Origin: Oribacterium sp. P6A1
GTDB lineage: Bacteria > Bacillota > Clostridia > Lachnospirales > Lachnospiraceae
Direction: 5' to 3'
DNA: 58,288 bases
Assembly (NCBI RefSeq): GCF_000702885.1
Contig: NZ_JNKO01000018.1
Coordinates: forward strand, 1-58,288
The position numbers and the translations under genes were made by a program. Below, piece by piece: positions 1-58,288 of the stretch. Under the pieces are notes generated by a model. The model searched no databases. It saw only the letters and a program-made list of their open reading frames with translations, and had not been told where the DNA came from. Position 1 is the first letter of the stretch. Every line of letters begins with the position of its first letter.

Positions 1-318
1 CAGATACTTGTCTTTATGTTTAGACCAGTCTTTAATAGCCGTAAAGAATGACTTCCAGTCCTTTTCCAATAAGCGAAGGATTTGTTGAGCCGACTGAGCG
101 GTAGGCATCTGTTTGTAATCATCAAATTCAAGATCTGCTTTTAACAGCTTATCCATATCTCCGTACCGAAGCCATTTATCATTTTTGACAAATTCGCTAC
201 GGACTAGATAGTTTGCATGATTATAGAGATTCTTTGATTTATGGGTAAAGTCACAGAACATTGAGTAGAACGGACTATTATGTTTTATCAGATGTTTCTC
301 TACTCTCTGAGCTATCAT
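1..318 (-). CDS. tnpB: TnpB/IS605 OrfB-family protein, N-terminal part (cut by window edge)
   Basis: The frame is open for 106 codons from the ATG at 318 and runs off the left edge. A G-rich site (GGGGGG) sits about 9 bases before the ATG. The translation has the N-terminal pattern of IS200/IS605-type TnpB: a His-Leu-Ile-Lys start, 'SKNLYNHANYLVR', 'MDKLLK', and 'LLEKDWKSFFTAIKDW'. TnpB proteins are RNA-guided RuvC-type nucleases that help keep the IS in place. The catalytic half and the guide-RNA region at the 3' end lie outside the window, so activity cannot be judged. The A/T-rich stretch 319-412 would contain the element's left end, but I could not define its boundary. Confidence 0.8.
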   Translation of the reverse strand, partial: MIAQRVEKHLIKHNSPFYSMFCDFTHKSKNLYNHANYLVRSEFVKNDKWLRYGDMDKLLKADLEFDDYKQMPTAQSAQQILRLLEKDWKSFFTAIKDWSKHKDKYL

Positions 319-412
319 CTTCTTCTACCCCCCAAAATAGCCACAACATTGAATATAAAAAATCTTATATATTTATAATCATTCTTTATTGTAATTAGTG
401 ACTATATTTATC

Positions 413-751
413 TCACTCCCACTTTTTCCATACATCCGGCTGATATCCTATAGTAGAAAGCTTTCCGTTTCTCACTATAGGAGTCTTTATCACCTGTTGA
501 TTCTCAAGTATCTTTTCCAGCTTGTCTTCTTCTGCGATGTACTTTATAAGTGCCAGGGTATCTTTATCCTTGGCATCAGAGTTTATCATGTTCTCAATGC
601 CACCGTTAGCCTGTGCTACGGAAGTAAATTCCCCCTTGCTAAGACCTTTTTCATTCATGTCAACAAACTGAAACTTTATGCCTCGTTCTTTAAAGAAACG
701 CTGTGCTTTCTTAGTGTCGTTGCATTTCTTCGTACCAAATATCTGAATCAT
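413..751 (-). CDS. ArsC/Spx-like thioredoxin-fold protein
   Basis: A 112-residue protein of the arsenate reductase/Spx fold. Cys10 lies in the N-terminal 'TKKCNDTKKA' loop (CxxT). It is followed by the typical 'RGIKFQFVDM' strand and a 'TPIVRNGK' cis-Pro segment. Family members are either glutaredoxin/thioredoxin-linked arsenate reductases or Spx-type RNA-polymerase-binding regulators. The single Cys without a CxxC motif argues against a classic Spx redox switch. It stands alone in the minus-strand gene run, 53 bases downstream of the deformylase gene. The exact function cannot be decided from sequence. Confidence 0.75.
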   Translation of the reverse strand: MIQIFGTKKCNDTKKAQRFFKERGIKFQFVDMNEKGLSKGEFTSVAQANGGIENMINSDAKDKDTLALIKYIAEEDKLEKILENQQVIKTPIVRNGKLSTIGYQPDVWKKWE

Positions 752-804
752 TTCATTACCCTCTCAAACCTGAACTTCTTGTAAAAGTACAAATCCAACA
801 CGCA

Positions 805-1215
805 TCATATCAACGTGCCTTCGAAATGTGCGATCTCATGCTGTATTATCTGTGCAACAAAATCACTATACTTACCGTGCTGCTTTTGGAAGTTCTGATC
901 CAGAAAATCCACTTCTATTTCCTTGTATCGGGTACATGAACGTACACCATCTAAAGAGAGGCAGCCCTCTTCTGTCTCATATTTTCCTGATTTATTTGTG
1001 ATCACAGGATTTATCATCGGGATAATTATGGGACCTACCGCAACCACTATGATCTGCTTACGTTCTCCAATCATATTTGCTGCCATACCGACGCATCTTT
1101 CCAGATTTGCATTTAAAGTATCTATAAGGTCCTGAACTATTTCCTTATCAGCTTCTGTTGCTGGTTCTGACTTCTGCTGTAGGAACATGGGATCACGTAC
1201 TATCTTTCTAACCAT
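805..1215 (-). CDS. def: peptide deformylase, short form
   Basis: A 136-residue peptide deformylase-like protein, which would remove the formyl group from new N-termini using a metal. Motif 2 is present as EGCLS (Cys85). Motif 3 is HEIAH (His126, Glu127, His130), so all three metal ligands and the catalytic Glu are there. Motif 1 reads 'VGMAANMIG', with Met48 where canonical enzymes have the oxyanion-hole Gln. Motif 3 has Ala in place of the usual Asp/Glu before the last His. It is shorter than housekeeping enzymes (about 150-190 residues). It is probably an accessory copy. Met1 is preceded by GGAGG at about 6 bases. Confidence 0.85.
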   Translation of the reverse strand: MVRKIVRDPMFLQQKSEPATEADKEIVQDLIDTLNANLERCVGMAANMIGERKQIIVVAVGPIIIPMINPVITNKSGKYETEEGCLSLDGVRSCTRYKEIEVDFLDQNFQKQHGKYSDFVAQIIQHEIAHFEGTLI

Positions 1216-1266
1216 CGATTACCTCCTTTTATACACTTTCTATCATTTCTAATATCTACTGTTTTG

Positions 1267-1920
1267 CTACTTCGTACAGCAGAAATACACCATTGAACCA
1301 TCAACATGAATGTCAATGTCCTTGTACATATGTTCCAGAATTTTTATAAGCTCTTCCTCGGTATGAAACGGAGGAGTAAACCAGCCTTTCTTTGAAAGTA
1401 TGGTATTTACAAGCCAGTCTGATAAACTTGACTTTCCTTTTATGTAAAAACAAGCGATGAATTTCCCGCCAGTTTTTAATACTCTGTGAGTCTCTTTGAA
1501 TGCCTTTTCCTTATCAGGAAACGCATGGAACCCATTCATTGACAGTACAATGTCGAAAGTTTCATCTTCCATCGGAAGATTTCCGACATCCCCCTGAATG
1601 AATGAAATATGTGAACTATCTTTAAGTCGCTGCTTTGCCTGTTCTAGCATGTCTTCACTGTAGTCAAGGCATGTTATTTCGGATTCCGGCAGAGATTTCC
1701 ATTTATTCTCTGTAAATACAGCTGTTCCTACAGGCACATCAAGTATTGTTCCTTTGAAATTATCAGGAATATAAGAAAGAACCTTACGAGCTATCTCATT
1801 GTCATCAGTTCCGCTCCAGAAGATCTTAATATACATTTTGCTTAGGAAACTTCCCTGAGTGATCACATCATCATATATGTTCTTTGATGCCCTATATGCT
1901 TTCTGAGTCTTGTCCGCCAT
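1267..1920 (-). CDS. class I SAM-dependent methyltransferase
   Basis: A 217-residue methyltransferase of the Methyltransf_11/25 type. SAM motif I is 'ILDVPVGTA' (near residues 59-67). The acidic loop 'CLDYSEDML' follows, then 'GDVGNLPMEDETFDIVLSMNG', which is motifs II/III. The substrate is unknown. I chose ATG 1920 (MADKTQ), which has a GGGG site about 9 bases upstream. A longer frame from GTG 1986 would overlap the C-terminus of the neighbouring ATC-hydrolase remnant in another frame and reads as a shadow of it. Confidence 0.8.
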   Translation of the reverse strand: MADKTQKAYRASKNIYDDVITQGSFLSKMYIKIFWSGTDDNEIARKVLSYIPDNFKGTILDVPVGTAVFTENKWKSLPESEITCLDYSEDMLEQAKQRLKDSSHISFIQGDVGNLPMEDETFDIVLSMNGFHAFPDKEKAFKETHRVLKTGGKFIACFYIKGKSSLSDWLVNTILSKKGWFTPPFHTEEELIKILEHMYKDIDIHVDGSMVYFCCTK

Positions 1921-1948
1921 TACAAATTTCCCCGTCCGATATTTTCTA

Positions 1949-2260
1949 TTATTTCTTCTTATACCCGCAGTCACAGTACTGTCCACCTGATGCCAGTGTA
2001 TATTTTCTCACAACTGTTGGTTTCTTTTTCATGCTGAGGATTACTGCTGAAAACATGGCACAGTTTACAATATTGATCTTGAACCGATCCTCTTTCTCAA
2101 ACTCAGGAAGCTCCCCAATGATTTTCTTATATCTTGGTTTCGCTGATTTTATGGTTTCGTCAGCCTCTGTATCAGAAAAACCAAGAACGCTTACCAGATT
2201 ATCTCTAAAGCTTTGCTTATACAAAAGCCACATACCTAATGGCATTCCAAAATATTTCAT
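1949..2260 (-). pseudogene. ATC hydrolase-family protein with internal deletion
   Basis: The first ~78 residues ('MKYFGMPLGMW', 'PKYKKIIGELPEFEK', 'IVNCAMFSA') match the N-terminus of the L-2-amino-thiazoline-4-carboxylate hydrolase-like family as I know it. The last ~20 ('REYTLASGG'-like, then 'YCDCGYKKK') match its C-terminus. Full members are about 200 residues or more, but this protein has only 103. The middle, including the expected catalytic core, appears to have been lost in frame at about residue 82 (SMKKKP to TVVRKY). It may still be translated. The deletion is inferred from family knowledge, not from a comparison I could run. Confidence 0.6.
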
Positions 2261-2297
2261 ATGTTCTTTCGGTTATGTATCTTTCGCCTCAATTCAT

Positions 2298-3053
2298 CTA
2301 GAAATTAAGTCTTATCTCCATCTCATGCCATTTTTCACCGCCCCACTCGGATGCGGACTCTCCCAGGTCATCAAATCCAAACTTCCTGTACATTTTTATC
2401 TTTTCCTTATGACATGTCAGTACAAGTCTCTTCCGTCCGCGAGCCTGCTCTTTCCTGCAATAATTGAAAACAAGTTCCCTGGCAAGGCCCATTTTTCTGT
2501 ACTCCGGAAGGACGTCAAGGCCCATAATCATTACTGTTTCTCCATCAGGCTCATGAAGGCTTTCATCAGTGAAAAATTCATCCCTGAATATACGTTCATT
2601 TGTTGCTATGCCGTTCAGGAATCCTACAATCTTTCCATCATTTTCCCTGTCTTTAATCACCAAAAACAGATCCGGCGCAACTTTGATACGTGCCTTCATA
2701 TGTTCCGGGGTGCATGCTTCATTTGGAGGGAAGCATATCTGTTCGATCTTCACAACTTCATCTGATAACTCAGGTTTGATTTCACAAAACTCAAAATGTT
2801 TATATATCCCCGGTTCTTTTACATCAAGTTCTGACAGCATACGTCTTGCTCTCTCACGGCCCTTTTCCGTAAGGTATGCATACTTATTCTTTGGATTAAT
2901 TATAAGGTCTTCCTTATCAAGTCTATCCATCGCATCAAAATCATAGTTCTTCCACGCAAGTTCATTAAAAGGCCTGCCTTCTCCGTCATTAAAACGTGTA
3001 AGATACATAAGTGCCAGTATCATGTCATCAATGGCTTCTTCCCGTGTTCTCAT
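2298..3053 (-). CDS. DUF6429-like domain fused to GNAT acetyltransferase
   Basis: A 251-residue protein with two parts. Residues 1-75 look like the small DUF6429-type domain ('LALMYLTRF', 'WKNYDFDAMDRLDKEDLI', then a winged-helix-like 'AYLTEKGRERARRML'). Residues 90-251 form a GNAT N-acetyltransferase related to the arylalkylamine type. Its acetyl-CoA loop is 'LDVLPEYRKMGLARELV', and it ends with 'MYRKFGFDDLG'. It would transfer acetyl from acetyl-CoA to an unknown amine. The fusion is unusual, since both domains normally occur as free proteins. Start at ATG 3053. Confidence 0.8.
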   Translation of the reverse strand: MRTREEAIDDMILALMYLTRFNDGEGRPFNELAWKNYDFDAMDRLDKEDLIINPKNKYAYLTEKGRERARRMLSELDVKEPGIYKHFEFCEIKPELSDEVVKIEQICFPPNEACTPEHMKARIKVAPDLFLVIKDRENDGKIVGFLNGIATNERIFRDEFFTDESLHEPDGETVMIMGLDVLPEYRKMGLARELVFNYCRKEQARGRKRLVLTCHKEKIKMYRKFGFDDLGESASEWGGEKWHEMEIRLNF

Positions 3054-3084
3054 TTTTCCTTTATCCTTTCAAGTATGGCTTCTC

Positions 3085-3573
3085 TTACAGACAAAATATG
3101 TCCTGTGCCAGTCTCTTTCCGCTTTCTGTTTTCATTATTTTACTCATAAAATTCTCGATATTTTCCCGAATGTATCCGTTCTCCGTGGCATTTGCTATGT
3201 AATCCGCCTCAATCAGAATCTGATAATCGATGCCGTCGATCTCCTGTAAGGTATGGTGATGCCCAACAAGATAGGCAACACGTTCAATCTGACTTTCGCT
3301 CATGTCACAGTCGGAAAGGAATGCCTTCACCAAAGGGATACCTTCTTCTTCCTGATGTTTTCCGTTTGTATTTCCATACTTTTTACGGCAAAGGGGACAG
3401 GCAATATCATGGGTAATCGCGGCAACTTCAACGATAAACTGGGTATCCTTATCAAACCCTTCCAATTCCCCGATAGTTTTCGCATAAGTCCATACGCGGA
3501 TAAGATGGTCGATATCATGAATGTTGCCATTGGAATAAGCGATCATTTTTCTCAAAATCTCTGCTATTGTCAC
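3085..3573 (-). CDS. HD-domain phosphohydrolase
   Basis: A 162-residue HD-superfamily protein. It has an N-terminal 'HDIDHLIRV' (His19/His23), the core 'AAITHDIAC' His-Asp pair, and later 'LVGHHHT' and 'LIEADYIANA'. This is the H...HD...HH...D metal-binding pattern of small YfbR/YedJ-like nucleotide or phosphate-ester hydrolases. A 'CPLCRKKYGN' insertion just after the HD pair could bind metal but has only two Cys. It lies 31 bases downstream of the GNAT gene start, on the same strand. The substrate is unknown. Confidence 0.8.
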   Translation of the reverse strand: MTIAEILRKMIAYSNGNIHDIDHLIRVWTYAKTIGELEGFDKDTQFIVEVAAITHDIACPLCRKKYGNTNGKHQEEEGIPLVKAFLSDCDMSESQIERVAYLVGHHHTLQEIDGIDYQILIEADYIANATENGYIRENIENFMSKIMKTESGKRLAQDIFCL

Positions 3574-3617
3574 AATCTTTCCTCCAGATAGTAAGTATGC
3601 TTAATCTGTATAATATC

Positions 3618-4526
3618 TCAATGAAGCGGAGGCAGCCCGTGGATGTCATAATTCTCATAATAGATATCAAAGGCAGTTTCCACATCCCCGAACAGCTCTA
3701 TTAACGCTCCTGCCTGAAATATGGTAGAAAGCGACCCGGAAGGTGCCTTCCATGCGGCATTGGAGATCACCTCAAGTTTTTCATTACCCGGAGCATTAGC
3801 CCTGAGAATCGACTCAGCCTTAAAAAGCAACTCCCCTGTTGCGATATGGTAGTCGCTCGACACAATTGCAAGTTTCTTTACTGACGGATAGAGAGATGTC
3901 AGAATGTCATAGGTGAAAATGGCATTCTGAGCAGTGGTTATGGAATTGTCCTCCACAATGACACGCTTTTTCTCAATTCCCTGGTCAATAAGCCACTTCG
4001 CCATCTCACCGGCTTCTGAAGCGGATTCATTCTCGGAAGCTGTTCCGCCTCCCGTGCAGACAATATACGCATTCGGATACTTTTTTGCACTGTTAAGAGC
4101 AACGGTAAGTCGCTCAACAAGTTCCTCTTTCATTGTTCCGTCAGGATTCAACTGAAAACCCAGGACAACGATACAAAGCTCATCCGTATCAGGTAGATCG
4201 TCCGGCAGGACACCGTAATGAATTGGCTGACCGAGTTCATCGGAACTCCATATATTAATGATTTCCTTCCACTTTATTCCTGTTACTTTGTCTGCATCGG
4301 TCAGGTCTTTTAACAGTTTATCAATCCTGTCATTTGCTTCCACACCGTAGCTTCCATAATCCACCGCTATCTCTTCGACGATATTTTCCAAAAGTTTGGG
4401 ATCTTCGGAGGGTTTAACGTTCCGGCTTACACACCCTGAAAGAGAAAACACCATGCAGAGCATAAATATATATTTAATTATGTGTTTCATATTATTTTTA
4501 GATGTTTTTGACACGATGTCATTCAT
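3618..4526 (-). CDS. YdcF-like DUF218 lipoprotein
   Basis: A 302-residue envelope protein. It has a signal sequence with lipobox LSGC (Cys32 from the ATG at 4526). A second possible start, Met13 (MKHIIK), gives a more typical short lipoprotein signal. The DUF218/ElyC-YdcF core runs from about residue 110 to 250: 'CIVVLGFQLNPDGTMKEELVERL', 'AYIVCTGGG', 'ESASEAGEMAKWLIDQGI' and 'IVEDNSITTAQNA'. These are thought to be SAM-binding or cell-envelope proteins. Its 5' end overlaps the 3' end of the upstream gene by 8 bases, so it is probably translated in one transcript with it. Confidence 0.82.
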   Translation of the reverse strand: MNDIVSKTSKNNMKHIIKYIFMLCMVFSLSGCVSRNVKPSEDPKLLENIVEEIAVDYGSYGVEANDRIDKLLKDLTDADKVTGIKWKEIINIWSSDELGQPIHYGVLPDDLPDTDELCIVVLGFQLNPDGTMKEELVERLTVALNSAKKYPNAYIVCTGGGTASENESASEAGEMAKWLIDQGIEKKRVIVEDNSITTAQNAIFTYDILTSLYPSVKKLAIVSSDYHIATGELLFKAESILRANAPGNEKLEVISNAAWKAPSGSLSTIFQAGALIELFGDVETAFDIYYENYDIHGLPPLH

Positions 4527-4959
4527 TATATTTTCTGAAATCAGAAAATAATTGATTGATAAAGCTTCTCAAAATAGTCTGATCAATTTCGTTTTCAAAT
4601 TTTATTTCCTGTGTATATCCAAAAGCGTTTTTATTGTTCAAGCATCCTGTGACTTTGATATGACCGTTCGGTTCAGCGATAAATATAATATAATTGTGAA
4701 CACTATATGGTTCTTCCAGTCTTGACTCTCCTGACAGTGTTTCATAGAGATTCTTCAGCTGAACAGCAAATTCAGCTATATCCTGAACACCGACGTCCAT
4801 AAATGTTTCAGCTGAATAGCCATAACTGGAAACCTTCACGCCTAGCGTTACATTTACAGGATATGCAAAGTCCTGTAAATGAATCTCCGGAGAAAATTCT
4901 AATATAAATGTGTCTGTCTCAATTCTATACATTTTTTCTCTCAAACTCTGATTTATCAT
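4519..4959 (-). CDS. hypothetical protein, WapI-immunity-like
   Basis: A 146-residue soluble protein with no recognised catalytic motif. The all-beta start ('FILEFSPEIHLQDFAYPVNVTLGVKV', then helix 'QDIAEFAVQLKNLYETLSG', then 'GHIKVTGCL') resembles WapI-type polymorphic-toxin immunity proteins in pattern only. The start ATG overlaps the stop of the upstream P-loop gene (ATGA), which argues for translational coupling. A second start at Met10 (4932) has a GAGAG site. No toxin gene is visible nearby. The function is unassigned. Confidence 0.6.
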   Translation of the reverse strand: MINQSLREKMYRIETDTFILEFSPEIHLQDFAYPVNVTLGVKVSSYGYSAETFMDVGVQDIAEFAVQLKNLYETLSGESRLEEPYSVHNYIIFIAEPNGHIKVTGCLNNKNAFGYTQEIKFENEIDQTILRSFINQLFSDFRKYNE

Positions 4960-5477
4960 TCCAACAGCTGATTAATCACCTTCTCATAATCATCTGAAAT
5001 TAACGCTACTTCTTCACCGGCACGTTGAAATCCTTCTATAATGATCTTGTTATCATCTTGCAGGCTTTCAGAAGTACAGTCCTCATCTGACATCCTGGAT
5101 TCTATCTCCGAGGCGTGACCTATGATATCGTTGTAATGAGATTTTATATACTCACCTGTCATTGCTAGACAGATAAATCTTATGTGTTTAAAGTAATTTC
5201 CGTCAAAATCCTTTCTCCATTCAAACGGAACATAACATCCCTCGACTATAAGATTCTGATGATTCTCCATGGCTGTTTTAATGATCTCACGGACAATTGG
5301 CCACAAATATCCTGTCAACTTATCATCATCTTCCGGAGTGAGATCCGTATTACCACTACGAATCAGACCCATTTTCAGGTGATCAATTGACAAGTACGGA
5401 TATTTGTATTTCTCAAGCATTCTCTGTGCAAGGAGGGTTTTTCCCGTATGAGATGCACCGGTAATGATGATAATCAT
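4956..5477 (-). CDS. small P-loop kinase-like protein (AAA_33/adenylate-kinase type)
   Basis: A 173-residue P-loop NTPase. The Walker A motif is 'GASHTGKT' at residues 7-14. A 'YLSIDHLKMGLIRSG' segment at about 27-41 is like the Asp-binding strand of small kinases. 'NLIVEGCYVPFEW' serves as the Walker B region. A Lys/Arg-rich lid is weak. Relatives include 2-phosphoglycerate-kinase-like and antibiotic phosphotransferase-like proteins. The substrate is not deducible. Both ends overlap neighbours by four bases (ATGA), so it sits in a tight unit with the Vat-like acetyltransferase upstream and the WapI-like gene downstream. Confidence 0.78.
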   Translation of the reverse strand: MIIIITGASHTGKTLLAQRMLEKYKYPYLSIDHLKMGLIRSGNTDLTPEDDDKLTGYLWPIVREIIKTAMENHQNLIVEGCYVPFEWRKDFDGNYFKHIRFICLAMTGEYIKSHYNDIIGHASEIESRMSDEDCTSESLQDDNKIIIEGFQRAGEEVALISDDYEKVINQLLE

Positions 5478-6127
5478 ATTCTTTTCTTCAGTTCCTCTCT
5501 GACTTTATCCAAGTCACTACACGTTAGGATAGGAATCAAACTGTCTATTTCTTCACTGCTCTTATCCCACCATTTGAATTGTAACATTAAGCTTATCAGT
5601 TCATCGTCGAAACGTTTACGGAGCAGCTTGGCCGGATTTCCGACCACAATAGAATACGGCTCAACGTCGCTGCCAACAACACTGTTGGCTCCGATTATGG
5701 CTCCATCACCAATATGAACTCCTGGCAGGATCACTGCATTCTGACCAATCCAAACATCATTACCGATAACAGTATCTCCCTTTAACGGAAGGTCTGACAC
5801 AGCGGGAGGATTCATATTCCAGCCTTCCAGAGTATAGAACGGAAAAGTTGAAACAGCATTCATCTGATGATTCGCCCCGTTCATCACAAACTCTACACCT
5901 GCCGCAATTTGACAGAACTTTCCGATGATCAGCTTATCGCCGTTCCATTCATAATGGTGTGTAACATGGCTCTCAAAATCAGAATCTGCAATATAAGTAA
6001 AGTCTCCGACAATGATGTTAGGGTTTTTTATCGTAGGTTTTACATATATTTCTTTATTGTACCCAGGTATCGGATGTATTGTATTGGGATTAGGGATTTT
6101 TCCGTCTTTCATATGTATTGTCCTCAC
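5474..6127 (-). CDS. Vat/CatB-type xenobiotic O-acetyltransferase
   Basis: A 217-residue left-handed beta-helix acetyltransferase of the XAT (streptogramin A/chloramphenicol, CatB) family. It shows 'GDFTYI', 'IGKFCQIAAGVEFVMNGANH' with the catalytic His87, the loop 'FPFYTLEGWN', and hexapeptide repeats 'IGNDVWIGQNAVILPGVHIGDGAIIGANSVV'. The tail 'GNPAKLLRKRFDDELI' is standard. The length fits Vat proteins (about 205-220). It would O-acetylate a hydroxyl of a small molecule. Whether that is a streptogramin or a housekeeping sugar cannot be told. It is the first gene of a coupled four-gene unit. Confidence 0.85.
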   Translation of the reverse strand: MRTIHMKDGKIPNPNTIHPIPGYNKEIYVKPTIKNPNIIVGDFTYIADSDFESHVTHHYEWNGDKLIIGKFCQIAAGVEFVMNGANHQMNAVSTFPFYTLEGWNMNPPAVSDLPLKGDTVIGNDVWIGQNAVILPGVHIGDGAIIGANSVVGSDVEPYSIVVGNPAKLLRKRFDDELISLMLQFKWWDKSSEEIDSLIPILTCSDLDKVREELKKRI

Positions 6128-6139
6128 AAAATTACGATT

Positions 6140-6658
6140 CTACTTCACCATCTCCCCATAAATCTGCGCCACCACACTGCCAATGTTCCTACTTCCAATG
6201 TATCCAAATGGTATGTTCTTTTCCCTCACTATTGCAATAAACTTTTTATAGCTGATATGGCTAATGTAATCTGTATAAAAATAAACTTTGTCCTTATCTT
6301 CCAACATTCCACTGTTTACGGTTTTATAAGCATCTGTGGCAAAAAAAAGCCATTCCGGGAATAGCTTTTTAAGCTTGTTCTGCCAGTTCACATGACCTCC
6401 GATTATGACGATCTTTTTATCAGCTATTGCTTTCTCCATATCCGGAAACTTATCTTCTGCTATCTCATCATCCTTATGTTCAGAATTATAGGCATACTCA
6501 CGCAGTGCGATCAGCTCGTCCCGTTCAGCCTCATATTTCTTTACAATTCCTTCCGTTTCCTCAGAAGAATGCTTAGCACTTCTGTACATCTCCCGGAGGT
6601 ACTTGTTTTCCTGCTCCTTTTCATTGAGTTTTTTCCGGACCCTGTAGGTATGTCAATG
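6140..6658 (-). pseudogene. DUF2325 protein, 5'-truncated
   Basis: The C-terminal DUF2325 domain is intact: 'IVIIGGHVNWQNKLKKLFPEW', 'YTDYISHISYKKF' and 'GYIGSRNIGSVVAQIY'. The ATG at 6589 gives 149 residues. Upstream of it, the same frame continues as a typical coiled coil ('RVRKKLNEKEQENKYLREM') with no start codon until a TGA near 6656. Family proteins normally have a long coiled-coil N-terminus of 200 or more residues. The 5' part has therefore been lost or replaced at about 6650-6658. A shorter product from 6589 is possible. DUF2325 proteins are often linked to nucleotide signalling or metal-related functions, but none is established. Confidence 0.65.
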
Positions 6659-6677
6659 TTTATAAAAGAGCGATTAC

Positions 6678-7044
6678 TTATCTCCGCATCTCAATCACCT
6701 TTAAGAAATCTCCAAAGTTATTGGGAAACATATTGCTACCCCAGATATGAATTCCTTCACTATCATCTGAAAACTCTATATCTAATGACCACTGCGTTCC
6801 GTCCATAACATCAGAATCATTGTATTCTTGATCCCAGTCATCAATATGAAGCTCTTTTAGCTCGGTGAGTAATTCTGACCACTTCTTGTTTTGATAAAGC
6901 ACCCTTCCATCAATCAGGTAATCCATTATAGAATTCTCTCTCAACAAAGATGTCTTCACCATCATGGATGAGTGTTCTTCTCTCAGCTCCTCCAAAGAAC
7001 CCACCATATTCAATGATTATTTTCTGGATAAGTTTCTTGTTCAT
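6678..7044 (-). pseudogene. hypothetical protein broken by a +1 frameshift
   Basis: A good ribosome site (GGAGG, 7 bases) precedes the ATG at 7044, which opens 'MNKKLIQKIIIEYGGFFGG' and continues to 'REFYNGLPD', then TGA at 6910-6912. The downstream frame carries the natural continuation ('LIDGRVLYQNKKWSELL', 'DWDQEYND', 'GTQWSLDIEF', 'IHIWGSNMFPNNFGDFLKVIE'), which ends at 6678. One extra base between about 6912 and 6925 explains it. Removing one C in the CC there restores a single 121-residue frame. The family is an uncharacterised small intracellular protein. It is either a real mutation or an assembly error. Confidence 0.65.
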
Positions 7045-7089
7045 TGGTGATCCTCCAGTAGTAATTCGTTAAAACAGCTCCATATTTAA

Positions 7090-7305
7090 TCAATAAATCT
7101 TTTCGACTTTCTCTTCAATGCCATACATTCTCATGAACTCTTCTATCTCCTTATCATTACAGACCACCATAATCTCTTTAAATTTGCCGGTTGTAAGATT
7201 AATGAATCCGGCGACCATTTCACCATTACAAATGCTGGCTTTGATTGCCGGCTTTTGATTTTGCTTATCATAGGTTTTCTTTTCCGGCTTTTTCTTGAAA
7301 AACAT
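7090..7305 (-). CDS. small hypothetical protein
   Basis: A 71-residue protein that starts MFFKKKPEKK. The GGGAG site 8 bases upstream of ATG 7305 favours this start over the in-frame ATG at 7320. The basic N-terminus is followed by a short beta-rich segment ('SICNGEMVAGFINLTTGKFKEIMVV') and an acidic helix. Similar short proteins are seen beside unrelated genes in Lachnospiraceae, sometimes misnamed aspartate dehydrogenase. No catalytic motif can be seen. Confidence 0.55.
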   Translation of the reverse strand: MFFKKKPEKKTYDKQNQKPAIKASICNGEMVAGFINLTTGKFKEIMVVCNDKEIEEFMRMYGIEEKVEKIY

Positions 7306-7329
7306 AACAATATCTCCCAAATATAATGG

Positions 7330-8031
7330 TTAAAGAAGGCTCCTAAGAACATTTCCCTTTCCAACTTTTCTTCCGTTTTCATCATATGTTTCATTTCTTA
7401 TAGGATCATATGAACCGCGCCTACGATTCCCATAATCTACTAAGTATTGAACACCATTTGATTCGGTTTCAATATACCCATTACCACCGTTTTTAAATCT
7501 TACTATTTCTCTGCTGTTTTTTCGGGTACTACTAAGATGCCTATGATTAATTGCTTCTTGACGAGCATTAGCATAGCGTTCGACATTGGGATTTTCAGAT
7601 TTGACATTATGTTTGTCGGCATCCAACATTGTATTTGCAGCTTTACCCAAAGCATAGGCAGCAACAGCCTTTTGGGCAGCATTCATCCCTCTTATATCAT
7701 TTGTTTCCTGTTTATAATCTGGTCGTTGTGATTCTGATGCAGTATTCTTTTTGCTCCCGGTATATTTTCTATTCGTTTTTTTCCATATTTCCGGATTCTT
7801 TCTTCGTGTTCTTATACATTTAACACATAGGATGATGTCCATGATAAATGCGATAGGAATAAGGATGAATGCTAATGGCGGAAATATAAACAAAAAAACA
7901 CATCCGACGATAAGAACAATAACAAATTTAAAAGCTTCCTTTTTCTCTTTTTCAATCACAGACCTTTTATAAGCTTCAATTTCTTCGTAAGTCATATGTT
8001 TATCCTTAGTACTAATCTCAATACTGTTCAA
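7330..8031 (-). CDS. small membrane protein with a soluble C-terminal region
   Basis: A 233-residue protein. A charged N-terminal helix leads into a hydrophobic hairpin at about residues 36-70 ('FVIVLIVGCVFLFIFPPLAFILIPIAFIMDIILCV'), which is one or two membrane segments. The rest is polar and basic. The C-terminal 50 residues form a beta-like domain ('IVRFKNGGNGYIETESNGVQYLVDYGNRR', 'YDENGRKVG'). I do not recognise the family. The stop is 9 bases from the next gene's start, and the start is 3 bases after the upstream gene's stop, so it belongs to a transcriptional unit with the 8035 gene. Confidence 0.6.
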   Translation of the reverse strand: MNSIEISTKDKHMTYEEIEAYKRSVIEKEKKEAFKFVIVLIVGCVFLFIFPPLAFILIPIAFIMDIILCVKCIRTRRKNPEIWKKTNRKYTGSKKNTASESQRPDYKQETNDIRGMNAAQKAVAAYALGKAANTMLDADKHNVKSENPNVERYANARQEAINHRHLSSTRKNSREIVRFKNGGNGYIETESNGVQYLVDYGNRRRGSYDPIRNETYDENGRKVGKGNVLRSLL

Positions 8032-8034
8032 TTA

Positions 8035-8754
8035 TCAACTTTCACAAATCAATGCCTGCTGATAAATCCCCATCAATCCATAATAATTCAATAGATCTGG
8101 CCAGTGATTTCCTGGATGATAAAAGTCCAAAAACAGACGTTTCTTGCCGAGTGTATCTTTGTAGTAATACCAATTATCATTCTTTCCATAATCATAATCT
8201 AGTCCAAATACGGTGCTATTCAAGATGTGAAAACAATTGCCACAAATGACAACATCAGGATCTATGAGCATAAATTCCTTTTTTATTTCCGGCATATCCT
8301 CAAAAGCATAGGCCTCTAACTCATCATAATCTGATTTGCTCTTTCCATTGCTCTTTTTAATGTTTAGGATAGCTATACGTTGAAGAATATCCTTATATAC
8401 CGCTTCCGAATATTGTTCTTTGTACGGACAGATACTATGTCTTGTAGTATGAAGTACACCATAAGTCCAAATAGCAATCCTTCTCCATATTTTGTAATGC
8501 AAACATTCACCACTGGCAATCCAGTCAGTAAGAAGCCAATCCCCATCATTCTTGTTACTATAGGCCTCCTTTAGCACAAATAATATCCTTGGCTTCTGAT
8601 CAAACCAAATCTGTGGATTAACAATACCATCAGAAATGAAGACATTATCTTTGTGATTTATTTCAAATCCGTTGATGTTTTTCGGTGATTTGTTTTTCCA
8701 TAGTTCAAACAGTGTCTTAAGATCTTTGCATTCGTCAATACTTTTATTAGCCAT
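8035..8754 (-). CDS. hypothetical protein, weakly uracil-DNA-glycosylase-like
   Basis: About 239 residues from ATG 8754 (MANKSI), which follows a GGAGG-like site within 'gaggctcagaga'. An in-frame ATG at 8778 is less well placed. The pattern 'PRILFVLKEAY', 'ILNIKKSNGKS', 'LIDPDVVICGN' and 'FYHPGNHWP' resembles the fold of uracil-DNA glycosylase superfamily proteins (motif 1 NxKK, final HP-H). The catalytic signature is not clear, so this is only a fold suggestion. It is followed after 3 bases by the membrane-protein gene. Confidence 0.5.
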   Translation of the reverse strand: MANKSIDECKDLKTLFELWKNKSPKNINGFEINHKDNVFISDGIVNPQIWFDQKPRILFVLKEAYSNKNDGDWLLTDWIASGECLHYKIWRRIAIWTYGVLHTTRHSICPYKEQYSEAVYKDILQRIAILNIKKSNGKSKSDYDELEAYAFEDMPEIKKEFMLIDPDVVICGNCFHILNSTVFGLDYDYGKNDNWYYYKDTLGKKRLFLDFYHPGNHWPDLLNYYGLMGIYQQALICES

Positions 8755-8796
8755 TTTCTCTGAGCCTCCAAACATCAACCTGAAGCTATTGATCCA

Positions 8797-8916
8797 CTAT
8801 AATTCTGACAAAAGACAATCTTCTTCCGCCACCTCATACGCTGAATCATAGTCCAATCCCTCTGCATCCATATACTCTTCAGCCAGGTTCTCAATAAATC
8901 CATCGTTATCATCCAC
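8797..8916 (-). CDS. possible 39-residue acidic small protein
   Basis: GTG 8916 is preceded by GAGGTGGG at 8 bases and opens a 39-codon frame ('VDDNDGFIENLAEEYMD', 'AYEVAEEDCLLSEL') that ends just before the 8754 gene. It is strongly acidic and predicted to be mostly helical. The good ribosome site and its place at the head of the same-strand gene run support it. Short length and a non-ATG start weaken it. No family is recognised. Confidence 0.35.
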   Translation of the reverse strand: MDDNDGFIENLAEEYMDAEGLDYDSAYEVAEEDCLLSEL

Positions 8917-9085
8917 AGAAGCACCCACCTCTTAAATATCGACCTATCTTTTGCTTCGATATGGTGATGCCAAAATAACAGCTCTCATAAAATCAAGATT
9001 CATAGTTGACCAATTGAATATCTTTTTCATATCCTTTCGAGATCATGTTTTCCTGTTAGCTTTACATTAACAAAATCTGTAATTA

Positions 9086-9113
9086 AAAAGGAGGTGGACG
9101 GTCCACCCTTTTA
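9086..9113 (-). terminator. intrinsic terminator after the HTH gene
   Basis: Arms GGTGGAC (9093-9099) and GTCCACC (9101-9107) are flanked by an A-run on the left and T-rich sequence on the right. The hairpin lies directly against the stop codon of the 9111 HTH gene, so it can end transcription on the minus strand and perhaps on both. Confidence 0.6.
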
Positions 9114-9587
9114 TGCCAAAGGATCTTTCAGCTTGTTTCCCTTTGTATATTGGTTGTATTCATTAATAAAATGTGTTATATCATCTCCATCTTTCAAAGC
9201 TCTTATGCAAATGTAGTCTTCAAGACAATCTTCGGTAAGTTCATTACTGAACTTACCGAACAGCTTGTTTGCCTCCTCAACGGTCATCTTTAATCCGACC
9301 ACTAGCTTGTAAAGACTTGTACGTGTGATATTGGCACGACCGTTTATCATCTGCTTAATCTGTGAAGTTGATATGTGTGTCAGTTCCTCAATGCCATCAT
9401 ACTTCGGTTTTATATTGTGTTTCTTTGCATAAGCATCGATAACATCACCTATATCAATTCTTAAGTCAAATAGTCTCTCATCAAATTCCTTGATTTTACT
9501 CATACTGACCTGTGCACTTCCCTTGCCTGGTGTCAGCTGCATATCTTTGGAAAAAACTCTTTTTTCAATCTCTTCTTGGATAACCAT
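9111..9587 (-). CDS. helix-turn-helix regulator-like protein
   Basis: A 158-residue protein with a central Xre-like HTH at about residues 48-105. The segments 'DVIDAYAKKHNI', 'ELTHISTSQIKQMINGRANITRTSLYKLVVGLKMT' and 'EEANKLFG' fit a Cro/C1-type fold with an unusually long first helix. The N-terminal 45 residues and the Asp/Glu-rich tail are unassigned. It lies between the terminator at 9086-9113 and the broken HNH gene, and may regulate that neighbour, but there is no direct evidence. Confidence 0.65.
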   Translation of the reverse strand: MVIQEEIEKRVFSKDMQLTPGKGSAQVSMSKIKEFDERLFDLRIDIGDVIDAYAKKHNIKPKYDGIEELTHISTSQIKQMINGRANITRTSLYKLVVGLKMTVEEANKLFGKFSNELTEDCLEDYICIRALKDGDDITHFINEYNQYTKGNKLKDPLA

Positions 9588-9610
9588 ACCTACCTCTAAA
9601 AACTTTTCGT

Positions 9611-9956
9611 TTAAAAAAATATCTTATCGCTCTTGTTTCTATTACACTTCCAACACAAAGTCTGGAGATTATTTTCCTCCGTTAATCCTCCTTTGGCTAC
9701 CGGAATAATGTGGTCTATTTCAAGTAAAAGATTAGGCTCCTTATGAGTGGAGTTGCCACAAAACCTACAATTATAATTATCCCTTTTCTTAATAAATTGA
9801 CGTAGCTTATTTGTCATCAAAGCTCGTTGTTCTTTTGCAAATGATTTCATTGAAATCTTGCTCTGAAGCATGTTTATCAATCTTTATATGATCATCATAT
9901 TCGAGATATTCTGGCAGAATAAGTTTAAAGCAACACTGATTATATGACGGATTCAT
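9611..9956 (-). pseudogene. HNH endonuclease with a +1 frameshift
   Basis: The HNH core is intact at the C-terminus: 'RDNYNCRFCGNS', 'LEIDHIIPVAKGG' and 'NNLQTLCWKCNRNKSD'. This includes the two CxxC zinc pairs and the His-Asp-His of the active site. That frame has no convincing start (a TTG at 9880 right after a stop). A different frame begins at ATG 9956 with a good AAGGAAG site and reads 'MNPSYNQCCFKLILPEYL', then 'DDHIKIDKHASEQDFNE'. Near 9840-9850 it becomes the HNH frame if one base is removed. It is probably one gene broken by a single-base insertion. Confidence 0.6.
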
Positions 9957-10079
9957 TCGTGAAACTTCCTTGTTAGTTTTATTTTTAACGAAATATATTA
10001 TTCAAATTTTAATATCAAAAAAAATATCTCCCAGAGAAAACACAATCTCTGATATTCCTCCATCAGAACAACTAATACC

Positions 10080-10424
10080 TTAGCCTCTGGTTCGTTTTAT
10101 ACCACATGCCGGTCCGCCGAGGTTCATTGCCTTTTCTGCTTCTGCTTCAGGATCTGCTAAAACATCTGCATACTCAGGATGCTTCTGGAACCATTTTATA
10201 GCGTAGGAGCATGAAAGCTCTGCCTTACGGCCATCTTCTCTAAGAAGGTTTGCTACATGTTCAGTTATTTTTCCGGCTATTCCCTGTCCGCTCATAGAGG
10301 GATCTACTTCTGTATGAACGAGATTCACTACTCCCGGTTTAACCTCCGGATAGTCAAGTACTGCAATACGTTTTCCGGTCTCGTCTTCCAGCCAGGTACT
10401 TGAATTATTTGATTTGAAATTCAT
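10080..10424 (-). CDS. YjdJ-type GNAT acetyltransferase
   Basis: A 114-residue protein from ATG 10424 (MNFKSNN), chosen for the AAGGAG site 7 bases upstream. It has the minimal GNAT fold of the Acetyltransf_CG group: 'LVHTEVDPSMSGQGIAGKITEHVANLLREDG', then 'LSCSYAIKWFQKHPEYADVL'. The acetyl-CoA loop is 'SGQGIAGK'. The last ~20 residues, ending in a Gly-Gly-Pro-Ala-Cys stretch, are longer than usual. The substrate is unknown. Confidence 0.75.
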   Translation of the reverse strand: MNFKSNNSSTWLEDETGKRIAVLDYPEVKPGVVNLVHTEVDPSMSGQGIAGKITEHVANLLREDGRKAELSCSYAIKWFQKHPEYADVLADPEAEAEKAMNLGGPACGIKRTRG

Positions 10425-10434
10425 AGGGTGCTCC

Positions 10435-11164
10435 TTATTCGTCCACATAATCCCAGGCATTAAATGTCTCATCAGTGCGCTGCTCTCCATCGGTAATGCC
10501 TTTTACAAATTCAGTTACATATGTATCACCGGAAACAGTATTAATATAATAACGTATCTCGGCACCTGTATATGAACGGTACATCACTACAATCTGGTTA
10601 TCGATAAATGATTCAATTTCATGAGCTTTTTTTATAGAAATCCACACCGTCTCCGGATTTAATAAAAAGACCTGTACTGTCCAGATGATAGTAATCAAAA
10701 TTAGTCCATGCGCTGTAGGTTCCGTCCTTCAGTGGTTTCATAATCACTGAAGCATACAGGTTCTGTGCAGTGAAGGTTCCGTCCTGATTGTTTATCACTT
10801 CTACAGGTCCGATCCGACTTTTCACAGTTGGCTCCATACCGACGCACTTTGTATAAGAATACTTATATATTCCTTCGAGAGGTGAGATGGTGATCTCCGT
10901 TCTGGCAGGTTTCCCGTCCCATGCACCATCCCCACCCACATAGTATCCATCCGGCGTCCATGTACTTGTGACCATGACACCATCAGAACCAAGGTAGTAA
11001 TTGCCTGCCCACTGATCTTTAACAGCTTTTCCGTCATCTCCTATATAGTACCATTTTTCGTTATACTGCCTCCATTCACCTGCTAAAGATGTCATGGAAA
11101 TCATAAGAACAGATACGATCAATGCTAATGTATATCCCTTGAACAAAGCCACCTTTTCTTTCAT
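10435..11164 (-). pseudogene. secreted cell-wall-binding-repeat protein with frameshift at an A7 run
   Basis: ATG 11164 has GGAGG at 5 bases and opens a signal peptide ('KGYTLALIVSVLMISM', cleavage near 'SLAGE'). Two or three choline-binding-like Trp/Tyr repeats follow ('WRQYNEKWYYIGDDGKAV', 'YYLGSDGVMVTSTW', 'GYYVGGDGAW'), then a beta domain. The frame stops at 10619. The next frame carries an obvious continuation ('EIESFIDNQIVVMYRSYTG', 'YYINTVSGDTYVTEFVKG') to 10435. The switch coincides with a run of seven A (minus strand) at 10626-10632. Six A would give one frame of about 242 residues. It is either a sequencing error, phase-type variation or a dead gene. Confidence 0.7.
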
Positions 11165-11396
11165 GAAAACCTCCAAAGATTTCCCGGTACTCTTATAAAT
11201 ACATATCCCCTAAAGGATTCTTTAAGAAAATTTCGGCAAGGCTTCATACATGTATAAGAGAGTGGCATAGTCCATCCTGAAGAGGTATGTCCCAATATAA
11301 CAATCAACCCTACCCATATAAAATGTAAAAAAGCCAATGTATTCTATAAAAATCATGCTGGCTAAAGTTGAACTTTGTGTCCAATTAGGGTAGTAT

Positions 11397-11433
11397 AATA
11401 CCATAACTATCCAATTTGGATAGTTATGGTATT
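11397..11433 (+). promoter_or_regulatory. perfect 18-bp-arm operator of the HipB/HipA-like module
   Basis: The arms AATACCATAACTATCCAA (11397-11414) and TTGGATAGTTATGGTATT (11416-11433) are exact inverted repeats around one T. A TATAAT (11394-11399) overlaps the left arm, so a bound repressor would block the promoter. A related imperfect half, CCAATTAGGGTAGTA, lies just upstream at 11381-11395. The site is 24 bases from the start of the Xre gene at 11457, which fits autorepression as in HipB-type antitoxins. Confidence 0.75.
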
Positions 11434-11456
11434 ATTTTATTATATGAAGGATCAAA

Positions 11457-11861
11457 ATGAGCATAAATATTAAAGAATACAGAAACAAATCCGGCCTTTC
11501 TCAGACGCAATTTGCTGATTATTTTAATATTCCAGTCAGCACACTCCGTAAGTGGGAACAGGGGGAATCCAGGCCGGCACCTTATATCATTAAGATGATT
11601 TCCATGTTGCTTCCATCAGCAAAAGATATTATGAAAAAAATCATCACCAAAGATGGAACAACCTACTTTTATGAAGAAAGTTCCGGAATCCTGTATGATT
11701 CTGTCGGCAACTCGATTCAGGTCAAATTCGATATCGAAAATGTCAAACCTGAAAATCTTCCTCTTTACGTTGCCGACTTATTTGAATCATTCTATGAGAT
11801 TAAAGAGAAGTTCGAACAGGATTGCAGATGGGATAAGGACGAAAACATTATTTGGAGTTAA
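11457..11861 (+). CDS. Xre-family repressor (HipB-like)
   Basis: A 134-residue DNA-binding protein. HTH residues 1-55 ('KEYRNKSGLSQTQFADYFN', 'VSTLRKWEQGESRPAPY') form a standard Cro/C1 domain. The C-terminal half is an acidic alpha/beta domain of unknown role. It is followed after 7 bases by the HipA-like kinase gene. The pairing and gene order match HipBA-type modules, where the small protein binds the operator and the kinase. The perfect palindrome just upstream is the likely binding site. Confidence 0.82.
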   Translation: MSINIKEYRNKSGLSQTQFADYFNIPVSTLRKWEQGESRPAPYIIKMISMLLPSAKDIMKKIITKDGTTYFYEESSGILYDSVGNSIQVKFDIENVKPENLPLYVADLFESFYEIKEKFEQDCRWDKDENIIWS

Positions 11862-11868
11862 CAGAATC

Positions 11869-13068
11869 ATGGCAAAAAAAAATGTAAAAGAATACTATCT
11901 CATGCATAAAGACATCCCGGTATGCCTTATGGAAATATCTGATGACGGATCTCTGGGGAAATACAGAAAAAACTCAGATGCATGGGAACATTTCCCATTG
12001 GGCGGACAAATGAATGAAATGAAATTCCATGATTGGTGGAAAGACCGTGCCATTCCTAAAACCCGTAATGGTGCCAAGTCTGCTCTGCAGCGTCTTGGAT
12101 ATTCTTCAACAAACAGTGCCTTGGTCGATAATCTTGCACTCAGTCTGTCTGACTGCTATTGGATTAAACCTCGTGGTGAAGACTTATTATGGAAGGATGT
12201 AAATCTTTTTACAAATGATTTTGTTGATACATTCGGCGAATTGACCATAAACAAAGATCATCTTATAGACATTAGAAAGGAAACAAAATTCAAATTTGCT
12301 ACCTCTCAAGGTGAACTTCAAAAGAAATGGTGTATAGACAGCACCGGAAAACGTTATATGATCAAGGGTAACTATGGCCAGTCTTACCAGCAAAGCCTGA
12401 ATGAACTATTCGCCACCACTCTTCACATGCAGCAGGGATTCGATAATTTTACCGAATATTCTCTTACCCTGCTTAAAGTTGAGGGTGACATAGATGGAAT
12501 TGGCTGCTTGTCCTACGATTACTGCAGCGAGAACATCGAAAGTATCAGCGCCTGGGAACTGCTGCAAACCGTAAAGATACGTCAAAACGAATCATTTTAT
12601 TTCCCATTAAAAAACGTTTGTCTTAAATTAGGCATGTCAGAAGAGTATTTTACAAGATTCATGGACTACGAAATAATGACTGATTATCTTCTGTCTAATA
12701 CTGACAGACACATGAATAATATAGCCATCTTGCGAAACCCTGATACCTTGGAGTTATTAGGCTTTGCGCCCATATATGATTCCGGTAATTCCATGTTCTA
12801 TAACATTCCTTATGATCAGATGTATAAAATACGAATTGATGAAATCAAAACTCACTCATTTGTGGAGCGTGAAAGTAAATTACTTTCTTACGTTCAAAAC
12901 AGAAAAACTGTAGATATAAATAAAGCTCTTATGGACTTCGACATTTATACTAAAGATCTCTATGAACGGCAGATCCGTATCCCAAAATTGAAAGAGCTCT
13001 ATGATAAAAAACTATCTATGCTCTCGGCTTTCCAGGATGGTAAAGACCTGTGGAAAACTTTCAGGTAA
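11869..13068 (+). CDS. HipA-type Ser/Thr kinase
   Basis: A 399-residue HipA-superfamily kinase. Visible features are the ATP-binding Lys166 ('RYMIKGNYG'), a Glu in 'QSLNELFAT', catalytic loop 'NTDRHMNNIAI' with Asp279, and metal-binding Asp304 in 'IYDSGNSM'. The N-terminal ~100 residues ('MHKDIPVCLMEI' onward) are a separate subdomain. In E. coli, HipA phosphorylates glutamyl-tRNA synthetase; the target here is unknown. I chose ATG 11869 because the longer reading frame (from 11653) would run through the repressor gene. It ends in a strong terminator. Confidence 0.8.
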   Translation: MAKKNVKEYYLMHKDIPVCLMEISDDGSLGKYRKNSDAWEHFPLGGQMNEMKFHDWWKDRAIPKTRNGAKSALQRLGYSSTNSALVDNLALSLSDCYWIKPRGEDLLWKDVNLFTNDFVDTFGELTINKDHLIDIRKETKFKFATSQGELQKKWCIDSTGKRYMIKGNYGQSYQQSLNELFATTLHMQQGFDNFTEYSLTLLKVEGDIDGIGCLSYDYCSENIESISAWELLQTVKIRQNESFYFPLKNVCLKLGMSEEYFTRFMDYEIMTDYLLSNTDRHMNNIAILRNPDTLELLGFAPIYDSGNSMFYNIPYDQMYKIRIDEIKTHSFVERESKLLSYVQNRKTVDINKALMDFDIYTKDLYERQIRIPKLKELYDKKLSMLSAFQDGKDLWKTFR

Positions 13069-13133
13069 AACAATAAAATTTCAATAATAATGTTATTTTT
13101 CGATGTATTGAAATCATCATAAACTTGCACTTA

Positions 13134-13180
13134 AAAAAAGTCCAATTATCTCAAAGCTTTGCGAGATAATTGGACTTTTT
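13134..13180 (+). terminator. strong intrinsic terminator of the HipA-like module
   Basis: An 18-bp near-perfect stem has its left arm ending at 13152 and its right arm at 13163-13180, with a loop of about 10 bases and a T-run at the right end. The stem contains CCAATTATC, reminiscent of the CCAA/TTGG core of the upstream operator. It serves the plus-strand kinase gene and may also stop the converging GH31 transcript. Confidence 0.8.
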
Positions 13181-13263
13181 GTTTTATTTTGATATCAATG
13201 AAACTATCTTCGTCCTTTGTACAGACTATATTTGAAGAAGGGCTTCGTAACACCTAAACTATA

Positions 13264-15777
13264 TTATTCGTCTTCGGTCATTCCGATGAGGTCGAACTTC
13301 TCCTTGGAGATAACCACCTCAAAATCATCTTTCTTTGGTACGGGGAATTTTACCCATATAGTACGGTCTGACATGTTGTAGTACCAGCCGGACTCTGCCT
13401 CATCGAAGGCATCCCTGATGATGAAACGAGGAATCTCTTCTCCGTCGAGAGTTGCCCAGTAGGCACCCTTTTCCTTGCTGACAAGCTTTATCATCATGGT
13501 CTCAAGAGTTGATGGATACTCTCCCTCTTTCCTGAAGCTTATCTTAGTTCTGTCTCCGGCCTTCACTTTGATTTCGGTCTTTGCAAAGATTCCCTTCTGG
13601 AAATCCTCTGTGTGTCCGTCATCGTCATAAAGTGTGAATGCAGAATCAGCCTCTCCACCAACAAGTATCTCAAGATGCTTCATGGTATCTCTAAGGATAT
13701 GTTTTACATCCTCTGTTGTGGTGAAGATACCGTTTCCTCTCAGGAACATAGGTATGGATGATGCATCAACAGGAATCTCGATTTCCTGTCCTCCCTCATA
13801 AGCCTTGAGATTGTCGTTCATGTCATACCATGTTGCGCCCTTCGGAAGGTAAAACTTTCTCGTCACAGCGCCCTTTTCGAGAACATTGGCAACAAGGATA
13901 CTGCTGCCGTACATGAAGCTCAGGCTCTCATCAGTGTAGCAGCGCTTATCCTCCGGGAACTCAAGGAACAGCGGTCTCATGACAGGCATTCCTGTCTCAT
14001 GGGCCTCCGCCATAAGTGAGTAGAGATACGGGAACATCCTGTAGCGAAGATGGTAAGCCGCTCTCACATAAGGAAGGTTTTCCTCGTACATCCATGGCTG
14101 GGTCACGGTGTTGTCATTGTTCGCGGAGTTGATGGTGAATCTCGGCTGAAAGATACCGTTCTGTATCCAGCGGAGAAGAAGTTCAGCTTCAGGAGCCGGA
14201 CCTGCAAAGCCTCCGATATCACAGCCCATGTTGGCACATCCCGAAAGGCCCATGCCCATGATGGTTGCTACATTGAACTTAAGAGTACGCCAGTCTGTCA
14301 GATTATCTCCTCCCCAAACCTGAGCGTAACGCTGTATGCCCGCATATCCCGCACGGTTAATGATGTAAGGTCTCTCACCGGGATATACATCTGCTATTGC
14401 CTGCTTACCGAGGAAAGCCATGAGGTTTGAATGAAGTATCTTCAGCTCTGCCATGGTTCCGCCGAGGCCTTCTCTGTCACAGTAAGCATCTCTGTCCTCC
14501 ACGCCGTCCATCTCGCAGTTGTCATTCCAAACTGTCTTGGTGCCTTTTTTGAGAATGTTTTCCTCCAAAAGCTTCTTCCATGCATTACGTCCCTGTACGC
14601 TTGTAAAGTCGATGAAACGGCCTTCACCGCCCCACCAGCGTCCGTAATAGTCAGCCTTTCCGTCCGGAGTCTTGATGAAAGCATTCTCCTTCTCAAAATA
14701 TTTGATGTACGGATGGTGCTTCAGAATACCCGGCTTCAGGTTAGGGATGACATTTATACCCCGGCGGTTCATCTCTTCAAAGAACTTCTCCGGCTGAGGG
14801 AATCTTCTCTTATTCCAGTTGAAAACGTATCTTAGATTATCCTCCTCACCGCTTGAATAACCGCTGGCCAGCCAGAAGTTGTCGATGGGAATGTCTTCCT
14901 TTTCATGCTTGTCGATGACCTTGTAGATCTCCTGGTCACAGTCCTTTTCCAGCTCTGCGTAGTACATGGTGGATGCACAGTAACCCAGGGACTGCTTGGT
15001 AGGCATAGCCATACGGCCTGTGAGTCTGGTGTAGAGGTCGAGGACATTGGCCATGGAAGGACCGTTCATGAGAAACAGATCAATGTCTCCGCCGTCAGTC
15101 TGATAATAGCTGTATCGGTCCCAGTAACCGGAAATCTCCTCTCCCATATCGAAGAGGCAGTCATAGGAATTGTGATAGAAAAGTCCCAGGGCATGAAGGT
15201 TATCCTCATTCACTCTGATGTAGAAAGGAATGTGCTTGTACATCGGGTCACCCTTCTCAGGGTCATGACCGATGGCATCCTTAGGGGACATTCTGAGACG
15301 ACGCCCCTTCTTGTCGAGATAACCTGTCTTCTCACCGAAGCCGTAGAAGTGATCCTTCTCCCTGTCCATTTTGTTGTAGTGATAGAGTCTTCCAAGCTGG
15401 TCCTTCTCAAAGGCTCTCTCAGCAAGATCTGAATAAATCAGCTTTCCTTCCCTTGTGTAGAGACGGAAGGAAAAAGGCTTCTTCAGGAGATGCAGTTCCA
15501 GTGTCTCTGTTCTGAAAACAAGCTCTTTTTCCTTTTCCTCATAAGGAACATCAAGGGCTGTTATTCTCTTTCTCTCCCCTGAGAGGAGATCATCCATGGC
15601 ATCCTCCCAGGCAGTGGTTACAAGTGTATAGGATCTCTCAGGAAACTGACGGTCAAAAGAAACTCTGATTCTGATGAGATCCGAAGTCATAAAAACGAGC
15701 ATCACATCCGCTGTATCACCGTGGATGATGTAGCCGTTGCCTGTTTTCTCTATTGATTCAAATTGTTTTAAAAGCAT
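13264..15777 (-). CDS. GH31 alpha-glycosidase (first copy)
   Basis: An 837-residue family GH31 glycosidase that retains the anomeric configuration. ATG 15777 is preceded by AAGGAG at 6 bases; longer in-frame starts lie in the palindrome and are unlikely. The N-terminal beta-sandwich is followed by the (beta/alpha)8 barrel. The nucleophile is Asp419 in 'WNDNCEMDG' (a variant of the usual WxDMNE) and the acid/base is Asp491 in 'GGDNLTDW'. There is no signal peptide, so it acts in the cytoplasm. It is close to the second copy at 16060 but not identical. The upstream TRAP transporter suggests an imported acidic or glycosylated substrate. Confidence 0.9.
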   Translation of the reverse strand: MLLKQFESIEKTGNGYIIHGDTADVMLVFMTSDLIRIRVSFDRQFPERSYTLVTTAWEDAMDDLLSGERKRITALDVPYEEKEKELVFRTETLELHLLKKPFSFRLYTREGKLIYSDLAERAFEKDQLGRLYHYNKMDREKDHFYGFGEKTGYLDKKGRRLRMSPKDAIGHDPEKGDPMYKHIPFYIRVNEDNLHALGLFYHNSYDCLFDMGEEISGYWDRYSYYQTDGGDIDLFLMNGPSMANVLDLYTRLTGRMAMPTKQSLGYCASTMYYAELEKDCDQEIYKVIDKHEKEDIPIDNFWLASGYSSGEEDNLRYVFNWNKRRFPQPEKFFEEMNRRGINVIPNLKPGILKHHPYIKYFEKENAFIKTPDGKADYYGRWWGGEGRFIDFTSVQGRNAWKKLLEENILKKGTKTVWNDNCEMDGVEDRDAYCDREGLGGTMAELKILHSNLMAFLGKQAIADVYPGERPYIINRAGYAGIQRYAQVWGGDNLTDWRTLKFNVATIMGMGLSGCANMGCDIGGFAGPAPEAELLLRWIQNGIFQPRFTINSANNDNTVTQPWMYEENLPYVRAAYHLRYRMFPYLYSLMAEAHETGMPVMRPLFLEFPEDKRCYTDESLSFMYGSSILVANVLEKGAVTRKFYLPKGATWYDMNDNLKAYEGGQEIEIPVDASSIPMFLRGNGIFTTTEDVKHILRDTMKHLEILVGGEADSAFTLYDDDGHTEDFQKGIFAKTEIKVKAGDRTKISFRKEGEYPSTLETMMIKLVSKEKGAYWATLDGEEIPRFIIRDAFDEAESGWYYNMSDRTIWVKFPVPKKDDFEVVISKEKFDLIGMTEDE

Positions 15778-15790
15778 TTTTTCTCCTTGT

Positions 15791-16056
15791 AACTGTTCAG
15801 CCAATGTAATGAGATTATTCAACAGTACAACCATCACGAACCCTTAAGCTGAGGCATTTAAAAATCGTAAGCGCACAATTTAGAAGCAGTTATCCCTTTT
15901 CCTTGACTCCCTGGTCAACGCCGGAGTTTTCATCAAAGAAAACTTGGCGATTGACCAGGGATTACTGCTTCTTAAGGGGCGCTTACAGATTTTTCTGCCG
16001 AAGCGCCCGGGTTCTGATGGATATACTGTTGAATTTCATATCATTGGCTGAACAGT
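15791..16056. repeat. long imperfect palindrome filling the GH31-GH31 intergenic space
   Basis: The two outer ends are exact 16-base inverted repeats, AACTGTTCAGCCAATG on the left at 15791 and its complement on the right at 16041-16056. Inside, further blocks pair in order: CAACAGTA, CCATCA-GAAC, TAAGCGC, GAAGCAGT-ATCCC and CCTGGTCAA/TTGACCAGG. Each arm is about 130 bases. It fills almost the whole gap between the stop at 16060 and the ribosome site of the 15777 gene. It would fold into a large hairpin in mRNA. No clear target-site duplication was seen. It may be a MITE-like insertion or a processing or terminator element. Confidence 0.7.
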
Positions 16057-16059
16057 TTC

Positions 16060-18555
16060 TTACATCCCAATGAGATCAAAATCCTCAAAAGAAACTTTAA
16101 GATTATAATCCTCTTTCGGATTCTCATACTTCACTTCCACGCTTCTCTTGGTCTGACTGTAGTACCAGCCCTCTGCAACCTTTTCGAACTGATGACGGTT
16201 CAGGAAGTGCTTAAGCTTCCTTCCGGAAAGGCTTACCCAGTACGGGCTTCTCTCCTTCTTTACCATCTCAACCTTCACAGTACGGATGCTGTCCTCATAA
16301 TCCCCTTCCCGTGAGAAACTTAGATCCACAACACTGTTGCCCTTCATGGAAATCTTTGTTGTAAGGTACTGTCCCTCCTTATAGGCATTGGACACACCGT
16401 CATCCTCGTACATGCAGTACTCTCTGTCTTCCCCGGGAACAACCGTGAGAAGAAGATCTGTGACCTTGTCCTTCTCCATGCTCATAAGCTGGTTCTCAGC
16501 CTTCGGCACGATGGCACCCTCTCTAAGGAACATAGGAATGGATGACATATCAACAGGAATCTCTATGGTCTGACCGCCCTCGTAGCAACGGAAGTTGTCA
16601 TTCCAGTCATACCAGCGGTTTCCGGCAGGAAGATAGACACGGCGGGTGGATGCGCCCTTTTCCAAAACATTGGCAACCAGGATATCCCTTCCGAAGAGGA
16701 AATCAAAACTGTTCTCATATACCTCAGGATCATTTTGGTACTCATATACAAGAGCTCTCATCACAGGAGCACCTGTCAATGTTGCTTCCTTCTCAAGTGA
16801 GTAGAGGTACGGAGCAAAACGGTAACGGAGCAGTATGGCATCTCTTACGAGATCAGTTGAATTATGGAACATCCATGGCTCGGTTACAGTGTTGTCATTG
16901 GATGCAGAGTGAATGGAGAATCTTGCCTGGAAAATTCCCTGCTGTACCCAGCGGACGAAAAGCTCTTCCTCAGGTGCAGGTCCTGCAAATCCTCCTATAT
17001 CCGCACCCTCATTCGGCTGACCGCTTAAACCCATACCTGTAATGATAGGGATGTTGTACTTCAGTGTCTGCCAGCTTGTGTAGTTATCCCCGCACCAGGT
17101 CTGGGCATAATGCTGAATTCCTGCGCTTCCCGAACGGCATACTGAATAGGGACGGGCTGATGGATCATTTTCACGCACCGCATCGTTTGAAAGCTTGCAC
17201 ATAAGGGTGCTCATGATTGGCTTAAGCTGTCCGATGGTGCCGCCCTTTCCGTCGAAGTCAACGATATCATCCTTGTCCATGAGGCTGTCATACTCGCAGT
17301 TATCATTCCAGATGGAATTTGTTCCAACCTCGATGAGAGCTTCCTTCATATATTTCTTCCAAAGCTCTCTTGCAGAAGGCTTAGTGTAATCCCAAAAGGC
17401 ACCTTCGCCTCCCCACCACATGCCGATGGCGGTCTTTTTCGGGTCCTTTGAATCCTTAACGAAAACATCACCCTTCTCGAACTCCTCGAAATAAGGATGC
17501 ATGAGGAGTATGCCAGGCTTTATATTCGGAACATTCTGAGCGCCCTTTTCATTCATTGCCTTGAAATAAGCTTTGGGGTCCTTGAATCTTTCCCTGTTCC
17601 AGGTGAACACACAGCGCTTATTCTGATAGCTTGTGTAGCCTGATGAAAGATGGAATCCGTCGATAGGGAAGCCCTCCTCATGTACAGTATCGATAAAATC
17701 GAGAACCGCATCATCACTGTCCTTCTCAAGCTCCGGATAGTACATGGAGGAACCCTGATAACCCATGGCACGCTTAGGAAGAAGTGCCGGCCGGCCGGTA
17801 AGCTCTGTATACTGGTCTACAACCTTTTTTATGGTGCCTCCCGCAAGAAGGAACATATCTATATCCCCTCCGTCTGCCTGCCAGTAAGCATATCTCGGCC
17901 AGTAATTGGACTTCTCGCAGCCCATGTTGAAAACAGACTCATAGAAATTATGGAAGAACACTCCCACTGCCTTCTTTGTTTCTCTGTCAAGACGGATGAA
18001 AAACGGAATGTGCTTGTAAAGGGTATCCATCTTCTCCGCATCATATCCCATGGCATCCGTTGCACGCTGACGAAGGAAGGTCTTGTTTTTGTTAATGCCT
18101 CCCACCTTCTCACCAAAACCATAGAAGCAGTCATCCTCCTTCATACGGAAGTAGTTAGTGATACGGCGATTCGAATCCAGTGTAAAAGGACTAAGCTTTT
18201 CTGTGCTGTAAAGCACTGCTCCGTCAGAATCCTTCACCGAAATGGTAATGGGGGCTTTTCCTATATGTAAGCTGAGCTTTCCTGTCTCAAAAAGAAGCTC
18301 TTCATCAGTCTCAGTGAATTCCGGCTCCACCGGCTCCACTCTCTTTCTTTCTCCTTCAAATAAAGGATCCAGACGATCCTCCCAGGCTGTCTTCATCAGT
18401 ACATAAGACTCCTCGGGAAACTCCCCGGAAAAAGATGCTCTTAACCTGATAAGGTCATCACTCAGGAAATACAGCTTGATGTCAGCATTATCCGTATGGA
18501 TCAGATAAGCTCCGTTAATTTTTTCTATATTTTTAACTTTTGAACAGATTTCCAT
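16060..18555 (-). CDS. GH31 alpha-glycosidase (second copy)
   Basis: An 831-residue GH31 enzyme, a paralogue of the 13264 gene. ATG 18555 (MEICSK) has an AGAGGA site at 6 bases. The nucleophile is Asp418 in 'SIWNDNCEYDS' and the acid/base is Asp490 in 'WCGDNYTSW'. Conserved sugar-site segments include 'GFHLSSGYTSYQ', 'MWWGGEGAFWDY' and 'GADIGGFAGPAPEEELFVRW'. There is no signal peptide. It lies 178 bases downstream of dctM on the same strand, probably in the same transcript. Two closely related GH31 enzymes next to one transporter suggest two linkages or chain lengths of one imported oligosaccharide. Specificity cannot be fixed by sequence alone. Confidence 0.9.
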   Translation of the reverse strand: MEICSKVKNIEKINGAYLIHTDNADIKLYFLSDDLIRLRASFSGEFPEESYVLMKTAWEDRLDPLFEGERKRVEPVEPEFTETDEELLFETGKLSLHIGKAPITISVKDSDGAVLYSTEKLSPFTLDSNRRITNYFRMKEDDCFYGFGEKVGGINKNKTFLRQRATDAMGYDAEKMDTLYKHIPFFIRLDRETKKAVGVFFHNFYESVFNMGCEKSNYWPRYAYWQADGGDIDMFLLAGGTIKKVVDQYTELTGRPALLPKRAMGYQGSSMYYPELEKDSDDAVLDFIDTVHEEGFPIDGFHLSSGYTSYQNKRCVFTWNRERFKDPKAYFKAMNEKGAQNVPNIKPGILLMHPYFEEFEKGDVFVKDSKDPKKTAIGMWWGGEGAFWDYTKPSARELWKKYMKEALIEVGTNSIWNDNCEYDSLMDKDDIVDFDGKGGTIGQLKPIMSTLMCKLSNDAVRENDPSARPYSVCRSGSAGIQHYAQTWCGDNYTSWQTLKYNIPIITGMGLSGQPNEGADIGGFAGPAPEEELFVRWVQQGIFQARFSIHSASNDNTVTEPWMFHNSTDLVRDAILLRYRFAPYLYSLEKEATLTGAPVMRALVYEYQNDPEVYENSFDFLFGRDILVANVLEKGASTRRVYLPAGNRWYDWNDNFRCYEGGQTIEIPVDMSSIPMFLREGAIVPKAENQLMSMEKDKVTDLLLTVVPGEDREYCMYEDDGVSNAYKEGQYLTTKISMKGNSVVDLSFSREGDYEDSIRTVKVEMVKKERSPYWVSLSGRKLKHFLNRHQFEKVAEGWYYSQTKRSVEVKYENPKEDYNLKVSFEDFDLIGM

Positions 18556-18733
18556 AACTTTCCTCTCAAATTTGGGTATAAAAATACAGCCTGCACTTCT
18601 CTGGTCTATCGACATCGTAAATGCAGGCTGTGCTCAAAATCTGAATTATCCTGCACTTTACCCCTTCATGACACATCGCTGTGTCAGAATTCAGATACCG
18701 GCAAAATAAGAACTCACAGCTTGATAATGCTTC

Positions 18734-20053
18734 TTACCACCAGAAGCTCGGTACAAGTCCGCAGAGATAAGGTATGAGCATAGTGAATATAGGCATAAAT
18801 GTTACGAGAAGCAGCGCAACAACCATGGCTGCGAACATCTTTACGATATACTTTGTTACACCTTCTATACCTACCTTGGCGATTCCGCATCCTACGAAGA
18901 GGCAGGAACCTACAGGAGGAGTTACAGAACCTATACCCATGTTCATAATGAGCATGACACCGAAATGTACATCACTCATTCCGACGCTTCTTGCAATAGG
19001 AAGGAAGATCGGTGTGAAAATCAGAACCGCAGGAGTGAGGTCCAGGAACATTCCCATGATAAGGAGGAAGAGGTTCATGATGAACAGGATCACATAGCGG
19101 TTGTTGGAAATGCTCATGAGTCCGGCGCTTATGGCTGCAGGAATTCCTGTATAAGACATTACGTAGGACATGATGGAGCTGGATGCGATCAGGAAGAGTA
19201 TGGTGGAGGAACTTACCATAGTGTCAGCAAGGAGCTCATAGAATTCCTTGGCATGAAGCTCTTTATAAACTATTCCCAGAACTCCGCAGTAGAGGCAAAG
19301 CACAACTCCGGCCTCTGTTGCTGTGAAGAATCCGGCGAGGATTCCACCCATAACGATGATAACCGCAAGAAGTGAAGGAATAGCATCAAAAGCAACCTTC
19401 CATGGAGACTCGGTCTCAACAATTGTTGAAGTCTTGTATCCCATTTTCTTTGCCATGATGATAGCGATACCTGCTACGAATACACCAAGCATGATACCCG
19501 GTATATAACCGCCCATGAAAAGAGCTGCTACGGAAACACCGCCGGCTGTGATGGAATAAAGGATCAGCGGTCCTGATGGAGGAATAAGGATTCCTGTAGG
19601 AGCTGAACAGATATTAACTGCTGCTGAGTAGTTAGGATCATATCCTTCGTCCTTCTCAAGAGGTCCCATGATGGAACCCATAGCTGATGCTGCCGCAACT
19701 GATGATCCTGAAACAGCACCGAAGAACATGTTTGCAAGAACGTTTGTAGCTGCAAGGTATCCCGGAACCTTTCCAACGAAGAGACGGGCAAAACGAACGA
19801 GACGCTTTGCGATACCGCCCTTGTTCATGATATTGCCGCCCAATGAGAAGAAAGGAAGGGCCAGAAGTGAGAATGAATCCACTCCGGAAAAGCATCTCTG
19901 TGCCGCTGTAAGACTGAAGATGGAAAAATCCATCCCGCTTGCAAGAGCTGTTATGATAGACGCAATTCCGATGCCTGCAGAGATGGGAACACCTCCGAGA
20001 AGCATCACGAAGAAAGAACCAAACAGAAGAACTGTTGCCTGTATAACGCCCAT
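18734..20053 (-). CDS. dctM: TRAP transporter large permease (DctM)
   Basis: A 439-residue membrane protein with about 12 hydrophobic segments, the Na+-driven permease of a TRAP system. Typical DctM/SiaM motifs are present: 'NMFFGAVSGSSVAAASAMG', 'GILIPPSGPLILYSI' and 'MNMGIGSVTPPVGSCLFVGC'. Its ATG shares one base with the dctQ stop (TAATG), which indicates translational coupling. The permease works with the binding protein at 20656 and the small subunit at 20053. It is the first of two TRAP systems in the window. Confidence 0.95.
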   Translation of the reverse strand: MGVIQATVLLFGSFFVMLLGGVPISAGIGIASIITALASGMDFSIFSLTAAQRCFSGVDSFSLLALPFFSLGGNIMNKGGIAKRLVRFARLFVGKVPGYLAATNVLANMFFGAVSGSSVAAASAMGSIMGPLEKDEGYDPNYSAAVNICSAPTGILIPPSGPLILYSITAGGVSVAALFMGGYIPGIMLGVFVAGIAIIMAKKMGYKTSTIVETESPWKVAFDAIPSLLAVIIVMGGILAGFFTATEAGVVLCLYCGVLGIVYKELHAKEFYELLADTMVSSSTILFLIASSSIMSYVMSYTGIPAAISAGLMSISNNRYVILFIMNLFLLIMGMFLDLTPAVLIFTPIFLPIARSVGMSDVHFGVMLIMNMGIGSVTPPVGSCLFVGCGIAKVGIEGVTKYIVKMFAAMVVALLLVTFMPIFTMLIPYLCGLVPSFWW

Positions 20054-20559
20054 TATTCCTGTCCTCCATTCTTTTTATTCTTCTTCATAAAAATCTGCGC
20101 ATACTTTAGTACTCTTGCGATGATGATAAATACACCTGACAATGGCAGGATTGCATACAATGTCTTAAAGGGGATACGCATTACCGAAGAATAGTTGGTA
20201 GCATTACCCTGAAGCTTTGCTCCGCCCATAACGAAAACATATACTACGAAGAAAATGATAGCTGCCTCGATAAAGATATTGAGAACAAGCTTGAAACCGC
20301 CATTTGCCTTCTTGGTCACCAGATCCAGTGCCAGATGCTGGTCCTTATAAAAGCAGTAAGCAGAACCGATAAATGAAGCCCAGATGAGAAGATATCTCAG
20401 GAGCTCATCTGTAAAGGTAGATGGATCTTTCAGAACCCATCTAGTGAAGATCTGCCATGTTCCGAAGACAAGCAGGCCGAACATGGCCGCTGCCATGAGA
20501 AAACGCATGACAAGTGTAAGATATTTATCTATTTTTTCCAAAATGATCCATCCTTCCAA
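20053..20559 (-). CDS. dctQ: TRAP transporter small permease (DctQ)
   Basis: A 168-residue protein with four hydrophobic segments. The DctQ signature region is 'FTDELLRYLLIWASFIGSAYCF'. It partners with DctM. It lies between the binding protein gene (97 bases upstream) and dctM (1-base overlap). The dctP-dctQ gap contains GC-rich short hairpins (20565-20620), which could give higher dctP than permease expression. Confidence 0.93.
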   Translation of the reverse strand: MEGWIILEKIDKYLTLVMRFLMAAAMFGLLVFGTWQIFTRWVLKDPSTFTDELLRYLLIWASFIGSAYCFYKDQHLALDLVTKKANGGFKLVLNIFIEAAIIFFVVYVFVMGGAKLQGNATNYSSVMRIPFKTLYAILPLSGVFIIIARVLKYAQIFMKKNKKNGGQE

Positions 20560-20655
20560 CTGCCGGACCCCGGCCGGAAGCTTTTTCAGCCCCCGGGCGG
20601 AACCCCGTACCTCATGTACTCACAGTACTGATCAGTCTATGATTTGTATTAATGA

Positions 20656-21705
20656 TTACTTCTGAGCAGCCTGAATCTTCTCGCAAAGAGCGTATGTATC
20701 AGGCTCATCCTTCTGAAGCTTCTCATAGATAGGCTTTACTGCCTCCTGGAATGCAGGGATGTCAACATCCTCAACGAAAGTAACGCCCTTGCCCTTAACA
20801 TCATTGATTACCTGATCCTCAAACTCCTTCCATGCCTGCTTGTAGTTTGAAGACATCTCTGCTGCAGTCTCGTTGATGATCTGCTTCTGGTTGTCGCTCA
20901 TCTCGTTCCAAACCTTCTCTGAGATAACAACGATATCAGGAATCATGGTGTGCATGTCGTAGCTGTAAACCTTTGCAACGTCAGCGTGATCACGAAGAGC
21001 AGTAACATTGTTCTCTGCACCGTCGATAACGCCCTGCTGGATAGCTGTGTAAATGTCTCCGTAGCCCATAGCTGTTGCTGAACCGCCAAGTGCGTTCATC
21101 ATATCGATAGCCATCTGTGAATCCATGGTACGGATCTTAAGTCCCTTAAGATCTTCAGGCTTTCTGATCTCTTTGTCCTTTGTGTAGAAAGAACGTGCGC
21201 CGGAATCAAGCCATGTAAAGCCGCGGAATCCCTGATCAGCTGTTGCATCATATACTTCCTTCATGAGGTCCTGATTCTCAAGTACCTTGAAGTATGACTC
21301 CTTGTCATTGAAAAGATACGGAACTGAGAAAGCTGTATAAGCCTTAGAGAAATTTCCAAGTGTTGCTGCTGAAACCTTTGCCATGTCAAGAGCGCCGCCC
21401 TGGATCTGTGAAATCATATCTGTCTCTGAACCGAGAACACCGTTTGGAACTACCTCGATATTGATGGTTCCGTTTGACTTCTCCTTAACTGTATCGGCCC
21501 AGCCCTTAAGTGCTATATTAACTGCATGATCCTCAGCCATGTTGTGACCGAGCTTAATGTTGAAGGTCTTCTCTCCTGATGCCTCACCGCCGGCTGCTGC
21601 TTGTGTTGCTGTCTGTGATGCATTTGATCCTCCGCATCCTGTAAGTGCCATGCTTACTGTCATAAGGATCGCTCCTGCCAATGCTACAATTCTGTTCTTT
21701 TTCAT
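20656..21705 (-). CDS. dctP: TRAP solute-binding lipoprotein (DctP)
   Basis: A 349-residue binding protein. ATG 21705 has GGAGG at 5 bases. The signal peptide ends in the lipobox LTGC (Cys about 24), so it is membrane-anchored. The DctP fold motifs are 'IKLGHNMAEDHAVNIALKGWADTV', 'EVVPNGVLGSETDMISQIQGGALDM' and 'DLKGLKIRTMDSQM'. The Arg of 'KIRT' (here in LKIRTMD) normally binds a substrate carboxylate, so the solute should be an acid. The GH31 pair downstream suggests a glycosylated acid. It is the first gene of the TRAP operon. Confidence 0.93.
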   Translation of the reverse strand: MKKNRIVALAGAILMTVSMALTGCGGSNASQTATQAAAGGEASGEKTFNIKLGHNMAEDHAVNIALKGWADTVKEKSNGTINIEVVPNGVLGSETDMISQIQGGALDMAKVSAATLGNFSKAYTAFSVPYLFNDKESYFKVLENQDLMKEVYDATADQGFRGFTWLDSGARSFYTKDKEIRKPEDLKGLKIRTMDSQMAIDMMNALGGSATAMGYGDIYTAIQQGVIDGAENNVTALRDHADVAKVYSYDMHTMIPDIVVISEKVWNEMSDNQKQIINETAAEMSSNYKQAWKEFEDQVINDVKGKGVTFVEDVDIPAFQEAVKPIYEKLQKDEPDTYALCEKIQAAQK

Positions 21706-21793
21706 CTTACCCTCCAAATGATAACGTGAATGTCATTTTGCGGGACACCCACAATTCTTTACATCCCGTACAGTTTCGTACAGAACCCTCTTA

Positions 21794-22372
21794 TCAAGAG
21801 ATTTTTTCAACATGCCTGTCGCGGATCATATCCAGCAGGTCTCGTAGATTCATGCTGAGCATGCTTCTGCTTTGTTTCCATTCTTTGCCAGTTTTTTCAG
21901 AAAGAAAATCTACAAATCTCTGCTGTTTTTCCTGAGTCCAGATTCCTCTCGGAACCATGACTGCATTCTGACGGCTTTCGAAAAGGTAGAAACATCTCTT
22001 ATCAACAAGCATCCGGTCTATCTTTTCATAAGGAATGTTCATTCCTGTCTGATCGATAAGCACCGCATCACCGGTAAACCGGTATCGTACAAGGCTTGTC
22101 TGCCCCTTTCTGGACTCAATGACCTGTTCAGCCCTCATCCTTCCGGGGAAATCGGTACTGACCATAAACCAGCACCCTATCAGCATAAGTACGCCTCTTA
22201 CTGCAGTGCTCTTCACCAGGAAAAAAGCCGCCAGAAGTAAAAGCAATCCAAGACCTGCCCTGAAAAGAATCTTCAAACGTTCATAGCTGTAATATTCAGC
22301 CTGAAACATCCATCTGATAGCATCATCGTTAAATACGGTTTCTGCTTCAAAATATACAGAGGATTTTTTCAT
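21794..22372 (-). CDS. YcxB-like membrane protein
   Basis: A 192-residue protein from ATG 22372 (MKKSSVYFEAE), with GGGAG at 9 bases. It has two adjacent hydrophobic segments (about residues 33-72: 'AGLGLLLLLAAFFLV', 'GVLMLIGCWFMV'), followed by a soluble beta domain ('GDAVLIDQTGMNIPYEKIDRMLVDKRCFYLF', then 'VMVPRGIWTQEKQQRFVDFL'). That is the YcxB architecture. It is on the same strand just upstream of dctP and divergent from the AraC gene. A second YcxB-like gene sits in the same relation to the other TRAP operon (40145), which suggests a linked role. Confidence 0.7.
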   Translation of the reverse strand: MKKSSVYFEAETVFNDDAIRWMFQAEYYSYERLKILFRAGLGLLLLLAAFFLVKSTAVRGVLMLIGCWFMVSTDFPGRMRAEQVIESRKGQTSLVRYRFTGDAVLIDQTGMNIPYEKIDRMLVDKRCFYLFESRQNAVMVPRGIWTQEKQQRFVDFLSEKTGKEWKQSRSMLSMNLRDLLDMIRDRHVEKIS

Positions 22373-22545
22373 ACGCTTCTCTCCCTTCGTGAATTTGCTG
22401 TGATTTTGACTTTTCCAAACTTTTCGTTTGTTCATATTTGCCCCAATTCTATCATCAAGTTTATTTTTTCGTATATTCGTATGTGACAGGTATATTGCAA
22501 AATGTGATATGGGCTGTTATTATTTTCACCAGTGAAAATACAACA

Positions 22546-22572
22546 GGCGGACGCATGTGATAAGCGTCCGCC
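22546..22572. promoter_or_regulatory. hairpin in the YcxB/AraC divergent region
   Basis: Arms GGCGGACGC (22546-22554) and GCGTCCGCC (22564-22572) form a 9-bp GC-rich stem followed only by TTTAAGG. It lies between two divergent genes and near their likely promoters. It may be an operator, a leader attenuator or a weak terminator. Confidence 0.4.
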
Positions 22573-22639
22573 TTTAAGGATAAATTTTAAGATACAGGCA
22601 TCCCGATGAGTCCCTGCTCCCGGGTACAGAGGAAACATC

Positions 22640-23530
22640 ATGTCATTACACCACAAAGTCAACCATATTACGGATTCTCACCTTACAAAGGGCGAAGCCA
22701 CGCAAAAGCTGCCTATTCCCATAGTCATAACATGGTATACAAACCGTACCAATGTGCAGTCAGTGGTACACTCTCATCCATATTACGAGCTGATACTTCC
22801 TCTGTACGGCGGAGTAATGTATTCCGTGAACGGAAGCCTGATCCATCTTAACGAAGGAGAGCTTATAGTACTTCCGGCGGATATCTATCACTATGGAAAA
22901 TATGATATTTCCACTGATGTATCCGATCGTCTTCTCGCCCAGATCGATCAGTCTTTCTGGGATAATGTTTCTTCAGCGGAACCTTTTCATGAGCTTTGCA
23001 GACTCCAGGTGCCTCTTGTATTCAGTACCTCGGACGTTGCCGCATGGGAGATACGCTCATTTTTCGAGCAGATGGACCTCAGCAGAAATATCAAAGATCC
23101 CGACAGCCGGCTCTTGCTCTGCAGCAACATGCTTCGTACTCTTTTCATATATATGACCGAGAGTCTTCATGAACAGCATGCGCCGGAACTGGCCAAAAAC
23201 CAGCTTGTGGAACAGGCCGTATCCTACATACGGGAGCATTTTACCGATCCCGAGCTTACGGTTTACGACATTGCTGAAGATACCTTCTCAAGCAGAGAAC
23301 ATCTTTCCAGACTCTTCAAGCGCTATACCATGAAGAGCATTCATTCCTATATCACCGAGCTTCGTATGCAGCACTTCCACCAGCTCCTCCGGGAAGGAAA
23401 AAGCATCATGGATTCCTGTACCTACAGTGGTTTCTCCGACTACTCAAGTTTCACCAGAAGCTTTAAAAAAATGCACAACATGAGCCCGACACAGTACCTA
23501 AAGTCTCTGGAGGGGGCTAAGGAAAAATAA
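22640..23530 (+). CDS. AraC-family transcriptional regulator
   Basis: A 296-residue regulator. The N-terminal cupin domain is 'HSHPYYELILPLYGGVMYSVNGSLIHLNEGELIVLPADIYH', a sugar-sensing beta-barrel. The C-terminal double HTH begins near residue 195 ('VSYIREHFTDPELTVYDIAEDTFSSREHLSRLFKRYTMKSIHSYI') and ends with 'YSGFSDYSSFTRSFKKMHNMSPTQYLKSL'. It is divergent from the YcxB/TRAP/GH31 block, so it is the likely activator of that block. The ATG at 22640 has a GAGG site at 7-8 bases. Confidence 0.88.
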   Translation: MSLHHKVNHITDSHLTKGEATQKLPIPIVITWYTNRTNVQSVVHSHPYYELILPLYGGVMYSVNGSLIHLNEGELIVLPADIYHYGKYDISTDVSDRLLAQIDQSFWDNVSSAEPFHELCRLQVPLVFSTSDVAAWEIRSFFEQMDLSRNIKDPDSRLLLCSNMLRTLFIYMTESLHEQHAPELAKNQLVEQAVSYIREHFTDPELTVYDIAEDTFSSREHLSRLFKRYTMKSIHSYITELRMQHFHQLLREGKSIMDSCTYSGFSDYSSFTRSFKKMHNMSPTQYLKSLEGAKEK

Positions 23531-23665
23531 TAGTGTTCCGCTTGATACGGAAGAAAAAAGCCGGATAAACCTTCAGACTTACGCCTTCAATGAAGAGGGT
23601 TAAGTAATCATTGACTGATAATTGATACAAAGCAACTATGATAAATTTAACATAATCTATTACAG

Positions 23666-23712
23666 AAAAGGTGCTGTCGCCTGGATCAACAATCTAAGCG
23701 ACAGCACCTTTT
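23666..23712. terminator. bidirectional terminator between araC-type gene and cstA
   Basis: The 15-base arms AAAAGGTGCTGTCGC and GCGACAGCACCTTTT (23666-23680 and 23698-23712) are perfect, with a 17-base loop. A and T runs occur at both ends. It sits between converging genes and can serve both. Confidence 0.85.
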
Positions 23713-23771
23713 ATAATGATATTCGGTTTTGAATCCTAATTCTGTGGTTAAAATTGCACTTGGGAATTTAA

Positions 23772-25502
23772 TTATGCCGCAGTTGTGGCTGTATCATTTT
23801 TAACCTCTGCCTTTGTCGCAAGTAGCTTTTTGATACATGTTACTGCTACAAGAACACCAAGAACGATAAGGAATGCTGCAACTATGAGCTGTAATCCGTT
23901 TACGAGGAAGGTGCCTGTACCTGCTGAAAGCGCCTTGACATTTCCGATGATGTTAAGAATGATAGCCGAGAAGGTCACTGTAAGCATTATTCCCATAGGA
24001 ACATAAAGCATCTTTCCATTTCGTCCTGTAGCCTTCAGGAATACTGCAATACCGATGAGTACGAGAGCTGCAAGCATCTGGTTTGCAGATCCGAAAAGTG
24101 CCCAGACATTGGCATATCCACCGAGACAAAGGAGATATCCGAAGAAAAGTGTGATGGTGGTTGCAAAATACTGGTTGAGGCAAAGCTTCTGCCATGCAGG
24201 GATCTTTGACTTGTCTGTTTCGTCACTTGCAAAAAGCTCCTGGAATGACATCCTTCCGATTCTTGCAACTGAATCAAGGGATGTAAGCGCAAGGGCTGAT
24301 ACACACATGGTCATGAAAACATTGGCAATGCTGTTTGGAACTCCGAAGGTTGAAAGGAATCCGGCAACACCCTGTGAAAAGATCTGGAAGGGTGTGAGGT
24401 CTGCAGGAACTGCACCGTTTACAGCTACGGCTCCGCAAACAAGAAGTGAGCAGACACCGAGAAGTGTTTCAACTACCATTGCTCCGTATCCGACACAAAG
24501 CATGTCCTTTTCATTCTTTACAGTCTTTGAAGATGTTCCTGAAGAAACAAGGCTGTGGAAACCTGAAACCGCTCCGCAGGCGATGGTAACAAACAGTGTC
24601 GGGAAAATGTAGCTCTGTGAACCGTTCGCTGTCGTGAGTACGAATCCGTTGAAAGCATTGAGCTTCATCTCAGGATGGGCTACAACAAGTCCGAGAACAG
24701 CTCCGATGATCATACCAAGAAGCATGAATGTAGTAAGGTAATCTCTCGGCTGCATGAGAAGCCACATAGGCATAACGGATGCCGCAAAGAGATATGCCAT
24801 GATAACGTAGTTCCACTGCGGTGCTGTAAGATACATCGGCATAGCCATTCCTACTGCGAACATAACTACAAGAAGTCCGATGGCTACTACAACTCTTACG
24901 CCTTCCTTCATGTTCTTGAAGTGTTTTTCAACAAGACCGAAGGCCATGGCTACGAAGATAAACAACATTGAAATGGTAGCAGCGGCAGCTCCGTTAAAAT
25001 TCTGAGCTGTAGTTCCGTCTGCAGCCTTTGTGAAGCCGTTAAATGTGCTTGATACCATGGATGTGAATGCTGCGATTACCAGCAATGTGAAAAGCCAGCA
25101 GAACAGTGAGAAGAATCTTCTTCCTGCTTTTCCGATGTACTTCTCGATAACCATGCCGATTGACTTTCCGTCATTTTTTACCGATGCATACATAGCACCG
25201 AAATCCTGAACAGCACCGAAAAAAACGCCGCCGAACAGAAGCCAGAGAAGACATGGCACCCATCCGAAGGCAGCCGCAAGAATCGGTCCCTGAACCGGTC
25301 CTGCTCCGGCAATTGATGAAAACTGATGTGCAAATACTGTCAGCTTTGAAGATGGCACGTAGTCCTCTCCATCCTCATACTTTGTGGCCGGTGTAATTGC
25401 TTTCTCATCGATGCCCCAGGTTTTTGCAAGGTATCTGCCGTAAAGGAGATATCCTCCCAGCAACGCAATACCTGCAACAAGTAAGATAACTAAACTATTC
25501 AT
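23772..25502 (-). CDS. cstA: CstA-family carbon starvation / peptide-pyruvate transporter
   Basis: A 576-residue membrane protein with about 15 hydrophobic segments, of the CstA/YjiY family. Members import pyruvate or peptides. Diagnostic segments are 'AHQFSSIAGAGPVQGPILAAAFGW', 'FGAVQDFGAMYASVKNDGKSIG' and 'AVSGFHSLVSSGTSSKTVKNE'. The ribosome site (GGGGAGGGG) is unusually G-rich. The promoter lies in 25503-25883, which also carries one of the repeat arrays. No neighbour shares its function. Confidence 0.92.
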   Translation of the reverse strand: MNSLVILLVAGIALLGGYLLYGRYLAKTWGIDEKAITPATKYEDGEDYVPSSKLTVFAHQFSSIAGAGPVQGPILAAAFGWVPCLLWLLFGGVFFGAVQDFGAMYASVKNDGKSIGMVIEKYIGKAGRRFFSLFCWLFTLLVIAAFTSMVSSTFNGFTKAADGTTAQNFNGAAAATISMLFIFVAMAFGLVEKHFKNMKEGVRVVVAIGLLVVMFAVGMAMPMYLTAPQWNYVIMAYLFAASVMPMWLLMQPRDYLTTFMLLGMIIGAVLGLVVAHPEMKLNAFNGFVLTTANGSQSYIFPTLFVTIACGAVSGFHSLVSSGTSSKTVKNEKDMLCVGYGAMVVETLLGVCSLLVCGAVAVNGAVPADLTPFQIFSQGVAGFLSTFGVPNSIANVFMTMCVSALALTSLDSVARIGRMSFQELFASDETDKSKIPAWQKLCLNQYFATTITLFFGYLLCLGGYANVWALFGSANQMLAALVLIGIAVFLKATGRNGKMLYVPMGIMLTVTFSAIILNIIGNVKALSAGTGTFLVNGLQLIVAAFLIVLGVLVAVTCIKKLLATKAEVKNDTATTAA

Positions 25503-25621
25503 TTCAGCCCCTCCCCTATAAAGAAACTTTGGTATTACCTATAGAGTAGCACCAAAGCGTCGAGCCATGACATACAGTTATGTTATCCGAGATATTATGT
25601 TTCATTATATCCATTTTGATA

Positions 25622-25883
25622 CTGTTGAGTGATCTTGAAATTTGAGTAAATTTACGTATGAATATCACATGCTTTTAAATAGTGAGTTTTTTTACGGTCA
25701 TTTTTATAATGCAAATATTTTTCGCCTTAAAATAAGGGAAATACGTAAAAAAATACCGTATGACCGGGAGTTTTTAATGCCACCCCCCGGCATACGGTAG
25801 TATATTTTCTCAAAGCAGCGTAAAATCACTCAACTTTAACGTAATATTACTCAACTTTTATTGCGTTCCGTATTTACACTCAA
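25622..25883. repeat. array A of the TTGAG(N4-7)TTTACGG motif
   Basis: Copies of a motif close to AAGTTGAGTGATTTTACGG occur here. TTGAG/GTGAG cores on the plus strand are at 25625, 25642 and 25682. CTCAA cores (minus orientation) are at 25829, 25850 and 25879, with a degenerate one at 25809. The motifs point inward from both sides toward a stem made by CCGTATG/CATACGG (25767-25798). Spacings of 17, 20, 21 and 29 bases suggest helical phasing. It lies in the cstA upstream region and reaches the stop of the hypothetical gene at 25884. It resembles array B at 28413-28632. Confidence 0.65.
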
Positions 25884-26375
25884 TCAATAGTCTCCTCCAT
25901 ACTGAGTGTCGCTGATAAGCTCATAGTCATCTTCTATCTGATTGTTGTTTTTAAAATACCTGTATCCGCCTTTCAGGAACTCTATCAGTTTTTTTCTGGT
26001 ATTGATATTCAGATAACTGCACACTTCATAAAAGATATCCTCAGTAATGGCATCCCTCAGCTTATCCCCGTCCAGATTGTCCGGAACTTCACTGAAAGTG
26101 ATATAAACCGCATCATCTTCATAAAATAATATAGGATAAAAATTATCTTTGTCCCTGATACAGGCCTTCACACTCATCATCTTAAACGAGGACTGAGTGA
26201 TAACTATCTCCTCATCAAGATGCCTTACGATTACATCATTTCCGGAAATACTGATTTCATCCCATGTTATGGGAACTGCCCGGAAATGCGGATTATTGGA
26301 TAGAGCAATCTCAAAATCCAGCAGTGAAAAATCTTTTACCAGAATCCTAAATAACTGTGACGCACTATATGTCAT
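25884..26375 (-). CDS. hypothetical protein
   Basis: A 163-residue acidic protein without a signal peptide or catalytic motif. The N-terminal part is a short helix pair ('ASQLFRILVKDFSLLDFEIAL'). The middle is beta-rich ('ISISGNDVIVRHLDEEIVITQ', 'FYEDDAVYITFSEV'). The C-terminal third is helical ('KLIEFLKGGYRYF'). I do not recognise the family. It stands alone between repeat array A and the secreted-protein promoter. Confidence 0.5.
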   Translation of the reverse strand: MTYSASQLFRILVKDFSLLDFEIALSNNPHFRAVPITWDEISISGNDVIVRHLDEEIVITQSSFKMMSVKACIRDKDNFYPILFYEDDAVYITFSEVPDNLDGDKLRDAITEDIFYEVCSYLNINTRKKLIEFLKGGYRYFKNNNQIEDDYELISDTQYGGDY

Positions 26376-26701
26376 AACTCCACCCCTTTGATAAGACAGA
26401 ATTTAAATCGATCGCCATTTTCCCACAGTTTTTATTTCGACAGTTTTTTCAGTCTCATTACAGCTTCATGACATATACTCAACGCGTTGATGCAAGAGAT
26501 GTTGCAAAACAACACAGCTCTCAAAAACGCATACACGGCATCATCCGGAGGCGGAACAGTATTACGCCCCACAGAAACATTATCATGATGTAATGGCATA
26601 TTACACAGGAAGGTGTATATGTTTCGCATCATACGTGAGTGAAAAATATTTATGACACTCACCTTTTATTATTACGAATAAAACAAACGAGGTGAATCAA
26701 A
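26376..26701 (+). promoter_or_regulatory. 326-base gap: promoter region of the secreted protein
   Basis: No gene is convincing here. A stem made by GTGAGTG/CACTCAC (26635-26662) and followed by CTTTTATTATT could be an attenuator for the plus-strand gene at 26702. A GAGGTG ribosome site sits at 26690-26695. The rest shows no clear structure. Confidence 0.4.
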
Positions 26702-27277
26702 ATGAAGAAAACAGGAAACATTAATATGAAAAAAACAGCTGCAGTTATCGGAATTTGCACATTGCTCGGAGTAGCTTCCATCGGAGCTATAGCATCATTT
26801 GCAGATGTGACTTCCACAACTGCAGAAAGTGTTCAGCCACCTATGAATAACGGTATGTACATGGGTAAGATCACAGCTATCGGAAGCGGTTCTGTAACCA
26901 TAGAGACCATGGGAGGCGGAATGAAAATGGGCCAGGGAGGCGCAGCAATGTCCGCTGACGGAACACTTCCTACAAATGCATCCGGTGAGCTGGAGACTCC
27001 ACCTGCACTTCCTACAAATGAATCAGGTGAAACAGAGACTCCACCTACACCTCCTACAAATGCTTCAGGTGAAATCGAAACACCTCCTGCAGACGGAGCA
27101 AACGGTGGACAGATGGGCGGCTCTTCTACTATGACCTTTACAGTAGACAGCACTCTTATAAGCAGCTTTTCAGTAGGTGATATGGTTGAGATCACTTCTT
27201 ACGACGGAGCTACAGCATCGGCTGTTACAGCAGCACAGCAGCCTGCTGATATGAACACAAGCACTTCAGCGTCATAA
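26702..27277 (+). CDS. secreted protein with PTNxSGExETPP repeats
   Basis: A 191-residue exported protein. The signal peptide runs to about residue 34 ('AAVIGICTLLGVASIGAIASFADV'). A DUF5666-like beta strand segment ('MGKITAIGSGSVTIETMG') and a Gly/Met-rich part ('GGGMKMGQGG') follow. Then come three copies of about 15 residues: 'PTNASGELETPPAL', 'PTNESGETETPPTP' and 'PTNASGEIETPPAD'. It ends with 'MTFTVDSTLISSFSVGDMVEITSYDG'. There are no Cys and no anchor. A low-complexity linker between two halves of one fold is plausible. Function unknown. The GAGGTG site supports Met1 rather than Met9. Confidence 0.65.
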   Translation: MKKTGNINMKKTAAVIGICTLLGVASIGAIASFADVTSTTAESVQPPMNNGMYMGKITAIGSGSVTIETMGGGMKMGQGGAAMSADGTLPTNASGELETPPALPTNESGETETPPTPPTNASGEIETPPADGANGGQMGGSSTMTFTVDSTLISSFSVGDMVEITSYDGATASAVTAAQQPADMNTSTSAS

Positions 27278-27310
27278 TTTTGCGGTATTACAGATTTTTT
27301 AAAACACAAT

Positions 27311-27340
27311 GCCGGGCTGGCAGCGAAAGCCCGGCTTTAT
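27311..27340 (+). terminator. terminator of the secreted-protein gene
   Basis: The 8-bp arms GCCGGGCT (27311-27318) and AGCCCGGC (27328-27335) are followed by TTTATATTTAT. It lies 33 bases after the stop at 27277. Confidence 0.75.
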
Positions 27341-27351
27341 ATTTATACCCT

Positions 27352-27476
27352 GAGAAAATAAAAAATCCGCAAAGCTTTTCTAATGGGGAGGAGGAAAAAC
27401 CATGCGGATTTAGTGTACCGTGCACTGCCATTGGATTGGTCACAGCGCGTCAACAATGTCTACATATTGTATTTAT
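27352..27476 (-). ncRNA. candidate small RNA with anti-Shine-Dalgarno loop
   Basis: On the minus strand, an extended -10 box (TGCTATAAT, with TATAAT at 27483-27488) would start a transcript near 27476. It ends at a typical intrinsic terminator: arms AAATCCGCA and TGCGGATTT (27403-27411 and 27363-27371) followed by TTTTTATTTT. The terminator loop contains CCUCCUCCCC (complement of 27385-27394), which can pair with strong ribosome sites. This is the design of Firmicute trans-acting small RNAs. There is no coding potential: the plus-strand site GGGGAGGAGG leads only to a 3-codon frame. Length is about 125 bases. It is inferred from sequence only. Confidence 0.5.
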
Positions 27477-27632
27477 GGATTTATTATAGCACAATCTCTT
27501 GCTTTTACCACTGCGTTTTAAGCGTTTTTATAATCTTTTTATATATAATTCATAAACTTTTCTTTATCAAAATTTCATTTCGTTTTTCTTATATTTTTGC
27601 TTAATTTTTCTTCATTTTGTGTGTGCCGAAAC

Positions 27633-27663
27633 TTTACAGGATACCCCCTCTGTGTGGTATAAT
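27633..27663 (+). promoter_or_regulatory. promoter of the SprA-related gene
   Basis: TATAAT is at 27658-27663 with a TG extension (TGGTATAAT). A possible -35, TTTACA, is at 27633-27638, with a long spacer of 19 bases. The gene starts 110 bases downstream. Apart from the small-RNA locus, the stretch 27278-27772 holds no gene; the frames that cross it look like chance. Confidence 0.55.
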
Positions 27664-27772
27664 TAGTTTAGATTTAAACCTTGGTTCGTGACTCAACATA
27701 ATCTGATGTAAAAAATATAAAAGTTCGATTTTATATGATCGTGATTTTTTCGGACTTTTGGAAAGGAGCGAT

Positions 27773-28315
27773 ATGGCTATTAACCCAATCGGTGCTGTCG
27801 GATCAGAATCTTCTGACAGTAACCCCTATGAACGATATTTCAAAGCCTACTACGGTGGCGCCCAGGGTTATTTGAATTACAGACAGTTCCAGAACGGCTA
27901 CGGACAAAACTCTCAGAGAACTGCTTTGGATGATTCAGATACCGTAAAAACCGGACGTATCAGTTCTCCTTCCGAGTGTAAGACCTGCAAAGAACGCAAA
28001 TATCAGGACGGATCTAACGAGATGGATGTCTCTTTTAAGTCCGCATCACACATTTCCGTAAGTGAAGCTCCTTCGATGGTCAGAGCTCATGAACAGGAAC
28101 ATGTGACCAATGCTTATCAGAAGGCAGAAGAAAGGGGCGGAAAAGTATTACAGGCTTCTGTTAGTATAAAAACCGCTGTGTGTCCGGAGTGCGGAACCAC
28201 TTATGTTTCCGGAGGCGAAACCTCAACAAAAATTGCTTATCCCGTTGAAAAGACCGCATCTCAAAGTCTCGCAGAAGATACAGGTCTGGGAAAAGTATTT
28301 GATACAAAAGCATAA
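27773..28315 (+). CDS. SprA-related metallopeptidase-like protein
   Basis: A 180-residue protein from ATG 27773, with AAAGGAGC at 6 bases. The central part 'SEAPSMVRAHEQEHVTNAYQKAEERGG' carries HEQEH (His106, Glu107, His110), a zincin HExxH motif, as in the SprA-related family. Two CxxC pairs ('CKTCKER' and 'CPECGTTY') flank it and could bind zinc. There is no signal peptide, so it is probably cytoplasmic. SprA-related proteins have no proven substrate. It ends with a clear terminator. Confidence 0.8.
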   Translation: MAINPIGAVGSESSDSNPYERYFKAYYGGAQGYLNYRQFQNGYGQNSQRTALDDSDTVKTGRISSPSECKTCKERKYQDGSNEMDVSFKSASHISVSEAPSMVRAHEQEHVTNAYQKAEERGGKVLQASVSIKTAVCPECGTTYVSGGETSTKIAYPVEKTASQSLAEDTGLGKVFDTKA

Positions 28316-28360
28316 AGGATTGTTTATCTTACCTTTTCTCTTTTTTTATTTTCCGAAAGG

Positions 28361-28388
28361 ACCGGGAGCTTGCCACTCCCGGTTTTTT
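28361..28388 (+). terminator. terminator of the SprA-related gene
   Basis: Arms ACCGGGAG (28361-28368) and CTCCCGGT (28376-28383) are followed by TTTTTCA. It is 45 bases after the stop at 28315. Confidence 0.8.
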
Positions 28389-28412
28389 CATTTCATTATT
28401 TCACTGTAATTT

Positions 28413-28632
28413 AAAGTTGAGTGATTTTACGGAAATCATCTTTTCGAAATGTGAGTGATTTTACGGAAATCACCTTTTTCCGGGTTTATCAATACTAAAA
28501 TAAGCCCTATAAGCCTCAAATCTCACCCAAATCGGCGCACTTTTTCACAATTCTCCGTAAATTCCCTCAACTCTCCCGTATATTCTCTCAACTTTTAAAC
28601 GCAAATGTCTGTTCTGCCGTAAAACGGCTCAA
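28413..28632. repeat. array B of the TTGAG(N4-7)TTTACGG motif
   Basis: Plus-oriented copies are AAGTTGAGTGATTTTACGG (core at 28417) and GTGAGTGATTTTACGG (core at 28451). Minus-oriented copies have CTCAA cores at 28566, 28587 and 28628, paired with CCGTAAA, CCGTATA and CCGTAAAA. The spacings are 34, 21 and 41 bases. As in array A, motifs at both ends face inward. The whole stretch 28316-28801 contains no gene. Confidence 0.65.
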
Positions 28633-28720
28633 CTATTTCACCTAAACATTGTTCTATAAATCAGCCTGCCTCCCGTAAAAAACTATATATCTCTTCTCCG
28701 GCTCTCATGGGCTGAAATAT

Positions 28721-28764
28721 AAAAAACCTGCCGATGGCAATTTTTTCCATCAACAGGTTTTTTT
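28721..28764. terminator. terminator of the oligogalacturonate lyase gene
   Basis: Arms AAAAAACCTG-CCGATGG and CCATC-AACAGGTTTTTTT pair (28721-28737 and 28747-28764). A-rich and T-rich flanks allow use in both directions. It lies 38 bases after the stop at 28802. Confidence 0.7.
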
Positions 28765-28801
28765 ATTGTATTACAGTCCTTAAGCAAAGAATCCGATTTA
28801 A

Positions 28802-30109
28802 TTATTGGGGTGTCCTGGCGGATACACTGTAAACCTCCACCTTTTTTGACATTCGGCTGTTGAAGAAGATCCTGTCCCCCGAATGTGAATATATAGGATG
28901 TGGATGGGCATCCTGTCCAAGCCAGTCTGAATCATGTTTACAGAGCGGCACCCATTTAAGCTTTCCCCCATCCCAGTCAGGCTCAACCTTCGTTATATAA
29001 GCACCATCTTTTCTGTGGGGATCCGGACCGTTATCTGTGGAATTCTCTCTCTCGATTATTTTTTCTCCCGGCATGCGATAATATCCGTCGCAGGTAAGAT
29101 TTCCATGATGATCCATAAGGAAATGACCGTAAGCATTGTACTCATCAGGAAGTGCTATTTCCCAAAACTTCCTCCCGGGAAGTCCTTCTTCATCTTCCAC
29201 AGAAAAATCTATGTCGCACCTTCCTACCATTGCAGGTCCCTGATCATATCCTCCATGATATATTATGGTCTTTCCATCATCTGTCCACATCTCATGGCAT
29301 ACCCAGTCCTGACGCTTTCTGGCGTATCCTCTGCTGTTGCCTCCTGTATTCTCCCCTTCTGAGCGTATGTGGTACAACAGATTCTTCTTGTGATCATAGA
29401 TATTTACACGCCTTATACCGCAGTCAAATGCCGGCCACTCGTGATTGAACATTATCACATCGGAATCCTGTGGATTGAACTGTACATGAGTTATCCAGCA
29501 AAGCGGAACAGTCTTTTCAAAAAGCAATTCTCCGGTTTCAGTATCATATACGCAAAGATAAGAGTTCAGCTTCTCATCCTGAACCCGCTGATCGATATTG
29601 TACTTAGGCCTCTTATCAAGTCCGTAACCTTCGGTATCCGGATCGAAATCCAGTATTCGTCCGTCTGTCATGGGAACACAAAGGCGCTTTCCATCCAGGC
29701 TTACATGGGTAAATGCAGTCATTCTGCCATCCGGCACTCTGTTCAGCTCTTTGATATTTCCCTCTTTATCGGTGCGGCAGATGCGGTCATCCTGAATATA
29801 GTATATACGCTCATTGACGTAGTCGAGTGAGACACTGGCTTTCCCCAGACCCTGGTTTTCTGTGCCGTCAAAATATACATAGCTTTTTAAGATGCCCTTT
29901 TTATTATCCGTAAGTTTTCTGTCGATGCCCCTGAACATGTCATGCATCCAGACATTGGGCTGACCGTCCCTGTCTGAGATAAGATAAATTCTCTCGTCAT
30001 CTCTGCTGAGTGACGAACAGGTAAAGTACAAAAGCTGGGTGTCAAAATCACCCTTTCCGGAGTCTCCGCTCACCAGCACCCTGCCGTTCAATGTTTTTTC
30101 ATTCCCCAT
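28802..30109 (-). CDS. ogl: oligogalacturonate lyase-like beta-propeller (PL22)
   Basis: About 435 residues from ATG 30109 (MGNEKTL), with AGGTGG at 6 bases; an in-frame ATG at 30145 is less well placed. It has the seven-bladed WD40-like propeller of PL22 lyases: 'LYFTCSSLSRDDERIYLISDRDG', 'THVQFNPQDSDVIMFNHEWP', 'CHEMWTDDGKTIIYHGGY' and 'DAHPHPIYSHSGDRIFFNS'. The conserved His residues in these loops match the catalytic/Mn-binding His set of PL22. It has no signal peptide, so it acts in the cytoplasm on short oligogalacturonides. It is the last gene of the uronate block. Confidence 0.85.
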   Translation of the reverse strand: MGNEKTLNGRVLVSGDSGKGDFDTQLLYFTCSSLSRDDERIYLISDRDGQPNVWMHDMFRGIDRKLTDNKKGILKSYVYFDGTENQGLGKASVSLDYVNERIYYIQDDRICRTDKEGNIKELNRVPDGRMTAFTHVSLDGKRLCVPMTDGRILDFDPDTEGYGLDKRPKYNIDQRVQDEKLNSYLCVYDTETGELLFEKTVPLCWITHVQFNPQDSDVIMFNHEWPAFDCGIRRVNIYDHKKNLLYHIRSEGENTGGNSRGYARKRQDWVCHEMWTDDGKTIIYHGGYDQGPAMVGRCDIDFSVEDEEGLPGRKFWEIALPDEYNAYGHFLMDHHGNLTCDGYYRMPGEKIIERENSTDNGPDPHRKDGAYITKVEPDWDGGKLKWVPLCKHDSDWLGQDAHPHPIYSHSGDRIFFNSRMSKKVEVYSVSARTPQ

Positions 30110-30218
30110 AATGACCACCTGATTCACATTTTCCTGATGTGACATAAGTGAGAAGGCTCCCTCGAAACGATTTGATGTGGACTATTGCCCTTCACTGATG
30201 CCCCTTGCATCTTTAAAT

Positions 30219-31325
30219 TTACAGTATCATCCTCTGCTGAAAGATATTCCTGTCATCCTCATAGAACATGATGTTGCTCCTGAACACCACCTGACTGCCC
30301 ACTGTCACCAGATCCTGTGGTTTCACGTCCTTCAGAAGGTACTCTATGAGCACATGACATCCGGTATATGACTGGGCGTATGGATTTTTTTGTATGAGAT
30401 TCTGAAATGTGCTACGCTTAAGAGCGTCTATGTTTTCCGGAAAAAGGTCGCTGCCGACAGCCACGATCTTTCCTGCCCGCCCGGTCTCCTCAAGGGCTCT
30501 CATAAGCATCATGCTGGTTCTTGAAGAAACACAGCATACAGCAGCTACATCCGGCTGGCTGACCAGCTCCTTTATATTTTCGTAATTCTCTGCATTTATA
30601 ACGTGATTGTAAAGCTTATAAACTTTATTCGTACAGTTATTCTCTTCCATATACTGATCAAAGCCGATCTCTATCCCATGATGGGAATATATTTCCTGCT
30701 TGCCTGCACACAGAAGAATGCCTCCATAGGACATGATCCTCTCGGTTATAATCTCCGCAAGGGTGCGGCCTATGACGTTGTAATTGGCCTGAACGCAGGA
30801 AATACGTCCGCTGCCGGGAACATCACAGTCAACGGTAATAAGCTTAAGCCCTGCATCGGTATACCGTTTCAGCTCCGAAGCATCAAAAGGAGATGTATTG
30901 CCATCCAGAACCATGCCGTCTATTTCCCCGTTCTCCAGTTTTTCACGAAGTGACTGAAGATTCATCACGGATTCACGGTCCTCACTGTCCGGCGAACAAA
31001 AAGCCACATAAGGACATTCCAAAAGACTGACGTTCATATCCTTCCCGTATTCTGTCCAGGCATCTCTCATTCCCTTCCAGATAGGCGGATAGTAATATCT
31101 GTTGTCACCGGTAGTATTGGGAAAACACCCCACGATGGTCTTTGTTTTTCTGTTGAGAGATGCTGCAGCATAGTTAGGATGGTAATCCAGCTCCTTTGCG
31201 GTCTGCAGAATCTTCTCTCTCGTCTCATCGCTGATGCCTGTTTTCCCATTGAGTGCCAGATGTACCGTTCCCAATGAATATCCGGTCTTCGCGCAAATAT
31301 CTTTAATAGTGGTCTTTTTATTCAA
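30219..31325 (-). CDS. LacI-family transcriptional regulator
   Basis: A 368-residue repressor. The HTH is at residues 4-50 ('TIKDICAKTGYSLGTVHLALNGKTGISDETREKILQTA'). The periplasmic-binding-like effector domain follows ('IVGCFPNTTGDNRYYYPPIWKGMRDAW', 'IDGMVLDGN', 'VAAVCCVSSRT', 'IVAVGSDLFPENIDAL'). The start is probably TTG 31325, with GAGGTG at 5 bases. The ATG at 31349 has no ribosome site. It lies within the uronate operon, between ogl and uxaC. The AAACGTTTCA boxes at 39861-40121 match the classic LacI operator type and are its likely targets. Confidence 0.88.
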   Translation of the reverse strand: MNKKTTIKDICAKTGYSLGTVHLALNGKTGISDETREKILQTAKELDYHPNYAAASLNRKTKTIVGCFPNTTGDNRYYYPPIWKGMRDAWTEYGKDMNVSLLECPYVAFCSPDSEDRESVMNLQSLREKLENGEIDGMVLDGNTSPFDASELKRYTDAGLKLITVDCDVPGSGRISCVQANYNVIGRTLAEIITERIMSYGGILLCAGKQEIYSHHGIEIGFDQYMEENNCTNKVYKLYNHVINAENYENIKELVSQPDVAAVCCVSSRTSMMLMRALEETGRAGKIVAVGSDLFPENIDALKRSTFQNLIQKNPYAQSYTGCHVLIEYLLKDVKPQDLVTVGSQVVFRSNIMFYEDDRNIFQQRMIL

Positions 31326-31370
31326 AATCACACCTCGAACTAATATCATTTAAGTTTTGTGTTCAGCCCC

Positions 31371-31406
31371 GCCTGGATTTTTACCTGATTACAGGTCAAA
31401 CCAGGC
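31371..31406. promoter_or_regulatory. stem-loop between uxaC and lacI-type gene
   Basis: Nested arms GCCTGG/CCAGGC (31371-31376 and 31401-31406) and ACCTG/CAGGT (31383-31387 and 31392-31396) form a stem in the gap. It has no T-run on the minus strand, so it may stabilise or process the mRNA rather than stop transcription. Confidence 0.4.
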
Positions 31407-31424
31407 CACACCTGCATTAAGGTA

Positions 31425-32849
31425 TCAGTTACTTACTTTAAAGTCAAAGAATCTGTTTGCATTATTAAAGCAAACATCCTCTATTATTTCCTTTAAATTT
31501 TCTTCTGTCCCGAAGTATTCACCTCTTTCACAGAGCTCACCGAGATAATTACAGAAAACTCTTCTGTATAATTCATGTCTGGGATAAGAAATAAAGGATC
31601 TGGAATCCGTCAGCATGCCTACCGACAAAGCCACCGGATACAGATTCCCACAGCTTCTGAACTGACGGTCGATGCCATACTGCTGGTCGTTGAACCACCA
31701 TGGAGCCGCAAGCTGAACCTTAGCTTCAGTTCCGTTATCACAGAATCCTGCCGCAAGGACCGCCCAGGTCTCGATTTTAGTGCCATCCAGGGGATAAAGC
31801 AAGGTTCTGGGAAGTTCTCCCATTACAGTGAGCCTGTTAAGAAGCTCTCCCACGGATTTAACTGCGCACTGATCATCCGTACAGTCAAATCCCGTAGACT
31901 GACCTACCCTTTCAACGCCTGTTCTGTTGGCATCAAGATAAGTTCCGATATGGAGCTGCATCACATATCCTTCCTTATTATATAGTCTGCCCATCTCCAC
32001 CAGAAAAGCACTCTGATACTTATCTATCTCCTGCTTCGTCAGCGGCTCATTTTTTCTGGCTTTTTGGAAGATCACTTCGATTTCTTCATCAGTATAGTCT
32101 TCCCATGTGAAATGCGGTATGCCATCGTCGGAAACTGTTGTACCGGTGACTTCTCTGAAATACTTAAGCCTGTCCTGCAGCGCCGGAAGCATTGACCTGA
32201 AATCCTTTATTTCACGGCCTGTTACCCCGGAAAGCTTATTTAAATAAGAATCAAAGCTGTCAAGTTCCAGAAACATGGCCTTGTCCGGTCTGAATGCCGT
32301 TATGACACGTACTCCGCCTTTATACTCTCCCTTAAGAAGCTTATGATATTTAAGGTCATCCAAAGGGTCTTCAGTGGTGGACACGAGACGTACGTTGCTG
32401 TGTTCCATGCACCACTGTCTCGTCATGTGTTTTTCTTTAATCAGGGCCTTTGTTTTCCGGTAGATTTCCTCGGCATTGGCCTCGCTCAGGGGCTCATCTA
32501 TACCGAAATAACGCTTAAGTTCCAGCGCGCACCAGATGAAGATAGGATTCCCAACCATCTTTGGAAGCACTTTGGCAAAAGCCAGATACTTATCATGGAA
32601 AGAGGTCTCATTTCCGGTGATGTACTTTTCATCTATACCGAAGGTGCGCATGGCTCTCCACTTGTAGTGATCCCCCTCAAGCCACATCTCTCCCAGATCC
32701 TCGAACTCTTTGTTCTCATACATTGCCTTGGGTGAAATATGACAATGATAATCTATGATGGGCATGTGCTCCGCGTATTTGTGGTAAAGCTCCCTGCCGG
32801 TTTCATTGCAAAGATACAGCTCCTCGGAAAATTTTGAATTCAGTTTCAT
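31425..32849 (-). CDS. uxaC: glucuronate/galacturonate isomerase
   Basis: A 474-residue uronate isomerase, the usual length. It converts D-glucuronate to D-fructuronate and D-galacturonate to D-tagaturonate. Family segments are 'HMPIIDYHCHISPKAMYENKEFEDLGEMWLEGDHYKWRAMR', 'STTEDPLDDLKYH', 'LHIGTYLDANR' and 'PRHELYRRVFCNYLGE'. The metal ligands HxH sit in 'DYHCHISP'. It acts in the cytoplasm. It is followed downstream by the LacI gene and preceded by the SDR. This is the most certain pathway marker in the window. Confidence 0.95.
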   Translation of the reverse strand: MKLNSKFSEELYLCNETGRELYHKYAEHMPIIDYHCHISPKAMYENKEFEDLGEMWLEGDHYKWRAMRTFGIDEKYITGNETSFHDKYLAFAKVLPKMVGNPIFIWCALELKRYFGIDEPLSEANAEEIYRKTKALIKEKHMTRQWCMEHSNVRLVSTTEDPLDDLKYHKLLKGEYKGGVRVITAFRPDKAMFLELDSFDSYLNKLSGVTGREIKDFRSMLPALQDRLKYFREVTGTTVSDDGIPHFTWEDYTDEEIEVIFQKARKNEPLTKQEIDKYQSAFLVEMGRLYNKEGYVMQLHIGTYLDANRTGVERVGQSTGFDCTDDQCAVKSVGELLNRLTVMGELPRTLLYPLDGTKIETWAVLAAGFCDNGTEAKVQLAAPWWFNDQQYGIDRQFRSCGNLYPVALSVGMLTDSRSFISYPRHELYRRVFCNYLGELCERGEYFGTEENLKEIIEDVCFNNANRFFDFKVSN

Positions 32850-32961
32850 ACTATCTTCTCCCCTTTATCCATCCTGCTTTTGAAACAGATTTTTGAGTCT
32901 CAGGTCTCTGTCCCGCCTTATCCGCCAACCGCATTTTATTCAGCAAAAACCAACTCGACTC

Positions 32962-33762
32962 TCAGAATCCTATCAATGCTCCGCCATCCACAGGTATACA
33001 GGAGCCTGAAATGTATCTCGCAGCTCTGCTGCATAAAAACGCTGCCGTCATACCCACATCCATAGGATCTCCAACGGATTTTGCCGGAATCCGGCTCATG
33101 ATTTTCTGAAGACGCGGAGTATCATTGTCCACTGCCTTATGAAACATAGGTGTGTCGATCCAGCCCGGGGCGATGGCATTGACAGTCACCCCATACTCTG
33201 CAAGTTCCGCCGTAAGCACATGGATCATGCCGAGAAAACCGGCTTTCGCCGTTGCATATCCTGCCACCTGCGGCTGCCCGATATAGGAAGTCATGGATGC
33301 CTGAAATATGATGCGGCCGTGACGCTGTTCTATGAAATATGGCGACACTGCCTTTGCCATGGCAAAGGATCCCACCAGATGAACATCCAGCACCTTCCTG
33401 TAATCCTCCACCGTCATGTCCCAAATGTACTTCTTGCAATGGTTCCCTGCGTTGTTGATCAGGATAGTGACCTTTCCGAAATCCGAGACTATTTTCTTCA
33501 CCAGCTCATTCGCACCATCAGTGTCGGTTATGTCATGCTGATAATATCTAACCCTGTCTCCGAATTCTGCCAATGTCTCTGCCGCAGCTTCAGGGCTTCT
33601 GGAACCTACCACCGCTGCCTCCGCACCTGCGGAAACCAGACACCTTACGATTCCGAGTCCCAGACCGGAAGCTCCCCCGGTAACTATGGCGACTTCTCCG
33701 CTGAGATCATACCAGTTTCTGATATCAAAATTTCTTACTTCCTCTTCAGTTAATGCAGCCAT
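32962..33762 (-). CDS. short-chain dehydrogenase in the uronate operon
   Basis: About 266 residues from ATG 33762 (MAALTEEE), with GAGG at 5 bases. Classic SDR: 'IVTGGASGLGLGIV' (NAD(P) loop), 'ILINNAGNH', catalytic Ser in 'FQASMTSYIG' and Tyr-x-x-x-Lys in 'GYATAKAGFL', then 'AIAPGWIDTP' and 'GSCIPVDGGALIG'. Relatives include gluconate 5-dehydrogenase and KduD-type 2-dehydro-3-deoxygluconate dehydrogenases. It could be the KDG/DKI reductase of the pectin path or replace UxaB (tagaturonate reductase), which is not seen here. Confidence 0.85.
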   Translation of the reverse strand: MAALTEEEVRNFDIRNWYDLSGEVAIVTGGASGLGLGIVRCLVSAGAEAAVVGSRSPEAAAETLAEFGDRVRYYQHDITDTDGANELVKKIVSDFGKVTILINNAGNHCKKYIWDMTVEDYRKVLDVHLVGSFAMAKAVSPYFIEQRHGRIIFQASMTSYIGQPQVAGYATAKAGFLGMIHVLTAELAEYGVTVNAIAPGWIDTPMFHKAVDNDTPRLQKIMSRIPAKSVGDPMDVGMTAAFLCSRAARYISGSCIPVDGGALIGF

Positions 33763-33820
33763 TTTCCTCACTCTTTCTTTTACATAAACCACTGCTGCCC
33801 ACGCCTTTTACGCCACACTC

Positions 33821-35038
33821 TCATGCTTCGCAGGCTCTTTTAAATGCAACTTCCTTCTCCTGATACTTGTAGGGAATGAAGAACTCCCTGTGTCCCATGG
33901 CCTCCGACTTGCTGGGCTTTCCTCCTGCGATTTCCAAAACATATCCCATAAGCTCTTCCGCCATTTCGTCTATGCTTTTCTCACCCGTTAGAATGGGGCT
34001 TGCATCAAATTCCATATCCTCACTCATTCTCTCAAAAGTTGCATGATTTCCGGTTATCTTTATGCAGGGAGAAACTGCGCTTCCTACCACATTCCCTCTG
34101 CCCGTAACCAGAAAAACCATATGCGCCCCGCAGCTTATGAGATCCATGAGCCCCTCACTGTCATTGGGATTTGTTATCCCGAACTGCATCCAGTAAGGAT
34201 CCGGTGTGGAATCAAGAAGCCACAGTCCCGGATGTTTCGGAGGGGCAGACACCTTTATTACCCCCTCAATCTTTTTGGTCCCGCTCTTTGCAACAGCTCC
34301 CATGGACTTCTCTTCGATAGTACTCAATCCCCCGGCAAAATTTCCCGGGCTCACGGAATACTGTCTCACCGACTTACAGTAGTCGAGGGCCTTTTCATAT
34401 GTGTAACGTATCTCCTTCGCAGCTTCCGCATTTGCAGCTCTCTGTTCCAGCAGGTCTCCGAGCCCTATGGCCTCTACAATTTCCTCAAATACAGCAGTGC
34501 CCCCAAGCTCCACCAGCCTGTCATAGAACCTCCCGACTAAAGCATTACCCGCAAGTCCCGAGGTATAGTCTGAGCCTCCGCACTCAGCACCTATGACGAG
34601 ATCCGAAATTCTCATTTCCACTTTTTCGGCTTCTGCAAGCTTTGCCAATGTCTCCTTAACCCACCTGAGACCCTTCTCTATGGTCTTCGAGGTTCCGCCT
34701 TCCTTTTGAATGAACATCCAGGCATTGGGCTTACCTTCCTTTTCCGCTATATCGGAAAGCCACTCCGGCTGTATGTATTCGCAGCCGAGACCCACCGACA
34801 GCACCGCTCCTATATTCGGATGCCGTATCATGCTTATGAGCATGTTGACGGCATACTGATTATCCGTACATCCGTCAAATCCAATGAGCTCAACATCAGG
34901 ATCAGCGGAAAGCTCAACTATACGCCGTGCCACAAACTCAGAACACTTGACGGTATAGATAACCAGAACCCGGTTTCTGATTCCCGGAGAACCATTCTTC
35001 CTTTTAAATCCGGGCCATGTAATTTCCTCAGCTTTCAT
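33821..35038 (-). CDS. uxaA: altronate dehydratase, large subunit (UxaA C-terminal part)
   Basis: A 405-residue UxaA/GarD-family protein. It dehydrates D-altronate to 2-keto-3-deoxygluconate, using Fe/Mn. It begins at the position where the single-chain enzyme continues after the SAF domain. Motifs are 'FKRKNGSPGIRNRVLVIYTV', 'GFDGCTDNQYAVNMLI', 'LSVGLGCEY', 'IGAECGGSDYTSGLAGNALVG' and 'DSTPDPYWMQFGITNPNDSEGLMDLISCGAHMVFLVTGRGNVVGSAVSPCIKITGN'. The SAF half is the separate gene at 35178. The start ATG has a ribosome site 'GGTGTATGA' region; a better one was not seen. Confidence 0.92.
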   Translation of the reverse strand: MKAEEITWPGFKRKNGSPGIRNRVLVIYTVKCSEFVARRIVELSADPDVELIGFDGCTDNQYAVNMLISMIRHPNIGAVLSVGLGCEYIQPEWLSDIAEKEGKPNAWMFIQKEGGTSKTIEKGLRWVKETLAKLAEAEKVEMRISDLVIGAECGGSDYTSGLAGNALVGRFYDRLVELGGTAVFEEIVEAIGLGDLLEQRAANAEAAKEIRYTYEKALDYCKSVRQYSVSPGNFAGGLSTIEEKSMGAVAKSGTKKIEGVIKVSAPPKHPGLWLLDSTPDPYWMQFGITNPNDSEGLMDLISCGAHMVFLVTGRGNVVGSAVSPCIKITGNHATFERMSEDMEFDASPILTGEKSIDEMAEELMGYVLEIAGGKPSKSEAMGHREFFIPYKYQEKEVAFKRACEA

Positions 35039-35177
35039 TCATACACCATCCTTCAAACTCATACCCCTGGAATCTGCTGTTTCAACTCAGGAATATATAT
35101 TCCCGGGTAATCTCCCCCGGCATCTACCGTGGTCCATTTCAGGATACTTCCGGTCTTTAATCTCAAAAAACCGTTGC

Positions 35178-35540
35178 TCACTCATATCTGATATCCTTCG
35201 GAGCCCCCGTTACTGCATCAAGATGACCGGACCTTTCGTCATAGTTCGAACACATCACATGAAGATGGATCCAGCTCCCTTCGGGGATGTCTGCAGTAGC
35301 CCTTCCTATGACAACACCGTATTTCAGGATACTCTCATCCTTTTTTATATCCCTGAGGGCTATCTTGTGTCCTACAGGGATGTCCTCCACAGCTTCCATC
35401 CCGCCGCGGTCTCCCTCACCGATAATCTCACATCGCTCCCCCTTCGGTATTTCCGTAAGGGCCGTGGCCACATTATCATCATGATTAATCTGAAATGCTC
35501 TGTACAATATCTTATCCTCGTTTTCTATGTCCATTCCCAC
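35178..35540 (-). CDS. uxaA: altronate dehydratase, small SAF-domain subunit
   Basis: A 120-residue SAF domain, the N-terminal half of UxaA split off as a separate subunit. Segments are 'ILYRAFQINHDDNVATALTEIPKGERCEII', 'DIPVGHKIALRDIKKDESILKYGVVIGRATADIPEGSWIHLH' and 'NYDERSG'. The SAF fold closes the active site with the large subunit. Start: either GTG 35540 or ATG 35534. The split arrangement is common in Firmicute and archaeal sugar-acid dehydratases. It precedes the large subunit by 140 bases. Confidence 0.9.
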   Translation of the reverse strand: MGMDIENEDKILYRAFQINHDDNVATALTEIPKGERCEIIGEGDRGGMEAVEDIPVGHKIALRDIKKDESILKYGVVIGRATADIPEGSWIHLHVMCSNYDERSGHLDAVTGAPKDIRYE

Positions 35541-35606
35541 AGACTGCCTGTGCCAGAAACCACATACAGTTATGTTTCATTAACCATCCACATATGCCGC
35601 GGCATC

Positions 35607-36317
35607 TCACAGTATCCCGTATTTTGCAAATGCATCCGTGGAAGACATTCCCCCCTCGATGGCTTTACGAACCACCTTCTCACCTGATGCTTTAATCAGA
35701 GCCTTTTCCAGAACCTCATCCTTTATCTCCTTCGGAATAACCAGTACTCCGTCAATGTCTCCGAATATGAGATCACCGTCATGTATAGTCACCTGGCCGA
35801 TTTCGATAGGACATCTGTACTTGAAAACATAGGTACGGATGGAACTGTCCTGGGCCCAAGTAGCCCTGCAGAATACCGGAAAATTCTGTCCGAGAACCTG
35901 AGGTGTGTCTCTGGAATAGCCGTCAAGAATTGCTCCGACTGCTCCCCTTGCCTTTGCTGTTGCCGTTAGTAGTTCTCCCCACAGAGCGGAATTATGTGCA
36001 CCTGTTGCCACATAGATTTCATTCTTCTGAAGCTGATCCAGTGCCTCTGTCATAAGTCCGAAGGGCTTCTCCGGATACTCATAAACATCATTCTCCAGAA
36101 TGGTACATGCGTATCCCGCCACCTTCAGACGGTTATCCGGCACACTTCTGTCTATAAATGCCTCTGCCGGAACAAGCGCCTCAAGGGGCTTTATCTCAGC
36201 AGGAAGGAACTGATGGGGATACCCCATCTGATCCAGTATGTCTCCCACCACCGGTGTATATAGTTTTTCCTTCATCAAGGCAAACATCTCTTCGTCATTG
36301 TTCCACTGCTTTTCCAT
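35607..36317 (-). CDS. RraA-type class II pyruvate aldolase
   Basis: About 236 residues from ATG 36317 (MEKQWNN), with GAGGA at 8 bases. The longer frame upstream runs through the palindromic element and is not coding. The RraA/HMG-aldolase fold is clear: 'LYTPVVGDILDQMGY', 'GAHNSALWGELLTATAKARGAVGAILDGYSRD' with the substrate Arg-Asp pair, and 'DGDLIFGDIDGVLVIPKE'. These enzymes split 4-hydroxy-2-oxo acids or decarboxylate oxaloacetate. In this operon a 2-keto-3-deoxy acid is the likely substrate. It sits directly upstream of the SAF subunit gene. Confidence 0.88.
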   Translation of the reverse strand: MEKQWNNDEEMFALMKEKLYTPVVGDILDQMGYPHQFLPAEIKPLEALVPAEAFIDRSVPDNRLKVAGYACTILENDVYEYPEKPFGLMTEALDQLQKNEIYVATGAHNSALWGELLTATAKARGAVGAILDGYSRDTPQVLGQNFPVFCRATWAQDSSIRTYVFKYRCPIEIGQVTIHDGDLIFGDIDGVLVIPKEIKDEVLEKALIKASGEKVVRKAIEGGMSSTDAFAKYGIL

Positions 36318-36339
36318 ATCTAAATTCCTCGATTCATGT

Positions 36340-36530
36340 ATTATCAGGCAAATGCCCATATAATATATAAGTCCTACGCATTGCTTCGCTTTCGCTCCCG
36401 CCATGCTACAGAAATCTCGAATCCGCGCTAACGCGCTACTTCTCGATTCCTGTTGTCGTATCAGATGTCTGTGCATACTTACAAGCAAGCTTGACGTATA
36501 CACAGCCGCCTGATACAGGACTTATACAAT
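36340..36530. repeat. palindromic element upstream of the aldolase gene
   Basis: Outer pairs are TATCAGGC/GCCTGATA and TATAAGTCCT/AGGACTTATA. Inside is a GC-rich stretch with GCTTCGC, CTCGA, CGCGCTAACGCGC and more. It is about 190 bases. It lies between the terminator of the TRAP operon and the aldolase start, so it would be in the leader of the downstream genes. It recalls the element at the right window end, which also has an ATAAGTC/GACTTAT end motif. A MITE-like element or leader structure is possible. Confidence 0.55.
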
Positions 36531-36562
36531 AAAAATGCTGCCAAAGCATCTCAGCAGCATTC
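36531..36562 (-). terminator. terminator of the second TRAP operon
   Basis: Arms AATGCTGC (36534-36541) and GCAGCATT (36554-36561) are followed on the minus strand by TTTTTATTG. It lies 43 bases beyond the dctM stop, so transcription of the downstream uronate genes needs readthrough or another promoter. Confidence 0.65.
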
Positions 36563-36603
36563 ATCTAAACTACTTCATATAAAATTACGCCAATCATCTG
36601 TCA

Positions 36604-37911
36604 TCAGCCTATACCAACCGGCATAATGAGATTCGGAATAGTCATACAGAAGGCCGGAATATAGGTAACTACCAGAAGTACGATGATCATACAGATATAG
36701 AACGGAATCATACTCTTTGAAAGCTTCTCCAAAGGAATCTTCGAGATAGCCGCACCGATGAAAAGTGTAGAACCTACAGGCGGTGTAACGAGTCCTATAC
36801 CAAGATTAGTGATCATGATGACACCGAAGTGTACAGGGTCTATACCTATGGATGTTGCTATAGGAAGAAGGATCGGTGTCAGAACCAGAATGATAACGCT
36901 CATGTCCATCATGGTTCCGAAAATAAGCATCAGAATGTTCATCATGATGAGGATCGCATACTTGTTGGTTGTGATTCCGAGGATAGTTCCCGAAATCATA
37001 GCCGGTACCTTAAGATAGGTAAGCAGCCATCCAAAGGCGCTTGATGTAGATATAAGGATCAGCACTATGGCAAGGGTGTTCAATGCATTTTCCAGAACAT
37101 TCCAGAAATCCCTGAAAGTCATCTTCTTATAGATAAAGAACGAAACAATCAGCGACCATACCACCGCAATGGCTGCAGACTCTGTTGCCGTGAAAACTCC
37201 GGCTACAACACCTACCACAACGATCATAACCGTAAACATTCCCCAGATCGCTGATGTGGCCGTCTTGAAAAGATAGCTGATACTGAAAGGTGTTCCCTTG
37301 GGATAATTTCTCTTTATGGAAATCACATAGCTGTAGATCATAAGAACGATCCCCAGGAAAACTCCGGGCGCGAAGCCTGCAAGGAACAGACGTCCTACAG
37401 AAACACTTCCCGCTACAGTTGAGTAAATAACCATGTTATGGCTTGGGGGGATAAGGATACCCTCAACGGAGCTTGCCATGGTAACGTCAGTGGAGAAATC
37501 TCCGTCATATCCCTGCTTTTCCATCATGGGAATAAGAATGGTTCCGAGAGATGCCGTATCCGCTGCGGAGGAACCTGAGATTCCGCCGAAGAACATGGAC
37601 GCCACGATATTTACCATGGCAAGTCCGCCCCTGATCCATCCGACCAATGCGTCCGACAGCTCTATGAGCTTATCGCTGATGCCTCCCTTTCCCATTATCT
37701 CGCCGGAGATGATGAAGAAGGGCACTGCCATAAGTGAGAAGGAGAACACTCCTTTTACCATCAGCTGCACAACCTGCATAAGGGGCAGCTGAAGATATAT
37801 AAAGGTAATAACCGAAGCCATGCCTATTGCATAGGCGATAGGCATTCTCAAAATGATGAAGCCAAAGAACATGCCTATGAGCATGATCGTAGCCACTGTT
37901 GTACTAGGCAT
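36604..37911 (-). CDS. dctM: TRAP transporter large permease (DctM), second system
   Basis: A 435-residue DctM from ATG 37911 (MPSTTVA), with GGAG at 11 bases. About 12 membrane segments with the standard motifs 'VASMFFGGISGSSAADTASLG', 'GILIPPSHNMVIYSTVAG' and 'NLGIGLVTPPVGSTLFIGA'. It overlaps the dctQ 3' end by 8 bases, so it is translationally coupled. The uronate context points to import of galacturonate, glucuronate or related acids. Confidence 0.94.
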   Translation of the reverse strand: MPSTTVATIMLIGMFFGFIILRMPIAYAIGMASVITFIYLQLPLMQVVQLMVKGVFSFSLMAVPFFIISGEIMGKGGISDKLIELSDALVGWIRGGLAMVNIVASMFFGGISGSSAADTASLGTILIPMMEKQGYDGDFSTDVTMASSVEGILIPPSHNMVIYSTVAGSVSVGRLFLAGFAPGVFLGIVLMIYSYVISIKRNYPKGTPFSISYLFKTATSAIWGMFTVMIVVVGVVAGVFTATESAAIAVVWSLIVSFFIYKKMTFRDFWNVLENALNTLAIVLILISTSSAFGWLLTYLKVPAMISGTILGITTNKYAILIMMNILMLIFGTMMDMSVIILVLTPILLPIATSIGIDPVHFGVIMITNLGIGLVTPPVGSTLFIGAAISKIPLEKLSKSMIPFYICMIIVLLVVTYIPAFCMTIPNLIMPVGIG

Positions 37912-38500
37912 AGTTTCTTTTCTCCTCTCTGCACTTTCTTGCCTCCTGAAGCCTTGCCTCATGCTCCGCCTGCTCAGCCTCTTTCTTTGCCTTTTCAGCC
38001 GCCCAGAAATCTATATACTCCCTGGGAACCTTGTCGATCTTTTTGAAAAGTGCAAGGAAAAATCTCTCACTCTGCATAAGAAGCATGCAAATTCCCGCAA
38101 GCGGTACCGCACCGTAAAGTACAGCCTGAGGAACCGGAATACCCGACATGGTGCTCTTGGTCATAAGTGCGCAGAACTGCACTCCGTATATGATCATGAA
38201 CAGTGAAAATGCGAAGATCATCACCTGACTCAGCACCTTGAGAAGATCAATGACCTTTTTCGGAAGTATGAAGTCAAGTATCATTACCCTGAGGTGCGTA
38301 TCGGTTCTGACTGCAAGAGATGCGCTGACCAAAGCCATATAGACCATGCAGAGCAGAATGGACTGCTCGCCCCATCTGGGTGTTTTGTGTAAGATGTACC
38401 GGCAGAATACTACATAACTCGTGATACAAATAGATATGATGAACACTATTTTACAGAATGACATAAACAGCCAATACACAGTGTCATAGAACTTTTTCAT
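37904..38500 (-). CDS. dctQ: TRAP transporter small permease (DctQ), second system
   Basis: A 198-residue protein with four membrane segments and the DctQ core 'WGEQSILLCMVYMALVSASLAVRTDTHLRV'. The C-terminal 40 residues are highly charged ('KKAEQAEHEARLQEARK'-type), longer than in the first DctQ. Its 3' end overlaps dctM by 8 bases. The gap to dctP upstream (84 bases) carries a long stem-loop. Confidence 0.9.
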   Translation of the reverse strand: MKKFYDTVYWLFMSFCKIVFIISICITSYVVFCRYILHKTPRWGEQSILLCMVYMALVSASLAVRTDTHLRVMILDFILPKKVIDLLKVLSQVMIFAFSLFMIIYGVQFCALMTKSTMSGIPVPQAVLYGAVPLAGICMLLMQSERFFLALFKKIDKVPREYIDFWAAEKAKKEAEQAEHEARLQEARKCREEKRNYA

Positions 38501-38522
38501 CAGTCATCCTCCTGCATTTTTG

Positions 38523-38564
38523 AACGTCAGCCCTTTAGGAATTGAAAATCCCGGGGCTGACGTT
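38523..38564 (-). promoter_or_regulatory. dctP-dctQ intercistronic stem-loop
   Basis: The 11-base arms AACGTCAGCCC (38523-38533) and GGGCTGACGTT (38554-38564) are perfect. There is no T-run on the minus strand. It probably protects the dctP message end, giving more binding protein than permease, as in other binding-protein operons. Confidence 0.55.
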
Positions 38565-38584
38565 AAATGTCCATTCCTTAATTA

Positions 38585-39754
38585 TTAACCCTGAACCTCT
38601 ACAACCTTCTGAAGAAGATCCTCGATGCCCTCTGTGTAGCCGGCCCAGACTGTCTTACAAGCCTCCTGAGCTGCTGCAACGTCTGAATCGCTCATCTCAA
38701 GGATAGTAACTCCGAGATCCTCAAGCTTCTTCTTAAGTTCAACCTCTTCACTCTCGATCTGAGCCTTGTTCCACTCTGAAGCCTTCTTTCCTGCCTCGCG
38801 AAGGATCTGCTGGTCATCTGCTGAAAGCGCATCCCACTTAGCCTGTGCCATAAGGATGATTCCGGGTGAGAATGTATGTCTTGAAAGCAGATAGTAAGGA
38901 GCTACTTCATAGAACTTGTTTGAGTAATATCCCGGATATCCGTTCTCTGCACCGTCAACAACACCTGACTGAAGCGATGTATAAAGCTCGCTGTAGGAAA
39001 TAGGTGTCGGTTCACAGCCAAGTGCCTTCATGGTATCCATCATGAGCTGTGTCTCAGGAACTCTGATTTTAAGTCCCTTGATGTCTGAGAATCCCTTAAT
39101 TTCATTTCTTGTGAAAATGTTTCTGGCACCTTCGTCTGTGTAGGTGATGCCAACCATGCCGGCTCCGACGTCCACACCCTCTGTGAAGAATGCCTGACCA
39201 AGTTCCTCATTCTCAAGAACCTTCCACATGCTCTCACGGCTCTTGAAAATGAATGGGAGACCGAACATATTAAGCTTTCTGAAACCGTAATCAGAAAGTG
39301 AGTTTGTGTTTCCACGATAGAAATCAACTGTTCCGCCGCCCATCTGAAGAGCATTGAGACAGGTCTTCTCATCACCCAGTGTTGATGAAGAGTTTACTTC
39401 TATAACGATACGTCCGTCAGACATGTCGTGAACATACTTTGAGAACATGTAGCCTGCTCTGGTGTTAATGTTGTCATCAGGATTCAGCTCGCCATACTTG
39501 AATACCATCTCGGCATCCTTTTCCCAGTCAAGAATGGTCTGAAGATCCGGCATAGTATCATCTGATTCCACAGCTTCCTTCTTCTCCTCTTTTGCTGCCT
39601 CCGGAGCTGCCGCTGTAGTCTCGGCAGTTTTCTCAGCCGCCTTCTCTGTTGCAGCTGCCGTGGCTGCTGTAGTGGCTGTGTTTGATGATCCGCAAGCTGC
39701 CAGTCCTGTGAGCATTGCTGAAGCTATAGCAAGTGCTACCAATCTTTTTCTCAT
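38585..39754 (-). CDS. dctP: TRAP solute-binding lipoprotein (DctP), second system
   Basis: A 389-residue binding protein from ATG 39754, with AAAGGAGG at 5 bases. The signal peptide ends with lipobox LAAC (Cys21 or so). A long Ala/Thr/Glu-rich linker (residues 25-65) precedes the DctP domain. Motifs: 'MFSKYVHDMSDGRIVIEVNSSSTLGDEKTCLNALQMGG', 'IKGLKIRVPETQLM' (substrate Arg) and 'ELYTSLQSGVVDGAENGY'. It lies in the uronate operon, so sugar acids are the likely ligands. The operators at 39861-40121 lie in its promoter region. Confidence 0.93.
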   Translation of the reverse strand: MRKRLVALAIASAMLTGLAACGSSNTATTAATAAATEKAAEKTAETTAAAPEAAKEEKKEAVESDDTMPDLQTILDWEKDAEMVFKYGELNPDDNINTRAGYMFSKYVHDMSDGRIVIEVNSSSTLGDEKTCLNALQMGGGTVDFYRGNTNSLSDYGFRKLNMFGLPFIFKSRESMWKVLENEELGQAFFTEGVDVGAGMVGITYTDEGARNIFTRNEIKGFSDIKGLKIRVPETQLMMDTMKALGCEPTPISYSELYTSLQSGVVDGAENGYPGYYSNKFYEVAPYYLLSRHTFSPGIILMAQAKWDALSADDQQILREAGKKASEWNKAQIESEEVELKKKLEDLGVTILEMSDSDVAAAQEACKTVWAGYTEGIEDLLQKVVEVQG

Positions 39755-40144
39755 ATTTTCCTCCTTTAATGAGTTGTCAGACCCTTTAGATTTTGTTTTG
39801 CGCAAAGGCCCGACAATAGGTGACAAGTCATGGAAACTCTGTCACATTCTTAATGCAATTAAACGTTCCGCTTAAAATTCTTCGTTCTGAAACGTTTCAC
39901 TTAATAAGCCAAGATTAATCCCTCGCAGGATAATTGTCAACAAACTTTTATAAATATTGTATATCATCCGCATGATATATGAATATATTTTATGCATCAT
40001 TACAACCGCCGTATATTTGCAGCCCTGCTGCAACTTGGCAAAACATTACGGTATTTACTTTTAAATGGTTAAATGTTAGTATAAAAATCACAAAAATGAT
40101 ATATTTTCTAAAACGTTTCAGTTCAGGCAGCAGAGGAGGATTTT
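39755..40144. promoter_or_regulatory. divergent control region with LacI-type operators
   Basis: This 390-base gap contains no gene. It has a perfect 12-base palindrome TGAAACGTTTCA at 39888-39899, a second AAAACGTTTCA at 40110-40120 and a half site AAACGTTCC at 39861-39869. They flank divergent promoters: dctP on the minus strand, the YcxB-like gene on the plus strand. They match LacI/GalR-family operators (or cre). The LacI regulator at 30219 is the likely binder. CcpA is an alternative. Confidence 0.65.
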
Positions 40145-40675
40145 ATGGCTTACACCGAACAAAACCTTGCGGTTTTCCATTCAAAGATCACAGACTCCGA
40201 CTTCAGGAGATTCTCTTTTTACAACGGACTCATCAGAAATCACAGTTTAATTAAGACAGCATTATTCGCGGTGCTGCTCTGTCTCTTCGGCTGGTGCAAC
40301 TACCACGCAGGCATGCCCCTTCTTTGCCTCTCCTTTGTTCTGCCGGGTCTGCTGCTTCCCTTTGTTTATCTTTTCAGATACCGGAAGAGCGTGAACACCC
40401 AGATAGAGACATTGAAACTCTCCAGAGAGCCGAAGGATGCATATACTGTAGGCTTTACAGACAGAGGTATATGGATAAACCGGGGCAACGAACATGTCGC
40501 GCTTGACTGGGAACGTCTTGACAGCGCTGTATCAGTAAAAGATGCCACCTATCTTTACTATATGAAGAACAGGGCGCTTATCCTTCCGGACAACGCCTTA
40601 ACTCTCTCGGACATTGCCTCCTTCAAGGCTCTTTTGTCCGAAAAAATGGGGCAAAGGCAGGAGCGTAAAGCGTGA
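40145..40675 (+). CDS. YcxB-like membrane protein, second copy
   Basis: A 176-residue protein with an N-terminal soluble region, two close membrane segments (about residues 38-78: 'TALFAVLLCLFGWCNY', 'PLLCLSFVLPGLLLPFVYLF') and a C-terminal beta domain ('YTVGFTDRGIWINRGNEHVALDWERLDSAVSVKDATYLYYMKN'). It is the same architecture as the 21794 protein. The ribosome site is GAGGAGG at 6 bases. It is the first gene of the plus-strand arm, divergent from dctP. Confidence 0.7.
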   Translation: MAYTEQNLAVFHSKITDSDFRRFSFYNGLIRNHSLIKTALFAVLLCLFGWCNYHAGMPLLCLSFVLPGLLLPFVYLFRYRKSVNTQIETLKLSREPKDAYTVGFTDRGIWINRGNEHVALDWERLDSAVSVKDATYLYYMKNRALILPDNALTLSDIASFKALLSEKMGQRQERKA

Positions 40676-40737
40676 AGTATTCCAACATAGGCTTTTGACA
40701 ATCAAAAAATTTTTCCATATCAAGGAGAACATCTATC

Positions 40738-41865
40738 ATGATAATTCAAAAATTCGAATCCTGGTGGGTCGAAAGAGGCCGCTGCCTCTTTGACGAAAAA
40801 AGACAGGGCGGCGCCAAGATGGGCTGGGACGTCCTGGTCATAAAACTCACCACCGACACCGGTATAGAGGGCATCGCGACCTGTATGGCAGCAAGATCAG
40901 GGGCGGTTTCCGAGTCTTATCTCAACGAAACCGTGGCGCCTGTTGTTCTTGGCAAAGATCCTCATGACAGAGAGGCCATCTTCCAGGAGCTTTGGATCAT
41001 CGACAGACACGAAGCATTTTTCCCTGTCTTTCTTCCTGGCCCCGTTGACGTAGCCCTTTGGGATATTTGTGCCAAAGAAGCCGGGCTTCCCCTATTCAAG
41101 TACATAGGAGCCTACAGAACCGGTCTTCCTGCCTATGCAAGCTCCAACTTCCTGCCATCGGTTCAGGCCTATGTAGACGAAGCTCTCTACTATAAAGAGA
41201 AAGGGTTAAAGGGTTATAAGATGCACCCGGCAGGACCTGCAGAATTTGATATGCAGGTACATCAGGCCGTTCGTGATGCAGTTGGTCCTGATTACGCCCT
41301 TATGACAGATCCTGTAGGAGATTACACTCTGGATGAAGCTGTCAGGGTAGGACGTCAGCTGGAAAGACTTAATTTTGAATGGTTCGAGGAACCTTTCAGG
41401 GATTTTGAACTCTATAAATACACAGAGCTGTGCAGAATTCTGGACATACCTATAGCTGCCACAGAAACCACAAGAGGCTGTCACTGGGGTGTGGCCCAGG
41501 TCATCAACCAGCATGCTGCAGACATTGTAAGAGCGGATGTTTCATGGAAAGACGGTATCACAGGGACTTTAAAGATAGCTCACCTTGCAGAAGCCTTCGG
41601 TCTCAATGTAGAGATACATACAACCACCATGAACTATATGGATATGGCCAACCTTCATGTAAGCTGTGCCATAAAGAACTGCAAATACTTTGAGTACTTC
41701 GTTCCGGAAGATAATTACAGACTTCCCATGAAGGGCGATCTTCCAATCGATGAAAACGGAATCATCCATGTCCCTGAGGATAAGCCGGGTGTGGGTGTGG
41801 AGCTTGACTGGGATCTCATAAACAAAGCCTGCCATAATTACATCTGCCAGGAATACAAAGGCTGA
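40738..41865 (+). CDS. enolase-superfamily acid-sugar dehydratase (mandelate racemase subgroup)
   Basis: A 375-residue enzyme of the mandelate racemase/muconate lactonizing family. The metal ligands are Asp191 ('TDPVGDY'), Glu217 ('FEEPF') and Glu243 ('ATETTRG'). The second-strand base pair reads KMH (Lys161, His163). On the other side His294 lies in 'EIHTTTMNY'. This set is expected to abstract an alpha-proton and eliminate water from a sugar acid. The KxH rather than KxK motif is uncommon. It is in the uronate regulon, so a uronic or aldonic acid is the likely substrate. An AAGGAG-like site precedes ATG 40738. Confidence 0.85.
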   Translation: MIIQKFESWWVERGRCLFDEKRQGGAKMGWDVLVIKLTTDTGIEGIATCMAARSGAVSESYLNETVAPVVLGKDPHDREAIFQELWIIDRHEAFFPVFLPGPVDVALWDICAKEAGLPLFKYIGAYRTGLPAYASSNFLPSVQAYVDEALYYKEKGLKGYKMHPAGPAEFDMQVHQAVRDAVGPDYALMTDPVGDYTLDEAVRVGRQLERLNFEWFEEPFRDFELYKYTELCRILDIPIAATETTRGCHWGVAQVINQHAADIVRADVSWKDGITGTLKIAHLAEAFGLNVEIHTTTMNYMDMANLHVSCAIKNCKYFEYFVPEDNYRLPMKGDLPIDENGIIHVPEDKPGVGVELDWDLINKACHNYICQEYKG

Positions 41866-42037
41866 TGCCATAAGCTTTTTCTCTTTTGAAGCAAATTCAA
41901 ACAGAAAAAAGCCATACATAATGCCGATTAAAACCGCTGCCTGCACCGCCGGAGTTATGATCCTTCGGAAGTCATGCAGCGGATATGGTACATAGAACTA
42001 AAAGCCGTATATGCACTGCGGCAGAACGGAGAATATC

Positions 42038-42787
42038 ATGTCAGAATTAGAAGGATATGCGGGAATAGTTACCGGCGGCTCCAGCGGAATAGGTCTGGAA
42101 GTGGCCAATCAGCTGGCCTTAAGAGGAGCAACCGTATATATCATTTCAAGGACCGGACACGTCAAGGCCGACTGTCCCGAAAGCCTCCCCGGAACTGTTC
42201 ACATAAAGGGAGACATTACCGATACCGAAGAAATGCGCGGCATCATCCGTGAGCTTGCGGAAAAACACAACGGTCATCTCGATTTCCTTGTGAACAATGC
42301 CGGCGCCACCTATAAGTGCGTTGCCCAGGACATTCCCGAGGATGAATTCGACAGAGTCCTGAACACCAACGTCAAGTGTTCCTTCCTGATGGCTCAGATG
42401 CTCTATCCATACCTTAAAAAGAGTCCTCACAAGGGAAGGATAGTCAATATCTCCAGCATGAGTGCCCATCTCGGATTTTCACTGGTGGTTCCCTACTGTG
42501 TAAGCAAATCCGCAGTTCTGGGACTGACCAGAGGGCTGGCCATAGAATGGGCCAACGATAACATTACCGTAAACTCCATTGCTCCCGGCTGGTTCCACAG
42601 CAAGATGCTGGACGAGGTCATGGACGATAAAAGACGTGAGCAGATACTGAACCGTATCCCGGTACATGATTTCGGTGATACTAAGGACCTTGGCGCTCTG
42701 GCGGCATTTCTCATCGGCCCCAACGGTTCATACATAAACGGTCAGGACTACGCCATGGACGGCGGCGCTCTGGCATACGGATATTGA
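42038..42787 (+). CDS. short-chain dehydrogenase, second copy
   Basis: A 249-residue SDR from ATG 42038 (MSELEGYAGI), with GGAG at 7 bases. Motifs: 'GIVTGGSSGIGLEVANQLALRG', 'FLVNNAGATY', 'NISSMSAHLG' (Ser) and 'PYCVSKSAVLGL' (Tyr-Lys), then 'SIAPGWFHSKML' and 'GQDYAMDGGALA'. It is distinct from the operon SDR at 32962. The preceding dehydratase suggests oxidation or reduction of the keto acid it makes. There is a 172-base gap after the dehydratase stop. Confidence 0.83.
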   Translation: MSELEGYAGIVTGGSSGIGLEVANQLALRGATVYIISRTGHVKADCPESLPGTVHIKGDITDTEEMRGIIRELAEKHNGHLDFLVNNAGATYKCVAQDIPEDEFDRVLNTNVKCSFLMAQMLYPYLKKSPHKGRIVNISSMSAHLGFSLVVPYCVSKSAVLGLTRGLAIEWANDNITVNSIAPGWFHSKMLDEVMDDKRREQILNRIPVHDFGDTKDLGALAAFLIGPNGSYINGQDYAMDGGALAYGY

Positions 42788-42924
42788 TATGATAACAAAA
42801 AAATTCTCCGGTACTGAAGGCAATGAATGCCAATGCTATATCCGGCACCACCGCCTGTATAAGTCCATCACATTTTCCATACATTCTATTGCATCCCGCA
42901 CTCTGTATGATTATTATAATTTCC

Positions 42925-44103
42925 ATGAAAAACTATTACATGGACAATGCGGCCACGACGCCGCTTTCAAAAGAAGCTCTTGAGGCCATGATGCCTTACC
43001 TTACAGAAGAATTCGGCAATGCATCAACCATTTATATGCCGGGACAGAGGGCAAAAAGTGCAGTTGAAAACAGCAGACGCACCATAGCTGCCACCATAAA
43101 TGCTAGACCGTCAGAAATTTATTTTACCAGCGGAGGCTCGGAATCCGATAACTGGGCTCTTGTGGGCGCATATGAACAGGCGCGTTCTGCCCTTCGTGAA
43201 AAAGGCCTGCCAGGACATATCATTACCGATAAAATAGAACATCATGCCGTTCTCAACACCTGCGGGTATCTGGAATCCCGGGGCGTTGATGTAACCTATC
43301 TCGACGTGGATTCTCAGGGCAATGTCAATCCCGGAGATGTTATGGCAGCAATCCGGGAGGATACCATTCTCGTCAGTATCATGACAGCCAACAACGAAGT
43401 GGGAACCATTGAGCCTGTAAAGGAAATCGGGGAAGGTCTCCGGAAACATCAGGAAAAAACCGGACAAAGAATTCTGTTCCACACTGATGCTGTTCAGGCA
43501 TACGGACATATTGCACTGGATGTTTCCGGGCTCAATGTTGATCTCATGTCCTCAAGCGCCCATAAACTTAACGGGCCAAAGGGCACAGGTTTCCTTTACA
43601 TGCGCCGGGATATCACTCTTCCCGGTTTTATACACGGGGGTGCTCAGGAACGTGGACGGAGAGCCGGCACGGAAAATGTCCCTGCCATCGTGGGATTTGC
43701 CCGGGCTGCGGAAATTGCCTGCGGAAACATTGGCACAAGGATGATACGGGAAACAGAAGTACGTGACCATCTTATAAACAGGCTCCTTAATGAGATTCCG
43801 GGAACAGTTTTAAACGGCTCACGGGAATCCAGACTTCCGAATAATATTAATGTCTGTTTCCCGGGAACAGACGGAGAAACTCTTCTCCTTCTTCTTAATG
43901 AACACAGCATTTATGCAAGTGCCGGTTCCGCCTGTGCCAGCGGTTCTCTGGAGCCGAGTCATGTGCTTATGGCCATGGGGCTCAGCAAGGACGAAGCCAG
44001 AGCCAGTCTCAGACTGACCATCAGCCATGATACCTCCATGGAGGATGCCGACTGCGTGGCAGATACCCTGAAACAAATTCTGTCCCGTCTCAGAAATATT
44101 TAA
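42925..44103 (+). CDS. cysteine desulfurase (NifS/IscS-like)
   Basis: A 392-residue PLP enzyme from ATG 42925. It removes sulfur from cysteine for Fe-S or thio-cofactor synthesis. Motifs: 'MDNAATTPLSKEALEAM', 'TSGGSESDNWAL', 'HHAVLNTC', 'HTDAVQAYGHI', the PLP Lys214 in 'SSAHKLNGPKG', and the catalytic Cys337 in 'SAGSACASGSLEPSHVL'. The longer frame from 42823 has no good ribosome site. No scaffold or target gene is beside it, so the pathway is not fixed. Confidence 0.92.
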   Translation: MKNYYMDNAATTPLSKEALEAMMPYLTEEFGNASTIYMPGQRAKSAVENSRRTIAATINARPSEIYFTSGGSESDNWALVGAYEQARSALREKGLPGHIITDKIEHHAVLNTCGYLESRGVDVTYLDVDSQGNVNPGDVMAAIREDTILVSIMTANNEVGTIEPVKEIGEGLRKHQEKTGQRILFHTDAVQAYGHIALDVSGLNVDLMSSSAHKLNGPKGTGFLYMRRDITLPGFIHGGAQERGRRAGTENVPAIVGFARAAEIACGNIGTRMIRETEVRDHLINRLLNEIPGTVLNGSRESRLPNNINVCFPGTDGETLLLLLNEHSIYASAGSACASGSLEPSHVLMAMGLSKDEARASLRLTISHDTSMEDADCVADTLKQILSRLRNI

Positions 44104-44309
44104 TGATGTGATGTCTAAAATATATATACTCATCATAGCAAACTGGGCACATATACCTGCCATGTTCTTAATGATCTTTAAGGATGCCTTTGAGATTATT
44201 GCTTCCCGATACGGACTCTCACGAAGTTTCAGAAATTTAATAAATAAGCACTTGTTCATTTTACCCGGTAAATGTTATCATAAGTCGTAATTTTTTCAGG
44301 AGGTCAACG

Positions 44310-45059
44310 ATGATTGGTTTTTTTGATGCCGAGTTCAATTCACTGAAACAAGCTGACGGAAGCTATGATTACAGTCTGATTGATATCGCAGTCATACCAT
44401 GTAAAAGCAAGAAACAAGTGCCTGTAAAAAAACCTTTTCAATCATTTTGCCGACCGGAAAAGAATGACGGAAAGGTTTACCGGGCTATACGTGAGCTGAC
44501 AAATATCTCACAGGACGTAATAGATAAAGCCGAAGGGTTCACTACAGTTTACAGAGCATTCAGAGAATATATAACTCGAAACAATATCACAAAGATCTTC
44601 ACCTGGGGCGGCAGTGATCTGCCTATGATGAACTGGAACTGTGAGTTTTACAATATTCCTAAAGAAGAGAGGGATATACTTGATCTCTTCGTAGACATTG
44701 CCCCTGACATCTGCAGTAAACTGGGCACAAAATCCGTTACTTCCGTGGAGAACGCTTCATTTATCTGCAGCTGCAGAAAAAGAGACAGGCACAATGCTTT
44801 GGACGATGCCATATCTTTACATGAAATTGTTTACGTCACCGAGCTGAAAAAGTTCAACCGGCAAAGGGCAAAACAGTTCCATGAATTTGAGTGTCACAGA
44901 AATGATTTCCTTATTGCAAAACAGCTTATGGAAAGCCTGAAGCTTCATGGCACAGATATAAACGAACTCATTGAACGCATAAATAACGGAGAGAAATTCC
45001 CAAGCTTTTTTGAGTATCTCTGCCGGAATGAAGACAATAAAAAACAGGAATCGGCTTGA
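44310..45059 (+). CDS. DEDDh 3'-5' exonuclease-like protein
   Basis: A 249-residue protein of the DnaQ-like exonuclease fold. Exo I has Asp6 and Glu8 ('GFFDAEFNSL'). Exo II is around 'IFTWGGSDLPMMNWNCEF', and Exo III is 'RHNALDDAISLHEIV' (His-x4-Asp). The ribosome site is AGGAGG at 7 bases. The C-terminal ~70 residues are helical and lack a known domain. Function: probably a stand-alone exoribonuclease or DNA proofreading-like enzyme. It ends in a strong terminator. Confidence 0.8.
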   Translation: MIGFFDAEFNSLKQADGSYDYSLIDIAVIPCKSKKQVPVKKPFQSFCRPEKNDGKVYRAIRELTNISQDVIDKAEGFTTVYRAFREYITRNNITKIFTWGGSDLPMMNWNCEFYNIPKEERDILDLFVDIAPDICSKLGTKSVTSVENASFICSCRKRDRHNALDDAISLHEIVYVTELKKFNRQRAKQFHEFECHRNDFLIAKQLMESLKLHGTDINELIERINNGEKFPSFFEYLCRNEDNKKQESA

Positions 45060-45082
45060 TAATAACCGATTCCTGTTTTTTT
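45041..45082 (+). terminator. terminator overlapping the exonuclease 3' end
   Basis: Arms AAAACAGGAATCGG (45041-45054) and CCGATTCCTGTTTTT (45066-45080) are followed by T's. The left arm overlaps the last codons of the exonuclease gene. Confidence 0.85.
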
Positions 45083-45084
45083 AC

Positions 45085-45212
45085 GTTGTAAGTGTCTTTA
45101 ATCCATATCGGACCGATTCCTGCACTGCCTGTAACGCCGGCCATGAAAATCCGCATCGCGAAGGATGGCGTGCCGTATTCTTTGAACCTGCCAAAGGGCG
45201 CCTTACTCCCTT
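45085..45212 (-). repeat. coding-like intergenic repeat downstream of carbonic anhydrase
   Basis: On the minus strand this gap reads as protein in more than one frame ('FGRFKEYGTPSF', 'GSAGIGPIWIKDTYN') but has no sensible start. The minus-strand end CGGTCCGATAT-GGA-...-GACACTTAC matches the reverse of the right-edge element at 58111-58150 (CGGTCCGATAT-CGA-...-GACACTAAC). It is likely a repeated intergenic element rather than a gene. Confidence 0.5.
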
Positions 45213-45785
45213 TTACAGAAAATCCACTTTTCCCGTATCTATATGATACAGAGCTCCCACAACTTTCAGGCTGTGTTCATGCTCTTCCTTCTGTATCTCG
45301 AGACTCTCCTCCACCGCAGCGACACTGTGCTTCACATTGAGGATACATGCCTTTTCCGGATCGGTTTCATCCCGTATGGCTTCCCGTATCTCATGAAGTA
45401 TAAATCTGATGTATTTATTGTCATCATCCGGATGGAAGGCTGCTCCTATGGCTCCGCAGTTTGTATGTCCCATGACAACGATAAGTCTCGTACCCAGATG
45501 GCTCGCCGCATACTCTATGCTTCCCAGCTGATGATCGTCGATTACATTGCCCGCAACTCTGATGACAAAAAGCTCACCTATCCCGGTGGAAAATATAGTT
45601 TCAGGAATGACTCTCGCATCAGAGCAAGTCACCACCACTGCAAAGGGTTCCTGTCCCTTTCCGGCAGTCTTCAAACGGGCTCTATTCGAAACATCTCCGT
45701 TACTCATATCAGTTTCCACATATTTGCGATTTCCATCCATGAGCCGTTCCAATGCTTTGTCAGCAGACATTACGATTTTGTTCAT
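45213..45785 (-). CDS. beta-class carbonic anhydrase
   Basis: A 190-residue beta-carbonic anhydrase that interconverts CO2 and bicarbonate. Zinc ligands are Cys54 ('TCSDARV'), His107 and Cys110 ('GHTNCGA'). Asp56 and Arg58 form the catalytic dyad. The length is typical. Its 3' end is followed by the coding-like repeat. The start ATG has AGGAGA at about 9 bases. There is no operon partner. Confidence 0.93.
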   Translation of the reverse strand: MNKIVMSADKALERLMDGNRKYVETDMSNGDVSNRARLKTAGKGQEPFAVVVTCSDARVIPETIFSTGIGELFVIRVAGNVIDDHQLGSIEYAASHLGTRLIVVMGHTNCGAIGAAFHPDDDNKYIRFILHEIREAIRDETDPEKACILNVKHSVAAVEESLEIQKEEHEHSLKVVGALYHIDTGKVDFL

Positions 45786-45863
45786 GACTTACTTCTCCTT
45801 TTTCTAAAGCATCTCCCAGTTGCATCTAACATCTTTATACCAGAAAAAGGCATTCTTTTTAAG

Positions 45864-47873
45864 TCATTTCTTCTCATCCCATCGCTTCTTCAGTACGAAA
45901 GCAGATGACTTAGGCTGGCGGTCTCTGGTGAATATTCCCTTCTTGTTTCCGCCTACTCTGAAGATACCTTCGGAGGTTGCGAAATCAGCGAAATTCCACA
46001 CCAGCTCTCCCTGAATGGAATCGTAATCATCAAGTACTCTGAAGTTCATCTCATAGTAGTCATTCTGATATTCCTCAGACCACATGGTTCCCGGAAGCGA
46101 ATGGTTTCCTGCCAGAGTATCTGTGCCGAATTCCGTCATGACAAAGGGCTTATCAACTCCTAAAGCTTTCCAGCGGTCAAGCTCGTCCCTGAACTTTCCT
46201 TCGGCCTCTTCAAAATCTTCACCGCCGCTTATGTACCAGCCGTAATATCTGTTGAGGCAGATGAAATCGAGTAGCGGGTAGCAACGGCACTTTTCAGGAC
46301 TGCTGTTCTTCTCCAAAGCACCTGTAAGAGGTCTCTTCTGGGGATCCAGTTTCTTTGCCTCTTCAAATATCCCGGAGAAATATTCATATGCATAATCACT
46401 TGTTGTTTCCGGCTCGTTAAAAAGACTGAAGGCTATGACACTGGGATGATTTTTATCCCTTGTAATCATTTCCCTTATCTGCTGAAGATGATTCTTCTTA
46501 AGCTTCGGAACTGTAGGTGTCTCAAAGAAATAAGTGTACTTTCCGGTTCCCGCATCAACGAAATTGTGAGTAGAACGCATCATTCCCACAGCAGGTACCT
46601 CATCGATGATGAGGAAGCCCTCTTCGTCAGCCATGCGGTACCATTCATCAGCGTATGGATAGTGGCTGGTTCTGAAGCAGTTTGCCCCGTTCCACTTCAT
46701 GCACTCAAAATCACGTTTGGCAACCGAATAGTTGAAAGTTCTTCCCAGAATGTTGAAGTCCTCATGTTTTCCGTAGCCCTTGAGATAAACAGGCTTTCCG
46801 TTTACAAGTATCTCCCTGCCCTTTACCTCTACGGTTCTTAGTCCTATTCTGTCTGTGTACTCATCAAGAAGTCTTCCCTCCTTGTCAGTCACCCTTATGA
46901 CAATGTCATAGAGATGGGCATCTCTCACATTCCAGAGGATGGGATTTTCCACTGACAGTGAGGCTGTATACACGGTGATATCATTAAAGCTGATCCCCGT
47001 GGTTTTGCCGTCACTATCGGAACAAATATCCTTGAAATCTTTTTGAAACTTTGATATCCCGATATTTTCCTCAGCGTGAAGATTCTCTTCTGCAGCAACC
47101 CTTCCTGTTTCATCGATGAGCTTCACAGAAACATTGACATAATCTAAAGCTGTATCTGCACAGACTGCTGATTTATCCTGAGAAAACGGAGCTTCTGATC
47201 CTTTTTCTTTGTTTGAACCTTGCGTGCCGGCTTTTCTCAGCTTCACCTGAAAATCAATTTTGGCACTTCCGTCGGAAAGCTCTGTAACATAGCTGTAATC
47301 CTCTACGGAAGTTTTCGGCACAAACAAAAGCTCCACACTTCGCTGGATTCCTGAGTAATTGAAGAAATCAAAATAGGGCTTTGCAGTGAGGCTTCCGTCT
47401 TTGTTTTTCTTGACTGTTCCGCAGGGAAGACTTTCCTCATTAAGTTCGTTGTTTGCTTTAACGGAAAGCCGATTCACACCCGGACAGATATACTCTGTGA
47501 TGTCAAAAACAAATGGAAGAAATCCTCCCTCATGCTCTCCGATTTTTTGTCCGTTCAGATAGACCCGGGCCCTGTGGGTAACGCTTCCGAATCTCAAAAG
47601 CACCCTCCCGGATTTACGCTTTCCGGCACACGAATAGGGCACTGCAAAATCCGTTTCATACCAGAAATCACCGCAATAGTTCTTTTTCTTTTTATCTGTG
47701 AAGAGATCCGCAAAGCTTCCGGGAACAGGCATCATTTCATACTCAGAAAGCCCCTTCTCCCACTGCTTTTCTTCTCCTGTTTTTTCTCTGTCAAAGGAAA
47801 ATTTCCACATCCCGTCCAGGGAAAGCTTCATCCTTGTGGCTGTCATGCAGGGATATAAAAGTGATTCCATCAT
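45864..47873 (-). CDS. uidA: beta-glucuronidase (GH2)
   Basis: A 669-residue GH2 glycosidase. The N-terminal sugar-binding and Ig-like domains are followed by the barrel from about residue 330. Acid/base is Glu487 ('LFNEPETTSDYAYEYF') and the nucleophile is Glu581 ('MTEFGTDT'). The glucuronate-specific N-x-K motif is present (Asn643, Lys645 in 'GNKKGIFTRDRQPKS'). An insertion of about 30 residues ('KEKGSEAPFSQDKSAVCAD') lies in the second domain. It has no signal peptide, so it is cytoplasmic. It follows the PTS gene on the same strand, 29 bases away. Confidence 0.93.
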   Translation of the reverse strand: MMESLLYPCMTATRMKLSLDGMWKFSFDREKTGEEKQWEKGLSEYEMMPVPGSFADLFTDKKKKNYCGDFWYETDFAVPYSCAGKRKSGRVLLRFGSVTHRARVYLNGQKIGEHEGGFLPFVFDITEYICPGVNRLSVKANNELNEESLPCGTVKKNKDGSLTAKPYFDFFNYSGIQRSVELLFVPKTSVEDYSYVTELSDGSAKIDFQVKLRKAGTQGSNKEKGSEAPFSQDKSAVCADTALDYVNVSVKLIDETGRVAAEENLHAEENIGISKFQKDFKDICSDSDGKTTGISFNDITVYTASLSVENPILWNVRDAHLYDIVIRVTDKEGRLLDEYTDRIGLRTVEVKGREILVNGKPVYLKGYGKHEDFNILGRTFNYSVAKRDFECMKWNGANCFRTSHYPYADEWYRMADEEGFLIIDEVPAVGMMRSTHNFVDAGTGKYTYFFETPTVPKLKKNHLQQIREMITRDKNHPSVIAFSLFNEPETTSDYAYEYFSGIFEEAKKLDPQKRPLTGALEKNSSPEKCRCYPLLDFICLNRYYGWYISGGEDFEEAEGKFRDELDRWKALGVDKPFVMTEFGTDTLAGNHSLPGTMWSEEYQNDYYEMNFRVLDDYDSIQGELVWNFADFATSEGIFRVGGNKKGIFTRDRQPKSSAFVLKKRWDEKK

Positions 47874-47902
47874 ATATTCAAATCTCCGTTTTTTACATTA
47901 TC

Positions 47903-49354
47903 TCAGGCAGAAGCCTTCTGAGCTGCCGTTGTTTTAAACCCGGAATGCTTATCCTCATTATCTTCTCTGAATGTCACAAATGCTGCCGCAAAAGCTCCAA
48001 CTATGGAGATAACGATAGCTACGATTCCCCAGGGGCCGTAAACCGCATAGATGGCCGGCAGTGTAAGAGCATTAACAGAAATCTGCACATCTCTGGTTAC
48101 ATGCATGACCGCACATAGAGCTCCGCCGATTCCGTTGATGATACACATAGCGGCAAAAACCTTCTTTCTTGCAAGAAGCACACCGTAAATTGCAGGCTCT
48201 GTTACGCCGCCGATAAATGCCGACAGGGCTGAGGTTCCCGAAAGCTCTTTCAGCTTCTTGTCTCTTGTTCTAAGGAATACTGCAAATGTTGCTGCTGCGA
48301 TACCAAAGTTTGTTCCTACAGTTAAAGGAAGGATATAGTCATAGCCTAAAACCGCATAGTTGTTCATGCAGATAGGGATGAGTCCCCAGTGAACACCGAA
48401 AATGATCATTACAGGCCAAAGTGCTGCCATCAGGAATCCTGCAAGAAGCGGTACTGTGTTGAGACCGAGCTCGATCATTACGGCGATGCCTCTTCCCACA
48501 TAATCTGTCACAGGTCCAACAACTATAAGTGTCAGAGGGAAGATCACAAGAAGGTCAAGCAGCGGGATAAATATACCGGCAACAACCTCAGGCAGGAACT
48601 TCTTGAGAAGCTTCTCCCACTTGGCCTGAACAAAGGCTGCCGCAATGATGGGAAGCACTGAACTTGTGTAGCTTATCATGTTCACGGGAATGCCCATGAA
48701 GGTAACTGCCGTTTCAGCAGACTTAAGAGCTACGATGTTCGGATAAACCATAGCTGCCGCCATAGCCATGGTCAAAAAGGGCTTGGCTCCAAACTTCTTT
48801 CCTGCTGAATAACCGATGAAAATCGGAATGAAATAGAATACGCCGTCAGCAGCGGAATAAAGAATCTGATATGTTGTTGACTCCTTTGAAAGCAAACCCA
48901 AAGTGACAAAAAGAACTACAAAGCCCTTCAGAAGTCCGGCTCCCATATAGGCTTCCATAAATGGTGTAAAGATAGCGGAAACATACTCTACAAACTTGTC
49001 TCCGAGGACATTTTTCTTTGTCTTCTTTTTGTTTTCAGAAACGATATCCCTGATATCTTCAGTATCTTCGGAATCCGCTCCTCTGTTCTGTCCCCAGGCT
49101 GCCGCTTCCGGAAGTGCCATAACCGCATCGTAAGCCTTTGTTACATCCTGGCCGATAACCACCTGTGTCTGCCCGCTTGCTTCAATCACCTTCAGAACTC
49201 CGTTGATGCTCTCAAGCGCTTCCTTGTCCACCTTTGACTTGTCCTTAAGAATAAATCTCAGTCTTGTCACACAATGTGTAAGCTCCTTTACATTGTCACT
49301 GCCGCCTACATTCTTAACAACTTCTCTGGCTATCAGTTCATAATCCTTTGCCAT
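47903..49354 (-). CDS. PTS sugar transporter, EIIBC (glucose/beta-glucoside type)
   Basis: A 483-residue PTS permease. The EIIB domain is N-terminal with the phosphorylated Cys28 ('ELTHCVTRLRF'). EIIC (from about residue 105) has about 10 membrane segments and 'GGVTEPAIYGVLL'. No EIIA domain is fused, so a separate IIA is needed. It precedes the beta-glucuronidase in one unit. The divergent AraC regulator at 49781 is the likely controller. ATG 49354. Confidence 0.9.
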   Translation of the reverse strand: MAKDYELIAREVVKNVGGSDNVKELTHCVTRLRFILKDKSKVDKEALESINGVLKVIEASGQTQVVIGQDVTKAYDAVMALPEAAAWGQNRGADSEDTEDIRDIVSENKKKTKKNVLGDKFVEYVSAIFTPFMEAYMGAGLLKGFVVLFVTLGLLSKESTTYQILYSAADGVFYFIPIFIGYSAGKKFGAKPFLTMAMAAAMVYPNIVALKSAETAVTFMGIPVNMISYTSSVLPIIAAAFVQAKWEKLLKKFLPEVVAGIFIPLLDLLVIFPLTLIVVGPVTDYVGRGIAVMIELGLNTVPLLAGFLMAALWPVMIIFGVHWGLIPICMNNYAVLGYDYILPLTVGTNFGIAAATFAVFLRTRDKKLKELSGTSALSAFIGGVTEPAIYGVLLARKKVFAAMCIINGIGGALCAVMHVTRDVQISVNALTLPAIYAVYGPWGIVAIVISIVGAFAAAFVTFREDNEDKHSGFKTTAAQKASA

Positions 49355-49780
49355 ATCTGTTTCTCCCCGATAATTTGATTATTCCGGCAGACTTCTTATA
49401 TCCATTCCGGAATGTAGTTTTAATTCTGAAGATATCAGGTGACCCTGTCTATGCCACCCATATCATCCGGCAAGGATCCTCGTTGTACTAAACAGATGTC
49501 AGTACAAACGATACCGTACCGGTTATTAATTTGAATCGATTCAGCTGATGGTGACATTATAGCAGTAGGTCGTTCTTTGCATTAGAATATTTTTGATGAT
49601 ATAGCAATATAATGCACGCTGTGCTAATATTTTTTCACAATCACTCACAGAAAGGAGTTTCCGGTACAACGACATTTAATTTTGACATATATTTCATACG
49701 TCTATATCACACTTATACCCGCACGGTAGCGGGAGAATTGCACGAAACGAATCTATGTCGGCTTTGACCGGATAAATGCT
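49355..49780. promoter_or_regulatory. 426-base divergent control region of the glucuronide cluster
   Basis: No gene is present. The region contains an inverted repeat TTGTACT/AGTACAA (49484-49508), a palindrome CATTCCGGAATG near 49408-49420, and a plus-strand promoter-like TTGACA at 49682-49687 with TATATC at 49703-49708. A CCCGC/GCGGG hairpin (49719-49733) follows in the leader of the AraC gene. The TTGTACT repeat is a candidate AraC/GUS operator. Confidence 0.5.
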
Positions 49781-50965
49781 ATGAATCTTTATGACGCCTG
49801 CCGCTTTCTCGAAAATCTGGAACTGATTCCGGTTCACGTTTTTGACTCCGAAAACGCCATTTCTGAATTTATAAACAAATACCGTATCCACCCGTCTCAG
49901 CAGCTCTTTTCAGAAAAGGAGCTGAATGAGCTGTTTTCAGCATTAAACGACTCTGATTTACTGCTGTATGAAGACCCTTTCCGCATAAAATTTCTCTTTG
50001 GTAAATGCCGGGATATCCCTGTTGCCTACGGTCCCTACTGCACAGAGCTTCTTTCCACCGAAGAAATCACCATACTCCTCTCTCACCTGAAAATCAAAGA
50101 CCTTTCACCAGAAGATCTTGCCCGTCAAAGAAGCCGCTACACCGTAAAGCCTCAGCAGAATGTACAGTATCATCTCAATATCCTCTTTTCCGAAGTCACC
50201 GGAGATGAGACCATACGAAATGTTAAGCTCTATGCGCTATCACCCTCTTCTTCATACATCGAGGCTTCAACTGAAAAAAAGGAGCTCCGCACCCAGCTTG
50301 TACGTGAGCATTACAGCAATGAAAAACGTCTTATGAATGCTGTCGAAAGAGGTGATTTCACAGAGGCTCTGGAGGCATGGCACTTCCTGCACAAGGCAGT
50401 TTCATACACGAAAATCGGCCACACTCTCGAAACAGCCAGAGTATCCGCCGGCATTACCAGAACCCTTATTCGTATAGGTGCCGTAAATGCCGGACTCCCC
50501 GCCGAAATAAATGACCGTATATCCGGCCAAAGTTCTTTCAACATAACCAAGGCACGAAGCATTGACAGCATATACCAGGAGCACGAAAGACTTATCAGGG
50601 AGTACTGTGATGTCATAAAAGCTTATCGTGAGAACAAGTACAGCACCACCGTACAAAGTCTCATATATCTTTTGGAAAATGACTTCGAAAAGTCTCTGAC
50701 CCTTGAGGAACTGGCATCTGAACTCAGCATCAGCAGCAGTGCCATCAGTCACCTGTTCAAAAAAGAGACCGGCACTACGCCTATGGCATATCTTAACCAC
50801 ATCCGCGCAAAAAAAGCAGCCGACCTCCTGAGACAGACCGATTCATCTATACAGGAGATAGCTGCTTCCGTTGGAATACTTGATTCCAATTACTTTGTCA
50901 AGTGCTTCAAGAAAGAATACGGTATGACTCCCAGCACATACAGAAAGCGGTTTGGAGCTTCGTGA
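49781..50965 (+). CDS. AraC-family regulator of the glucuronide cluster
   Basis: A 394-residue regulator with a YSIRK/'YesN'-like long N-terminal domain and a C-terminal AraC HTH ('SLTLEELASELSISSSAISHLFKKETGTTPMAYLNHIRAKKAADLLR', 'SVGILDSNYFVKCFKKEYGMTPSTYRKRF'). It lies divergent from the PTS/GUS unit and should activate it. ATG 49781 has only a weak ribosome site. Confidence 0.85.
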   Translation: MNLYDACRFLENLELIPVHVFDSENAISEFINKYRIHPSQQLFSEKELNELFSALNDSDLLLYEDPFRIKFLFGKCRDIPVAYGPYCTELLSTEEITILLSHLKIKDLSPEDLARQRSRYTVKPQQNVQYHLNILFSEVTGDETIRNVKLYALSPSSSYIEASTEKKELRTQLVREHYSNEKRLMNAVERGDFTEALEAWHFLHKAVSYTKIGHTLETARVSAGITRTLIRIGAVNAGLPAEINDRISGQSSFNITKARSIDSIYQEHERLIREYCDVIKAYRENKYSTTVQSLIYLLENDFEKSLTLEELASELSISSSAISHLFKKETGTTPMAYLNHIRAKKAADLLRQTDSSIQEIAASVGILDSNYFVKCFKKEYGMTPSTYRKRFGAS

Positions 50966-51086
50966 GAAATTCCGGAATCACAAATTATGTAGTCTAAATT
51001 CAGACCATATGCAAATCAAATAATATCTGATATCATCTCCCATACAGGGTCCTTCAATCCTGCTTCAATAATTCATATCACGTTCT

Positions 51087-51857
51087 GTGATTAATAATTC
51101 CACAAACTTCTGTAAGAGTAGAGGTATATGTCAATCCACTGAAGATGGAAGCATCCTTTTCAGACTGGCAGAATATAACCTTCGAATAGCACTTGATAAT
51201 GCAGAACATAACCATATTTCGAATACAGTCATTATCCGTCTTCCGAATTCCGGTCTTATCAATCTGAGAGGCCCCGGAGATTCCTCTAAAGTTTCACAAA
51301 TGAGCATAGTCTATAAATATCAAGATCAGGAAATACTGCTGCCTGTTCCCGTAATGAATATTACTGCATATTCTGCAGACGATATATACAACGACAGGTT
51401 ATTCTTTTTAATACCGTTTTATGCTATAAGGTATGAAAAGCGTTTAATAAAAATATCAGATTCGGAAGACCCCGAATATGATAAGATATATTCAGAACTG
51501 CAGGATTATTTCGGCAGATTAAAGGAAGCTTGCGAGAAAGATATCATCTCTGAAGATGACACCCGTAAGCTTGCTGAACTTTCAAAAATCATTCTCATAC
51601 ATATATCAAGAAATCTTAATTCGACTTTACGTGAAAGGATGGTGAATCTCTTGGGCGGACAGGTACTTGAACTTCAGGAAGACAGATGGCTTAAGCAGGG
51701 CCGGGAAGAGGGACGTATAGAAGGAAGCAAATCTATATTATTCTCTTTAGTCATTGATAAAATCATAGATGTTTCAGTCGCCGCCGAAAAAGCAGGCGAA
51801 AGTGAAGGTGAATTTATTAAAGAAATGGAAGCGTATATCAATAAACAAAAATCATAA
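51087..51857 (+). pseudogene. Rpn-type PD-(D/E)XK nuclease family protein, C-terminal remnant
   Basis: The protein (256 residues from GTG 51087) shows the middle and C-terminal half of Rpn/PDDEXK-2 transposase-like proteins: 'LAEYNLRIALDNAEHNHISNTVIIRLPNSGLINLRG', 'PVPVMNITAYSADDIYNDRLFFLIPFYAIRYEKRL' and 'LKQGREEGRIEG'. The N-terminal nuclease core ('SxxY...D...E-x-K') is missing and there is no proper start. It is probably a 5'-truncated remnant. These proteins occur in multiple copies and are linked to recombination. Confidence 0.65.
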
Positions 51858-51869
51858 TCATTAATCGTT

Positions 51870-51905
51870 AAAAGCATCGATGACGTTTAAATCATCGATG
51901 CTTTT
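51870..51905 (+). terminator. terminator after the Rpn remnant
   Basis: Arms AAAAGCATCGATGA (51870-51883) and TCATCGATGCTTTT (51892-51905) form a perfect 14-bp stem. It ends transcription of the Rpn-like remnant. Confidence 0.75.
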
Positions 51906-52097
51906 GTATTAATTGCTTATTTAGCTCCCACAATATATACCACAACATATATTTAAAAATATCAGCTCATCTTCATTTTTCCTTAATTCATGAATAAAAT
52001 CATATTTCTTTCGGTTGGCTTGAATGATGGGAGAGGTTTATAATAATCTGATTGTGACTATTTTGATATTCTGATTTTTTGACAGCGAGGTAATTTC

Positions 52098-53018
52098 ATG
52101 AACAGACAATTTCAGGGTAACATGATGCTTTTGATCACTTCCTTGATCTGGGGTTCAGCCTTTGTTGCCCAGAGTGCGGGAATGGAATATGTAGGACCTT
52201 TTACCTACAACACAACGAGAAGCTTCATCGGCTTTCTGGTACTCATACCCCTTGTAATATTCTTCAGAAAAAGATTTCTGAGACAGCATCCCCTTTCCGA
52301 ACGTCAGGAGCAAAAGCTGAATCACAGCTCAGTGACAGGTGGAATAATATGTGGCATGGTACTCTTCGTGGCCAGCAATCTCCAGCAGGTAGGCATCAGT
52401 TCCACAACAGCCGGAAAAGCAGGGTTCATCACCGCCCTTTATATCGTCATAGTTCCTATAATGGGAATACTTATGGGTAAGAAAATTGCCAGGATTATAT
52501 GGATTTATGTCCTGATGGCAATATTCGGATTTTATCTTCTGTGCATCAAAGACGGTTTTTCTATAGGTAAAGGTGATTTCTACTGTCTTCTTTGCGCAGT
52601 TGCCTACTCTTTCCATATCATGGTCATAGACCACTTCGCCACCCAGTTTACAGACGGAGTCCTGATATCCTGTGTCCAGTTTCTGACAGTAGGAATCCTA
52701 TCTATCGTCCCTACACTGCTTTTTGAAACGCCTTCATTTTCCGCTATATGGGATGCAAAAGTCACCATCCTGTATGCAGGAATCCTGTCAAGCGGTGTGG
52801 CCTACACATTGCAGATACTTGCGCAAAGCCGTACCAGTCCGACTATCGCTCCGCTTCTTATGAGCATGGAATCCGTTTTTGCAGTTGTATTCGGATGGCT
52901 CATTCTGAAGGAAAGTCTGAGTCTCAGAGAAATGCTGGGCTGCGCCATCGTGTTTCTGGCTGTAGTTCTGGCACAGCTGCCTGCTCCGGATTTTAAAAAG
53001 AAACTATTCAATTCATAA
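52098..53018 (+). CDS. EamA/DMT-family transporter
   Basis: A 306-residue protein with 10 membrane segments in two EamA repeats (about residues 4-150 and 155-295). Repeat landmarks are 'LLITSLIWGSAFVAQSAG', 'ALYIVIVPIMGILMGKK' and, in the second half, 'LMSMESVFAVVFGWLILKESLSLREMLGCAIVFLAVVLAQL'. A general exporter of amino acids, metabolites or nucleosides is likely. GAGGTAA at 8 bases precedes the ATG. Confidence 0.88.
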   Translation: MNRQFQGNMMLLITSLIWGSAFVAQSAGMEYVGPFTYNTTRSFIGFLVLIPLVIFFRKRFLRQHPLSERQEQKLNHSSVTGGIICGMVLFVASNLQQVGISSTTAGKAGFITALYIVIVPIMGILMGKKIARIIWIYVLMAIFGFYLLCIKDGFSIGKGDFYCLLCAVAYSFHIMVIDHFATQFTDGVLISCVQFLTVGILSIVPTLLFETPSFSAIWDAKVTILYAGILSSGVAYTLQILAQSRTSPTIAPLLMSMESVFAVVFGWLILKESLSLREMLGCAIVFLAVVLAQLPAPDFKKKLFNS

Positions 53019-53142
53019 GCCACTTGACTTCCGGATCTTTTAGATCAAGCTTCCGAAAGGATGTAATGAATTATTTGGGCTTCGATACAGCTAATCTGCG
53101 TCTCGGCCTATATATAAGAATTATTTTAAGAAGGTGAATTCC

Positions 53143-54441
53143 ATGACTGACAAAACAAAAAGAAAACAATTTATTCTTTGCTTCTCTGCTTTCGTAACAA
53201 ACGGAATGCTGGCTCTTTCCATCGGTTCCCTGCTGCCGTTCCTCCGGGATGCCTTCGGTCTCGATTATGCATTCTGCGGACTTCTGGTAAGTCTTCATTC
53301 CATAGGAAACCTTTGCTCCAGCTTCTTTTCAGGGGCACTTCCCATGCTTATAGGAAAGAAAAAAAGCATTCTCTTCTTTGAAAGCTTCTTCCCTATTTCT
53401 TTTCTCCTGATACTTCTTGGAAACTACAGATTCCTTCTTGTTTTTTCCTTCCTGGCAACAGGAATTGCAAGAGGAGCCTCAAGTAATTACTGCAATGCAA
53501 AGATCAACTCCATCGCCACCGGCATGGCCTGGGCACTGAATTGTCTCCATGCCTTTTTTGCGGTCGGCGCCTTCTTATTTCCTCTTATTCTGATGCTCAT
53601 GACCAGAAACGAGAGTCAGAACTGGGTATACGCCTGCGTATTCCTCGCCGTTCTCGGTGTCATGACATGTCTTTTCTACTATCTGATGCCGGAGGATGCC
53701 GAGTCCGGAAGCCATTCCGGCAAAAAGAAACCTGTAGATAAATCTTCAGACATATCCGCCGATCAGGATATGAACCCGAAGACATCCGGCGCATGCCCGG
53801 CAAACGAAAGAAAAACCGGGAAGCCTGCTGCAGCCTTTGGATTTTTCAGGGAGCCGCTCTTTTATATATGTATAGCTACACTGTTCTTCTATTTATGTGC
53901 GGAACAGGGTGTCATCGGATGGATGATCACCTATTTCAAGGACACCGGACTCCTTCAGCCAAATCTCGCTCAGGTCACCGCAAGTATTCTTTGGGTGATG
54001 ATCCTCTTAGGAAGACTCACAACAGCTTTCCTTTCAACTAAGGTAAAAAAAGAGAACCTGCTTCCCGCCATGGGCGTAGGCATAGTTCTCTTCTTCATAG
54101 TGCTTATACTGTCCAGAACCACCCTTCCAATCATCATCGGTATAATGGGCTTCGGTTTCTCCATGGCCGGCATCTATGCCACAACCGTTTCCTTTGCAGG
54201 TGAGCTCATCAGGAAGTACAGCCTTGCCTGGAGCTTTATCCTCACCAGTGCAAGCCTCGGCTCCATTGTCATGCCCACAATAGTAGGTGTTATCGCAGAG
54301 AACTTCGGCATCGCAACAGGAATCGGAAGCATAGCCATTGCCCTTTTCATCGACATGATCTGCATCATGGTGCTGGTCAGATTTGTAAAACGAACCGGTC
54401 ATATCAAGGCAGAGTCAAAGTCTGTCGCACAAGCGGTATGA
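53143..54441 (+). CDS. MFS transporter
   Basis: A 432-residue major-facilitator protein with 12 membrane segments. ATG 53143 has AAGAAGG at about 8 bases. Helices 1-6 run from residue 10 to 180. A hydrophilic loop with Lys/Ser/Asp ('KKPVDKSSDISADQDMN') separates the halves. Helices 7-12 begin at about 240. 'GALPMLIGKKKS' resembles motif A. Close relatives include sugar/fucose permease-like proteins. The substrate is unknown. Its last 43 bases overlap the 3' end of the converging EAL gene. Confidence 0.85.
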   Translation: MTDKTKRKQFILCFSAFVTNGMLALSIGSLLPFLRDAFGLDYAFCGLLVSLHSIGNLCSSFFSGALPMLIGKKKSILFFESFFPISFLLILLGNYRFLLVFSFLATGIARGASSNYCNAKINSIATGMAWALNCLHAFFAVGAFLFPLILMLMTRNESQNWVYACVFLAVLGVMTCLFYYLMPEDAESGSHSGKKKPVDKSSDISADQDMNPKTSGACPANERKTGKPAAAFGFFREPLFYICIATLFFYLCAEQGVIGWMITYFKDTGLLQPNLAQVTASILWVMILLGRLTTAFLSTKVKKENLLPAMGVGIVLFFIVLILSRTTLPIIIGIMGFGFSMAGIYATTVSFAGELIRKYSLAWSFILTSASLGSIVMPTIVGVIAENFGIATGIGSIAIALFIDMICIMVLVRFVKRTGHIKAESKSVAQAV

Positions 54442-56354
54442 TCTGTCATGAAGGTTATGAAATCCTCGGGAGGAAGAGGCTTGGAGAAAAAGTAGCCCTG
54501 CTCATAATCGCACCCAAGCTCTTCCATCTTATTTTTCATATCTATAGTCTCTATGCCTTCGACTATTACCCCCATTTTAGAATGTTTAAACAGGTTGATA
54601 AGGTCGGGTAAAAAACCGGCCTTACCTTCAAAATATGACCATACAAAGCTCATATCGATTTTTACAACATGAATCGGCAGATTTACCAGGCTGTTGAGAT
54701 TTGCAGCTCCTGTTCCGAAATCATCAAGGAAAAACTCCGACCCTTTTGCGCTGAGTCCTGCTATGGTAGTCAGTATCATAGTATAGTCATCTATCATGGA
54801 CTCGGTTATCTCAAAATCAAACAGGCTCATGGGTATTCCATGCCGTTTGGCAATTTCATACAGGTCATCGGAAAGACTGCGGCTTATACACTGGATAGGT
54901 GAAAGATTAACACTGATGAATCTCAGTCCTAGTTTTTCCGTATCCACATTTTCAAGAAAGGCGCAAACCCTCTCAAAAATCTGTTTACCTATCTCTATGA
55001 TGTCACCGTTTCTTTCGGCTGTCTGTATAAATTCAACAGGCGGAATATTCCCGATATCAGGATCCTTCAGCCTCGCAAGGGCTTCCGCACCTTCGATTTT
55101 CCCTGTCTTAACCGAGTATATAGGCTGAAAATATACTTCAAATCTGTTTTCGGCCATCGCACGCTTTATGGCTTTTTCTACATCCCTCTGCCTCTTTACA
55201 TTCTCAATCATTTCTTCTGTAAAAGAAAAATTATCACGGCGATTTTCGGAATATGAATTTACTATAGCATATCTGGCTATATCACTTATGATGGGGCTGT
55301 GCTTACTTATCATTTCCTCGGAAAGCAGCATCATACTTATATTTACCGGAAAATAGTTGTCGCAGATTCGAATCAGATGAGTATATTTTTCTTTCCACTC
55401 TTCTGTCATCACAGAAACAGCCTTATTCTGATGTCCCTTAAACAGAATTATAAAGCTTCCGTTTTCTGTCCAGAACAAGAATTCATCCGGATAGTTCTCG
55501 GCAAGCCAAGAAGCTACTATTTTAAGAGTTTCTTTTATCTGCTCCATGCTGTATATAGCTTTCAGAGTCCCAAAATTATGCAGAGAAATAGTCATGAGAC
55601 TGAATGGTATATTCTTATTCTGAATATCCTTTCCTATGAGATAAAGTGCATTCTTGTTGAGAAAACCCGTGCCTGAGTCTCTGTATAAGTCAGGATTTTC
55701 TGATGTAAGAAATATTATCATTATAGAAAGCAGACTGAAGTAACTTGTCACCAGCATATGATAGAACTGTTTTCTGACAAGTATTCCGAATAAAAGTAAA
55801 AGGTTATAGGAAAGAAGTCCTGCCCGTATACGTCTTGTCATTTTGCCCCAATTCATCGCGATGATCACCAGTGAACACCCGATATAAAAATACGTGCTGA
55901 AGTATATGACAGGGTAGAAAGAACAGTTATGATAACCATCCGCTGAAAAAGTATAGATAGCCGCTGTCCAGGGAGAAGACAGAATAAGCATAACGGCTGC
56001 TGCCGCCGGAAGAGAGACTATCATCCTGATCCAAAAGTAGTGCTTATTATAAAATCTTGAGGCTTCAACAGTGTATACAAACAGAAAAAAACCCCTCAGT
56101 ATAAATCCCAGGAAATATGCGTGGTTTACCGCATACATGATCCATAACGGAAATTCTTTCCATATCTCATTCATTTCACAGGAAATGATATCCGCAGTTG
56201 TCATCACAAAATTGGAGATCAGGATATACCAAAAGCAGTAACTCTGCATCAACGGAAGATTTCTTCTGAATCCATAAAACACGAGAAGTATGATCTGTAC
56301 CGGCAAAGTAGCTATTGCGAAATCATAATTAAAGGGACTTATCCAATTTATCAT
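54399..56354 (-). CDS. membrane EAL-domain protein, c-di-GMP phosphodiesterase-like
   Basis: About 651 residues from ATG 56354 (MINWIS), with GGAG at 6 bases; an in-frame ATG at 56393 lacks a site. The N-terminal 230 residues form about 7 membrane segments. Residues 240-380 are a degenerate GGDEF-like domain ('TENGSFIILF' in place of GGDEF), which is inactive. The EAL domain (from about 410) is complete in key sites: 'EALAR', 'SVNLSP', 'DFEITES', 'DDFGTG', 'VKIDMSF' and 'EGIET'. It should hydrolyse c-di-GMP. It stands alone and converges on the MFS gene. Confidence 0.87.
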   Translation of the reverse strand: MINWISPFNYDFAIATLPVQIILLVFYGFRRNLPLMQSYCFWYILISNFVMTTADIISCEMNEIWKEFPLWIMYAVNHAYFLGFILRGFFLFVYTVEASRFYNKHYFWIRMIVSLPAAAAVMLILSSPWTAAIYTFSADGYHNCSFYPVIYFSTYFYIGCSLVIIAMNWGKMTRRIRAGLLSYNLLLLFGILVRKQFYHMLVTSYFSLLSIMIIFLTSENPDLYRDSGTGFLNKNALYLIGKDIQNKNIPFSLMTISLHNFGTLKAIYSMEQIKETLKIVASWLAENYPDEFLFWTENGSFIILFKGHQNKAVSVMTEEWKEKYTHLIRICDNYFPVNISMMLLSEEMISKHSPIISDIARYAIVNSYSENRRDNFSFTEEMIENVKRQRDVEKAIKRAMAENRFEVYFQPIYSVKTGKIEGAEALARLKDPDIGNIPPVEFIQTAERNGDIIEIGKQIFERVCAFLENVDTEKLGLRFISVNLSPIQCISRSLSDDLYEIAKRHGIPMSLFDFEITESMIDDYTMILTTIAGLSAKGSEFFLDDFGTGAANLNSLVNLPIHVVKIDMSFVWSYFEGKAGFLPDLINLFKHSKMGVIVEGIETIDMKNKMEELGCDYEQGYFFSKPLPPEDFITFMTDHTACATDFDSALI

Positions 56355-56556
56355 ATCACTCTCCATCTCGCCGTAGTTCTCATAACGGTACATATATTAA
56401 GAATAGGCATTTACGATTTTTACCTGCCACTATTATTATCGAACCAAACTGACAACAGTATAAATGAACTTTATTTTGATTTCGAAGTCCGGTCTGTTAT
56501 ACGGAGAGCCCGGTCCTTAATTTCGCTAAATGAACCCCGGGAAGTTAATAAACCAA

Positions 56557-56601
56557 AAACAGATGCAGCCCCTTTGGTTTCAGAGCTGCATCCGTCTGTT
56601 T
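56557..56601 (-). terminator. terminator of the binding-lipoprotein gene
   Basis: Arms AAACAGATGCAGC (56557-56569) and GCTGCATC-CGTCTGTTT (56585-56601) are followed on the minus strand by TTTTTGG. A partial direct repeat of the right arm (GCTGCATCCATAAGTTTACC) lies at 56650-56670. The rest of the 56355-56723 gap shows no gene. Confidence 0.6.
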
Positions 56602-56723
56602 ACCGTTCAACAAGTTGATACCTCGAATGCATCTCGTACCTGAGTCAAAAAGCTGCATCCATAAGTTTACCGGTACTGTATTTTATGTTTATCAGGAGAA
56701 AAATATTGTTATAGAAATATACG

Positions 56724-58091
56724 TTATGACAGAGGTGCCGGATATTCGATCTTTGTATCTGTAAAGTCAAAAGGCCATACAGTCTTGAATGTACCATCCT
56801 GAATCTGAGCCACAGCAACAGAAGAGTGAATATTATCATTTGTATGCTGTGCACCATCAAACTCATAATCCTCAAATTTGATTTCATTATAAGGAAGGAT
56901 GATGTCAGGACCGTTAGGGAATGAATCCTTGATATCGATCTTATCAAGGACATCCTTAACAGCAGTTCCGTCTGTTGTGCCGGCCTGTTCAAAAGCTGTC
57001 TTAAGAAGCCATACCACAGTATAAGACTCTGCTGAATGTCCGTTCATATCTACATCAAATTGAGCCTTGAACCTCTCATTAGTCTCAACACCCTTCTTAA
57101 GATCCGGATTGAATTCCACAACAGTTGTTATACCGTTGGAGATTCCCTCTGTTGACGGGATATATGACGGATCCGCAAAACCGTTCGCCTTGGCAATTAT
57201 GATAGGAGGCTGATAATTCTGCTCCTTAAGAGTCTTTGTAAAAAGAATTGCATCTGCTATATATGACTCGCAGATAACTGCATCTGCATTGGCTTCTTTA
57301 AGAGCGAGGACCTCTGAGGTGAGATCCGCAGCACCGCTTGAATACTGAACTTCCTTCACGATCTCAAGGTCATACTTTGGTGCGTAGAGATTAACGCAGC
57401 GAATGATTTCCTGTCCGATCTGGGAATTATCCGCAAAAATCGAAACAGTCTTTACTTCTTTACCGGTCTGTTCGGAAGAATCTTTTATATACTTGACCAT
57501 ATCTTCCACATATACTGAGTTAAGCGGGCAAAGACGGAAGAAATACTGGAGTCCTCCTGTTGAAATACTGTCTACTGTAGAAATGGCTGTTACCATAGGT
57601 ATCTTATACTGCTCACATACCTTGGCAACGATTTCTGTAAGTGTTGACTGATGGCATCCCATGATGGCATTTACTTTGTCCTGTGTGATGAGACGTTCTG
57701 CCACAGATCTTGCTACCTTTGGATCACCCTGTGTATCACCTCGAACGATTTCTATAGGTCTGCCGTTTACTCCCCCTGCTGCATTTATCTCTTCAACAGC
57801 AAAATCCACGCCACGCATGATATTGGTACCTATTGCAGCCTTGTCTCCCGATAATGCATACATGGCACCTATCCTGATAGGTTCACCGCTTACCTCTCCG
57901 GTTGCACCTGCAGCTTCCGTTGCCTTTTCTGTAGCTGCCTGAGAATCTTTGACAGCCTCTGTTGATGCGGTCTGTTCCTGTGCCTGTGTTCCGGCTGCAA
58001 CCCCTGCCCCCGATGATGCCCCACAGCCTGCAAGCATGGAGCCGGTAACAGCAAAGACCAGAAGTACTGAAGTCAGTTTACTTAGTTTCAT
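56724..58091 (-). CDS. branched-chain-amino-acid-type ABC binding lipoprotein
   Basis: A 455-residue periplasmic-binding-fold lipoprotein. The signal peptide ends at lipobox LAGC (Cys23). An Ala/Glu/Thr-rich linker precedes the Peripla_BP_6 (LivK-like) domain: 'IRIGAMYALSGDKAAIGTNIMRGVDFAVEEINAAGGVNGRPIEIVRGDTQGDP', 'IMGCHQSTLT' and 'HSAESYTVVWLLKTAFEQAG'. No permease or ATPase follows it in the window; they may lie upstream beyond the right edge. The ATG at 58091 has AGGAGG at 6 bases. Confidence 0.88.
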   Translation of the reverse strand: MKLSKLTSVLLVFAVTGSMLAGCGASSGAGVAAGTQAQEQTASTEAVKDSQAATEKATEAAGATGEVSGEPIRIGAMYALSGDKAAIGTNIMRGVDFAVEEINAAGGVNGRPIEIVRGDTQGDPKVARSVAERLITQDKVNAIMGCHQSTLTEIVAKVCEQYKIPMVTAISTVDSISTGGLQYFFRLCPLNSVYVEDMVKYIKDSSEQTGKEVKTVSIFADNSQIGQEIIRCVNLYAPKYDLEIVKEVQYSSGAADLTSEVLALKEANADAVICESYIADAILFTKTLKEQNYQPPIIIAKANGFADPSYIPSTEGISNGITTVVEFNPDLKKGVETNERFKAQFDVDMNGHSAESYTVVWLLKTAFEQAGTTDGTAVKDVLDKIDIKDSFPNGPDIILPYNEIKFEDYEFDGAQHTNDNIHSSVAVAQIQDGTFKTVWPFDFTDTKIEYPAPLS

Positions 58092-58108
58092 AATGTCCTC
58101 CTTTTAAA

Positions 58109-58288
58109 TATTATGATGTTAGTGTCAAAAGTCGATATCGGACCGCTTCGCGCTAAGCGCTCTCGCGTTCCTCCCACATTCCGCACTCTCAGGCCGATAA
58201 ATCGTCCTTTCGTGCTCCATGTGGGGCGTGTCATGAAGTCTATCCTCCACTTTTGTGCAAGCACAAGTGGAGGAAGACTTATGACACT
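58109..58288. repeat. palindromic element at the right edge
   Basis: Three copies of a GTGTCA(T)nAAGTC motif occur (58112, 58228 and inverted at the end). A near-perfect hairpin of about 28-bp arms runs from 58228 to 58288 (GTCTATCCTCCACTT-TTGTGC/GCACAAGTGGAGGAAGAC). Further inside are GATATCGG/CCGATAAATC and CCCACAT/ATGTGGG pairs and GCGCTAAGCGC. It lies in the leader of the binding-protein gene and continues to the window end. It resembles the 36.4-kb element. Confidence 0.6.

Follow-up and report, generated by a model that had tools for sequence, protein, structure and literature searches.

The locus analysed here raises the question of what an apparently non-coding unit of about 125 bases contributes to Oribacterium sp. 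P6A1, on the minus strand of a 58,288-nucleotide contig of this gut bacterium (NZ_JNKO01000018.1; this whole stretch of DNA is hereafter called the window). An initial annotation had described there, between an extended -10 promoter and an intrinsic terminator, a candidate small RNA whose terminator loop could pair with strong ribosome sites. The unit is present as described and is conserved; what the annotation missed, a tandem pair of NrdR-type boxes and a hairpin with a recurring loop, matters more than what it described. The reading that we favour, with a probability of roughly 0.6, is that the RNA, here termed sRNA-a, is an NrdR-controlled anti-Shine-Dalgarno small RNA carrying a docking hairpin for a putative clade-specific RNA-binding factor. 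Directly visible in the sequence are the conservation of the gene, the two boxes at a set distance, a hairpin that co-varies and recurs, and a C-rich loop that is exposed in predicted folds.

The sRNA-a gene spans positions 27352 to 27476 (minus strand; about 125 nt from an inferred transcription start). Its extended -10 promoter, TGCTATAAT, is located at 27483-27491 (minus strand) and shows small sequence changes among the seven loci at which the gene was found. The terminator hairpin (27363-27411, minus strand) consists of stem arms 27411-27403/27371-27363 (9 + 8 bp) and a 13-nt loop, followed by a T run. Within the loop lies the anti-Shine-Dalgarno motif CCTCCTCCCC (27385-27394, minus strand), of which CCTCCC is found in the loop at all seven loci. 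A promoter and terminator scan of the window listed neither element, missing the promoter because it has no -35 box and the terminator because its loop exceeds 8 nt. The 125-nt RNA folds better than most shuffled versions of itself (z = -2.95; 2 of 200 shuffles were equally good), and in the predicted fold of the window copy nine of the ten bases of the C-rich motif, CCUCCUCCCC, are unpaired with a probability of 0.95 or more, so that the proposed exposed loop agrees with the prediction. The strongest ribosome-site-like sequence on the other strand, GGGGAGGAGG, for which the lack of a gene had been remarked upon, is the complement of this loop. Taken alone, the C-rich motif is no more than expected by chance: CCTCCTCCCC occurs exactly once in the window, and allowing up to one mismatch yields three matches against 3.05 expected. 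Since the motif is not improbable by itself and is weak as stand-alone evidence, conservation had to decide on sRNA-a.

A DNA search detected the sRNA-a locus in 7 of 61 genomes, all of one genus and amounting to 7 of the 17 Oribacterium genomes, the window's included. The six further genomes matched with E-values between 3.2e-36 and 6.7e-6; for one of them (G014) the match covers only 30 bases, the rest of the locus having been recognised by reading the sequence. All seven loci retain the promoter, the hairpin in the middle and the terminator, and the conservation outside this genome on which the initial annotation had made its proposal depend is thus found, CCTCCC loop included, in the six other members of the genus. 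At the seven loci the predicted terminator stems have 17-19 base pairs and always enclose a loop of 13 nt; every loop contains CCUCCC, the only part of the C-rich loop common to all copies. Co-variation within the terminator is modest: in the six distinct sequences both partners change at 4 of 17 pairs, yet sliding the alignment by one column gives the same number, and 14 of 500 shuffles reach it as well. The genomic neighbourhood is partly shared: cstA lies downstream in three of the seven stretches (the window, JC7 and C9), four have a nearby gene whose product starts MAxNPIGA, and other neighbours differ; sRNA-a has its own promoter and its own terminator, and no constant partner gene. On the sense strand, no start codon is preceded by anything resembling a Shine-Dalgarno sequence in any of the seven copies, whose open frames diverge. 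Because the promoter, the terminator and the C-rich loop of the latter persist in 7 of 17 Oribacterium genomes, we consider it very probable that the minus strand carries a genuine small-RNA gene. A pattern search allowing three mismatches across 299 genomes of the family also matched the window's genome (G000) and three other places (L015, L016 and L018), which were rejected as copies after inspection by eye revealed no C-rich terminator behind them.

Two NrdR-type boxes flank the promoter core on the minus strand: box 1, AAGCAAGAGATTGTGC, at 27489-27504 (approximately -28 to -13; 8.2 bits) and box 2, ATACAATATGTAGACA, at 27457-27472 (approximately +5 to +20; 9.4 bits), the latter reading ACAAGATATAG, as in many nrdD boxes, in five of the seven orthologous loci. 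The boxes were scored with a matrix derived from regions upstream of nrdD in Oribacterium, which carry ACACAAGATATAGTGT-like boxes, a second box (at least 5 of 6 core letters) following 31-32 bp on in 13 of 14 regions. These 14 regions contributed 28 boxes and their reverse complements, the training boxes having been picked with a consensus; of 21 nrdD loci, four partial and three of a second type were left out of the matrix. With this nrdD-trained matrix, the tandem site is the top site of the window at 17.6 bits (the next reaches 7.9), and it is likewise the top site in all seven orthologous three-kb loci. The window genome's pair is the weakest of the seven (the other six score 21.8-27.7 bits), and its individual boxes score below the main nrdD boxes (14.8-20.2 bits). 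The distance between boxes is always 32 bp, that is, two 16-bp boxes and a 16-bp spacer in 7 of 7 loci, and PMC12051234 reports a spacer of 15-16 bp for most NrdR sites. The paired boxes with such a spacer that mark promoters of the NrdR regulon are accordingly present at every locus, and NrdR itself is encoded in all 17 genomes of the genus. The boxes overlap the -10 element and the start region, which fits repression by NrdR, and the sRNA-a promoter appears, on this sequence evidence, to be probably under NrdR control. The layout across the promoter resembles that upstream of nrdD in the same genus, but the controlled gene would here be a small RNA rather than ribonucleotide reductase or the nrdR operon; no NrdR-controlled small RNA turned up in searches of open-licence PMC papers. 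An A/T-rich element, TATAAAnnCnCTTAAA, at 27516-27533 of the window (minus strand), some 12-29 bp upstream of box 1, is also kept in all seven loci and is a candidate UP element or site of another regulator.

Between promoter and terminator, at 27419-27451 (minus strand), lies a hairpin composed of a variable stem, a UGA bulge, a CCA/UGG helix and an AUCCAA hexaloop. Its 15-nt loop, TGACCAATCCAATGG (27428-27442, minus strand), reads UGACCAAUMCAAUGG across copies and recurs in the window's own genome on another contig. Allowing up to one mismatch, the loop was found at 35 places in 10 of the 17 genomes of the genus, against one for a reversed-pattern control, and 27 of the 30 places read have complementary stems of differing sequence; three loop look-alikes within the genus (L025, L040 and L047) were kept out of the model after reading. 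In a 33-column alignment of 16 places, 97.3% of cells are paired, against 69.0% in shuffled versions, none of the 500 of which came as high, and the covariation is 0.718 versus 0.155. All seven pairs of the outer stem show changes on both sides, and the three inner pairs never vary. A covariance model (R1) built from these 16 places and searched with strict filters yielded 31 matches in 9 of the 17 genomes of the genus and none in 81 other genomes, the weakest at an E-value of 2.7e-7 (cut-off 0.01). Fifteen of the 31 were not part of the model; the window copy, at 43.3 bits, is one of those that built it. Some of the constancy of the loop follows from the procedure, because only places matching the loop with no more than one mismatch were collected as copies, and the model search that could have revealed loop variants ran with those strict filters.

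The hairpin is largely confined to Oribacterium. The exact loop core occurs in 68 stretches of a collection of 84,980 species, in which the window's own record was left out and the genus is represented by strains C9, JC7, WCC10, NK2B42, RUI013, KHPX15 and UBA4274. A stem of at least six pairs, counting G-U, accompanies 27 of 27 core matches in Oribacterium/JC7 but 3 of 43 elsewhere, and we therefore rejected as true hairpins the 40 outside matches with fewer than six stem pairs; five matches on viral contigs have no stem. In an nrdD tree of 16 genomes (without G012), seven of the eight hairpin-bearing genomes fall in one supported clade, outside of which lies G001 with a single copy. No gathering-score match to Rfam 15 covers the hairpin or sRNA-a, whether in the window, at the site itself at E-values up to 5 (three sub-threshold matches only) or at six other hairpin loci (only a tRNA). 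Elsewhere on the minus strand of the window, two copies of the Clostridiales-1 RNA (RF01699) were found at 36369-36523 and 58130-58288 (90.4 and 97.9 bits), the second of which stops roughly 40 nt short of the start codon of a lipoprotein-like gene.

When assigned by eye, 30 of the 31 hairpin copies fall in four recurrent contexts, in each case with the hairpin oriented like the promoter, terminator or gene beside it; the remaining copy is a terminator in G001. Seven belong to sRNA-a. Eight belong to a second small RNA, sRNA-b, the promoter of which contains two TTGTGACA-like repeats 11 bp apart, an arrangement that we take to be that of an OmpR-type response regulator, and the terminator loop of which, UCCUCCC, contains GUCCUCCCU; CCUCCC is present in this loop in all eight copies read. 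In the window's genome sRNA-b is L022 (G000:C11:31309-31323, minus strand; terminator loop UCCUCCCU), with orthologs L020, L021, L023, L026, L034, L036 and L037. A further eight copies form a terminator before pyrC in which stem and loop adjoin directly. A strong ribosome site precedes it, as does an ORF of six codons that runs up to the stem, its stop codon at the foot of the terminator. In leaders L046, L038, L039, L041, L044 and L024 the ribosome site is GGAGGUAGGG-like and the ORF encodes MKPTAI or similar. The pyrC leader looks like a translation-sensitive attenuator.

The last seven copies, from three genomes, lie in 5' leaders, among them leaders of BREX and other defence genes; the gene that follows encodes an orphan protein of 81-87 aa in five cases and is an HTH_26 gene in two. 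Downstream were found BrxA, BrxB and BrxC (L086), a type II methyltransferase (L108), an HNH endonuclease (L110) and a protein with SLFN_AlbA_2 and a match to the PADLOC pAgo model (L101), which amounts to a defence-type match at four of the seven loci. The 1197-aa protein of L101 gave no match, nor did the L106 protein in a Pfam scan; the L083 stretch ends soon after the leader, and L123, judged by eye only, resembles L101.

That one loop stays constant while its stems vary freely, and does so in otherwise unrelated transcripts of a single clade, suggests a protein-binding site, and the UGACCAAUMCAAUGG-loop hairpin would be that of a putative RNA-binding factor of this Oribacterium clade, which may also bind sRNA-b with its C-rich loop, the pyrC leader terminator and the defence-gene leaders. 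Among the proteins examined for this role (LoaP and the 81-87 aa protein) no candidate was found. Hfq (PF17209) was detected in 0 of the 17 genomes of the genus, some of them incomplete, and in 5 of 14 control genomes, which gives no ground for placing sRNA-a in the Hfq-dependent class. LoaP and its dfn hairpin offer a parallel, in that a leader hairpin is read by a protein before long operons of Gram-positive bacteria, but LoaP reads a UNCG-type hairpin (PMC12691694) and the hairpin described here has an AUMCAA hexaloop. LoaP was rejected as a general binder on this loop type and on its distribution, second NusG copies having been found in the hairpin-free G006 and not in the hairpin-bearing G010, G011 and G015. 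The NusG-paralog frame of the window's genome (G000:C6:100999-101283) contains a stop codon, and the listed copies of its relatives show none. The 81-87 aa protein beside five defence-leader copies was rejected as a universal binder because it occurs in only 3 of 17 genomes; all five copies found of this family (L174-L178) lie directly behind the hairpin, one with an internal stop, and the two versions scanned had no Pfam match.

The initial annotation had suggested post-transcriptional control of uptake genes, pointing to a GGGGAGG in the cstA leader and a 9-base match in the dctP leader (39755-39766). Both sequences exist as written, and they fare differently. The cstA translation start region, with AUAGGGGAGGGG (25494-25532, minus strand), is the best predicted pairing partner of the sRNA-a loop among 51 window genes (-19.4 versus -16.2 kcal/mol for the next) and among 212 sampled Oribacterium genes. 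In the six genomes with both genes, cstA ranks 1 (window genome), 4, 25, 69, 26 and 26 of 212 against its own sRNA-a, the start coordinates in G001 and G002 being unreliable; G004 gave no cstA match. Ranks of 25-69 in four of six genomes led us to reject cstA as a clade-wide target, and on predicted pairing it is the likeliest target in this genome, not across the clade. As for dctP, it ranks 10 of 51 with the 16-nt loop stretch and 3 of 51 once the paired U-rich flank is included; it is not special, because the UUUU part of its match lies in the predicted stem. Predicted pairing between the sRNA-a loop and mRNAs that bear the hairpin is for the most part ordinary. For sRNA-b, predicted pairing with start sites falls in the top 1-4% of 153 genes for the defence leaders L067, L074 and L078 and for pyrC of KHPX15 and UBA4274, and is ordinary for others (pyrC of WCC10 at 0.54, of G000 at 0.13-0.16); these values are only suggestive, since the idea followed one match and the background of 153 includes pyrC genes.

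Among described RNAs, several invite comparison with sRNA-a. CsrB/CsrC-type systems, in which a small RNA and mRNAs share one protein-binding hairpin, resemble it in that common hairpin, but sRNA-a has a single hairpin, its loop is without GGA and it carries an additional anti-Shine-Dalgarno loop. With the anti-Shine-Dalgarno class of trans-acting small RNAs it shares a conserved, unpaired C-rich motif complementary to Shine-Dalgarno sequences (a 13-nt predicted loop at 7 of 7 loci). The alpha-r14 or cuckoo RNAs (NfeR1, Sinorhizobium; RF02344), which act at the start site of mRNAs for transporters and regulators to silence them, likewise leave a CCUCCUCCC-type anti-Shine-Dalgarno motif unpaired in hairpins with differing stems (PMC10746234). 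They have three C-rich hairpins, whereas sRNA-a has one C-rich loop, placed in the terminator; sRNA-a further differs in belonging to Oribacterium, where Hfq was not detected, in its extra constant-loop hairpin and in its NrdR boxes. It falls outside RF02344, scoring 18.5 bits against a gathering score of 58.8 (E 0.26), and the CCUCCUCCC left unpaired in three hairpins that marks this family is represented in sRNA-a by one loop only.

We infer transcription, NrdR binding, target pairing and the hairpin factor from these features, and the mechanism that we propose is as follows. When dATP is low, NrdR would leave the two boxes straddling the promoter, and sRNA-a would be made together with ribonucleotide reductase mRNA. 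Acting as a stand-alone trans-acting small RNA, it would pair through its 13-nt terminator loop, with CUCCUCCCC, to G-rich Shine-Dalgarno sequences and block translation; being exposed, the C-rich loop should obstruct ribosome sites as those of alpha-r14 RNAs do (PMC10746234). A speculative extension, which we consider improbable as it stands, is that in this clade, where Hfq was not detected, the hairpin, as UGACCAAUMCAAUGG on whatever stem, serves as a shared address on the small RNAs and on some of the mRNAs that they control, one protein joining the partners and turning a generic CCUCC loop into a specific silencer.

Other explanations account for parts of these data. The main role of both small RNAs might be to withhold the hairpin-binding factor, by titration, from the leaders of pyrC and of the defence genes, their C-rich loops being incidental. 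The presence of the same loop in both small RNAs and in leaders, and the mostly unremarkable pairing of the sRNA-a loop with hairpin-bearing mRNAs, speak for such a sponge; known sponge RNAs, however, carry many binding sites whereas these carry one hairpin each, and the persistence of CCUCCC in every terminator loop read (7 of 7 for sRNA-a, 8 of 8 for sRNA-b) would be unexpected of a roleless sequence. We regard this as unlikely, if worth keeping in mind. Rather doubtful, too, is that sRNA-a is an anti-Shine-Dalgarno RNA expressed constitutively or under other control, with boxes that resemble NrdR sites by chance or after decay and a hairpin that only stabilises the RNA. The low scores of the window genome's boxes (8.2 and 9.4 bits) would suit it, and hairpins can protect the 5' regions of RNAs, but a hairpin with no other task would hardly be expected to preserve a loop of 15 nt while its stem changes, and the boxes are the top site, identically spaced, at all seven loci.

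A more radical departure would take the hairpin as a DNA element (a recombination, transposase or uptake site) that lies in transcribed regions by chance. It does recur at several places, some beside defence genes, which are often mobile; against this stand the 30 of 31 copies in four recurrent contexts whose orientation they share, the stems that differ between contexts yet co-vary, and the five viral-contig matches without a stem. We consider the idea very improbable. We give almost no credence to the last alternative, that there is no RNA gene but a short plus-strand protein gene (ORF 27383-27604, or a start behind GGGGAGGAGG): a 73-aa frame is indeed open and the complement of the C-rich loop resembles a ribosome site, but only a three-codon frame follows GGGGAGGAGG here, start codon and frame differ between copies, the loop region contains indels, and promoter and terminator are kept on the minus strand.

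The NrdR-controlled anti-Shine-Dalgarno RNA with a docking hairpin thus remains our preferred reading. Found in one genus only, the hairpin connects small RNAs with the leaders of a pyrimidine gene and of defence genes in bacteria without detected Hfq, and it offers a direct bait for a small-RNA-handling protein in Hfq-less Clostridia. If the shared-address extension is true, dNTP status, through NrdR, would be linked with pyrimidine synthesis, through the pyrC leader, and with anti-phage operons (BREX and restriction genes).
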